A DNA stretch of 42,216 bases, from NCBI GenBank assembly GCA_021730945.1, contig JAKFYH010000051.1, forward strand, positions 1 to 42,216. The letters are read 5' to 3'. This DNA comes from Acidobacteriota bacterium (GTDB taxonomy: Bacteria > Acidobacteriota > Vicinamibacteria > Vicinamibacterales > UBA2999). The position numbers and the translations under genes are program-made. Shown one piece after another: positions 1 through 42,216 of this stretch. Position 1 is the stretch's first letter, and every line of letters begins with the position of its first letter. The notes beneath the pieces are model-generated. The model saw only the letters and a list, made by a program, of their open reading frames with translations. It made no database searches and was not told where the DNA came from.

Positions 1-28
1 CGAGCACGGGGGGTCGAGCACGGGGGGT
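1..28. repeat. Two copies of a 14-bp G-rich tandem repeat
   Basis: The unit CGAGCACGGGGGGT occurs twice in a row, followed by a partial third copy. It lies just beyond the 3' end of ADOP permease 1 and continues off the window edge, so the true copy number is unknown. No coding potential is evident. Confidence 0.7.
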
Positions 29-33
29 CGAGG

Positions 34-2532
34 TCATTCGTATCGGAGCGCATTCATGGGGTCGACTCGCGAGGCGCGCAGCGCCGGAATGAAGCCGGCG
101 CCAAGCGCCACCGCACCCAGGGCGACGGTGGCCAGGGTCAGGACCAGCGGGTCGCTGCCCTCCATTTCAAACAGCATCGACTGGGCCAGCCGGCCCACGG
201 CAACGGCGGCGGCGAGACCGATCAAGCCGCCGACGACGGCCATGCGCGCCACCTGCTTCATGACCAGGCCCCGCACCGCGCCGCCATCGGCGCCGAGCGC
301 CATGCGCAGACCGAACTCGCGGGTGCGCTGCGACACCGTGTAGGCCAGGACGCCGTAGAGTCCGACCGCGGCCAGCACGGTCGCGAGCAGGGCAAACCCG
401 AACGACAGCGTCGAGATCAGGCGGTCGAGAAACACGTTCTCGCGTACCTGCATGGCCATGGTCTTGAGGTTCTCGATCGGCAGGTTCGGATCGAGCTGCT
501 TCATCAACACCGGGATCGACGACAGCAACTGCTCGGGCGGTAGCGCCGTGCGCACGTAGAAATAGGCGAAGCCCAGGCGCTCCTCCTGGCGATAGGGACG
601 GAAGAACTGCGCGGTCACCGGCCGCTTGACGTCGCTGTACTTGGCGTCGCGCACAATGCCGACGATCTCGGTATCGAGGGCATCGCCCTTGCCGCCGGTG
701 GCGATGCGCTTGCCGATGGCATTGCCGGGGAGGTTGAACTTCTTGAGAAACGCCTGGTTGACGATCGCCACTTTCGGCGTGCCGGCCGCATCGGCCATGG
801 TGAAGTCGCGTCCTGCCATGAGCGGCATGCCCATGGTCTTAAAGAAGCCGGGCCCGACGGCGTTGAAGGCCGCCGAGGTATTGGTGTCGGGGCCAGCCTC
901 GAAACCCTCCACCGCCATGCTGCTGTTCCAGTTGTCGCCGGCCAGGACCGGCACGATCGATCCCACCGCACCGCTGACGCCGGGAAGCGCCGCCAGTTCG
1001 TCTTCCATGCGGTTGAACAACTCCCGCGTCCGCTCGGTCGAGTACGAGTTCAACTCGGGCGCGATGCTGAAGAGGACGAGGTGATCGGGGTTGAGGCCAA
1101 GGTCGACACGGCTGACGTTGAAGAGGCTCTTGGCAAACAGGCCCGCCGGCACCAGCAGCGCCATCGACATGGCAATCTGTACCGTGGCGAGCGTGGTCCG
1201 GAACCGGCGAGCCGCCTTGGCGCCGCCGGGCTGTCCGGCCTGGTTCTTGAGGGTTGATGCCAGGTCGGGTCGGGTGCTGTGCAGGGCCGGGAAGAGGCCG
1301 AAGACGAGGCCGGTGCCAAGCGCGGCCACGCCGGCAAACGCCAGCATGGTCGGATCCATCGTGAAGGCCACCAGCGCCGCCGCTTCAGGAGGCAGGATGG
1401 ATCCAATCAAGTCCAGGGTCCACTTGGCGACGATCAGCCCGCCGAAGGCGCCCAGGGCGGCCAGCAGTACCGACTCGCCCAGTAGCTGCGCAATCAACTG
1501 GCGCCGGCTGGCGCCGATCGACAGTCGCACCGCCATTTCGGCGGCCCGGCCGGCGCCGCGCGCCAGCAACAGGTTGGCGATGTTGGCGCAGGCAATCAGC
1601 AGCACGGTGCCGGTGACCGCCAGCAGGATGGTGAGCGGCGCGCGCGCCTCGGTGTGGACATCACTCTGCCCGCGCTGGCCGGGCATCATCGTGATCTCCT
1701 TCGACTTGAAGCGCGCCATCGTCTGGTCGCTCATGCCCTTCTGCAAGGGCGCTTCGACGTCGTTGATGATGGCGCGATATGGGCCGTTCAGCGCGACCCG
1801 CGCCTGCTCGAGCGTCACGCCCGGCTTGAGCCGGGCAAAGGCGTAGATCCAATAGCTGCGGCGATTCTCGAAGGCGTCGAAACCCGGCTGCATCGCCGCC
1901 CGCATGCTGATCGGAACGAAGACGTCGGGAGTATTGCCCAGCGTCGTCCCCTTGAACCCGGGCGGTGCGACGCCGACCACCGTGAGCGCCTGGCCATTGA
2001 CGATCAGGGTCGCGTTGAGAATCGACGGGCTCATCTCGAAGCGCGTGCGCCAGTAGTCGTGGCCGACGACCGCTACCGGGTGGCCGCCGACGGTCTGGTC
2101 GTCGCTCGGAGTGAACAGGCGGCCGAGCGCGGGGTTGATGCCCAGCACGGGAAAATAGCTGCCCGACACCAGCACGCCCTCGGCGCTCAGGGTCGTGCCC
2201 TGGTAGCCGATGTTGGCGCCGAACCCGCGATGCGCGGCGATGCCGGTAAAGCTGGTCTGCACGCGCTCGAGATCTCGGAACATCGGGTAGCTGAAGATCT
2301 CCTCGCAACTGCCGGCCTGGCTGCACGAGGTCGAGCCTTGCTTCGGTCCCGGGGCGCCGAAGTTCACCAGCTCGGCCGGATTGGCCACCGGCAGCGGCCG
2401 CAGCAGCATCTGGTTGAACAGCGAGAAGATCGCCGAATTGGCGCCAATTCCGAGAGCCAGTGACAAAATCGCCACGGCGGTGACGAAGGGCGTCTTGAAC
2501 AGGGTGCGCAAGGCCAGGCGGAAATTGGGCAT
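34..2532 (-). CDS. ADOP-type ABC transporter permease 1 (MacB/FtsX family)
   Basis: This is an 832-aa inner-membrane protein with two permease halves. Each half has a periplasmic MacB-type domain and FtsX-type transmembrane segments. The N-terminal helix region ends in the family signature around LALGIGANSAIF, followed by an R-P-L-P motif. A first FtsX block lies mid-protein (IACANIANLLLARG) and the last one near the C-terminus (EFGLRMALGA). I chose the ATG at 2532. The open frame extends 51 codons upstream, but that stretch is low-complexity Pro/Arg and the family starts at Met-Pro-Asn-Phe. No ATP-binding subunit lies next to it, which is normal for the acidobacterial duplicated orphan permeases. 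Substrate unknown; family members are usually assumed to act in efflux or envelope transport. Confidence 0.9.
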   Translation of the reverse strand: MPNFRLALRTLFKTPFVTAVAILSLALGIGANSAIFSLFNQMLLRPLPVANPAELVNFGAPGPKQGSTSCSQAGSCEEIFSYPMFRDLERVQTSFTGIAAHRGFGANIGYQGTTLSAEGVLVSGSYFPVLGINPALGRLFTPSDDQTVGGHPVAVVGHDYWRTRFEMSPSILNATLIVNGQALTVVGVAPPGFKGTTLGNTPDVFVPISMRAAMQPGFDAFENRRSYWIYAFARLKPGVTLEQARVALNGPYRAIINDVEAPLQKGMSDQTMARFKSKEITMMPGQRGQSDVHTEARAPLTILLAVTGTVLLIACANIANLLLARGAGRAAEMAVRLSIGASRRQLIAQLLGESVLLAALGAFGGLIVAKWTLDLIGSILPPEAAALVAFTMDPTMLAFAGVAALGTGLVFGLFPALHSTRPDLASTLKNQAGQPGGAKAARRFRTTLATVQIAMSMALLVPAGLFAKSLFNVSRVDLGLNPDHLVLFSIAPELNSYSTERTRELFNRMEDELAALPGVSGAVGSIVPVLAGDNWNSSMAVEGFEAGPDTNTSAAFNAVGPGFFKTMGMPLMAGRDFTMADAAGTPKVAIVNQAFLKKFNLPGNAIGKRIATGGKGDALDTEIVGIVRDAKYSDVKRPVTAQFFRPYRQEERLGFAYFYVRTALPPEQLLSSIPVLMKQLDPNLPIENLKTMAMQVRENVFLDRLISTLSFGFALLATVLAAVGLYGVLAYTVSQRTREFGLRMALGADGGAVRGLVMKQVARMAVVGGLIGLAAAVAVGRLAQSMLFEMEGSDPLVLTLATVALGAVALGAGFIPALRASRVDPMNALRYE

Positions 2533-2580
2533 GATCAGGTGATTGGACGGATTGGGGTGTGTGAAAGTTGGCGGAAATGT

Positions 2581-2630
2581 GGGGCTCGGCGCCCCGCGCC
2601 GTCGTGGGGCTCGCGGCTTCGCCGCTCGTT
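2581..2630. repeat. Paired GC hairpins between divergent genes (REP-like)
   Basis: Two small hairpins lie side by side. GGGGC/GCCCC is at 2581-2595, and GCGGC-TTC-GCCGC is at 2613-2625. The second sits in a context (GGGCTCGCGGCTTCGCCGC) that recurs on the other strand near 5185-5235. The block separates ADOP permease 1 from the EVE gene. Confidence 0.5.
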
Positions 2631-2639
2631 GGGGGAAGA

Positions 2640-3099
<460 letters not shown>

Positions 3100-3125
<26 letters not shown>

Positions 3126-4035
3126 GCAACTCGCTGTCGGTTCCCAATACGAAGATCGTCGACGAATCGACCGTGCGTTCGTAGGTCTCCAGCGACTTGA
3201 CGAACGCATAGAAATCGGCGTCGCGGCCGTAGGCCTCGGCGTAGATCCCGGTCGCCTCGGCGTCGGCCTTGCCGCGCAGTTCCTGCGCCGATCGGTAGGC
3301 CTCCGACTGAATCCGCTGCAGGTCGCGCTGCCGTTCACCCTGGATGCGCGCGGCCTCGCCCTGCCCTTCCGAACGGAAGCGCTCGGCAATCCGCTGGCGC
3401 TCGGCAATCATGCGCGCGAACACGTCCTTCTCTACCTCGTCCACATAGTTGATGCGCTTGAGCCGGATATCGAGCACCTCGATGCCCAGGTCGAGCGTGC
3501 GGGCCTGCGCCGCCGCCAGCACGCCGCTGGCGATGGCCCGCCGGCCCTTGGCAATCTGCTCGAGGACAATGCGTTCCTCTTCGTTCTCGATCGGCACGCT
3601 GTCGGCCGGCCGGTTGCTGCTGCGCACCAGCTCGATCAGGTCGAAACTGGCGACGGCGTTGCGGGTCTCGCCGTCGAGGATGTCATCGAGGCGCGACTGC
3701 GCGCCGCGTTCGTCGCGCAGGCGCTGGAAGAACTTCAGCGGATCGGTAATGCGCCAGCGGGCGTACATGTCGACCCAGATGAAGCGCTTGTCCTTGGTCG
3801 GCATCTGGTTGGGGCTGCCGTCCCACTCCAGGAACCGCTTCTCGAAGTAGTTGGCAGCCTGGATGAACGGCAGCTTGAAGTGCAGGCCCGGCGTATTCAC
3901 CGGACTGCCCTTCGGCTGTCCGAACTGGGTGATGATCACCTGCTGGGTCTCACCCACCAGGTAGGTGGACGACGACCACAGGATGAGCGCGAGGACGGCG
4001 GCGCCGACCCTGATCGCGAACATGGAGGGGTTCAT
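3100..4035 (-). CDS. hflC: HflC, band-7/SPFH membrane protein
   Basis: This is a 311-aa protein with one N-terminal membrane anchor (about residues 7-27) followed by a band-7/SPFH domain (LVGETQQVIITQFG onward). A long charged, alanine-rich helix (about 195-275) contains the E-R-x-R-I-A-E-R-F-R-S-E-G-Q-G-E-A pattern typical of HflC. HflC assembles with HflK into a large periplasmic cage around the FtsH protease and modulates membrane-protein turnover. The start ATG overlaps the hflK stop as ATGA (4032-4035), so the two are translationally coupled. FtsH itself is not in the window. The 3' end overlaps the convergent EVE gene. Confidence 0.93.
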
Positions 4036-5087
4036 CGCGCACCATCCGGCTTGGGCGGGGTGTTGCCCAGCAACCCCTTAAGGCTGTCGAGCGGCAGCAG
4101 CGGCATCACGCTGCCGGACCCCTTGTCCATGTAGACCTTGGCGCCGAGCTTGGGCAGCACGCGTTGCATGGTCTCCAGATACAGGCGGCGGCGCGTCACA
4201 TCGGGCGCGCGCCGGTAGGCCTCGTAGGCCGCCTTGAAGCGGGTGGCATCGCCTTGTGCGCTGTTGACGCGTTCGAGGGCGTAGCCTTCGGCCTGGAGAA
4301 TGGCCTGCCCGGCCTCGCCCCTGGCCCGCGGAATCACCTTGTTGTACTCGGCGCGCGCCTCGTTGATCAGCCGGTCGCGCTGCTGCTGCGCCTGGTTCAC
4401 TTCATCCCACGACGGCTTGACCGGATCGGGCGGCGTCACGTCCTGCAGGACGATCTGCTCAATGACGATGCCCATTTCGTACTGGTTGACCAGTTCCTGG
4501 AGCATCTGTTCCGAGGTGGTGGCAATCTCCTGCCGGCCCACCGTCAGCACTTCCGTCACGGTGCGGTCGCCCACCACCTCGCGCATCACCGCTTCACTCA
4601 TGCTGCGGAAGGTCTCGGTGAGGCCGCGCACCTTGAACAGGTAATTGTAGGGATCGGTCACCCGGTACTGCACGACCCACTCGACCACGGCCACGTTGAG
4701 GTCGCCGGTCAGCATCACCGACTCCTCCGACAGCGCGGCGTTCGAATAGCGCGATTGAATGCCGGGCACGGTGGTGCGGAAGCCGAACTCCTCCTTCAAC
4801 TGCCGCTGCACCGGCACCCGCAAGACGGCTTCGACGAAGGGTATCTTGAAGTGCAGGCCGGGTTCGGTGATGCGGACGTGCTGGCCGAAGCGCAGCACCA
4901 GGCCCACCTCTTCCGGTTTGATCTGGAATGCGGTGTTGGTCAGCAGCAGGATGGCAGCCAGGACCAGCGCCGCAATCTTGAACACGTGCGGCGTGGCCCA
5001 CCCGGGCTTCTGCATGCGGCGCACGTCGGGGATGTCAGGCACCCAGTCGAGCGGCCCCCGTCTCGGATCCGGTTCGTTGGTGTCCAT
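4032..5087 (-). CDS. hflK: HflK, band-7/SPFH membrane protein
   Basis: This is a 351-aa partner of HflC. A short cytoplasmic segment rich in Asp/Pro/Arg precedes one membrane helix (about residues 36-54). The SPFH domain then starts near IKPEEVGLVLRFG. An extended helical part (about 225-310) has the D-V-x-P-P-x-P-V and F-x-x-V-x-x-A-x-Q-x-R-x-x-x-I-x-x-A-like HflK signature in the form PPDPVKPSWDEVNQAQQQRD. It is the first gene of the hflKC pair. There is no clear Shine-Dalgarno sequence, but a TAGGCT -10-like box lies 7 nt before the ATG, which suggests a leaderless start. Confidence 0.93.
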   Translation of the reverse strand: MDTNEPDPRRGPLDWVPDIPDVRRMQKPGWATPHVFKIAALVLAAILLLTNTAFQIKPEEVGLVLRFGQHVRITEPGLHFKIPFVEAVLRVPVQRQLKEEFGFRTTVPGIQSRYSNAALSEESVMLTGDLNVAVVEWVVQYRVTDPYNYLFKVRGLTETFRSMSEAVMREVVGDRTVTEVLTVGRQEIATTSEQMLQELVNQYEMGIVIEQIVLQDVTPPDPVKPSWDEVNQAQQQRDRLINEARAEYNKVIPRARGEAGQAILQAEGYALERVNSAQGDATRFKAAYEAYRRAPDVTRRRLYLETMQRVLPKLGAKVYMDKGSGSVMPLLPLDSLKGLLGNTPPKPDGAR

Positions 5088-5094
5088 CTGGCGA

Positions 5095-5100
5095 AGCCTA
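5095..5100 (-). promoter_or_regulatory. -10 box for leaderless hflK
   Basis: TAGGCT on the minus strand is preceded by TGA (an extended -10 TGN element) and lies 7 nt before the hflK ATG at 5087. The expected transcription start would fall at or next to the start codon. No convincing -35 hexamer is visible. Confidence 0.45.
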
Positions 5101-5164
5101 TCACGCAGATGGTGTGGGGGGTGCCATACAGGCCAGGGCCGCAGATGACACAGATTACGCAGAC

Positions 5165-5235
5165 TTCGTGGCGCAAAGCCGCGAGCCCTACGAGCCGCCC
5201 GGCGGCGAGCCCCACGAGGCGGCGAAGCCGCCTCG
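5165..5235. repeat. REP-like palindromic block with 9-bp hairpin
   Basis: A perfect 9-bp stem with a GAA triloop (CGAGGCGGC / GCCGCCTCG, 5215-5235) lies 6 nt beyond the stop of the aldehyde dehydrogenase gene. The adjacent sequence repeats the GGGCTCGCGGCTT motif seen at 2607-2620. The hairpin could end the dehydrogenase transcript, but no T-tract follows it. Confidence 0.5.
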
Positions 5236-5241
5236 CCCCAG

Positions 5242-6711
5242 CTACCTTGTCATCGACCGCTCGGCCTTGCCCGAGTAGTTAATGAACACGGTCTTCAGTT
5301 CGGTGAAGAAGTTCAGGCCCTCTTCCGCCATCTCGCGCTCGCCGACGCCGGTCGACTTGGTGCCGCCGAACGGCAGTTGCGCCTCGCCACCCACGGTCGG
5401 TTCGTTCACGTGCACCATCCCGGTTTCCACCTCATCCACGAACTTCATCACCGCCGAGATGTTCTCGGTGAAGATCGAGGTGGTGAGGCCGTACTCGACG
5501 AGGTTGGCAAAGCGTAGCGCTTCGTCCAAGGTCGAGGCGGTCGCGACCGACAGCACCGGCCCGAAGATCTCTTCCTTGAAGATGCGCATGGACGGCGAGA
5601 CGCCGTCGAAAATGGTCGGTTCGATAAAGTAGCCCTGGCTGAGCGCCGCGGGTCGGGTGCCGCCCATCAGCATCCTGGCGCCTTCGTCCTTCCCCACCTG
5701 GATGTAGTCCATTACCGTCTGCCACTGGCGTTCGCCCACCGACGGCCCCATGTCGGACGTGTCGTCCAGCCCGGGGCCGAGTTTCATCTTCTGCGCCGCG
5801 GCAACCAGCCGCTCGACCAACGCGTTCTTGATGTCGGGATGCGCGATTACCCGCGACGTGGCGGTACACCGCTGGCCGGTCGAGCCGAAGGCACCGCCGT
5901 GAATGGCGATGGCCGCCTTGTCGAGGTCGGCGTCGGGCATGACGATCACGGCGTTCTTGCCGCCCATCTCGCAGGTGACCTTGGCGCCCCGCTGCGCCGC
6001 CTTCACGTAGAGCGCGCCACCGACGCGGTTCGACCCGGTGAACGAGATCGCGCGCAATTCCGTCGCCGCCACCATCGCCTCACCCACCTCGGGTCCGGTG
6101 CCCACCAGCATGTTGAAGACGCCCGGCGGCAGACCGGCCTCCTCGTAGATCTCGGCGAGCAGCGCCGAGGTGGCCGGCGTGAGTTCCGACGGCTTGAAGA
6201 CCACGCAGTTGCCGGAGACGATGGCCGGCGCGCTCTTCCAGACCGGAATCGCCCACGGGAAGTTCCACGGAGCGATCAGGCCGACCACCCCGAGCGGCTG
6301 CCGCACGGTGTAGGTGAAGGTGTCGCGCGACTCCGACGGCAGGGTCTTGCCGTGCATGCGGAACCCTTCGCCAGCGTAGTACTCCAGCAGTGAGATGCCC
6401 TTGATCACCTCGCCGCGGGCCTCCTTGAGGATCTTGCCTTCCTCGCGCGTCAGCGTGCGGGCGATCTCGTCGACCCGGCGGCGGGCAATATCGGCCGCGC
6501 GCCAGATCACGCGGCCGCGCTCGGGCCCCGGCGTCTTCTTCCACGCCGGCCACGCCGCCACGGCGGCGTCGATCGCCAGCCGCACGTCGGCCGCGGTCGC
6601 CAGCGGATATTCGGCGATCACATCGCTGGTGTCGGCCGGATTGATGTTCCTGGTTGTGCCGCTCGAGGCCGGGCGATACCACTTGCCATTGACGTAAGAG
6701 CCAGTGTTCAT
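5242..6711 (-). CDS. NAD(P)-dependent aldehyde dehydrogenase
   Basis: This is a 489-aa soluble enzyme of the aldehyde dehydrogenase superfamily at full family length. Catalytic and cofactor residues are visible: Asn150 in PWNFPW, Lys173 in FKPSE, general base Glu248 in CEMGGKN, and nucleophile Cys282 in GQRCTATSR. The GGKN and GQRCTA wording is closest to the 2-oxoglutarate-semialdehyde-type branch, but substrate cannot be read from sequence. It lies downstream of preA and the NCS1 transporter on the same strand. It could therefore oxidise a semialdehyde produced late in pyrimidine or hydantoin breakdown, such as malonate semialdehyde; that is inference. It has its own -10-like box TAACAT 9 nt before the ATG, so it may be transcribed separately. 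Confidence 0.9.
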   Translation of the reverse strand: MNTGSYVNGKWYRPASSGTTRNINPADTSDVIAEYPLATAADVRLAIDAAVAAWPAWKKTPGPERGRVIWRAADIARRRVDEIARTLTREEGKILKEARGEVIKGISLLEYYAGEGFRMHGKTLPSESRDTFTYTVRQPLGVVGLIAPWNFPWAIPVWKSAPAIVSGNCVVFKPSELTPATSALLAEIYEEAGLPPGVFNMLVGTGPEVGEAMVAATELRAISFTGSNRVGGALYVKAAQRGAKVTCEMGGKNAVIVMPDADLDKAAIAIHGGAFGSTGQRCTATSRVIAHPDIKNALVERLVAAAQKMKLGPGLDDTSDMGPSVGERQWQTVMDYIQVGKDEGARMLMGGTRPAALSQGYFIEPTIFDGVSPSMRIFKEEIFGPVLSVATASTLDEALRFANLVEYGLTTSIFTENISAVMKFVDEVETGMVHVNEPTVGGEAQLPFGGTKSTGVGEREMAEEGLNFFTELKTVFINYSGKAERSMTR

Positions 6712-6720
6712 AAGGCGATC

Positions 6721-6726
6721 ATGTTA
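6721..6726 (-). promoter_or_regulatory. -10 box for leaderless aldehyde dehydrogenase transcript
   Basis: TAACAT on the minus strand lies 9 nt before the ATG at 6711. No ribosome-binding site fits in the gap, which reads GATCGCCTT. A TTGTTT about 15 nt further upstream is a weak -35 candidate. Confidence 0.5.
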
Positions 6727-6747
6727 TCCGGATGTGTGATGAAACAA

Positions 6748-6801
6748 GAGATCAGGAGGTAAGGAGTCATGACAATTCTAAGCTCCTCATCTCCTGATCT
6801 C
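6748..6801. terminator. Long AG/CT-rich inverted repeat (possible terminator)
   Basis: A perfect 11-bp arm pair (GAGATCAGGAG at 6748-6758, CTCCTGATCTC at 6791-6801) continues inward through a G-T and a T-A pair, one mismatch and five more pairs. The loop is 16 nt. It lies between the NCS1 transporter stop and the aldehyde dehydrogenase start. On the minus strand it is followed by TTGTTTC, a weak T-rich tail, so it may end transcription from the transporter. A protein-binding operator is the alternative. Confidence 0.5.
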
Positions 6802-6828
6802 CTATTAAGTCGGGACACCCGCACGGGT

Positions 6829-8303
<1,475 letters not shown>

Positions 8304-8307
<4 letters not shown>

Positions 8308-9401
8308 TTCGCATACCCCTCGGCCTCGTGCCCGCCGTGGTACTCCTTGCCGTCAGGCCGGCGAATCTTCGAGTGCACCACGACGTTGTCGCGGCGCAGT
8401 CCGCGACAGTCCTCAAGCGAAGCGTAGCCGCGCGTCGCCATGAACTGCTGCATGCCCTCGATGAGCGCCTTGATCACATTCGGGCCAATCGCGCGGTCGA
8501 GCATGGCCGCCGTGCACACCTGCACGGTGCCGCACCCCAACAGGAAATAGTTCAGCGCATGCGCGAACTCGGCGATGCCGCCGATGCCCGAGAACGCGCG
8601 GTCGGGAAATGCCTTCGTCAGCGACGCCATCTTGGCCAGCGACTGCGGCAGAATGGCCGGCCCGCCCAGCCCGCCGCTCGACACCAGGCCATCGACGTTC
8701 ATCTCGAAGTCCAGCGTCGCGGGATCGATCAGCGGCAGCGACGGGAAGGTGTTCGACGACACGATCGCATCGGCGCCGCCGCGAAACGCCGCGCTCGCTT
8801 CCTCGACGATGTCGGTGGTGGAGGGCGTGAGCTTGCACCAGACCGGAATGGTCGCGACCTCCTTCACCACCTCGGTGACGATCGACACCTGCTCCTGGTC
8901 CTTGCCGATGTTCGAGCCCATGTCCTTGCGGTCCATGTGCGGGCACGACAGGTTCAGCTCGAAGGCATCGGCGCCGGCGGCCTGGCAGGCCTTGGCCAGC
9001 GTCTGCCAGTGCGCCAGTTCGGTGTCACTACCCGAGCCGGCCATGATCGACGCGATCAGCATGCGATCGGGATGCGCCTTCTTGATGCCTTCGATTTTTG
9101 GCACCCACCAGTCCAGCGTCTTGTCGGAGATGAGCTCCCAGTTCCACGACGAGTGGAGCGCGGTGTCGGGCTTCTTCTGCATCGACAGGTGGCCATCGAG
9201 CGTCGAGCGCAGGAACTTGGTCTTGGGGCCGGCCACGTTGGTCACCGGATGTAAGCCGATGGTCTTGGTCACCACGCCGCCCCATCCCGCATCGAACGCC
9301 CGCATGATGTTGCTGTCCGACTCGGTCGGCGGAGCGGACGACAGCAGGAACGGATTGGAGAACCTGAGACCGGTGAACGTGACGGTGATGTCAGGCGTCA
9401 T
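8304..9401 (-). CDS. preA: Dihydropyrimidine dehydrogenase catalytic subunit, PreA-like
   Basis: This is a 365-aa FMN-dependent TIM-barrel enzyme of the dihydroorotate dehydrogenase/dihydropyrimidine dehydrogenase group, reducing uracil or thymine to the dihydro form. Visible features are the N-terminal FSNPFLLSSAPPT, the ELNLSCPH motif (148-155), Lys190 in WCKLTP, and the GIGGI phosphate-binding turn (272-276). The C-terminus stops at HGGHEAEGYAN without the ferredoxin-like 2x[4Fe-4S] domain that, as I recall, E. coli PreA carries. The position equivalent to the catalytic Cys of mammalian enzyme reads Ile; E. coli PreA also lacks that Cys as I recall it. The start is ATG 9401. The extra 24 codons upstream translate an 8-bp tandem repeat and were rejected. 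No PreT-type reductase lies beside it. Confidence 0.88.
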
Positions 9402-9407
9402 GGGCGG

Positions 9408-9413
9408 ATTATG
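9408..9413 (-). promoter_or_regulatory. -10-like box close to the preA start
   Basis: CATAAT on the minus strand, one base from the TATAAT consensus, lies 6 nt before the preA ATG. No ribosome-binding site is visible. It fits the leaderless layout seen at other genes in the window. Confidence 0.35.
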
Positions 9414-9422
9414 GGGGCTTGG

Positions 9423-9470
9423 GTGCTGGGGTGCAAGGGTGCTGAGATGCTGAAGTGCTGAGGTGCTTGT
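9423..9470. repeat. 8-bp tandem repeat, six copies, between preA and the DUF481 gene
   Basis: Six consecutive 8-bp units share the consensus GTGCTGAG: GTGCTGGG, GTGCAAGG, GTGCTGAG, ATGCTGAA, GTGCTGAG, GTGCTTGT. The array fills the gap between two divergent genes, immediately upstream of the presumed preA promoter. Confidence 0.8.
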
Positions 9471-9501
9471 CATGCGGCGCGCGATCGTGTGTCATGGATC
9501 G

Positions 9502-10248
9502 ATGTTCAAGTCGATTGCGAGACTGGCCGTAGCCGTGGTGATTGGTGGGGTTGGCACGGTGGCACCGGCAACTGCGCAAACGGCGCCGCCACCGGGATGG
9601 GCAGGGTCGGCCGGGGCCGGGCTGTCGCTCACGCAGGGCAACAGCGACACTACCAGTGTCAACCTGTCGCTCGAGGTCAAGCACGATAGCGGCTCGGACG
9701 TGTTGTTCAAGGGCAACGTCCTCTTCCTGCGCGCCGACTCGGAGGGGAAGCTCACCACCAACCGGCTGGCCGGAGAGGCCCGGCTCGATCGCGAGATGTC
9801 CGAGCGCACGTCGTTGTACGTCCAGGCCCAGTACCTGCGCGACTCGTTCAAGGCCATCGACTACCTGGTTTCGCCCACGCTCGGCGTCGGGCACGTGATG
9901 GTCAAGAACGACCGCACCGAACTGGCGGTCGACGCCGGCGCCGGCGTGGTGTGGGAAAAGAACCCCGATCAGGGCGTCAAGACCGACGGTGCGCTGACGG
10001 CCGGGCAGAACTTCAAGCACCAGCTCACGACCACCACCACCCTCACTCAGCGGATCGCAGCGCTGTGGAAAGCCGCCAACCCGGCCGACGCCCTCTATAC
10101 CGCCGGCGTGGGACTGGCGGCCAGTGTCACCTCGGCCATCCAGATGAAGGTCGAACTCCTCGACACCTACAAGACCCGGCCGCCCTCGGCCAACGTGGTG
10201 AAGAACGACGTCGCGGTGCTGGTCTCGTTCCTCTACAAGTTCGACTAG
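9502..10248 (+). CDS. DUF481 outer-membrane beta-barrel protein
   Basis: This 248-aa exported protein has a signal peptide (residues 1 to about 26, ending ATAQ). The mature part alternates polar and hydrophobic strands with aromatic or hydrophobic turns, as in DUF481/YdiY-like outer-membrane barrels. Typical segments are SLTQGNSDTTSVNLSLEV near the N-terminus and a C-terminal strand ending in F-L-Y-K-F-D. Role unknown for the family, which is thought to be salt- or stress-induced. I chose ATG 9502 because it gives a normal signal peptide. The dihydropyrimidinase gene starts 12 nt after the stop, so the two probably share a transcript. The barrel could aid passage of the same substrate, but that is speculative. 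Confidence 0.85.
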   Translation: MFKSIARLAVAVVIGGVGTVAPATAQTAPPPGWAGSAGAGLSLTQGNSDTTSVNLSLEVKHDSGSDVLFKGNVLFLRADSEGKLTTNRLAGEARLDREMSERTSLYVQAQYLRDSFKAIDYLVSPTLGVGHVMVKNDRTELAVDAGAGVVWEKNPDQGVKTDGALTAGQNFKHQLTTTTTLTQRIAALWKAANPADALYTAGVGLAASVTSAIQMKVELLDTYKTRPPSANVVKNDVAVLVSFLYKFD

Positions 10249-10251
10249 GAT
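10246..10251 (+). promoter_or_regulatory. Possible internal -10 box (or weak RBS) before dihydropyrimidinase
   Basis: TAGGAT overlaps the DUF481 stop codon and lies 9 nt before ATG 10261, a spacing suited to leaderless transcription. The AGGA within it could equally serve as a ribosome-binding site for a polycistronic message. Confidence 0.3.
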
Positions 10252-10260
10252 ACGGGCGTC

Positions 10261-11637
10261 ATGAGCATCCTGATCAAGAACGGCACCATCGTCACCGCCA
10301 CCGACCAGTACGTGGGCGACGTGTTCATCGAGGGCGAGAAGATCACGACGATTGGCTCGGCGCTCACCATGCCGGCCGATCGGGTGATTGACGCCACGGG
10401 CAAGTACGTCCTGCCGGGCGGCATCGACGTGCACACCCACATGGACATGCCGTTTGGCGGCACCACCTCGGCCGATGATTTCGAGTCGGGCACCATCGCC
10501 GCGGCGTTCGGCGGGACGACCACGATTGTCGATTTCGCCATCCAGTACCGCGGCGAGACCCTGCATCACGCGTTCGAAACGTGGTCGAAGAAGGCCGAGG
10601 GCAAGGCCGCCATCGACTACGGCTTCCACATGATCATCACCGAGCTGAGCGATCAGGTGGAAGAAGAGATGGACGCGATGGTGCGCCAGGGCGTCAGCTC
10701 GTTCAAGCTGTTCATGGCCTACCCCGGTGTCTTCATGCTGGACGATGCCAGCATCTTCCGGGCGATGCTGCGGACCGGGAAGAACGGCGGCACCATTTGC
10801 ATGCACGCCGAGAACGGCGGCGTGATCGACGTGCTGGTGAAGAAGGCGCTGGCCGAGGGCAAGACGGCGCCGAAGTATCACGCGATCACGCGGCCGGCGC
10901 TCGCCGAGGGCGAGGCGGCACACCGGGCGATTGCGCTGGCGGAAATCGCCGACGTCCCCGTCTACATCGTCCACTTGTCGGCGGCCGAGGCGCTGGAGCA
11001 GGTCACCGCGGCCCGCGATCGCGGGATCGCGGCGTTCGCGGAAACCTGCCCGCAGTATCTGTTCCTGTCGGAAGACAATTACAACGAGCCGGATTTCGGC
11101 GGCGCGAAGTACGTGATGAGTCCGCCGCTGCGCGCCAAGTCCACGCAAGACCGCCTGTGGCGCGGCCTGGCCTACAACGACCTGCAGGCGATTGCCACCG
11201 ACCACTGCCCCTTCTGCATGAAGGAAAAGCACCTCGGCGATGGCGACTTCTCGAAGATTCCCAACGGCGCGCCCGGAGTCGAGACCCGCATGAGCCTGGT
11301 CTACGACGGCGGCGTGCGCACCGGCCGCATCTCGATGAACCGCTTCGTCGAGCTCACGTCCACGTCGCCGGCGAAGATCTTCGGCATGTTCCCGAAGAAG
11401 GGCACGATCGCGCCTGGCTCAGACGCCGACATCGTGATTTTCGATCCCGAAAAGACGACGATGCTGTCGGCGAAGACGCATCACATGAAGGTGGACTACA
11501 ACCCGTACGAAGGGCGGCAGGTCACCGGCGTGACCGAGACCGTTCTCTCACGCGGCAAGGTGATTATCGAAGCCGGCAAGTTCACCGGCAAGGCCGGCGC
11601 CGGTGCGTTCCTGAAGCGCAGCGCGCGGTCGATCTAG
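10261..11637 (+). CDS. hydA: Dihydropyrimidinase (D-hydantoinase)
   Basis: This 458-aa metal-dependent cyclic amidohydrolase opens the ring of dihydrouracil, dihydrothymine or 5-substituted hydantoins. The two-metal site is complete: His58 and His60 in DVHTHMD, carbamylated Lys149 in SSFKLFMAY, His182 in CMHAEN, His238 in YIVHLSAAE, and Asp314 in TDHCPF. The substrate-binding Tyr154 is present. Length and motif order match bacterial dihydropyrimidinases. It lies 12 nt after the DUF481 gene and is divergent from preA and the NCS1 transporter. PreA would supply its substrate. The next pathway enzyme, beta-ureidopropionase, is not in the window. The hydantoinase and dihydropyrimidinase roles cannot be separated from sequence alone. 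Confidence 0.94.
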   Translation: MSILIKNGTIVTATDQYVGDVFIEGEKITTIGSALTMPADRVIDATGKYVLPGGIDVHTHMDMPFGGTTSADDFESGTIAAAFGGTTTIVDFAIQYRGETLHHAFETWSKKAEGKAAIDYGFHMIITELSDQVEEEMDAMVRQGVSSFKLFMAYPGVFMLDDASIFRAMLRTGKNGGTICMHAENGGVIDVLVKKALAEGKTAPKYHAITRPALAEGEAAHRAIALAEIADVPVYIVHLSAAEALEQVTAARDRGIAAFAETCPQYLFLSEDNYNEPDFGGAKYVMSPPLRAKSTQDRLWRGLAYNDLQAIATDHCPFCMKEKHLGDGDFSKIPNGAPGVETRMSLVYDGGVRTGRISMNRFVELTSTSPAKIFGMFPKKGTIAPGSDADIVIFDPEKTTMLSAKTHHMKVDYNPYEGRQVTGVTETVLSRGKVIIEAGKFTGKAGAGAFLKRSARSI

Positions 11638-11701
11638 TCGCGGCCAGTCCGGCGTATTTCAGCCGCCGACATCGGCCACGGCACCGCCACCAGCGATGCG
11701 A

Positions 11702-11707
11702 TAACAT
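11702..11707 (+). promoter_or_regulatory. -10 box for leaderless patatin-like gene
   Basis: TAACAT lies 6 nt before the GTG start at 11714. With the usual 6-7 nt from -10 box to transcription start, the message would begin at or next to the GTG. No Shine-Dalgarno sequence is present. Confidence 0.5.
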
Positions 11708-11713
11708 TCGAGC

Positions 11714-12865
11714 GTGAATCACGAAGCGGGGCCGCGCGGACTGGCGCTGGTGCTCAGCGGCGGCGGAGCGCGGGCGGCCTACCAGGTGGGCGTGCTGCGT
11801 GTGCTGGCCAGCGAGTTTCCGATCGTGCCCGACATCCTCACCGGTGTCTCGGCCGGCGGCATCAACGCGGCGTTTCTCGCCACCCACCAGGCGCCGTTTA
11901 CCGACAAGGTCGAGCAACTCGCCCAGATGTGGGCCAGGCTGCGCATCGAACACGTCTTTCGCGTCGACCTGCGCGACCTGGCGTCGCGGACGCTGCGCTG
12001 GGGCGGCCGCCTGATGTCGGGCGGCCAGTCACCGCTGCCGGCGAAAAGCTTCGTCGACACCGAGCCGCTGCGCGAGATGCTCAGTCGCGAGCTGCAGGCC
12101 GAGGGCGGCGTCCTCGGCGGCATCCCCGAAAGCCTGAAAGCCGGCTGGCTGCGATCGTTCGCGCTGACCGCCTCGAGCTACACCACCGGCCAGTCGATCA
12201 CGTGGGTCCAGACGCGCGAGGACGACCTGATTCCCACTTGGGAGCGGCCGCAACGCCGCAGTGAAATCTGCGCCATCAGCGTCGAACACGTCATGGCTTC
12301 GGCGGCGCTGCCGTTTTTCTTTCCCGCCGTCGAGGTCGACGGCGGCTGGTACGGCGACGGCGGCATTCGCCTGACCGCGCCGCTCTCGCCGGCTATTCAC
12401 CTTGGCGCCCGGCGCATCCTCGCGGTGTCGACCCGTTACGCCAGTTCCAGCCGCGAGGCCGACCGTCCGCAGATTGTCGGCTACCCGCCACCGGCGCAGG
12501 TGGCCGGCGTACTGTTCAATGCGATCTTCCTGGATCAGCTCGACACTGACGCGCTGCAACTGCGTCAGCTCAATCACCTGATCGACGGCCATCCGCAAGA
12601 GAAGCGCGGCGGCTTGCGCCACATCGACCTGTTCGTCGTGCGTCCATCGCAGGACCTGGGCCGCCTGGCCAACGCTTATGAAGCCGACCTGCCGCGGGCG
12701 TTCCGCTTCCTGACCCGCGGCCTTGGCACCCGCGAGACACGGTCGAACGACATGCTCAGCCTGGTGATGTTCCAGAGCGACTACGTCCAGCGCCTGATTG
12801 AGATGGGCGAACAGGACGCGCGCACTCAACTGCCGGAACTGCGGGCCTTCCTGGCGGACGAGTAA
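11714..12865 (+). CDS. Patatin-like phospholipase/lipid acyl hydrolase
   Basis: This is a 383-aa protein with the patatin Ser-Asp dyad. The oxyanion loop is SGGGARAAYQVG (15-26), the nucleophile is Ser46 in GVSAGG, and the catalytic Asp215 lies in GDGG. It has no signal peptide, so it probably acts on membrane lipids from the cytoplasmic side. The region after the dyad (220-383) holds the usual family extension and no added domain that I recognise. It starts with GTG and stands alone. It converges on ADOP permease 2 with a 26-nt gap. Confidence 0.92.
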   Translation: MNHEAGPRGLALVLSGGGARAAYQVGVLRVLASEFPIVPDILTGVSAGGINAAFLATHQAPFTDKVEQLAQMWARLRIEHVFRVDLRDLASRTLRWGGRLMSGGQSPLPAKSFVDTEPLREMLSRELQAEGGVLGGIPESLKAGWLRSFALTASSYTTGQSITWVQTREDDLIPTWERPQRRSEICAISVEHVMASAALPFFFPAVEVDGGWYGDGGIRLTAPLSPAIHLGARRILAVSTRYASSSREADRPQIVGYPPPAQVAGVLFNAIFLDQLDTDALQLRQLNHLIDGHPQEKRGGLRHIDLFVVRPSQDLGRLANAYEADLPRAFRFLTRGLGTRETRSNDMLSLVMFQSDYVQRLIEMGEQDARTQLPELRAFLADE

Positions 12866-12882
12866 GAACACAGAAAGTTCTT
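12864..12882. terminator. Small AT-rich hairpin between convergent genes
   Basis: A 6-bp stem AAGAAC/GTTCTT with a 7-nt loop is followed by a T on the plus strand. It begins at the patatin-like gene's stop codon and lies in the 26-nt convergent gap before ADOP permease 2. The stem is weak, so a termination role is only possible. Confidence 0.3.
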
Positions 12883-12891
12883 TGCGGCGCC

Positions 12892-15309
12892 CTACTCCCC
12901 GCGTAGCGCCGTGATGGGATCGACCCCGAGCGCCCGCCGCGCCGGCATCACGCTCGCCACCAGCGCCGTGACGATCATGATGCCCGCCGTCAGCGCAAAC
13001 GACGCCACGTCCAACGGCTGCACCGAATAGAGCTGCGCCTCGACAAAGCGGCCGAGCCCCACCGCCGCCAGTCCGCCCGCGGTCACGCCGACCAGCGCCA
13101 GCGCGAGGCCCTGACCAACGACCAGGCGCATCAGGTTGCCACGGCCGGCGCCAAGCGCCGCTCGCACGCCGATTTCGCGCGTCCGCTGCCCCACCCAGTA
13201 GGCCAGCAGGCCGTAGATGCCAATGATCGCCAGCGTCAGCGCCGTGACTGCGAAGACGCCGGTGAGCCACGTGAGAAACCGGCTGGCGGCCAGTTGCTCG
13301 TCGACCAGGTCTCGCAGCCCGATGACGTTGAACACGGCGATGCCGGCATCGCGGCGGCGAAGCACCTCCACTGCTTGATCCACGATCGCGGCGGCACTGT
13401 CGGTCCGCAGCATGACGGAGAAGGCGCCGGGACGGCCGCTGTAGGGAAAGAAGATGTCCGGATCAGCCGTCGGGTTGCTGGGAATGCCACGCAGGTTGGC
13501 ATCGCGCACGACACCGACGATCGTCAGCCACGGCGCCGGACCACCGGCACTCCCCTGCTTGATGCGGCGGCCGAGCGCGCTGTGGTTGGGCCAGAACCGC
13601 TTGGCCAGGGCCTCGGTCACCATGACGCTTGGGGAATCTTCGGCCATGTCGGCGACGGTGAACGACCGGCCCTCGACCAGGCGAAGGCCAATGGTCTCGG
13701 CGTAGCCGGGCGAGACGCGATGCACGTAGGTGCGAGGCCGGTTGCCATCTTCGACCGGTGCCATGCCCTCAGCCGAATAGAAGATCGCCGCACTGCCACC
13801 GAGCGGGATCGAACTGGACACGCTGGCGTCCGTCACTCCGGGCAGCGCCCGCAAGTCGTCGAGTAACGCCAGCGTCTCGACGCCGCCGCTGACGTTGGCC
13901 AGCGCGGTGGGCTGGGTGCCGGCAACCGGCATGCGCACCCGCAGGCTGACGACCCCATCCGGCTCGAACCCGGGATCGAAGCGGGTCAACGCGGCGAAGC
14001 TGCGGCTGAAGAGCGCCGCCCCCACCAGCAGCGTCACGGTGACGGCGATCTGGCCGGCGACGATCACCTGCAGCGTGCGCCCGCCGCCGCCCCGGGTTTC
14101 GACCGCGCCTTCCCGCAGGTCCTGCGCCAGCGATCGCGCTCGCATGTGACCTAGCGGCGACAGTCCGATCACCACCGTGATCACGACGCCAAGTGCCAGC
14201 ACGAACCCGAACGTCCGCCAGTCGAAGGCGGGCGCGGCGAAACTCGGCAACTGCACCGGACTGAGCGCCATGAGCGCATCGCCGGCCCACAACGCCAGCA
14301 GGCTGCCGGCGGTGCCGCCAATCAATACCACCCAGGCGCTCTCGGCCAGCAGCAGGCGGACCAGGCGGCTCTCATCGGCGCCAATGGCGCGTCGCAGCGA
14401 CAATTCACGGCGCCGCGATTCGGTGCGGGCCAGCAGCAGGCTTGCGACGCTGGCGCAGGCGATCACGAGGACGAAACTGACGGCGCCGAACAGCAAGCCG
14501 ATGGCCGGACGCACTTGCCCGAACACCTCATCAGCCAGCGGCGACACCTCAACGCCGCGCTTGTCGTTCGATGCCGGATACGCCTGCGCCAACTGCCGGG
14601 CGATGGCGCTGACGTCAGCCTGGGCGGCCTCGCGGGTAACGCCGGGCGCCAACCGGGCGAGCGCGGGGAACCACCGGTTCCCGCGCGCCTCCGGTCCGCT
14701 CGACCGCAGGCCGAGCAAAGACACCCAAACGTCACTGGCATCGGAACGGCCGGTGAACCCCGGCGGCGCTACGCCGACTATGGTGTAGATGCGGTCGTCG
14801 AGCTGGAGCGATCGACCGACGATCGCCGGGTCGCGGCCAAATACCCGCGCCCACATCCGCTCGCTGATCATCGCCGTGGCCGGCGCCCCGGCCGCATCGT
14901 CACTCGCCATCAAGGTGCGGCCGACCAGTGGTGTCGCGCCCATTAACGAAAAGTAGTCGCCCGCCACCATTTCGCCAGACACCTGTTCGGGAACCCCCGC
15001 CCCAGAGCGGATGAAATCGTTCTGCGACCACGCCCCCATCAAGTCGAACGAGCGAGCCTGGTTCTTCCAGTCGAGGTAGTCGGGAACGGAAGCGCCTCGC
15101 CGCTCCACGGTCTGCCGTTCGACGTTGCCCCACAGTTCCACCAACCGGGCCGATTCCGGATAGGGCAGCGGCCGCAGCGCCACGGCATCGAGCAACCCGA
15201 ACATGGTCGTCGTGGCGCCGATCCCAAGGGCAAGGGCGAGCACGGCACCGAGCGTGGTGGCCGGGTTCTTCCACAGGGCACGCCAGGCAAAGCGAAGGTC
15301 GGCGGTCAT
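12892..15309 (-). CDS. ADOP-type ABC transporter permease 2
   Basis: This 805-aa permease has the same two-half layout as the other two in the window. An N-terminal membrane segment ends in LALGIGATTTMFGLLD, and R-P-L-P-Y follows. A MacB-like periplasmic domain carries the PDYLDWKN motif near residue 75. A first FtsX block (IACASVASLLLARTESRRREL) and a C-terminal one (REIGVRAALGAGRGN) are both recognisable. The C-terminus ends D-P-I-T-A-L-R-G-E, the usual ADOP ending. The start is ATG 15309. A 12-bp palindrome, TTGCTATAGCAA, lies 6 nt upstream. No ATPase gene adjoins it. It is probably transcribed alone; substrate unknown. Confidence 0.92.
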   Translation of the reverse strand: MTADLRFAWRALWKNPATTLGAVLALALGIGATTTMFGLLDAVALRPLPYPESARLVELWGNVERQTVERRGASVPDYLDWKNQARSFDLMGAWSQNDFIRSGAGVPEQVSGEMVAGDYFSLMGATPLVGRTLMASDDAAGAPATAMISERMWARVFGRDPAIVGRSLQLDDRIYTIVGVAPPGFTGRSDASDVWVSLLGLRSSGPEARGNRWFPALARLAPGVTREAAQADVSAIARQLAQAYPASNDKRGVEVSPLADEVFGQVRPAIGLLFGAVSFVLVIACASVASLLLARTESRRRELSLRRAIGADESRLVRLLLAESAWVVLIGGTAGSLLALWAGDALMALSPVQLPSFAAPAFDWRTFGFVLALGVVITVVIGLSPLGHMRARSLAQDLREGAVETRGGGGRTLQVIVAGQIAVTVTLLVGAALFSRSFAALTRFDPGFEPDGVVSLRVRMPVAGTQPTALANVSGGVETLALLDDLRALPGVTDASVSSSIPLGGSAAIFYSAEGMAPVEDGNRPRTYVHRVSPGYAETIGLRLVEGRSFTVADMAEDSPSVMVTEALAKRFWPNHSALGRRIKQGSAGGPAPWLTIVGVVRDANLRGIPSNPTADPDIFFPYSGRPGAFSVMLRTDSAAAIVDQAVEVLRRRDAGIAVFNVIGLRDLVDEQLAASRFLTWLTGVFAVTALTLAIIGIYGLLAYWVGQRTREIGVRAALGAGRGNLMRLVVGQGLALALVGVTAGGLAAVGLGRFVEAQLYSVQPLDVASFALTAGIMIVTALVASVMPARRALGVDPITALRGE

Positions 15310-15638
15310 GGCTGGTTGCTATAGCAAGCGCCGTGCCCGCGAATATGCGCCGTATTTCTGACATCGCCGGACCGATCCGTCCCTGGCTGGAAATCCGGTG
15401 TCCGTTTGCGAACGGCCGCCTGCGCGTGCGGGCGGGCCAGGCCGACAGCCAACCTTCGCACAGCCTCGCGTCAACGAAGGAGACCTCATGGCCGCAGATT
15501 CAACGCAGTCCCAGATCCGACAGCCTGCTATCGGCATCGAAGCCGCGGCTGAATCTGGGAGCGGGCGCTCATCCGTGGAGCGAGCCGGTACCGCTAGACA
15601 CTGCGGCGATCAGTTCCGTGGCAGGCAGAGGTCATCGC
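15310..15638. other. 329-nt region without a confident gene
   Basis: A perfect 12-bp palindrome TTGCTATAGCAA (15316-15327) lies directly upstream of the ADOP permease 2 start. It could be an operator, or TATAGC within it a weak -10 box. A possible small plus-strand frame begins at ATG 15488 after AAGGAGA and runs to 15676 (62 codons). It is Ser/Arg/Ala-rich, has no recognisable motif and overlaps the end of the convergent cupin gene, so I do not call it. I see no RNA gene here. Confidence 0.4.
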
Positions 15639-16136
15639 CTACTTGGCCGGCTCGAAGCGATACACCAGGTAGCTGATCGGCCCGTCGAGCTCGCTGAAGC
15701 TGTGCGGCAGGCCGGCGGGGATGATGATGATGTCGCCGGGCTTCACCTTGCGGCTCTCGCCGCCGATGCGCGTACCGGTCTGGCTCATGCCGGCATTGAC
15801 GCGCGTCAGGTCGGTCGGCTTGGGTGTGCCGAGCGATCCGCCGGTGACCATCGTGCCCGATCCCGACAGGATGTAGTAGGTCTCGGTCACGTCGTTGTGA
15901 ATCAGCGCGCTCGCTTCGGCCTTGCTGCGGTACAACATCGCCACCGCCGCCTTGCCGCCAGGAATCTCGGTGACCTTGATCGGCGTGTCGACCGCATTCT
16001 TGGCGATCGACTCCTTCAGCACCGCCTCGTGCTGCTCCCTGGGGATGAAGACAGCGGGCGCCTGAGCTTGCGGCGCCGAGTCGGCAGCCGCGGCATGAAG
16101 ACCGATTGTGAGCGCAGCAGCGGCGAATGTCAGCAT
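15639..16136 (-). CDS. Exported cupin-domain protein
   Basis: This is a 165-aa single-cupin protein with a signal peptide (residues 1 to about 19). The metal-binding motif is partly visible: His80 and Glu85 in the first motif (HNDVTETYYILSG) and His145 in the second (IIPAGLPHSF). A 20-residue insertion rich in Gly/Thr separates the two motifs. Such small secreted cupins may bind a metal and a small ligand or act as isomerases or oxygenases; no substrate can be assigned. The ATG at 16136 is preferred over the TTG six nt upstream because a TAGAGT -10-like box ends only 5 nt before this ATG. It is divergent from the AlkD-like gene. Confidence 0.82.
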   Translation of the reverse strand: MLTFAAAALTIGLHAAAADSAPQAQAPAVFIPREQHEAVLKESIAKNAVDTPIKVTEIPGGKAAVAMLYRSKAEASALIHNDVTETYYILSGSGTMVTGGSLGTPKPTDLTRVNAGMSQTGTRIGGESRKVKPGDIIIIPAGLPHSFSELDGPISYLVYRFEPAK

Positions 16137-16141
16137 TCGCA

Positions 16142-16147
16142 AACTCT
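16142..16147 (-). promoter_or_regulatory. -10 box for leaderless cupin transcript
   Basis: TAGAGT on the minus strand lies 5 nt before ATG 16136. It overlaps the alternative TTG start, making that start unlikely if the box is real. Confidence 0.45.
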
Positions 16148-16213
16148 ACCGGAAGTGCGAGGACGGGCCAAGCGGCCTTGACCGTCCAGGCAATCGGCGA
16201 CATTCTGAAGCGG

Positions 16214-17083
16214 ATGACACGGACGCTGCTGAAGCGCGAGGCGGCCGCGATTGAACGGCGACTGGCCGCGACAGGCACCGCGGCGAGAGCCAGGGGCGCC
16301 AAAGCCTACCTCAAGAGCCAACTTCACTTCCTCGGCAACGACACGGCTACGCTTCGCGCCGAGGTGCGGCGCTGGCGATTGGCGCACGCGGATTGGGATC
16401 TCGAGGGTCTCGTCGCGCTCGCCGAAGCGCTGTGGCGGCGCGAGGTCTTCGAGCTTCGCAGCTTCGCGCTGATCCTGCTGGTGACCCAGGCGGCAGCCCT
16501 TGAGCCGCGGCACCTGGCTTTCCTCGAACGGCTGCTGCGGGATGCGCACACCTGGGCGCTGGTCGACGAGATCGCGCCGCGGCTGGTCGGCCCCCTGCTG
16601 TTGCGGTATCCACGCACAGTCGGACCAGTCATCGATCGCTGGGCCAAAGACGACGACTTCTGGCTGCGGCGCGCCGCGCTGCTGGCCTTGCTGTTGCCCA
16701 TGCGCCGCGGCGAGGGCGACTGGAAACGCTTTGCCCGTTATGCCGACCCCCTGCTCGAGGACCGCGAGTTCTTCATTCGCAAGGCGATCGGCTGGGTGCT
16801 GCGCGAGGCGGCGAGCCGCGAAGCGGATCGAGTGGTCGCATTCGTGAGACCGCGTGCCGGCCGGCTGTCCGGGGTCACGTGGCGCGAAGCCACGCGTAAG
16901 CTCCCTGCCCCGGTGCGGAAACGACTGACCGCGCGGCGCCATCGGCGCCTTCAGCATCGTCCGACTGCCCGGCAACGAGTTGTCCCTCGACTGAAGGTGG
17001 TCGAATCGCTGCAGCCACCAGTTCAGCGGTCGCGCAGCGCCGTCATCGGGTCGATGCGCGTGCTGCCGCGCGCCGGCAGGTAG
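16214..17083 (+). CDS. AlkD-like DNA alkylation repair glycosylase
   Basis: This is a 289-aa HEAT-like repeat protein of the DNA alkylation repair (AlkD) family, which excises N3- and N7-alkylpurines. Family residues are visible: Trp114 and Asp118 in TWALVDEI, the DDFWLRRAALLALL helix with Arg152/Arg153, and Trp194 in FIRKAIGWVLRE. The core ends near residue 238. The remaining 50 residues are a basic Arg/Pro/Gln tail unlike the core, and its last 61 nt overlap ADOP permease 3 on the other strand. That tail may be a read-through extension. The start is ATG 16214, after a weak AAGCGG site. The gene is divergent from the cupin gene. Confidence 0.85.
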   Translation: MTRTLLKREAAAIERRLAATGTAARARGAKAYLKSQLHFLGNDTATLRAEVRRWRLAHADWDLEGLVALAEALWRREVFELRSFALILLVTQAAALEPRHLAFLERLLRDAHTWALVDEIAPRLVGPLLLRYPRTVGPVIDRWAKDDDFWLRRAALLALLLPMRRGEGDWKRFARYADPLLEDREFFIRKAIGWVLREAASREADRVVAFVRPRAGRLSGVTWREATRKLPAPVRKRLTARRHRRLQHRPTARQRVVPRLKVVESLQPPVQRSRSAVIGSMRVLPRAGR

Positions 17084-19449
17084 CACGCCAGCAGGGCCAC
17101 GGCCATCAGCACCAGCGACACGCCGGCAAACACGGGAACATCGTGCGCGTTGACGCCAAATAACTGGCTCTGCAGGAAACGGGTCAGCGCCACGGCCCCG
17201 GCAAGCCCCATGATCACGCCCAGTGCCGCGGCGCGGACGCCCTGCGCGAGCACCATCCGGAGGATCGCACCCTGGTCGGCGCCAAGCGCCTGGCGAATGC
17301 CGAACTCGCGAACGCGCTGGGTCACGCCGAACGCCAACACGCCGTAAATGCCGAGGCCCGACAGCAAGAGAGCGACGGTACCGAACAACGCGAGTAACAA
17401 CGTGGGCGCGCGGCGCGTCTGCAGCGACCGCCCGATCCACTCGTTCATCGTTCGCACGTCCGCCAGCGGCAGCTCCGGATCGATGGCTTGTACGGCCGCC
17501 CGCACCAGTGATACGAGGTTCTGCGGGTCGATCCCCGACTTCACCACCAACGCCATGCCCGCGCGCGGCTGCTGCGTGACCGGATAGTAGATGCGCTCCT
17601 TGGTTACCGGCTCGCCAAGGTCGATGCTGTTGATCGTCCCGACCACGCCGACGATGGTGAACGGCGTCGAGTCAGGTCCGCCGCGCCGAATCTGCTGCCC
17701 GATCGGGTCCTGGTTGGCGAAGTACCGGCTTACCAGATACTCGTCGACGACCACGACCGGCGGGCTGCCGGGTCCGTCGATGTCGGCGAACAGGCGACCG
17801 CGAACCAACGGGATCTGCATGGCACGGAAGTAGTCGCCGCCGACGATCTCCTGCCGGGCGTGCGGGCCCGCCTCGTTCTCTGCCGGGGTGTAGCCGACAA
17901 TGCTGTACGAGCCTGAACCCACCATGCCGTTGAACGGCACGTTCGACGTCAGGCCGGCCGACGTCACGCCCGGGATCCGCGCCGCAGAGTCGACCAGCCG
18001 CATCCAGAACGCACGTCGCTGGTCCGGTTCGCCGTAGCGAATCGCGGGAAGCGCCAGTTGGGCGGTCAGCAGGTTGTCGCTCGCAAAGCCGGGATTCACG
18101 TCCTGAAGCTTGGCGTAGCTCTTGATCATGAGCCCCGCGCCGACCAGCAGCATCACGGCGACGGCGACCTCCGCCACGACGAGTGCGGTGCGCGTGATGC
18201 CGGTGCTGCGGGTGGCCGATCCCCGCGTGCTGTCGTCACGCAGTACGTCGACCACACTCGATCGCAGGGTGGCGATGGCCGGCACCAGGCCGAACACCAG
18301 CCCTGTCAACACGGCCATGGCCAGGGCAAACAGCAGCACGGGCGCATGCAGCGTGACCGGGGGGCTGCCCGGCAACTGCGGCCCGACCAGCGCGACCAGG
18401 CCCTGCACGCCGGCCGCGCCAAGCGCCAGGCCGCCCACCGCCCCGACCAGCGACAGCACAATGCCCTCGGTGAGCATCTGCCGGATCACGTCGCCGCGGG
18501 CCGCGCCGATGGCGGACCGAATGGCCACCTCGCGGTGCCGGCCGGTCGCCCGCATCAGCAGCAGGTTCGCCACGTTGGCGCACGCGATCAGCAGCACCAG
18601 GATCACGCCCGTCTGCAGGACGAGCAGCGGCGCACGCAGGTCGCCGACCAGCTGATCGCGAATCGGCACCGAGATGCCGGTAAAGCCGCTGGTGGCAAAG
18701 AAGCCAGCCCGGCGCGGCAAGCGCTCGGCCACTCGCGCCACGATGGTCTTCATCTGCGCATCGAGCTGCCCGGTGGTGGCGCCCGGCGCCAGCCGCGCAA
18801 TCATCGCGCTGAACTCGTTGCCGCGGGCGTTGTCGGACCTGTCGTCGGCCGTGAACGAGAACGGCACCAGCAGCGAAATGTCGCGCGCCGGCAGGTCCAG
18901 GTCGGCCGGCAGCACGCCGACGACGCGGTAGGGCACGCCGTCGAGCCGCACGTCGCGGCCGACAATCGACGGATCGGCACCGAACCTCGAGTTCCAGAGA
19001 CCGTAGGTCAGGATCGTGAAGTGGTCAGCGCCGGCCGTGGCCTCCTCCTCGGTGAACGCGCGGCCGAGCGCCGGCAACCGGCCCAGCGTCGAGAAGAACG
19101 ACGGCGTGACACGAAGCGAACGCAGCTGTTCCGGCTGGCCGCCCTCGGCGAGGCTGACGCTGCGCTGCGCGAACAAGGTCGCCTCTTCAATGGCTGGGGC
19201 GGCTGCCTTGCGATCGAGATAGTCGGGAATGGCGACGCTGGCCTGCGGCAAGCCGGTGAGCGGATAGCTGTTCCAGATGAACACCAGGCGGTCCGGCGCG
19301 GCGTACGGCAGCGGCCGCAGCAGGACCTGATAGAGGACGGTGAAGATCGCGGTATTGGCGCCAATGCCGACCGCCAGGGTCAGGATGGCCACCAGCGCGA
19401 AAAGCGGCTGCCGGCGCAGGCCACGGAGGGCGTATCGCAGGTCGGTCAT
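17023..19449 (-). CDS. ADOP-type ABC transporter permease 3
   Basis: This 808-aa orphan permease matches the other two in layout. The N-terminus is MTDLRYALRGLRRQPLF, followed by LAVGIGANTAIF and R-P-L-P-Y. The periplasmic part carries PDYLDRK near residue 77. A first FtsX block (IACANVANLLLMRATGRHRE) and a second (REFGIRQALGADQG) are present. It ends D-P-M-T-A-L-R-D-R. No ATP-binding subunit gene is adjacent. It converges on, and overlaps by 61 nt, the AlkD-like gene. It is divergent from the metallo-beta-lactamase-fold gene across a 146-nt gap. Confidence 0.92.
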   Translation of the reverse strand: MTDLRYALRGLRRQPLFALVAILTLAVGIGANTAIFTVLYQVLLRPLPYAAPDRLVFIWNSYPLTGLPQASVAIPDYLDRKAAAPAIEEATLFAQRSVSLAEGGQPEQLRSLRVTPSFFSTLGRLPALGRAFTEEEATAGADHFTILTYGLWNSRFGADPSIVGRDVRLDGVPYRVVGVLPADLDLPARDISLLVPFSFTADDRSDNARGNEFSAMIARLAPGATTGQLDAQMKTIVARVAERLPRRAGFFATSGFTGISVPIRDQLVGDLRAPLLVLQTGVILVLLIACANVANLLLMRATGRHREVAIRSAIGAARGDVIRQMLTEGIVLSLVGAVGGLALGAAGVQGLVALVGPQLPGSPPVTLHAPVLLFALAMAVLTGLVFGLVPAIATLRSSVVDVLRDDSTRGSATRSTGITRTALVVAEVAVAVMLLVGAGLMIKSYAKLQDVNPGFASDNLLTAQLALPAIRYGEPDQRRAFWMRLVDSAARIPGVTSAGLTSNVPFNGMVGSGSYSIVGYTPAENEAGPHARQEIVGGDYFRAMQIPLVRGRLFADIDGPGSPPVVVVDEYLVSRYFANQDPIGQQIRRGGPDSTPFTIVGVVGTINSIDLGEPVTKERIYYPVTQQPRAGMALVVKSGIDPQNLVSLVRAAVQAIDPELPLADVRTMNEWIGRSLQTRRAPTLLLALFGTVALLLSGLGIYGVLAFGVTQRVREFGIRQALGADQGAILRMVLAQGVRAAALGVIMGLAGAVALTRFLQSQLFGVNAHDVPVFAGVSLVLMAVALLACYLPARGSTRIDPMTALRDR

Positions 19450-19595
19450 GGGAGCTTGGACGGACCCACGGTGGCCCAGGGTTGCAGGCGGCCGCAGGCG
19501 CGAAAGTGTGCGTGATGCAGGCGACGCCGCTGTACCATACGACCTCGCGTTCTCGTGTCTGCGGTCGATTGTGCACCGCGTGAAAGGATCAACCC

Positions 19596-20516
19596 GTGAA
19601 GCGTATGACCGTCCTGGGCACCCTCGTCTTGCTGGGCAGCCTGTCGATCTCCATCAAGGCCGTGCAGCAGCCGGCACCGCAGCCGTCGGCCGACAACCTC
19701 ACTGTGGAAAAAGTGAAAGACAACCTGTTCGTGCTGCGCGGCGGCGGCGGCAACACTGCGGTGTTTGTCACCTCGGCCGGCGTCACGCTGGTGGACACCA
19801 AGAACCCTGGTTGGGGCCAGCCGCTGCTCGACAAGGTCAAGACGCTGACCGACAAGCCGGTGACCCGCGTCATCAACACCCACACCCACTACGACCACAC
19901 CAGCGGCAATGTCGCGATGCCGGCCACGGTCGAGATCGTCGCCCACGCCACCACGTCGAAGAACCTGGCCGCGGGCAACCCGGTGGCCGGGCTCGGCGCG
20001 ACACCCAATGTGTTCAAGGACAATCCCGGCAAGGGCCTGATCTCACGCACGTTCACCGACAAGCTCACGATTGGCTCGGGCGCCGACCAGATCAACCTCT
20101 ACTACTTCGGCCCCGCGCACACCGGCGGCGACGCATTTGTCGAGTTCCCGGCGCTGCGCGTGATGCACGTCGGCGACACCTTCCCCAACAAGGGCATGCC
20201 GATCATGGACAAGAACAACGGCGGCTCGGGCGTCGAGTACGCCAACACCATTACCAAGGCGGTGGCGGGTGTGCCGAATGTTGACCTCCTGATCAACGGC
20301 CACACGCCGGCGCAGACCACGCCGGCCGACATGAAGGAGTTCGCGGACTTCGTGCGCGAGTTCGTGACCACGATCCAGGCGTCGAAGAAGGCCGGCAAGA
20401 CTTCAGACGAGGCGGCGGCCGCGTGGGCAACCCCCGCGAAGTACAAGGGCTATGCGCCCGCCAACCCGGACCGGGCCAAGGCCTACGCCGCGATCATCTA
20501 CGCCGAGACGAAGTAG
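19596..20516 (+). CDS. Exported metallo-beta-lactamase-fold hydrolase
   Basis: This 306-aa protein carries an N-terminal signal peptide (residues 1 to about 23). It has a complete two-metal MBL site: His96, His98, Asp100 and His101 in NTHTHYDHTSGN, His175 in PAHTGGD, Asp194 in HVGDTF, and His236 in NGHTP. About 60 helical residues follow the MBL core at the C-terminus. The layout resembles secreted MBL hydrolases of Acidobacteriota, not clinical beta-lactamases; substrate unknown. I start it at GTG 19596, 8 nt after an AAGGA ribosome-binding site; ATG 19605 is an alternative. A strong GNRA-looped hairpin follows the stop. Confidence 0.9.
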   Translation: MKRMTVLGTLVLLGSLSISIKAVQQPAPQPSADNLTVEKVKDNLFVLRGGGGNTAVFVTSAGVTLVDTKNPGWGQPLLDKVKTLTDKPVTRVINTHTHYDHTSGNVAMPATVEIVAHATTSKNLAAGNPVAGLGATPNVFKDNPGKGLISRTFTDKLTIGSGADQINLYYFGPAHTGGDAFVEFPALRVMHVGDTFPNKGMPIMDKNNGGSGVEYANTITKAVAGVPNVDLLINGHTPAQTTPADMKEFADFVREFVTTIQASKKAGKTSDEAAAAWATPAKYKGYAPANPDRAKAYAAIIYAETK

Positions 20517-20552
20517 ACAGATTTTGGTCGGCGGTGTCGCACAACGGGTCAC

Positions 20553-20586
20553 CATCGTCGGCGAAGGGCAACCTTCGCCGACGGTG
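20553..20586 (+). terminator. Strong hairpin with GCAA tetraloop
   Basis: A 12-bp perfect stem (CGTCGGCGAAGG / CCTTCGCCGACG) closes a GCAA tetraloop. Three further pairs, one of them G-T, extend it outward. It lies 36 nt after the MBL-fold gene stop. Only a short TGTT follows, so it would be a terminator with a poor T-tract. Confidence 0.65.
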
Positions 20587-20678
20587 TTCCCACGACAGAC
20601 TGTGAATCCATAGGACTCGAAGCACATAGCTGCGCTTGGCAGCCGCTTTGCTGAATGGCTTGGCCAGGAGCCATGGCC

Positions 20679-21563
20679 ATGAAGTTCACCTCCCGCTTTC
20701 TTCTGTTGCTCGTCTTCGCCGTCCCATTCTTGGCGCCACCTGCGGTGGAGGCCACCGACATCACCATCAGGAGCACTCGCCAGGATGCCGCCACCGGCCG
20801 CCTGGTCATTGCCGGCAGTGGTTTCAGGCCGGGAGTCTCGGTCGTCCTGAACGGCAGGCCGCTCACCATCGTGTCGCTGCAGGCGAGCGAGATTCGCACC
20901 GAACTGCCGGCGCTGTTGCCCGGCACTTACAAGCTCGCGTTGAGGTACTGGTGGTTCGACCTGGAGCAGTTCGTGGTCACGATTGGGGCAGGCAGCGGAG
21001 ACGGACAAGTCGCGGCCGGCCCAATGGGGCCACAAGGTCCGGCCGGGCCGCAAGGTCCTTCCGGTCCTCAAGGTCCAGCAGGGATGCCGGGGGTTGACGG
21101 CGCGGCGGGCCCGGCCGGCGCACCCGGCGGCTTGCTGGTCGTGGCGTCAAACGGCAACACACTCGGCACGTTGCTGCAATTCGGCGCCGGACAGCCGTCG
21201 CTGGTGGCGGTTCAAGCCCCCGGGTTGTGGCTGGTGGTCAACGTCAATCCCGACGGCATCTGGCCCTCGAGCTTCCCGTCCTTCTACGCGGATGCGGCGT
21301 GCAGCTCGCCCCCATTCCTCCCGCACGACGCAAACCCGGTACCGTTCTTCCGATTGCTACAGTCCGTCACCCCCGCCGACGCGGCCGGTTACTACGCCGG
21401 CGATCCGCCGCAGTGGCAGGCGTTTCTGGGCATGTCTGAGCTCGGCCGGCCGGGCACCTGCCAGCCCACCGCCGGCACCGGGTGGGATCAAGTGATGCTG
21501 TCGGGACCGCAACAGACGTTTGACCTCTCGTCCTTCCCGGCGCCGTTTACGATCAGGCCGTAG
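20679..21563 (+). CDS. Exported protein with IPT/TIG-like and short collagen-like region
   Basis: This 294-aa secreted protein has four parts. A signal peptide covers residues 1-25. An IPT/TIG-like beta domain follows (about 26-103, with VIAGSGFRPGVSVVLNG). Twelve uninterrupted Gly-X-Y triplets run from residue 114 to 149, with many Gly-Pro-Gln and Gly-Pro-Ala. A unique C-terminal domain (about 150-294) holds two cysteines. Bacterial collagen-like stretches form triple helices that trimerise surface or secreted proteins. A role as a trimeric surface protein is inferred. The start is ATG 20679, 8 nt after CCAGGAG; ATG 20673 is too close to that site. Confidence 0.82.
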   Translation: MKFTSRFLLLLVFAVPFLAPPAVEATDITIRSTRQDAATGRLVIAGSGFRPGVSVVLNGRPLTIVSLQASEIRTELPALLPGTYKLALRYWWFDLEQFVVTIGAGSGDGQVAAGPMGPQGPAGPQGPSGPQGPAGMPGVDGAAGPAGAPGGLLVVASNGNTLGTLLQFGAGQPSLVAVQAPGLWLVVNVNPDGIWPSSFPSFYADAACSSPPFLPHDANPVPFFRLLQSVTPADAAGYYAGDPPQWQAFLGMSELGRPGTCQPTAGTGWDQVMLSGPQQTFDLSSFPAPFTIRP

Positions 21564-21595
21564 CGCCGAAGCAGTCGCGTGCGAGAATGCCTCAC

Positions 21596-22396
21596 ATGCA
21601 GAGGCTTCTCGCACCCGCCCTTCTTGCCGTCTCGTTACTGCTCTCTCCGGTTCACGCGCAGTCGCCAGGCCCGATCGTCGCCGTCGGCGGTGGTGGCACG
21701 ACACCGGCAATCGTGGCCAGGACGCTGGAACTCGCCGGCGGCACGACCGCGGTGGTGGCGGTGTTGCCACAAGCATCGGAGCTGCCGACCGCCGGCGCCG
21801 GCTCGGTCAAGATGTGGACCGACGCGGGCGCCACGAGCGTCCGGGAAGTGTCGTTCGACCGGCGCGACGAAGCGCGCGCCATCCTGACCGCGGCCACGCT
21901 GATCTGGATGCCGGGTGGCAGCCAAAGCCGCTTCATGGAGAAGATTGACGGCACCGGACTGGCGGAGCTGATTGTCGAGCGCCACCGCGCGGGGGCGGTG
22001 GTCGGCGGCACCAGCGCCGGCGCCGCTGTGCTCTCGGCCGAGATGATTACCGGCGACGCCGATCTCAAGTCGCTCAAGTCTGGCACCACGGTGCTGAAGA
22101 AGGGCCTTGGGTTGCTGCGCGACGTGATCGTGGATCAGCATTTCCTCCAGCGCCAGCGCGGCAACCGCCTGATCAGCGGCGTGCTCGATCACCCGACGCT
22201 GGTGGGCGTGGGCATAGACGAGGCCACGGCAGTGATCTTCATGGGATCGACCATGCACGTGCTCGGCAAGAGCGGTGTGGTCGTGGTGGATCCGCGCCCG
22301 GCGTCGCGAGAAGCCGTGGCGCCCGGCCAGGTGGTGGCCGCCACCGGCTTGCGGCTGTCCGTGTTACGCGAGGGGATGAGTTATTCGTTGAAATAG
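21596..22396 (+). CDS. Cyanophycinase-like S51-family peptidase, exported
   Basis: This 266-aa protein has a signal peptide (residues 1-21, ending in VHA) and a class-I glutamine-amidotransferase-like fold as in peptidase family S51. The strand-loop GGGGTTPAI, MPGGSQSRF (104-113), nucleophile Ser140 in GGTSAGAAVLS, and DQHFLQRQR with His182 match cyanophycinase (CphB-like) enzymes. These cut beta-aspartyl-arginine dipeptide bonds. No cyanophycin synthetase is present, so a scavenging role on external cyanophycin or isoaspartyl peptides is more likely. ATG 21587, three codons earlier, is an alternative start. The gene begins 32 nt after the collagen-like gene and may share its transcript. Confidence 0.88.
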   Translation: MQRLLAPALLAVSLLLSPVHAQSPGPIVAVGGGGTTPAIVARTLELAGGTTAVVAVLPQASELPTAGAGSVKMWTDAGATSVREVSFDRRDEARAILTAATLIWMPGGSQSRFMEKIDGTGLAELIVERHRAGAVVGGTSAGAAVLSAEMITGDADLKSLKSGTTVLKKGLGLLRDVIVDQHFLQRQRGNRLISGVLDHPTLVGVGIDEATAVIFMGSTMHVLGKSGVVVVDPRPASREAVAPGQVVAATGLRLSVLREGMSYSLK

Positions 22397-22430
22397 CAGG
22401 CAGCAAACAAGCGCGTGGCCACCGCCGGCC

Positions 22431-22691
22431 TTAGCGCCACAGCCGGACCAGTCCGACAACGGCCGCGGTTTGGGTGATGCCGAAGATCAGGATCCACTTC
22501 AGCAGCTCGCCGTTGCGCTCGATCATCTCGGCCCGCAGCTGCGCCATCTCCGTGCGAAGGCTTCCGAAGCCGGCAGCCATCTCGGCGCGGACTTTGCCAA
22601 ACTCCGTGGCCATCTCCACTCGCAACTTGCCGGTTTCGTCAGAAAGCCGCCGCTCGAACCGCTCGGTCACGATCACGATGACGTCGCTCAT
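22431..22691 (-). CDS. Small coiled-coil membrane protein
   Basis: This is an 86-aa protein with one long helix carrying R-x-E-M at 11-, 11- and 7-residue spacing (RVEM, RAEM, RTEM, RAEM), followed by one C-terminal membrane segment (about 62-83). The hendecad pattern resembles DUF1640/CCDC90-type proteins, but I assign no function. The start is ATG 22691; a TTG lies two codons upstream. It begins 18 nt after the CPBP protease stop on the same strand, so the two are probably cotranscribed. Confidence 0.75.
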   Translation of the reverse strand: MSDVIVIVTERFERRLSDETGKLRVEMATEFGKVRAEMAAGFGSLRTEMAQLRAEMIERNGELLKWILIFGITQTAAVVGLVRLWR

Positions 22692-22709
22692 CGCCAACGA
22701 AAGGATTCT

Positions 22710-23651
22710 CTATGTCGACCTGACGGTCCGGCCCTTGCGCCAATAGTAGAGGGCGACCACCGCGACGGTCAGGGGCAGCACTGCCCCGAATTCATCCACC
22801 CACCATGCGGAGCGCGCCTGCCCGAGAGTCATGGGCACGAAGAACTTCTGCAAGAACACGTTGTGGCTCATATGAAACACAACCGCCGGCCAGAGGCTTT
22901 GCGTCCGCAGACGAAAGTAGGCCATCACGACGGACATTGACATGATGCCGAGCGAGAAGCAGAGCAACCGGTACCACAGCGGAGTGACCGGGTCGCCGTA
23001 CAGACCCATGACGATCAAGGGCCAATGCCAGAGGGCCCAAAGCGCTCCGGAGGTCAACGCGACTCCGGCAAACGGCATGATCCTGGACAACTCCGGCACC
23101 AACAGTCCCCGCCATCCCACCTCCTCGGCCAGGACCGACGGCAACAGACCCACGAAACTGACCGACGCCGTCAGCGCGAATTGCAGGGCGATCACTTGCG
23201 AGTCGCCCCAGTGGCCCAGGTTGAAGCCCTCCCGCTGCTCGCCGACGAAGCCGGCGTCGTACCAGGCACCCAGATGCAGAACCCAGATGACGCAGTACGC
23301 TGCTGCGACATAGCCGAGCGGAAGCAGGTAGCTGAGCCACAGGTCCGGCCAGTTGCCCCACGACCATCCCAGTGTTCGCAACCCTCTGTTCGTCAACAGG
23401 CACGTCAGGACCGTGGCCGCGCCCACCGACAGCATCAGCGGCGTGGCGCTGCCGAGTCGATAAACCAGCCATAGGCCGACGACGTACAGGCTGGCCGACA
23501 GGATGACGAACACCCCGATCGCCACCGCGGGGCGCGGCGAATGCCCAGCCGTCCAGCCGGACTTGTCCGGGCCGGCGTCGCGGCTCAAAGCCGATTCCCG
23601 ATGCGAAAGCCGTAGCTGATCAACGTCCCCACTGTACCTCCGCGGATACAC
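22710..23651 (-). CDS. CPBP-family intramembrane metalloprotease (CAAX-type)
   Basis: This 313-aa polytopic membrane protein has about eight helices. The family's motifs are present: Glu176-Glu177 and Arg181 in EEVGWRG, His209 in ALWHWP, and His260 with Asn264 in FHMSHN. CPBP (Abi/CAAX) proteases cleave within or near membranes; roles include prenyl-protein processing, bacteriocin self-immunity and signalling. A 40-residue polar N-terminus precedes the first helix. The start is GTG 23651, preceded by GGAG. It is followed by the small coiled-coil gene. Substrate unknown. Confidence 0.88.
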   Translation of the reverse strand: MYPRRYSGDVDQLRLSHRESALSRDAGPDKSGWTAGHSPRPAVAIGVFVILSASLYVVGLWLVYRLGSATPLMLSVGAATVLTCLLTNRGLRTLGWSWGNWPDLWLSYLLPLGYVAAAYCVIWVLHLGAWYDAGFVGEQREGFNLGHWGDSQVIALQFALTASVSFVGLLPSVLAEEVGWRGLLVPELSRIMPFAGVALTSGALWALWHWPLIVMGLYGDPVTPLWYRLLCFSLGIMSMSVVMAYFRLRTQSLWPAVVFHMSHNVFLQKFFVPMTLGQARSAWWVDEFGAVLPLTVAVVALYYWRKGRTVRST

Positions 23652-23744
23652 GGAGACTCCGCCATCCGTACGAGAAACCCGCGAAGGACCGTCTTTGTCG
23701 TCTCGGCCGGGCCGTCGCGGAGCGCCGGGTCAGCGGGAGTCCGC

Positions 23745-24026
23745 CTACCGCTTGAGGCGTGACGCGGTCCGTCGCGCGGACTTCCGCACCGACTTCACCA
23801 CCTTCCTGACGCGCTTGACGACCTTGCGCGTCTTCCTGGCGACGGCCTTGCGCGTCTTGGCCACTTTGGCCCGGCCCTTCGCGATCGCCTCGCGGGCCTC
23901 GTCGACCGGATGCGGGTGCCTCGCCGCCAAGGTGTCGACCGACCTGGCAACCTTGCCCAGGGCGCGACCGGTACGTTCTGCGGCACTGTTCAGCTTCTGG
24001 TTGGGCGGTTTCTGACGCTTACTCAC
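23745..24026 (-). CDS. Histone H1-like basic protein
   Basis: This 93-aa protein has about 45 C-terminal residues dominated by Lys, Arg, Ala and Val, in a repeating pattern (RKVVKRVRKVVKSVRK) that ends in S-R-L-K-R. The N-terminal half has a short helix and a Pro-His-Pro turn. Lys/Ala-rich tails of this type occur in bacterial H1-like nucleoid proteins such as Hc1/HctA-like and AlgP-like ones. DNA binding is inferred from charge. The start is GTG 24026, with a GGGAGGA ribosome-binding site 3 nt upstream. The open frame continues upstream, but that part is antisense to the CocE gene and has no such site. Confidence 0.75.
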   Translation of the reverse strand: MSKRQKPPNQKLNSAAERTGRALGKVARSVDTLAARHPHPVDEAREAIAKGRAKVAKTRKAVARKTRKVVKRVRKVVKSVRKSARRTASRLKR

Positions 24027-24198
24027 TGAGTCCTCCCGGATAAATACGTCACGCAGGCAGTGTATCGGAGTTCCCCGGGTCGCTCTCGACCTTGCCCGGC
24101 ATGGCGGACCGGGCCCGGATCCGCCGACCACCAATCTGCTGGTCGATCCCCCCGCCGCCAGGACAGAATGACGGCGGCCCCTGAAGGACGGCCCTGCC

Positions 24199-26163
24199 AT
24201 GACTCGAATCCATCGTCTCGTGTTTGCCCTGGGACTGGCGCTGATGCTGGCCACGGTGATGCTGCCGGCGCAGCAAGGCACGCTCTCGCCTGCCGAGCAG
24301 CAGGTGCGCCGGGATCTCGAAGCCGAATTGCAGAAGCTGGCGGTGGTTGAACGCCGCGTCATGATCCCCATGAAGGACGGCGTGCGGCTGGCGACCGACA
24401 TCTACCGGCCCAGGAACGCCGCCGGCCCGGTGCCGATCGTCTTCGTGAAGACCCCTTACAACTTCAACTTCTGGGACGTGCGCAACGGTGTGCCGGCCGA
24501 CATGTCCCGCATTCTCGAAGCGGTCAAGCGCGGCTACGCCTATGTCGGGCAGAACGAGCGCGGCCACTTCTTTTCGGAGGGCCACTACGACATCCTCGGC
24601 GCGCCGATCACCGACGGCTACGAGACGATTGACTTCCTCACCAAACAGCCGTGGTCGAACGGCAAGCTCGGCACGACCGGCTGCTCGTCGACCGCCGAGT
24701 GGCAGCCGGCGGTCGCATCGTTGGGGCACCCCGGCTTTGCCGCCATGAACGTGCAGGGCTTCGGCGCCGGTGTCGGCAAGGTGGGACCGTACCGGGAGCA
24801 GGGCAACTGGTACCGCGGCGGCGCCATGCAGATGCTCTTCATCACCTGGATCTACGGTGAGCAGAACCAGGTGCGGCCGATGTTCCCGAAGGACACGCCG
24901 CAGGAGGACCTGATCGCGGCGTCGCGGCTGTTCGACCTCGCGCCGCGCATGCCGCCGGTCGACTGGGACAAGGCGCTGTGGCACCTGCCGACCCAGGACA
25001 TCATCAAGAACGTCAACGGCCCGCGCGGCGTCTTCGCCGACAAGATGCCGGTGGAAACCGGCGGCATGATGCAACAGCGCGAGCCGGCCTCCGAGGCCTG
25101 GCGCAAGGGCGGCTTGTGGCACGACGACATGGCGCTCAACGTCCCGGGGCTGTGGTTCATGTCGTGGTACGACGTGTCGGTGGGTCCCAACCTCGAGATG
25201 TTCAACCACGTGCGCCGCACCGCCAGGGGCGCGGTGGCCGACCAGCAGTGGGCGATCATCGCCCCGGTGGCGCACTGCGCCTTCACTCGCGCCACCGAGA
25301 ACACCGTGGTCGGCGAGCGCAACATGGGCGACGCGCGGCTCGACTACAACGAGATTGTCTACGGCTTCTTCGACAAGTTCCTGAAGGGCGACGCCAATGG
25401 CCGCATCGAGAAGCTGGCCCGGGTCACCTATTACACGATGGGCAGCAACAAGTGGCAGACCTCGGACGTGTGGCCGCCGGCCGGCACGCAGCCCATGACC
25501 TTCCATCTGTCGAGCGGCGGCAACGCCAATTCCCTGAACGGCGACGGCCGCCTGGTCGCCGCGCCGCCCGATCTCGATCGGCCGGATCGTTTTGCTTATG
25601 ACCCGATGAACCCGGTGCCCTCCTACGGCGGCAACGTCTGCTGCACGGGCAACGCGATCACAGCCGGTTCGTTCGATCAGCGCAGGATGGAATCGCGCCA
25701 CGACATCCTGGTCTACACCTCGGAGCCGTTTGCCGAGGGCCTCGAGCTGAGCGGACCGATCACGCCGACGCTGTTTGTATCGTCCGACGCGAAAGACACC
25801 GACTTCACCGTCAAGGTGCTGGACGTCTATCCCGACGGCCGGGCCTACAACCTGGATGAGTCAATCCAGCGCATGCGCTACCGGGAGGGTTACGAGAAGA
25901 AGGTGTGGATGCAGAAGGACCAGGTCTACCAGGTCACGCTGCAGCCGCTCAACACCAGCAACTACTTCGCGCCGGGGCACCGCCTGCGCATCGAGGTGTC
26001 GAGCAGCAACTTCCCGCGCTTCGATCGCAACCTGAACACCGGCGGCAACAACTTCGACGAAGCCAAGGGCGTCGTCGCGCAGAATGCGGTGCACCACTCC
26101 AGGCAGTACCCGTCGAGCATCACGGTGACGGCCGTCAAGCCGGGTACGGCCACCGCACGGTAG
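24199..26163 (+). CDS. Exported CocE/NonD-family alpha/beta hydrolase
   Basis: This 654-aa protein has a signal peptide (residues 1 to about 25), an alpha/beta-hydrolase domain, a cap region and a C-terminal jelly-roll domain (about 455-650). That order matches the CocE/NonD and X-Pro dipeptidyl-peptidase group. The catalytic triad is visible as Ser163 in TTGCSST, Asp325 in SWYDVSVGP and His359 in PVAHCAF. The N-terminal [14 protein letters not shown] motif is diagnostic. Members hydrolyse esters, amides (including glutaryl-cephalosporins) or X-Pro peptides; the substrate is not evident here. A GAAGGA ribosome-binding site lies 10 nt upstream. It is divergent from the H1-like gene and ends with a GC-rich hairpin. 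Confidence 0.9.
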
Positions 26164-26176
26164 CGACGGGCGTTTT

Positions 26177-26201
26177 GGGGCGGGTCGTGAAGGCCCGCCC
26201 C
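26177..26201. terminator. GC-rich hairpin between convergent genes
   Basis: An 8-bp stem GGGGCGGG/CCCGCCCC with a 9-nt loop is flanked by TT and AA that could extend it past one bulged base. It lies midway between the CocE-family gene stop and the end of the convergent small exported protein, so it could serve both. No T-tract follows on either strand. Confidence 0.45.
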
Positions 26202-26222
26202 CAACTTCCCGCGCCGGCCGGA

Positions 26223-26747
26223 TCACCGCACCCGGTCGAAAACCACGACGTTGTGAATGTCGCGTCCCGTCGCGTCCTTGCCCCTGGACGTCTCGGAGTA
26301 GGACTTGCCGTCCTTCGCCACGGTCCGCCTGATCGCCAGGCCGGCGGCGCCGTTCGTGTAGGTCGTAAACTCGGTCGTGTGGTCGTCGATTCGCCGCCAG
26401 GTGCGCGTGATCGCCGTCGGCTTGCCGGTGGTCATGAACGGGACCAGCGACGTGTTGCTGTACACGGGATATTGCCGGCCGTCCATCTTGTAGGCCACCG
26501 ACTGGAACACCGGGTCGCCCTGCGGTGTGATGGTCGTCAGCTCGAACAACCGCCATCCGTCAGTGAGCGTCGAGAAGCGGCGGACCTGCGTACCGAGTTG
26601 CGCCGGTGGCGGCCCGGGACTGAAGGTAGACCGCCCGGGATTGATCCGCCAGGTGCCATCGATTGGGTCGGCCGCGGGCGCCTGGGCCCTGACCGGCGAT
26701 GACCAGAGGCCTGCCAGCACGACGAACAGCATCAACCTGCGTGTCAT
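26223..26747 (-). CDS. Exported protein of unknown function
   Basis: This 174-aa protein has a signal peptide (residues 1 to about 21, ending VRAQ). The mature part opens with PIDGTWRINPGRSTF, followed by alternating beta strands, an opening that recalls small lipocalin-like secreted proteins. I do not recognise a named family with certainty. ATG 26747 is preferred, with AGGGGGAA 5 nt upstream. It is convergent with the CocE-family gene and divergent from the Tat-exported FAH-fold gene. Confidence 0.75.
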   Translation of the reverse strand: MTRRLMLFVVLAGLWSSPVRAQAPAADPIDGTWRINPGRSTFSPGPPPAQLGTQVRRFSTLTDGWRLFELTTITPQGDPVFQSVAYKMDGRQYPVYSNTSLVPFMTTGKPTAITRTWRRIDDHTTEFTTYTNGAAGLAIRRTVAKDGKSYSETSRGKDATGRDIHNVVVFDRVR

Positions 26748-26889
26748 AAGCGTTCCCCCTTCCAATCTGAACCCCTTATATACACCCGATGTGGCGGCCT
26801 GCCGTGCCCTTCAACCGCGATGGGACTCGATTCGCTAGAATTGGCGGACATCGACGGCGGCACACACCATCCACACGCAGGGAAACCAC

Positions 26890-27909
26890 ATGTACTCAGA
26901 TCGCCGAACCTTCCTGAAGTCCACTGCTGCCGGGGTGCTCTCGGCCACGGCCGCCACCACTGGCTTGCCGGCGCCGCTGGAGGCGCAGGCCGGACCGGCG
27001 CGAGCGGGCGTCTTCGAGATGCCGCGCAACATGACGCTGCTGAACATGCGCACCGCCGCCGGGCCAAGGCTTGGGGTGAAGCTGCCCAAGGGCATCCTCG
27101 ATGTCGCGGCGGCGGCCGCGCGATACAAGATGCCGGCGCCGATCGACACCGACGACCTGCTGCAGAACGGCAAGGGCGCCATGCTGGCCACGCTGGTGGC
27201 GGCGGCAGTGGATGGTCCGGCCGGGCTCTATCTCCAGGAAAGTGCCGTGCAGCATGCGCCGCTTGTTACCCGTCCCGAGAAGATCATCATGATGGGCTTC
27301 AACTACCGGCGGCATGCCGCCGAGACCGGCACGCCGATCCCCACCAACCCGACCCTGTTCAACAAGTTCAACAACACGCTCAATCATCACGGCGGCACGA
27401 TCGTGCTGCCGACCGCGGCCGCCAAGCAGTTCGACCACGAGATCGAGCTGGTGATCGTGTTTGGACGCGAGTGCCGCAACGTGTCGGAAGCCGACGCGCT
27501 CACCTACGTGGCCGGCTACTGCACCGGCAACGACTTCTCGGCGCGTGACCTGCAGTACCTGACGTCGCAGTTCATGATCGGCAAGACCTTTGACGGCTTC
27601 GCGCCGCTTGGCCCGCACCTGGTGACGAGCGATCTCGTCGGCGACCCCAACAACCTGCGGCTCGAATGCCGCGTCAACGGCGAGCAGCGGCAGGACTGGA
27701 ACACCAACGACATGATCTTCAACTGCCGGCAGTTGATCAGCTTCGCGTCGCGGATGATGACCATCAAGCCGGGCGATATCCTCTTCACCGGCACGCCCCA
27801 CGGCGTCATCTTCGGCAAGCCCAAGGACCAACAGGTATGGCTCAAGCCGGGCGACCGCCTGGTCTGCAGCGTCGAGAAGCTTGGCGAGCTGGCGTTTGGT
27901 CTGGTCTGA
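26890..27909 (+). CDS. Tat-exported fumarylacetoacetate-hydrolase-fold protein
   Basis: This 339-aa protein combines a twin-arginine signal (DRRTFLKSTAAG, residues 4-15, cleavage near Ala32) with a C-terminal FAH-fold domain (about 130-338). Metal ligands are visible: Glu184 and Glu186 in FDHEIEL, Asp215 in GNDFSARD, and the FTGTPHGV motif near the end. FAH-family enzymes (acylpyruvases, oxalomesaconate or 2-keto-3-deoxy-sugar-acid hydratases, decarboxylases) are normally cytoplasmic, so export is unusual. The Tat route suggests folding and metal loading before export. AGGGA precedes the ATG, and TAGAAT at 26836-26841 may be its -10 box. Confidence 0.87.
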   Translation: MYSDRRTFLKSTAAGVLSATAATTGLPAPLEAQAGPARAGVFEMPRNMTLLNMRTAAGPRLGVKLPKGILDVAAAAARYKMPAPIDTDDLLQNGKGAMLATLVAAAVDGPAGLYLQESAVQHAPLVTRPEKIIMMGFNYRRHAAETGTPIPTNPTLFNKFNNTLNHHGGTIVLPTAAAKQFDHEIELVIVFGRECRNVSEADALTYVAGYCTGNDFSARDLQYLTSQFMIGKTFDGFAPLGPHLVTSDLVGDPNNLRLECRVNGEQRQDWNTNDMIFNCRQLISFASRMMTIKPGDILFTGTPHGVIFGKPKDQQVWLKPGDRLVCSVEKLGELAFGLV

Positions 27910-28018
27910 GGCGGCGCGGTGCCTGGCGTGGTTGACTTGACCGGCGGCCGGGCGAGCCTCTCCACCGTAGACGAGCGCCTCAGTTGACCACGGCCGGCCG
28001 CGCGGTCACGATAGCGGC

Positions 28019-29656
28019 ATGAAGCTGCGCATCGCCGTCGCCCTCGTGGTCTCGCTCGGCCTGGTTACCGGACTCGCCGCCAGCAGCCAGCGCCGCTTTG
28101 CGGCGGCACCGCCCGACCGCGGTGTGCGCGTCGAAATCACCATTCCGCCCACCGTGAAGCCGGAGCCGGTCACCGGGCGCGTGTTCTTCATCGTGGCGCG
28201 CTCCGATGAGCGCGAGCCGCGCTTGCAGGTGGGCCGCACCGGTACGCCGTTCTTCGGCCGCGATATTGAGAACCTGGCGCCGGGACAGGCGGCGACCATC
28301 GACGGCACGGACCTCGGCACGCCGCTCGCGAGCCTCAAGGACCTGCCCCCGGGCGACTACGTGGTCCAGGCCTTCGTCAACGTCTACTCCGAGTTCAAGC
28401 GGGCCGACAACCACACGGTGTGGATGCACGACGACCAGTGGGAGGGGCAGCACTGGAACATCTCGCCAGGCAATCTCTACAGCCGTCCGCAGAAGCTGCG
28501 GATCGATGCCACGACCGAGCCCATCAGGCTGGTCGCCGACCAGGTGATTCCGCCAGTCGCCATCCCCGCCGACACCGCGTGGGTCAAGCGGATCAAGATC
28601 CAGAGCGCGCTGCTGACCCGCTTCTGGGGCCGGCCCATTTACCTGGGCGCCACCGTGCTGCTGCCGCGCGACTACGAACGGTCGACCGTGAACTACCCCG
28701 TGCTGTACCGCCAGGGCCATTTTTCGCTGGCGCCGCCGCTCAATTTCCAGGAGAGCGGCGAGCTGTACGACGCCTGGATGCGTGATGACTTTCCGCGCAT
28801 GCTCGTGGTGACGCTGCAGCATCCCGCACCGTATTTCGATGACAGCTACGGCGTGAACTCGGCGAACCTCGGGCCGTACGGCGACGCGATCATGCAGGAG
28901 TTGATTCCCGCGGTCGAATCCCGATTTCGCGCGATCGGCGAACCCTGGGCGCGGATCACCGACGGCGGCTCCACGGGCGGCTGGATCTCGCTCGCCCACC
29001 AGATCTTCTACCCGGACTTCTACGGCGGCGTCTGGTCCTATTGCCCGGACTCGGTCACCTTCTCGGACGTCGAGGGCATCAACATCTACACCGACGACAA
29101 TGCCTTCACCCGCAAGGTCGACTGGCGGACCGTCCCCATCATCAACACGCGCGAGGTGAACGGGCACGTGCGGCTGACCTCGGAGCAGCGCAACCACTTC
29201 GAGCTGGCCAACGGCACGAAGGGCCGCTCGGGCGAGCAGTTGGACATCTGGTCCGCGGTCTTCGGCCCGGTGGGACCCGACGGCTACTTCAAACCGCTGT
29301 TCGACAAGCGCAGCGGCGTCATCGACCGCTCGGTCGCCGAGTATTGGCGCACGCACTACGACCTGCTCGAGTACCTGAAGCGCAACTGGACCACCGTCGG
29401 CCCGAAGCTGGTGGACAAGGTCCACGTCTACACCGGGACGATGGACAACTTCTTTCTGAACAACTCGACCAGGGAGCTGGAACTCTGGATGCGGACCACT
29501 GAGGACCCGCATTACGAGGGCTTCTTCCTGTACGGCGACGGCAAGGGGCATTGCTGGCAGGGGCCGGAGTCGACGCCGGAGAGGCTGAAGCAGATGGCGG
29601 CGCACATGGCCCGGCACAAGCCGGAGGGCATGACGACGCCGTGGTGGCGGTATTGA
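28019..29656 (+). CDS. Exported esterase-like alpha/beta hydrolase
   Basis: This 545-aa protein has a signal peptide (about residues 1-21). An N-terminal beta domain (about 35-165) binds or positions substrate. It is followed by an esterase-type alpha/beta-hydrolase region with nucleophile Ser318 in DGGSTGGW and a late His in GKGHCW (about 517). The layout resembles putative esterases of the Esterase-D/enterochelin-esterase group with an added N-terminal domain; I cannot name the substrate. It follows two other exported hydrolases on the plus strand but with a 109-nt gap, so it may have its own promoter. The start ATG lies in a GC-rich context with no clear Shine-Dalgarno sequence. Confidence 0.8.
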   Translation: MKLRIAVALVVSLGLVTGLAASSQRRFAAAPPDRGVRVEITIPPTVKPEPVTGRVFFIVARSDEREPRLQVGRTGTPFFGRDIENLAPGQAATIDGTDLGTPLASLKDLPPGDYVVQAFVNVYSEFKRADNHTVWMHDDQWEGQHWNISPGNLYSRPQKLRIDATTEPIRLVADQVIPPVAIPADTAWVKRIKIQSALLTRFWGRPIYLGATVLLPRDYERSTVNYPVLYRQGHFSLAPPLNFQESGELYDAWMRDDFPRMLVVTLQHPAPYFDDSYGVNSANLGPYGDAIMQELIPAVESRFRAIGEPWARITDGGSTGGWISLAHQIFYPDFYGGVWSYCPDSVTFSDVEGINIYTDDNAFTRKVDWRTVPIINTREVNGHVRLTSEQRNHFELANGTKGRSGEQLDIWSAVFGPVGPDGYFKPLFDKRSGVIDRSVAEYWRTHYDLLEYLKRNWTTVGPKLVDKVHVYTGTMDNFFLNNSTRELELWMRTTEDPHYEGFFLYGDGKGHCWQGPESTPERLKQMAAHMARHKPEGMTTPWWRY

Positions 29657-29734
29657 TTCGCGTCCTGCCTGAGTTGGGCCGGACGCACAACCGCTTCGCG
29701 TTCGGGCGCCGGGCGCAAGCGCTCGAAAACCGAT

Positions 29735-29740
29735 TACACT
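29735..29740 (+). promoter_or_regulatory. -10 box for the metallopeptidase/ATP-grasp pair
   Basis: TACACT lies 10 nt before ATG 29751, with no ribosome-binding site between. The predicted transcription start falls within about 3 nt of the start codon. The upstream gap of 94 nt shows no other clear signal. Confidence 0.45.
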
Positions 29741-29750
29741 CGGCACGAAC

Positions 29751-30806
29751 ATGGCTCGGACTCGCAAGCGACCGCGGCCGGGGCGGCGCCCCGCGCGCCC
29801 GGCCTGGACCCGCTGGCCGCAGGCGCGGCTCCTCGACCTGAAGCTGCGCGACCTCGGACTGAAGGTCGAAGACACCTTTGTCGCGGCGTGCATCGCCGAG
29901 CTCGAGGACGACCTCGCCCGGCGCGGCCTCCGGTTCCGCCCGCACTACTGGTTCTCGACCGAGTGGTTCACGCCTGGCGGGGTGCCGGGCATCGCCGTCC
30001 CGTTCTACCTGGGCCATCCCAAGCTGATGCGGCTTGAGCGATCGCAGATGCTCGAGGTCGAAGGCGGCACCCACGAGAGCTGCCTGAAGATCCTGCGGCA
30101 CGAATGCGGCCACGCGATCCAGCACGCCTACCGCCTGCAACTGCGGGCGGCGTGGCGGCGGCATTTCGGCAGCCCGACGCGGAAGTACCCGACCGAGTAC
30201 CGCCCGAACCCGGCGAGCCGGCGCTTCGTGCAGCACCTGCGGCTCTACTACGCGCAGAGCCACCCGGTGGAGGACTTCGCCGAGACCTTCGCCGTGTGGC
30301 TGCAGCCACGCGCCCTGTGGCGCAAGCGCTACGCGGGCTGGCCGGCACTGCACAAGCTCGAGTACGTCGACGAGCTCATGGCGGAGATCGCCGGCGTCGT
30401 GCCGCCGGTCCGCTCCAGGAGCCACCACGAGGGCCTGCCGACGCTCGGCACGACCCTCCGCGAGCACTACCGCGTGAAGCGCGAACAGTACTCCGTGACG
30501 CACCCCGACATCTTCGACCGCGATCTGCAGCGCCTGTTTTCGGCCGACCCCGTCCACGGGCGATCCGAGCGCGCGTCGGTGTTCCTGCGCCGGAACCGGG
30601 CCGACATCCGGCGGCTGGTGGCGCGGTGGACCGGCGAATACCAGTTCACGGTGGACCAGGTGCTGAGCGACATGATCGGGCGCTGCCGCGAGCTGAAGCT
30701 GCGCGCGGTGGGTTCCGAACGCCAGTTGCGGATGGACGCCGCGCTCATGCTGACCGTCAGCACGATGCACTTCCTCCATCGCAAGCGGCAGTGGGTGGCG
30801 CTATGA
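29751..30806 (+). CDS. Putative zinc-binding metallopeptidase
   Basis: This 351-aa cytoplasmic protein has a zincin motif, HECGH (117-121), inside ILRHECGHAIQH. A probable third ligand is Glu178 in HPVEDFAETFAVWLQP. A 20-residue Arg/Pro-rich N-terminus precedes the fold. The sequence matches the group annotated as putative zinc-binding metallopeptidase (COG4307-like); no substrate is established as far as I know. Its last four bases overlap the ATP-grasp ligase start as ATGA, so the two proteins are made in step. No signal peptide or membrane segment is seen. A link to peptide synthesis or protein tagging is inferred from the partner only. Confidence 0.82.
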   Translation: MARTRKRPRPGRRPARPAWTRWPQARLLDLKLRDLGLKVEDTFVAACIAELEDDLARRGLRFRPHYWFSTEWFTPGGVPGIAVPFYLGHPKLMRLERSQMLEVEGGTHESCLKILRHECGHAIQHAYRLQLRAAWRRHFGSPTRKYPTEYRPNPASRRFVQHLRLYYAQSHPVEDFAETFAVWLQPRALWRKRYAGWPALHKLEYVDELMAEIAGVVPPVRSRSHHEGLPTLGTTLREHYRVKREQYSVTHPDIFDRDLQRLFSADPVHGRSERASVFLRRNRADIRRLVARWTGEYQFTVDQVLSDMIGRCRELKLRAVGSERQLRMDAALMLTVSTMHFLHRKRQWVAL

Positions 30807-31819
30807 GACGGCTGCGCGTGCTGGTCCTGCTCCACCCCGGGCTGGTGCCGCCCGACTCGCTCGACGACCTGCCCGAACACCAGGCCTACGAGGTCAAGAC
30901 CGAGTTCCATGTAGTGCGGACGCTCCGTCAGCTGGGCCACGACGTCCGCGTGCTCGGCGTGCAATGGGAGTTGCTCCCCATCCGGCAGACGGTCGAGCAG
31001 TTCGACCCTCATATCGTCTTCAACCTGCTCGAGGAGTTCCACAGCCTCACCGAGTTCGACCAGCACGTCGTGAGCTACCTCGACCTGCTGCAGGTGCCGC
31101 ACACCGGCTGCAATGCCCGGGGCATGACCATCGCGCGCGACAAGGCGCTGTCGAAGAAGATCGCCGCCTACCATCGCATCCGCGTGCCGCACTTCGCCGC
31201 CTTCCCGCGGCGGCGCGCGGTGCGCCGGCCCAGGGACCTCGCCTTCCCGTTGATCGTCAAGAGCCAGACCGAAGAGGCCTCCGTGGGCATCTCGCAGGCG
31301 TCGGTCGTGCGCTCAGACGAGGAGCTCGTCGAGCGCGTGGCCTTCATCCACGAGAAGGTCAAGACCGACGCCATCGCGGAGGAATACATCGAGGGCCGCG
31401 AGCTGTACGTCGGCGCCATCGGCAACGAGCGTGTCACGGTCCTCCCGACCTGGGAGCTGCTGTTCGAGAACCTGGCGCCGGGCGCGGTGGCCATCGCCAC
31501 CTCGCGCGTCAAGCACAACCCGCGCTACCAGGAAGAGCGGGGCATCTACCAGCAGCAGGCCACCCATCTCCCGGATGAGATTCAGGCGCGGCTGACCCGG
31601 ACAACCCGGCGGCTCTACAAGCTGCTGCACCTCACGGGGTATGCGCGTATCGACTACCGCCTGCGCGCCGACGGGGAGCTGTTCTTCCTCGAAGCCAACC
31701 CCAATCCCGAGATTGCGCCGGAGGAGGAGTTTGCCTCGGCGGCCGCCGCGGCGGGCATCAAGTACAAGGATCTGCTGCAGAAGATCCTGACGCTGGGCCT
31801 GCGCGCATCGCGCTGGTAG
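30803..31819 (+). CDS. ATP-grasp ligase, D-alanine-D-alanine-ligase-like
   Basis: This 338-aa ATP-grasp enzyme has an N-terminal Rossmann-like part with VFNLLEEFHS (72-81), as in Ddl. The ATP-binding lysine is in PLIVKSQTEEAS (149-160), and AEEYIEGREL (192-201) follows. Metal ligands are Asp284 in ARIDYR and Glu297/Asn299 in FFLEANPNPE. Ddl-like enzymes join a carboxylate to an amine using ATP. The ends of the motifs differ from true Ddl, and no murein gene is nearby, so a different amino-acid or peptide substrate is likely. It starts inside the metallopeptidase stop (ATGA). A hairpin follows the stop. Confidence 0.85.
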   Translation: MRRLRVLVLLHPGLVPPDSLDDLPEHQAYEVKTEFHVVRTLRQLGHDVRVLGVQWELLPIRQTVEQFDPHIVFNLLEEFHSLTEFDQHVVSYLDLLQVPHTGCNARGMTIARDKALSKKIAAYHRIRVPHFAAFPRRRAVRRPRDLAFPLIVKSQTEEASVGISQASVVRSDEELVERVAFIHEKVKTDAIAEEYIEGRELYVGAIGNERVTVLPTWELLFENLAPGAVAIATSRVKHNPRYQEERGIYQQQATHLPDEIQARLTRTTRRLYKLLHLTGYARIDYRLRADGELFFLEANPNPEIAPEEEFASAAAAAGIKYKDLLQKILTLGLRASRW

Positions 31820-31831
31820 GCCGACCGGCGC

Positions 31832-31853
31832 GGTGCCTCGACCGCGAGGCGCC
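31832..31853. terminator. Hairpin between convergent genes
   Basis: A 9-bp stem (GGTGCCTCG / CGAGGCGCC, one G-T pair) with loop ACCG lies 12 nt beyond the ATP-grasp gene and 5 nt beyond the DUF4159 stop. It could serve both transcripts; no T-tract is seen. Confidence 0.5.
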
Positions 31854-31858
31854 CAGGG

Positions 31859-32713
31859 TCAATGGGTCATGGCGTAGAGCAGGATATCAATGCCCACGGC
31901 GTAGGCTTCCGGCGAGAACTGGAAGAAATAATCGCTGTCTTCGCCTTCGCGCTCCCAGGCATCGGGCATGTCGGTGTTGTGCACCATCACCACCATGAGC
32001 CGGCCCTGGGCATCGGTGATGCCGCGCGCGCTCGGCGGCGACCCGTCTTCATTCCACCGCTCGATCGTGCCGCCGGCGCTGCGCCGCCAGGTATTGATCG
32101 AGGCCATCTGCGGTAACTTGGCCACCGGAAACATGGTGCGCCACACGGCATGGTCGGGCGGCGCCAGGTCGACAAGCGGGTACTGGCCGCGCGGCAGGGC
32201 GCGGCCAATCTGCTCGTCGAACTGCTCGCGCGCCCAACTGCCGTGGTAGTCGCTGACCAGGAGGAAGCCCCCCTTCTCCAGGTAGTCGCGCAGGCGATCC
32301 ACTTCCTCGTCGCTGAAGCGCGCCGTGCCCGCGTCCTCCATGAACGTGAACGGGCACTGAAAGAGCGCATCGTCGGTCAGCCGGACGACGACCGCATCGG
32401 GGATTTCGTCTTCGGTGCCGGTGTTGGCAAGCTTGACCTTGACCTTGGTGAGTTCCGCCAGCCTGACGCTGAAGTTGATGTCGGCGCCGGGGTAGTCGGT
32501 GGCCCAGCCCTGCTTCTCGCGCCGGTCGCTGCGGAACATGACGCGGCAGAAGTTGAAGCTGCCGTCGAAGGTGGCGGCAGTGGGAAACCGGGGCGGAGTC
32601 CGGCCGCCGAAGCCGCCGGCCCAAATCTGCTGGGCCTCGGCCATCGCGACGCCGGCGCCGATCACGCCGAGTATCCCGACCAGGACCCACATCCGTCCGC
32701 TGCCCGACCGCAT
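31859..32713 (-). CDS. Exported DUF4159-domain protein
   Basis: This 284-aa protein has a signal peptide or membrane anchor (residues 1 to about 27) and a DUF4159 domain. Recognisable parts are FNFCRVMFRSDRREK, GWATDYPGADINF, the FSDEEVDRLRDYLEKGGFLLVSD block, and a late GRLMVVMVHNTDMPDAWE. DUF4159 resembles a Rossmann/ThuA-like fold; function unknown. The ATG at 32713 has GGGAGG 4 nt upstream. The frame stays open to 33160, but that part is antisense to the repeat-protein gene. It lies 103 nt downstream of the repeat-protein gene on the same strand and may be cotranscribed. Confidence 0.87.
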   Translation of the reverse strand: MRSGSGRMWVLVGILGVIGAGVAMAEAQQIWAGGFGGRTPPRFPTAATFDGSFNFCRVMFRSDRREKQGWATDYPGADINFSVRLAELTKVKVKLANTGTEDEIPDAVVVRLTDDALFQCPFTFMEDAGTARFSDEEVDRLRDYLEKGGFLLVSDYHGSWAREQFDEQIGRALPRGQYPLVDLAPPDHAVWRTMFPVAKLPQMASINTWRRSAGGTIERWNEDGSPPSARGITDAQGRLMVVMVHNTDMPDAWEREGEDSDYFFQFSPEAYAVGIDILLYAMTH

Positions 32714-32816
32714 GGCGCCTCCCGTTCGCAACAGACGTGTCGCGTGAACCAAGGGTAGCCTGATTCTTGGGCTCGCGCGCGCTGCTGGTTCCGTCCTGCC
32801 TCTGTCTCCGCCGCGG

Positions 32817-35603
32817 CTACTGACCCTGGCGGTCGGCTTCCTCCAGCACCTGGAGGATGTCTTTCCACCGCCCGGGCACGAACCCGCGCAGCGCCCGTTC
32901 CAGGTCGGCAGTCCACGACCGCCCTTGCGAGACGACGTTCTTGCGCGTGTGTTCGACGAAGCGATCGGCGTACTGCTGCGGGGTCCAGCGTTCGAGGCGG
33001 GTCCACATGGCCCACTGGCGGATCGAGTGGAAGTAATCGCCCGGGGAACTGTCGGGCGTGAGCCGGCCGGCCTGTTGCAGCCGTCGACTGGCCGCGAGTA
33101 CGCGTTGCATGGGAGCGAACCGGGCCTGGCGCTCCGGTGCGGCCACGCGGAACACCGCACCGGCCGCGGGAGGGAGCTTGGCGAATTCGGCGCAGTATGC
33201 GTCGAGCTTCATCGTCAGCCGGCTGGTGGCCCGCGCGGCGACCTGCTGGAACTGTTGCCGGAGTTGTCGCTGCGCGTTCTGCTTGAGTGGCTCGACCACC
33301 AATGATTCGCCTGACAGGCGCACCGGCTGATCACTGTCGGACACGAGTTGCACCTCAAAGGCTTCGCCGCTCGATTGGCCCAGGCTCACGATCAGGGCCC
33401 GCACCGTTGCGGGCCGAGGGGGGGCGCGTTGCTGACCGGCGGGCCAGGCCACGCGGGTCACGAACAACCAGGCGGCGCCGGCCTGCTCCTGGCGTGCCGC
33501 CGGCTGCACCAAAGCCGCGCGCGCTACCTCTACGATCATGACTTGTGTCGCGTCGAACACGTCGCCGTTGCCCGATGGCGTCAGCGCCGAATCGGTCCAC
33601 GGGACTTCCAGCGCGCCGCCGGGTGGCATGGCATCGGCCACGCGGCGATCGGGAGGCCGGCAGCGACTGGCGGCGGCCGCCCACGCGGCCTGTAGTCGCG
33701 CGAGCAGCCCGCGCACGCGTTCGCCCAAGACTTCGTCCGACAGCCGCGCCCGCACCGCGTCGAGCGCTGCCACCGTTTCGACCGCGCGCGTGATATCGGT
33801 TGAGAGCCGGCGAACTTCCGCCGTGTGTTCGGGCTTCACGCCGGCCCCTCTCACGGTTTTTGAATCCACGATGTCCTGCGCCAGGCGGGCCAGGTCCTGC
33901 GCCCGGCCGGCGTTCGACAGGCTGCGGTAGTTGGTGTCCGGGTCGACGTTCTGCAGATCGGAGATCTCGATCAGTCGCTCGAGCATCCGGCGGATGTCCT
34001 CGCGGAGCGTCTGTCGAAGCCCGTCGGCCGCGCGCCGGAGGGCGATCGCATCCAGCTCCGCCTGCCGAAGCCGGGCCATGGCCTGCTGAAATGCGGGCTC
34101 ATCGCAGGCGGCAATGGCAGCCTCGGCCGCCGCCTGAGCGCTGGCGATGGCAGTCTCGAGCGCCGCGGCAGCCTGCTGCAGTTCGGCCACCCGCACGTTA
34201 CCGGCGACGCCAGCGCTATCGCCGCCGGCGGGCACCGCCAGCGCGGGCGGATCGACGTGTGTCACGGGGCGCACGCCACGGCAGGCCGGTTCCCTGGCCG
34301 CCCACAAGGCCGTCAGGGCCGCAATCGCCGAATCGGCCCGCGCCGGCAGAATCTGTCGCAGTTCATTGTTGATGCGGTCGACCCGCGCGACTGCTGCCGA
34401 CAGCCGGCCGATTAGCCGGGCCAGGGCGGACACTTCATCCCTCCGGCCGGGGGCGACGGCAGCGCCGAGCCTGACCGTCTTGGAATCGTCCAGGTCGCGC
34501 GCCAGGCGCGCGAGGTCCTCGACGCGACCGGCGTTTGACAGGCTTCGGAAGTTGGTGTCCCCGTCCACGGTGCCAAGGTCGGAAAGCAGATAGATGCGCT
34601 CCAGCGCGCCGCGGATCTCGTCGCGAAGCGCCAGGCGAATCTCGGCCGCGCGCCGGCTGAGCTCGATCGCGTCGCGCTGGACACGGCGCATGGCATCGAG
34701 CGCCGCCTGGACGCCGGGCCCGTCACAGCGATCGACCGCGTGGCGGCCACGCGCGTCGGCCTCGGCGAGTTGAGCTTCGAGCAGGGTCAGCGCGCGCGCG
34801 AGGGCGTCCACTCGAGCTTCGACCGGACCCGACTGCGTTCCGGGTCCGATCTCGACGCTGTTCACGCCGGAAGCCGGCCCCGCGGCGACCGCGGTCACTC
34901 GCGGCGGCACGCCAGCGCACGCCGGTTTACGCGCCTGCCACTCACGCTCGAGTGCCGCGATGGCGGCATCGATCGTCGCGCCGAGCGTCGCGTCGCGCAC
35001 GTCGTTGCGACGACGATCCAGCAGATCGATGGCGGCCACCTGGCGGCCGATGGCTCGCACCAGGGCCGCCACTTCATCGCGGCGCTCGGGGGCCACGCCG
35101 GCGTTGGCCCGTAACGTTCTCGACTCGGCGAGGTCCTTCGCCACGCGAGCCAGGTCGATGCCCCGACCCGCGCGCAGGAGCGACTGAAAATTGGTGTCGG
35201 CATCCACCTGCTCCACCAGCGACACCCGGGTCAGCACGCCGTAGATGTCGCGGACGGTCTCGAGCATGCGGCCGCGAAGTGCGGCGCCCCGGCTCTCGAG
35301 CTGCTGCCGATCGGACTGCACCTGGCGAAGGGCCGCCACCGCGCGCAGCACGGCCGGCTCGTCGCAATTGGCGATCGCGGTCCGGCCGTCCAGCAAGGCC
35401 TGGTCCACGCGTGCCTCCAGGCTGGCGATCTGGCGAATGAACGCCGACACCTCCTCCTCGAACCCGATCACGATCGCGGTGAAGGCGGTATCGCGCTGGG
35501 CGCCGGCTCGGCTCATCGGGAGGAAGACGTGGATCGAAACCAGCGCCGCGAGGGCGACGCGCCAGAGCGACCCGGGACCGGGAAACCTGTGGCGGAGCGT
35601 CAT
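32817..35603 (-). CDS. Large exported protein with three cysteine-bracketed repeats
   Basis: This 928-aa protein is not assigned to a family. A signal peptide (residues 1 to about 36, ending RAGAQ) precedes three helical repeats of about 176 residues at roughly 53-229, 265-441 and 473-648. Each unit opens with a Cys-Asp-x-Pro motif (Cys80, 293, 500), has an Asp-Thr-Asn plus AGR core, and ends in a second Cys (229, 441, 648). The spacing between the two Cys is 149, 148 and 148 residues. Pro/Gly-rich linkers join the units. The last 270 residues differ, with two Cys-poor mixed segments and an amphipathic end. Disulfide closure of each unit is inferred. The ATG at 35603 is chosen because TAGAAT ends 7 nt upstream. 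Confidence 0.8.
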   Translation of the reverse strand: MTLRHRFPGPGSLWRVALAALVSIHVFLPMSRAGAQRDTAFTAIVIGFEEEVSAFIRQIASLEARVDQALLDGRTAIANCDEPAVLRAVAALRQVQSDRQQLESRGAALRGRMLETVRDIYGVLTRVSLVEQVDADTNFQSLLRAGRGIDLARVAKDLAESRTLRANAGVAPERRDEVAALVRAIGRQVAAIDLLDRRRNDVRDATLGATIDAAIAALEREWQARKPACAGVPPRVTAVAAGPASGVNSVEIGPGTQSGPVEARVDALARALTLLEAQLAEADARGRHAVDRCDGPGVQAALDAMRRVQRDAIELSRRAAEIRLALRDEIRGALERIYLLSDLGTVDGDTNFRSLSNAGRVEDLARLARDLDDSKTVRLGAAVAPGRRDEVSALARLIGRLSAAVARVDRINNELRQILPARADSAIAALTALWAAREPACRGVRPVTHVDPPALAVPAGGDSAGVAGNVRVAELQQAAAALETAIASAQAAAEAAIAACDEPAFQQAMARLRQAELDAIALRRAADGLRQTLREDIRRMLERLIEISDLQNVDPDTNYRSLSNAGRAQDLARLAQDIVDSKTVRGAGVKPEHTAEVRRLSTDITRAVETVAALDAVRARLSDEVLGERVRGLLARLQAAWAAAASRCRPPDRRVADAMPPGGALEVPWTDSALTPSGNGDVFDATQVMIVEVARAALVQPAARQEQAGAAWLFVTRVAWPAGQQRAPPRPATVRALIVSLGQSSGEAFEVQLVSDSDQPVRLSGESLVVEPLKQNAQRQLRQQFQQVAARATSRLTMKLDAYCAEFAKLPPAAGAVFRVAAPERQARFAPMQRVLAASRRLQQAGRLTPDSSPGDYFHSIRQWAMWTRLERWTPQQYADRFVEHTRKNVVSQGRSWTADLERALRGFVPGRWKDILQVLEEADRQGQ

Positions 35604-35610
35604 GCGGGGC

Positions 35611-35616
35611 ATTCTA
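35611..35616 (-). promoter_or_regulatory. -10 box for leaderless repeat-protein transcript
   Basis: TAGAAT on the minus strand lies 7 nt before ATG 35603 and overlaps the earlier in-frame ATG at 35612. If the box is used, the earlier ATG is not in the message. Confidence 0.45.
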
Positions 35617-35711
35617 CCGCCGCACCGCCGGCGTGACCGGAACTCCCCGGACCAAACTTCGGCCCAGGTCCGGCTGGGATGCGGAGGCATCGGCACCTCC
35701 CAAGGTCTGCC

Positions 35712-36668
35712 CTAGCCGCTCGGCGGTGTATCCATGCGCTGGCCGGTCACGCGATTCCGGCCGGCCGCCTTGCTTTCATACAGGCCGGCATCGCAGCGCG
35801 CCACCATGTCATCCACCACGCTGCCCGCGGGCACGGCCGCATCCCAGCCGGTGACGCCAAAACTCACGGTCAGCGACAACACCTGTCCATGGTGCTCGAT
35901 TGACAGCCGCGCCATGGCGAGCCGGAGTGACTCGGCCACTGCCAGCGCGTTGGCATAGCGCGTCTCGGGCAGCACAATCACGAACTCCTCGCCGCCGTAG
36001 CGCGCGACCCAATCGGTGGCGCGGACATTGGCGCGAATGGCCGCCACCACCGCGGCCAGCACGGTGTCCCCCGCCTGATGGCCGTGGCTGTCGTTGATGC
36101 GCTTGAAATGATCGACATCGCACATCACGAGCGACAGCGCATGCGCGTATCTCACCGAGCGTTCGATCTCGGCGGGCAGTTGCGCCATCAAGTGCCGGCG
36201 GTTGAACGCCCCGGTCAGCGGATCGGTGATCGACAAGCGGCGGTTGTCTTCGTTGGCCGCCCGCAACGAGCGCTCCAGCGTGACAATGCGTTTGCCGGTA
36301 TTGAGGCGCGCCAGTAGTTCCGGTTCGAGGACCGGCTTGGTCAGGAAGTCGTCCGCACCCGCCTGCAAACCGGCCACCACGTGCTCGGTGGAGTGGCGCG
36401 ACGTGACCAGGATGGTGTAGACGTAGCCATCGACCGCCGCCGAACGCACGGCGCGGCACAACGCCACGCCGTCCATTTCAGGCATCTCCCAATCGGTAAT
36501 CAACAGCGGATACGAGTACTCGGCCAGGCGCGCCAACGCGGCCTTGCCATTGTCGGCCGTGTCCACGTCGAACCCGGCACGCTCAAGCAGTCGCGTGGTG
36601 ATGAGCCGCTGCGTCGGCTCATCGTCCACCACCAGGACGCGCCACCGGGCTGGGCGGTTGGATGTCAC
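35712..36668 (-). CDS. Response regulator diguanylate cyclase (REC-GGDEF)
   Basis: This 318-aa cytoplasmic protein has two domains. The receiver domain (about 10-125) has the acidic pair Asp15/Asp16, phospho-acceptor Asp59 in ITDWEMPEMDG, Thr89 and Lys111 in LTKP. The GGDEF domain (about 145-308) has the active-site GGEEF (225-229), metal ligand Asp184 in CDVDHFK, and an inhibitory RxxD site (Arg216-Asp219) five residues before it. It should make cyclic di-GMP under phosphorelay control with product feedback. No sensor kinase is adjacent. The start is GTG 36668. It lies upstream of the repeat-protein gene on the same strand, with a 108-nt gap. Confidence 0.94.
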   Translation of the reverse strand: MTSNRPARWRVLVVDDEPTQRLITTRLLERAGFDVDTADNGKAALARLAEYSYPLLITDWEMPEMDGVALCRAVRSAAVDGYVYTILVTSRHSTEHVVAGLQAGADDFLTKPVLEPELLARLNTGKRIVTLERSLRAANEDNRRLSITDPLTGAFNRRHLMAQLPAEIERSVRYAHALSLVMCDVDHFKRINDSHGHQAGDTVLAAVVAAIRANVRATDWVARYGGEEFVIVLPETRYANALAVAESLRLAMARLSIEHHGQVLSLTVSFGVTGWDAAVPAGSVVDDMVARCDAGLYESKAAGRNRVTGQRMDTPPSG

Positions 36669-36851
36669 ACTCCCGCCTCGTGTCGCGACGATTGCGGAAC
36701 GGGTCGGCGCGGCGGTCTCATCTCGTCGCGACTAGCCTAGACCTGCGCGGGTAGCACAAGCAAACCGTTTCATCGAAACAACCCGTGCGGAGAGACCGTC
36801 GTGATCCGCATCGAGGGTTCGGAGGCGCGGCAACGGGCGCCTCGCGGTGAC

Positions 36852-36857
36852 TACAAT
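36852..36857 (+). promoter_or_regulatory. -10 box for leaderless second cupin
   Basis: TACAAT lies 9 nt before ATG 36867 and immediately before another in-frame ATG at 36858. The later ATG fits a leaderless start. No -35 hexamer is evident. Confidence 0.4.
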
Positions 36858-36866
36858 ATGATCACT

Positions 36867-37310
36867 ATGCATCCCGTCCTGATCCGCATCGCCGCCGTCA
36901 TCGTGGTGCCGGTGGCCCTCGCTGCTCAAACCAGTGCGCCGGTGATCGCCCGAGTGCAGATTCAGCCGGACGCGCTCACGTGGACTGCCGCGGGCGGCGG
37001 CATCCAGACCGCCGCCGTGCTGGGCGATCCCGCCAGGGCCGGGATCTACGTGACGCGTTTACGTTTTGCAAAAGGCACGCGGATTGCGCCGCACATGCAT
37101 CCCGATGAGCGGGTCGCCGTCGTGCTGTCGGGCTCGATGGAGTTCGGTTACGGCAACGCCTTCGACGAAAGCACACTCACCCACATGACGGCTGGATCGA
37201 CCTGGACCGAGCCGCCGAACACCGGCCACTTCGCGTGGGTGAAGGATGAAGATGTGGTGATCCAGGTCGTCGGGATCGGGCCGTCGGGAAGCAAGCCCGC
37301 TCCGAAGTAG
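36867..37310 (+). CDS. Exported cupin-domain protein
   Basis: This 147-aa secreted cupin has a signal peptide (residues 1-20, ending ALAA). The metal site is complete: His76, His78 and Glu81 in IAPHMHPDE, and His121 in the second motif. The fold is a single cupin barrel; ligand unknown. ATG 36867 is preferred over 36858 because TACAAT ends 9 nt before it. The gene is divergent from the REC-GGDEF gene across a 198-nt gap and convergent with the oxidoreductase beta subunit. Confidence 0.85.
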   Translation: MHPVLIRIAAVIVVPVALAAQTSAPVIARVQIQPDALTWTAAGGGIQTAAVLGDPARAGIYVTRLRFAKGTRIAPHMHPDERVAVVLSGSMEFGYGNAFDESTLTHMTAGSTWTEPPNTGHFAWVKDEDVVIQVVGIGPSGSKPAPK

Positions 37311-37353
37311 CTTACCCGACAAGACTCGACGTTCAGTCCCTCGCCCTGGCGCC

Positions 37354-38409
37354 CTAGCGGAACTGCCACATCAGCTTCTGCAACGCGTCGTTGCCCGGGC
37401 ACAGCTGCGCGTGCGGCAGGTTGTAGAGCGAGCCGGGCACGGTGTCGTTCTGGTCGTGCACGTCCTTCGAATCGGGCGAGACATAGAGCAGGCCGGTGAC
37501 GACCTCGCCCTTCTTCTGGTGATCGCGGATGTGCGCGTAGGCGGCGTCGCGGTTGGTCGGGTCGTAGTCCTTGGCCAGCTTGCGGAACTTCACCCAGCTG
37601 CCGTCGTGCATCATCACATTCTTGACCGAACCCTCCTGATACTCGGCGCTGATCTCTTCGGCCGGCGGCACGAAGTCGGCCTGCACGACCTCGACCTTGT
37701 GCTCGCGCGTGTAGGCGTAGCTCTTAGTCGAGCCGTCGTGGTCGTTGAAAGTGACGCACGGCGAGATGATGTCGACGAACGCGAAGCCGCGATGCGCCAG
37801 GCCGGCCTGGATGATCGGCACCAGTTGCGCCTTGTCGCCCGAGAAACTGCGGGCGACGAAGGTGGCGCCGAGCGTCAGCGCCAGCAGCGCGCTGTCGATC
37901 GCCTGCATCTGGTTGGCCTCGCCCTTCTTCGCGGTCGAGCCGGGATCGGCCGAGGCCGAGAACTGCCCCTTCGTCAGGCCGTAGACGCCGTTGTTCTCGA
38001 GCAGGTAGAGCATGTTCAGGTTGCGGCGGATGGCATGACACAACTGGCCCAGGCCAATCGACAGCGAGTCGCCGTCGCCCGACACGCCGATCATGATCAG
38101 GTCGCCGTTGGCGGCGTTGGCGCCGGTCGCCACCGCCGGCATGCGGCCGTGGACGCTGTTGAAGCCGTGGGCCTCGCGCAGAAAGTAGGCCGGCGTCTTC
38201 GACGAGCAGCCAATGCCCGACAGCTTCGCCACCTTGTGCGGCGGAATGCTCAGCTCCCAGAAGGCCTGGATGATGGCGGCGGTAATCGAGTCGTGGCCGC
38301 AACCGGCGCACAGCGTGGTGATGGCACCCTCGTAGTCACGGCGGGTCAGCCCGATTTCGTTCTTCTTGAGCGAAGGGTGATGAACCTTCGGTTTCGCGAT
38401 ATACGTCAT
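37354..38409 (-). CDS. korB: 2-oxoacid:ferredoxin oxidoreductase, beta subunit
   Basis: This 351-aa subunit binds thiamine diphosphate and one [4Fe-4S] cluster. The TPP motif begins GDGDSLSIGLGQ (111-122) and ends at ENN (138-140). Cluster cysteines are Cys34 and Cys37 in LCAGCGH, Cys68 in GIGCSSK and Cys218 in SPCVTF. This enzyme class cleaves or forms 2-oxoacids with CoA and ferredoxin; 2-oxoglutarate is the most likely substrate, but pyruvate cannot be excluded. It overlaps korA as ATGA (38406-38409). It is the third gene of a GltD-like/korA/korB operon. Confidence 0.92.
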   Translation of the reverse strand: MTYIAKPKVHHPSLKKNEIGLTRRDYEGAITTLCAGCGHDSITAAIIQAFWELSIPPHKVAKLSGIGCSSKTPAYFLREAHGFNSVHGRMPAVATGANAANGDLIMIGVSGDGDSLSIGLGQLCHAIRRNLNMLYLLENNGVYGLTKGQFSASADPGSTAKKGEANQMQAIDSALLALTLGATFVARSFSGDKAQLVPIIQAGLAHRGFAFVDIISPCVTFNDHDGSTKSYAYTREHKVEVVQADFVPPAEEISAEYQEGSVKNVMMHDGSWVKFRKLAKDYDPTNRDAAYAHIRDHQKKGEVVTGLLYVSPDSKDVHDQNDTVPGSLYNLPHAQLCPGNDALQKLMWQFR

Positions 38410-40205
38410 GCCGCCTTCTCCAACTTCGCCTTCACGCCGCTGATCACATGGTGCGCGCTCATCGGGAAACCCGCGTAATACCGCACGGACTCCAGCTTTT
38501 CGATGTGCGTGCCGAGGTCGAGCATCATGAGGCTGCGCAACTGCGCATCGCGATTCTGCTCGACGACAAAGTTCACTTCATGCTGGTCCAGGAACTGCCG
38601 CACTTCGTCGCCGAAGGGGAAGCCGCGGACGCGCATGTAGTTCAGCTTGATGCCTTCCCTGGCGAGCACGTCCATGGCCTCGATGCAGGCGGCGTGGCAC
38701 CCGCCCACCGTGACCAGGCCCATGGTAGCGCCCGGTGTCGCCTTCATGAACGGCGCCGGTACCGCCCTGGCCGCGCCCTGCACCTTGCGGTTGATGCGGT
38801 CGAGCACCTCTTGGTACTCGTCGGAATCCTCGGTGTAGGCGCCGAACTTGTTGTGACCCGAGCCGCGCGTGAAATAGGCGCCCTTCGGGTGCACGCCGGG
38901 CAGCGACCGCTGCGGAATGCCGTCGCCGTCGACATCCAGGTAGCGATAGAAGTTCTTCGCTTTCTCGAGGTCGCCGGCCGACAACACCTTGCCGCGATCG
39001 GGCTGGTAGCTGTCGTCCCAGGTCAGCTTCGGCACCATCCAGTCGTTCATGCCGATGTCGAGGTCGCTGACCAGGAACACCGGCGTCTGGAAGCGCTCGG
39101 CCAGGTCGAACGCCTTGGCCGCCATCTCGAAGGCCTCGCCGGGATCCGACGGATACAGGCAGATGTGGCGGGTGTCGCCGTGTGATGCGTAGGCGCACAA
39201 CATCAGGTCGCCCTGCTGCGTGCGGGTCGGCATGCCGGTCGACGGCCCCGTGCGCTGCACATCGACGATCACCGCCGGGATCTCGGCGTAGTAGGCCAGG
39301 CCGATGAACTCGTTCATCAGCGAGATCCCGGGTCCGGCGGTGGGCGTAAACGCACGGGCTCCCGCCCACGACGCCCCCACCACCATGCCGAGCGCCGCCA
39401 GTTCGTCCTCGGCCTGCAGGATGGCGAACTTCTTCTGCTTGGTCTCGGGATCGCGGCGGTACTTCATGCAGAAGCTCTTGAACGCCTCCATCACCGAGGT
39501 GGCCGGGGTAATCGGGTACCACGCGCCGACCGTGGCGCCGGCGTAGACGGCGCCGAGCGCCGCCGCCGTGTTGCCGTCGATCAGGATGCTGTCTTTGGTG
39601 GCATCCATCGTCTCCAGGTGAATTGGCAGCGGGCACGGGAAGTTGGCCACCGCGTATTCGTATCCGAGCGCAATCGCCTTCTCGTTGGAGTCGAGCAGCG
39701 CCTTCTTGGCGGCGTACTTCTCCTTGGTCAGCGCGGCGATGATCTCGGTGTCCATGCCGATCAACGCGGCCAGCGCGCCGGCATAGGCGATGTTCTTCAT
39801 CAGGATGCGCTCGCGTACGCCCTTGAAGGCGGCGTTGCACATCTCGGCCAGCGGCACGCCGAGGTAGGTGACATCGGGCCGCTTCAGTTTCTCGTCGAGC
39901 GGCCACGACGAATCGAACATCAGGTAGCCGCCGCTGCGAACTTCGGCCACGTCCTTGGCATAGGTGGCCGCGTTGAGCGCCAGCATCAGGTCGAAGTGCG
40001 GCGTCCGCGCGGTGTAGCCGTCCTTGTTGACGCGGATTTCGTACCACGTCGGCAGGCCCTGGATGTTCGACGGGAACACGTTCTTCCCCGTCACCGGCAC
40101 ACCCATGCGGAAGATGGCCTGCATGATCAGGCCGTTGGCGCTCGCCGAGCCGGTGCCGTTGGCCGTGGCGATCTTGAAAGCGAAATCGTTGATTCGATTG
40201 TTCAT
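38406..40205 (-). CDS. korA: 2-oxoacid:acceptor oxidoreductase, fused gamma-alpha subunit
   Basis: This 599-aa protein joins the gamma domain (about 1-190, with ANGTGSASANGLIMQAIFRMG and the NVFPSNIQGLP strand) to the alpha domain. The alpha part starts near residue 210 and carries YPITPATS. A pyrimidine-binding and CoA-contact region follows. The fused gamma-alpha form is typical of 2-oxoglutarate-type enzymes in many bacteria. It forms a heterodimer with KorB. Its start ATG follows an 87-nt gap containing a three-way-junction palindrome that separates it from the flavoprotein gene. The stop overlaps the korB start. Confidence 0.92.
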   Translation of the reverse strand: MNNRINDFAFKIATANGTGSASANGLIMQAIFRMGVPVTGKNVFPSNIQGLPTWYEIRVNKDGYTARTPHFDLMLALNAATYAKDVAEVRSGGYLMFDSSWPLDEKLKRPDVTYLGVPLAEMCNAAFKGVRERILMKNIAYAGALAALIGMDTEIIAALTKEKYAAKKALLDSNEKAIALGYEYAVANFPCPLPIHLETMDATKDSILIDGNTAAALGAVYAGATVGAWYPITPATSVMEAFKSFCMKYRRDPETKQKKFAILQAEDELAALGMVVGASWAGARAFTPTAGPGISLMNEFIGLAYYAEIPAVIVDVQRTGPSTGMPTRTQQGDLMLCAYASHGDTRHICLYPSDPGEAFEMAAKAFDLAERFQTPVFLVSDLDIGMNDWMVPKLTWDDSYQPDRGKVLSAGDLEKAKNFYRYLDVDGDGIPQRSLPGVHPKGAYFTRGSGHNKFGAYTEDSDEYQEVLDRINRKVQGAARAVPAPFMKATPGATMGLVTVGGCHAACIEAMDVLAREGIKLNYMRVRGFPFGDEVRQFLDQHEVNFVVEQNRDAQLRSLMMLDLGTHIEKLESVRYYAGFPMSAHHVISGVKAKLEKAA

Positions 40206-40225
40206 GCGTTTCTCACTATCACCTT

Positions 40226-40292
40226 CGTTTGGAGAGCGACGGCTTCAGCCGTCGCTGGTCCGGCGAGGGGTGAAGCCCTCGCCCTCCGAACG
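40226..40292 (-). repeat. Three-way-junction palindrome between flavoprotein and korA genes
   Basis: A 9-bp outer stem (CGTTTGGAG 40226-40234 with CTCCGAACG 40284-40292, one G-T pair) encloses two hairpins. One has a 9-bp stem with a 2-nt loop (40236-40255), and the other has an 8-bp stem with a 6-nt loop (40262-40283). The element ends at the flavoprotein stop codon. It could fold as a small three-way-junction RNA, a REP-type element or an intercistronic stabiliser. Confidence 0.7.
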
Positions 40293-42098
40293 TCAGCGCC
40301 CGACGGCCTCCAGCGGAATAAAGGTGGTGCCGGCCACAGGCAGTTCCAGCACGAACTTGCGCATGTCCCAGGCATAGGTCGGGCAGCGCTCGGCGCACAG
40401 GCCGCAGTGCAGGCAGACGTTCTCGTCCTTCACCATCAGCCGCCCGGTCTGCTTGAGCGGCGACGAGTGGAACAGCGCCTGATCAAGCTGCTCGGCCGGC
40501 GCCATCAGGCCCACCCGCAGCTCGGCTTCGCTCTCGGCAGCCGGCGCAATCGTCAGGCAATCCACCGGACAGATGTCGATGCAGGCGTCGCACTCGATAC
40601 ACAACGAATCGGTGAAGTGGGTCTGGACGTCGCAGTTGAGGCACCGCTCGACCTCGGCGCGGGTCTGCGCTTCCGTAAAGCCCTCTTCCACCTCCATCGT
40701 CATCTTCGAGAAGCGGAGCGGCAGGTCGACGTGCTTCATCTTCTGGCGCTGGGCCGGGTCGTAGTTGTTGCTGTACGACCACTCGTGCAGGCCCATCTTG
40801 GTGCTGGAGAGCGTCTGCCCCTGCGGCGGCCGCTCGCCTACCGGCAGGCCCTGGCAGAACTGGTGAATCGAGATTGCCGCCTGGTGGCCGTGCTCGACCG
40901 CCCAGATGATGTTGGCCGGCCCGAACGCGGCGTCGCCGCCGAAGAAGACGCCCGGACGGGTGGACATGAAGGTGGCCTTGTCGACCACCGGCATGTCCCA
41001 CTTCTTGTCGAATTCGAGCCCGATGTCGCGCTCGATCCACGGGAAGGCGTTCTCCTGGCCGATCGCCAGCACCACTGCGTCGCACGGCAGCGTGACGCGG
41101 CCCGCCGGCTCCTGGATGAACTTGCCGTTCTCCTCGCGCGAAGTGAACTTGTCAAACTCCATCCCGGTGAGCTTGCCGCCCTCGATGATGAAGCGCACGG
41201 GCGACAGGTTTTCGAGAATGTCGACCTGTTCCTCTTCGGCGTCCTCGAGTTCCCACGGCGACGCCTTGAAATACTTGCGCGTCCGGCGCGAGATCACCTT
41301 CACGTCGGTGGCACCCAGGCGCTTGGCCGAACGGCAGCAGTCCATCGCCGTGTTGCCCACGCCGATGATCAGGACCTGCTTGCCGACTTCCTTGATGTGT
41401 CCGAAGTGGATCGACTCGAGCCACTCGATGCCGATGAAGATCTGGTCGGACTCGTTGCGGCCGGGCAGGTCGAGTTCCTTGCCCTTGGGCGCGCCGGTGC
41501 CGACGTAGACCGCATCAAACTCCTTCGAGTCGACCAGCGCCTTCAGGCTCGTGACCGGCGCGTTGTACTTCATCTCCACGCCCATGTTCACGATGTAGCC
41601 GATTTCCTCGTCGAGCACTTCCTCGGGGAGGCGGAAGGCGGGGATGTTGATGCGCATCAGGCCACCCGGGCGCGGCCCCTTCTCGAACACGGTGCACTGG
41701 TAGCCGAGCGGCATCAGGTCGTTCGCCACGGTCAGGGCGGATGGACCGGCGCCGATCAGCGCCACCTTCTTGCCGTTCTTGGTGGTGGGCGCCTGCGGGA
41801 TGCGGTGGCTGATGTCGTCCTTGTGATCGGCAGCGACCCGCTTGAGGCGGCAAATCGCAACCGGCTTGCCGTCGACCCGGCCGCGCCGGCACGCCGGTTC
41901 GCAGGGGCGGTCGCAGGTCCGGCCCAGGATGCCGGGAAAGACGTTCGACTCGCGATTCAGGATGTAGGCATCGTCGAACTGGCCGTTCGCGATCATCCGG
42001 ATGTACTCGGGAACGTTGGTGTGGGCCGGACAGGCCCATTGGCAATCGACGACCTTATGGTAGTAGTTCGGGTCCGACGTATCCGTCCGAGGCAGCAT
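40293..42098 (-). CDS. GltD-like flavoprotein with N- and C-terminal Fe-S clusters
   Basis: This 601-aa protein has three parts. The N-terminal Fer4_20-type segment has Cys19, 23, 62, 66, 70 and 83. The central GltD/thioredoxin-reductase-like region binds FAD (GAGPSA from about 116) and NAD(P)H (GVGNTAMDC). The C-terminal part has ferredoxin motifs CIECDACIDICPVDC and CLHCGLCAERCPTYA. It resembles the small subunit of glutamate synthase and PreT, with a ferredoxin appended. It precedes korA and korB and would move electrons between NAD(P)H and the oxidoreductase. ATG 42098 is chosen; TATAAT ends 8 nt before it, and GTG 42104 lies within the likely promoter. Confidence 0.9.
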   Translation of the reverse strand: MLPRTDTSDPNYYHKVVDCQWACPAHTNVPEYIRMIANGQFDDAYILNRESNVFPGILGRTCDRPCEPACRRGRVDGKPVAICRLKRVAADHKDDISHRIPQAPTTKNGKKVALIGAGPSALTVANDLMPLGYQCTVFEKGPRPGGLMRINIPAFRLPEEVLDEEIGYIVNMGVEMKYNAPVTSLKALVDSKEFDAVYVGTGAPKGKELDLPGRNESDQIFIGIEWLESIHFGHIKEVGKQVLIIGVGNTAMDCCRSAKRLGATDVKVISRRTRKYFKASPWELEDAEEEQVDILENLSPVRFIIEGGKLTGMEFDKFTSREENGKFIQEPAGRVTLPCDAVVLAIGQENAFPWIERDIGLEFDKKWDMPVVDKATFMSTRPGVFFGGDAAFGPANIIWAVEHGHQAAISIHQFCQGLPVGERPPQGQTLSSTKMGLHEWSYSNNYDPAQRQKMKHVDLPLRFSKMTMEVEEGFTEAQTRAEVERCLNCDVQTHFTDSLCIECDACIDICPVDCLTIAPAAESEAELRVGLMAPAEQLDQALFHSSPLKQTGRLMVKDENVCLHCGLCAERCPTYAWDMRKFVLELPVAGTTFIPLEAVGR

Positions 42099-42106
42099 AT
42101 CCACGG

Positions 42107-42112
42107 ATTATA
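42107..42112 (-). promoter_or_regulatory. -10 box for leaderless flavoprotein/kor operon
   Basis: A consensus TATAAT on the minus strand lies 8 nt before ATG 42098. Transcription would begin within about 2-3 nt of that codon. The in-frame TAA stop at 42108-42110 shows the gene cannot start further upstream. Confidence 0.55.
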
Positions 42113-42115
42113 TAG

Positions 42116-42187
42116 GGCACTCCTTGTCGGGAGGGCACTCCTTGTCGGGAGGGCACTCCTTGTCGGGAGGGCACTCCTCGTCGGGAC
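42116..42187. repeat. Four copies of an 18-bp tandem repeat
   Basis: The unit GGCACTCCTTGTCGGGAG is repeated three times exactly, followed by a fourth copy with two changes. It starts 4 nt upstream of the TATAAT box of the flavoprotein operon, covering where a -35 element or regulator site would lie. Non-coding. Confidence 0.85.
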
Positions 42188-42194
42188 GACCTAC

Positions 42195-42216
42195 GGGGCT
42201 GGGGCTGGGTCTGGGG
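42195..42216. other. Putative G-quadruplex motif
   Basis: Four G-runs (GGGG, GGGG, GGG, GGGG) are separated by CT, CT and TCT, which satisfies the usual G-quadruplex pattern. It sits next to the 18-bp tandem repeat and continues beyond the window edge. Confidence 0.6.

Follow-up and report, generated by a model that had tools for sequence, protein, structure and literature searches.

A predicted exported Acidobacteriota protein with three cysteine-paired helical units and a putatively TED-like C-terminal domain

The locus and its three repeat units

The window, a 42,216-nucleotide stretch of an Acidobacteriota genome, contains on its reverse strand an ATG-started open reading frame whose 928-aa product begins with a signal-like N terminus, continues with three units and ends in a C-terminal domain (CTD) (Table 1). 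Codon-position GC (0.77/0.52/0.83) and C-terminal homologs in other genomes (37-48% identity) argue for a real gene. A sequence-only reading had described the product as exported and the gene as lying between a c-di-GMP synthase and a DUF4159 gene; the signal-like start, the GGDEF response regulator and the DUF4159 neighbour bear this out. The protein has cysteines at residues 80, 229, 293, 441, 500, 648 and 804, matched no NCBIfam family at E<=1 and had only DUF632 (E 0.34) as a Pfam match. The host genome encodes a DsbA-like thioredoxin (2 matches) and secretins (3 matches).

Table 1 Features of the 928-aa protein gene and its neighbours
Feature	Position	Strand	Basis
Whole gene, 928 aa	32817..35603	(-)	Signal-like start, three helical units, C-terminal domain; homologs
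Signal-peptide-like N terminus, residues 1-35 (...SRAGA, then Q)	35499..35603	(-)	Read by eye
Unit 1, residues 38-236; Cys80 (35364-35366), Cys229 (34917-34919)	34896..35492	(-)	Alignment
Unit 2, residues 258-448; Cys293 (34725-34727), Cys441 (34281-34283)	34260..34832	(-)	Alignment; AlphaFold2 pLDDT 84, pTM 0.76
Unit 3, residues 465-655; Cys500 (34104-34106), Cys648 (33660-33662)	33639..34211	(-)	Alignment
CTD, putatively TED-like, with upstream Gln segment, residues 679-928; core from residue 734 (33404)	32820..33569	(-)	Alignment; AlphaFold2 pLDDT 83, pTM 0.79
Gln687 of upstream Q-x-M-I-V segment (DATQVMIVEV), candidate thioester Gln	33543..33545	(-)	Indirect
Cys804, invariant lone CTD Cys, end of modelled beta-strand	33192..33194	(-)	Alignment; model
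Q863-W867, helix motif QWAMW (QxxPhiW)	33003..33017	(-)	Alignment; model
Upstream neighbour, response regulator with GGDEF (diguanylate cyclase)	35712..36668	(-)	Pfam, NCBIfam
Downstream neighbour, DUF4159 protein, 284 aa, signal-like start, ATG at 32713	31859..32713	(-)	Pfam, sequence

All three units carry C-D-x-P, V-D-x-D-T-N-[FY], A-G-R and D-L-A-R-x-A motifs in register, as the earlier reading had seen, and its Cys-Cys distances (149, 148 and 148 residues) and periods (213 and 207) are exact. It had drawn the units as ~176 aa from Cys-Asp-x-Pro to Cys; the Cys pair per unit stands, and the start does not. Because a ~32-residue helix precedes the Cys-Asp-x-Pro Cys in the AlphaFold2 model and the unit alignment reaches ~35 residues upstream of it, the unit begins earlier and is ~190 aa long. 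Over ~190 columns, identity to unit 2 is 45% for unit 1 and 43% for unit 3, far above chance. The modelled unit, built on three rows of one protein and of low confidence at its tip, forms a long bundle of three helices, H3-34 (H1), H38-83 (H2) and H128-184 (H3), with a pair of short helices at the tip; C36 falls in the H1-H2 junction and C184 closes H3. In this arrangement both cysteines of a unit would lie near each other at the same end of the bundle, and a single disulfide probably clasps each unit.

No Pfam or NCBIfam family was found for the units, in agreement with the sequence-only reading, and matches of the unit profile to PDB sequences were weak at most (best E 0.085, uL29). At the sequence level it is fair to speak of a new repeat domain, as had been suggested, but the model resembles many unrelated bundles: the spectrin repeats, the STAT coiled-coil domain and CorA, all long three-helix bundles, align to the unit model at VIA-align Z ~9 to 12.6, a level possible for any helical bundle according to the tool's note. 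The units differ from all of these in having no sequence match to them in Pfam or PDB, and the spectrin-type repeat profile in Pfam did not match the 928-aa protein. Credible unit-profile matches were confined to this genome (1/162 genomes of the order). One match in genome G116 (E 5e-4) was rejected, as it falls in a protein whose HEFGH motif presumably marks an M3-type metallopeptidase.

A recurrent C-terminal domain with an invariant cysteine

The sequence-only reading, sound on units, signal and Cys pairs, had missed the C-terminal domain with its lone Cys. By profile search, this domain recurs in nine proteins from 4/193 genomes of the class (counts that leave out one fragment, a 162-aa frame in G047), behind unrelated N-terminal parts, always at the C terminus (9/9) and in up to three complete copies per genome. 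Across the phylum sample, the profile matched 2/396 genomes, both already in the CTD set, with five candidates scored per genome among the matches listed. With mature ends and signal peptides placed by eye in all CTD proteins (none was found for L028), the mature Cys count minus the CTD Cys is even in six of the nine and odd in three, all from one genome. Three sibling proteins, L009, L010 and L029, have stretches ahead of the same CTD that read from sequence as helical, with Cys motifs at both ends (three in a row in L009); these hairpins have two Cys per end, in contrast to one in the units described here, to which they showed no similarity at E<=1e-4.

The CTD was compared with thioester domains (TED, PF08341). 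According to the available text of the TED papers (PMC4450167, PMC6194298, PMC8092201), TEDs are described in Gram-positive surface proteins, mostly at the N terminus, with a [YFL]C-Phi-zeta motif and, on a helix adjoining the thioester, TQxxPhiW; in class II an inserted domain supplies the strand bearing the thioester Gln. All nine CTDs have [YF]C, with the Cys closing strand 116-126 of the CTD model, and all have QxxPhiW within model helix 176-193, where the TED Thr is replaced by K, R or Q. The residue two after the Cys is hydrophilic in 8/9 (Ala in L028), and the Phi position is merely Ala in the 928-aa protein. The Cys and the Gln of QxA are 59 residues apart in 9/9 (152 and 211 in L011). 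The model ends in helices and, unlike canonical TEDs, has no Phi-Q-zeta-Phi-Phi Gln strand after the helical region.

Direct matches are weak. TED is the sole Pfam family matched by the nine CTDs at E<=10, in two of them (E 0.093 and 0.12), both matches starting one residue ahead of the [YF]C pair; the other seven had no TED match at that threshold, and none reached the 22-bit cut-off (best 13.6 bits). Scanning genomes with PF08341 at E<=1 gave no match at any CTD place. The same profile matched 0/392 genomes in the phylum sample but none of the control genomes either, which leaves that result uninformative. No TED was among the structures that Foldseek and VIA-align listed for the CTD model (best VIA-align Z 4.9). 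Searches of the nine CTDs against NCBIfam at E<=10 gave just two families, both unrelated and each matched by a single member (E 0.13 and 0.16), the CTD profile had only weak PDB matches (one Myb chain at E 0.023), and tblastn of the CTD of L010 found no match in plasmids.

Two bridging proteins connect the CTD with TEDs. At 22.9 and 22.8 bits, L032 passes the 22-bit Pfam TED cut-off, and it is matched by L042 at E 2.2e-6. Profile comparison of the CTD scored 48.4 over 88 columns with L042 (shuffles 13.0 +/- 2.4) and 36.5 over 23 columns round the Cys with L032 (shuffles 12.8 +/- 1.9), with 0/60 shuffles as high in either case. Initial profile comparisons of the CTD had given weak results, with a probability of 4% for three TED stretches and 20% for a shorter stretch of L032, and L031, a TED over the Pfam cut-off, scored 18.7 against a shuffle maximum of 17.6 in a region not aligned over the Cys. 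An alignment of eleven sequences shows no variation at the Cys, at Q, A and W of QxAxW, or at two glycines of G-x-[SA]-x-G. The best PDB match of L032 was Ancillary protein 2 (4c0z, E 0.72), aligned at YC and QxAIW, which we take to be a TED structure; L042 had only weak PDB matches (best E 0.56). No CTD genome was reached when L032 (E<=0.1) or L042 (E<=0.01) served as a single-protein query. Within the class, L032 matched 25/192 genomes at E<=0.1, including itself and L042, and the YC/QxAxW pair was absent from the six other matches that were read, with L041-L060 scanned by pattern; L042 matched 4/192 at E<=0.01, with the pattern at no locus besides itself and L032. tblastn of L042 found nothing in plasmids and four weak partial matches in phages (E 0.2-0.3). 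Given the Cys after a beta-strand, the QxxPhiW helix, the weak direct matches and the homology chain through the two bridging proteins, the CTD is probably a distant relative of the TED superfamily, best called TED-like rather than a TED.

A thioester would need a Gln. That of QWAMW was rejected, as this helix Gln is non-essential in TEDs according to the available text of the TED papers. A conserved Gln segment lies upstream of the CTD Cys: its strict motif is present in 7/9 and absent from the 928-aa protein and L009, and a loose Q-x-Phi-Phi is found in 8/9 CTDs (0.25% of shuffles as high). An earlier pattern test also gave 8/9 (shuffle mean 0.26, maximum 4); the motif in these tests was first noticed in the same sequences, so the values are not clean probabilities. 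In one CTD alignment the L009 row is cut after its FQVKQV segment, so that the Gln aligned there is another one; the intended Gln is aligned in a separate alignment. The upstream Gln segment could be a local hairpin, and its Gln is a doubtful candidate for the thioester Gln.

A companion protein and the competing explanations

Among 192 genomes searched, near full-length copies of a companion protein occur in exactly the four CTD genomes, one or two in each. Within fetched stretches of 12-16 kb each, its gene adjoins a CTD gene at 4/8 loci, none was found near the 928-aa gene, and OEP-, HlyD- or FtsX-type genes lie near three companion loci. The companion profile matched 45/192 genomes, 41 of them only partially and mostly in the Pro-rich and hydrophobic middle; partial matches reach the C-terminal part in G001, G002 and G023 and cover the N-terminal part in G100, G108, G091 and G129. 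The companion is likely to be a functional partner or anchor of the CTD proteins.

We tentatively read the 928-aa protein, at somewhat less than an even chance, as an exported stalk-and-head protein in which a disulfide-clasped stalk presents a possibly thioester-reactive head. Each unit would be an antiparallel three-helix bundle closed at its base by a long-range disulfide that resists unfolding. The units would serve as stalk or spacer, a lineage-specific choice, since the head recurs in other proteins behind different N-terminal parts, which in three cases contain the Cys-motif helical hairpins. The CTD would be a distant, rearranged TED relative in which the QxxPhiW helix backs an invariant Cys placed just after a beta-strand. 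If the chemistry is conserved, this Cys and a Gln, for which the conserved upstream segment holds the best candidate, would form an internal thioester that attaches the protein covalently to a partner by reacting with one of its amines. The companion would be the likeliest functional partner or anchor. That the CTD forms such a thioester is possible but rather less probable than its kinship with TEDs.

The same recurrence of one CTD family after unrelated N-terminal parts, in up to three complete copies per genome, would also suit a tag for the non-covalent sorting or docking of diverse exported proteins, read by the companion or an export machine, in which the Cys and QxAxW are structural leftovers and no thioester forms. 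The companion's distribution and the nearby transport-type genes fit such a tag, as do the strictly C-terminal position, unlike that of most TEDs, and the missing canonical Gln strand, and we give it a minority chance. Docking alone hardly explains an invariant single Cys combined with a TED-like helix motif, and curated C-terminal sorting-signal models in NCBIfam were matched neither by the 928-aa protein (E<=1) nor by the nine CTDs (E<=10).

The neighbouring genes raise the improbable alternative that the protein is a sensor or adaptor in the periplasm and acts together with the GGDEF response regulator and the DUF4159 protein, its units binding a ligand or partner and the CTD acting as a structural cap. 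The three genes share a strand with gaps of ~100 bases; against this, frames resembling these GGDEF or DUF4159 genes were found in none of the seven other fetched CTD stretches (E<=1e-4), the Pfam domains of the GGDEF protein over cut-off are receiver and GGDEF, and credible unit matches were confined to this genome among those searched. Inter-chain disulfides that link neighbouring molecules in a polymer or mat, instead of closing each unit, would draw on the fact that the closeness of a unit's two Cys is deduced from the model; the equal spacing and the model's helix order, which put both at the same end, make this very improbable.

Implications and comparison with thioester proteins

By itself, the presence of a TED outside Gram-positives would be no novelty, as PF08341 is over cut-off in 2/192 genomes of this class. 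A C-terminal TED relative with a moved Gln strand and a dedicated companion gene would be new, and it would offer a clean test of relocation of the Gln strand along the chain. A broader proposal is unlikely and speculative: a diderm thioester attachment system, reversed relative to Gram-positive TIE adhesins, in which diverse exported proteins, some disulfide-stalked, end in a rearranged TED with its Gln strand from upstream of the Cys, and this head bonds them covalently either to a dedicated exported companion or to something on a surface nearby. Without such chemistry, the data describe a CTD and companion pair unmatched in Pfam and NCBIfam, maybe a sorting system.

Among known systems, the TIE adhesins SfbI, Cpa and BaTIE, as far as the available text describes them (PMC4450167, PMC6194298), share with the 928-aa protein a signal-like start, repeated modules, [YF]C at a (modelled) strand end followed by a helical part with QxxPhiW, and a Phi-Q-x-Phi-Phi-like segment. 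The TIE architecture of N-terminal TED, isopeptide or ester stalk and LPXTG anchor is not that of the 928-aa protein: the CTD is C-terminal whereas their TED is mostly N-terminal, its candidate Gln precedes the Cys instead of following the helices, helical Cys-pair units replace isopeptide or ester domains, no LPXTG-like end is present, and the host has secretins (a diderm), unlike the Gram-positive TIE hosts. The CTD also falls under the Pfam TED cut-off, and its fold comparisons listed no TED. The same contrasts apply to TIEpLS20 of the Bacillus plasmid pLS20, whose mating function is not implied here; in the available text (PMC8092201), this class II TED adhesin likewise combines a signal peptide, a Cys-Gln head and three further domains.

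Repeat units and their cysteines

The gene at 32817-35603 (reverse strand), whose same-strand neighbours encode a response regulator with GGDEF domain and a protein with DUF4159, has a 928-residue product with a signal-peptide-like start. This product contains seven cysteines, arranged as three pairs plus a lone Cys at 804. The sequence-only reading had proposed a triple repeat with one Cys pair per unit, and its Cys spacings (149, 148 and 148), unit periods (213 and 207) and motif register were all borne out: CDxP, VDxDTN, AGR and DLARxA are in register among the three units, which align with unit 2 at 43-45% identity across about 190 columns. Its unit start at CDxP has to be moved, as the alignment puts the start about 35 residues earlier in each unit. 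The triple repeat is real and partly understood. The protein has no significant Pfam match (DUF632 at E 0.34 only) and matches 0 NCBIfam families at E<=1. A three-unit profile matched two genomes out of the 162 searched in the order; the window's own genome yields all three units, and a unit match in genome G116 (E 5e-4) was set aside, its protein being peptidase-like. The units are a helical repeat, found in one genome only so far.

An AlphaFold2 model of unit 2, for which units 1 and 3 were the sole other alignment rows (mean pLDDT 84, pTM 0.76), has helices at 3-34, 38-83 and 128-184 and a tip of two short helices bearing DTN, AGR and DLAR (confidence about 53-65 per block). C36 lies between helices 1 and 2 and C184 ends helix 3, so both cysteines would sit at the same end of an antiparallel bundle; the predicted closeness of the pair is taken from this helix layout, and the units are probably disulfide-clasped. 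Two matches to DsbA-like thioredoxins in the same genome are consistent with an oxidising periplasm. Fold comparison of the unit model returned helical bundles (best Foldseek E 0.01, best VIA-align Z 12.6), at levels that the tool flags as common. The window also holds three MacB_PCD/FtsX permease genes with mutual identity of about 33%.

A recurrent C-terminal domain and its companion protein

Residues about 679-928 form a C-terminal domain (CTD) that recurs behind unrelated N-terminal parts and is present in 4 of 193 class genomes. The window's own genome has two copies (the window gene and one on a second contig) and G008 a single one; G110 and G047 have three each, and a fragment found besides in G047 is left out of the nine-protein set used here. 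A phylum sample of 396 genomes gave no further CTD, at low sensitivity. Signal-like starts, placed by eye, occur in 8/9 CTD proteins, with none found for the sibling L028. All nine aligned CTDs have a single Cys after [YF], with QxAxW constantly 59 residues on; in the sibling L011 this is the distance from domain Cys 152 to Gln 211, and an earlier FC gives 192. The AlphaFold2 model of the CTD (pLDDT 83, pTM 0.79) has strands first, then helices after the Cys: Cys126 (Cys804) ends strand 116-126 and Q185 (Q863) lies within helix 176-193. At locus L012, two tandem CTD genes are followed by a short frame with the CTD end only, likely the decayed remnant of a third.

Among the siblings, three have modules that look helical, with CxxC at the start and CxxxC at the end (CxxxxC in L010), and L009 has three such CxxC/CxxxC-bounded modules in series. 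A common plan, Cys-ended modules ahead of the CTD, thus appears in proteins whose module sequences are unrelated. The number of mature cysteines minus the CTD Cys is even in 6/9 proteins (six in the window protein) and odd in the three from G047, so the parity argument for singling out the CTD Cys holds only partly. In L010 and L029, N-terminal HExxH-like stretches (HENFHSHE and HEFWHAW), which we presume may be metallopeptidase-like, precede a Cys-ended hairpin and the CTD.

A separate companion family, seen in an all-against-all comparison of neighbouring frames, adjoins CTD genes at 4/8 CTD loci within the stretches examined (G000:C20 in the window's own genome, G047:C159, G047:C212 and G110:C25). 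Their 324-346 residues include a signal-like start, a hydrophobic stretch rich in Gly and Ala, a linker rich in Pro, two Cys that are conserved in the family, and a C-terminal part; no Pfam family matches them. When 192 genomes were searched with the companion profile, the four with a CTD, and no others, matched over nearly its whole length (E<=3e-54), and 41 more matched only in part. Within the window's own genome the only companion is that of C20, and none lies near the window gene within the 42 kb window; in G008, companion and CTD gene are on different contigs. By their translations, G000:C20 and G008:C47 have common surrounding genes, with a CTD gene there in G000 only. The companion N-terminal part alone was matched in G100, G108, G091 and G129, and in G100 this part is followed by an outer-membrane barrel match that is weak (E 2e-4, under cut-off). 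Loci L088 and L089 encode a companion-like N-terminal domain fused to a different C-terminal part, that of L088 with a weak outer-membrane beta-barrel match under cut-off. Outer membrane efflux (OEP), HlyD or FtsX-type genes near three companion loci suggest a tripartite export system near companion/CTD loci. The CTD places the window protein in a small family with a Cys head resembling thioester domains (TEDs) and a companion.

Coordinates of companion, bridging and associated features
Feature	Location	Strand
Companion family gene	L009:5539-6522	-
Companion family gene	L011:4511-5494	-
Companion family gene	L012:6064-7035	+
Companion family gene	L027:11013-12050	-
Companion family gene	L087:2934-3917	+
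Companion-like N-terminal fusion	L088:7272-8279	-
Companion-like N-terminal fusion	L089:6613-7686	+
OEP, HlyD or FtsX-type gene near companion/CTD locus	L012:11670-13586	
OEP, HlyD or FtsX-type gene near companion/CTD locus	L027:12312-13787	
OEP, HlyD or FtsX-type gene near companion/CTD locus	L027:13250-15268	
OEP, HlyD or FtsX-type gene near companion/CTD locus	L011:10176-11393	
Tandem CTD genes and short frame	L012:6878-11989	
HExxH-like stretch, hairpin and CTD	L010:6089-8569	
HExxH-like stretch, hairpin and CTD	L029:4358-6862	
Bridging TED-like domain	L042:1232-2185	-
Bridging TED-like domain	L032:1237-1773	+
MacB_PCD/FtsX permease gene	window 37-2685	-
MacB_PCD/FtsX permease gene	window 12895-15309	-
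MacB_PCD/FtsX permease gene	window 17026-19449	-

Proposed relation to thioester domains

TED (PF08341) is the sole Pfam family matched by the nine CTDs at E<=10, in 2/9 (E 0.093 and 0.12, both under cut-off), and both matches begin one residue ahead of the [YF]C pair and extend beyond QxAxW. Scanning 192 class genomes with PF08341 gave 14 genomes with a match at E<=1, two of them over the cut-off, and nothing at any CTD place. Class scans with PF08341 and then with L032 reached two bridging proteins, L032 and L042: L032 is over the Pfam TED cut-off, and L042, for which Pfam gives nothing at E<=10, matches L032 at E 2.2e-6 and has the GxSSGE beta part, [AG]YC and QxAxW in common with the CTD. 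Compared with the CTD profile, L042 scores 48.4 over 88 columns that begin in the SSGE part and end shortly beyond the Cys (mean 13.0 and maximum 19.1 in 60 shuffles), and L032 scores 36.5 over 23 columns around the Cys (mean 12.8 and maximum 19.2 in 60 shuffles). Other results speak against the relation: no CTD genome came up when L032 or L042 served as the single query, earlier profile comparisons were weak (probability 4% against three TED stretches, 20% against a shorter L032 stretch), and L031, a clear TED by Pfam, scores 18.7 (shuffle maximum 17.6) in an alignment not over the Cys. No TED was among the structures listed for the CTD model by Foldseek and VIA-align. One bridging domain belongs to a short protein that may have a membrane anchor at its N-terminus (by eye); the other has an SH3-like region (by eye) on one side and WD40 repeats on the other. 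A literature search on thioester domains in Acidobacteria or with PEP-CTERM, Gram-negative internal thioesters and circular permutation found nothing in the literature collection covered, and such domains may nonetheless have been described. Thioester domains in combination with Gram-negative and isopeptide gave four papers there, PMC8092201 among them.

A Gln segment lies 47-106 residues ahead of the core in 9/9 CTD proteins (DATQVMIVEV in the window protein; DAFQTMIIEI, DPAFQNLVID and TAVQRLVAER among others; the less similar AFQVKQVDI in L009). A strict Gln motif, first noticed in these same sequences, is present in 7/9 of the stretches ahead of the core, where 4000 shuffles gave a mean of 1.03 and at most 5, and is missed by the window protein (T before Q) and L009. 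Similar segments, AQRMVA in L042 and GQSMVV in L032, follow the SSGE part of these bridging proteins and precede their Cys strand. These segments suggest that a Gln strand may have moved upstream of the Cys in the CTD; in the model, strand 11-14 may have its neighbour 19-21 as sole partner.

In the part of the TED literature consulted, one study describes five TED clusters among fibrillar adhesins (PMC9210967). The TQxxPhiW helix motif of TEDs adjoins the thioester and is not essential. The strand that carries the thioester Gln after the helices in TEDs is absent from the CTD model, which has helices without any strand after them. It is unlikely that the upstream Gln is the thioester Gln, and a thioester of any kind in the CTD, although a somewhat better prospect, is doubtful. 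On balance, we lean towards the CTD being a distant relative of TEDs that stands outside the family itself.
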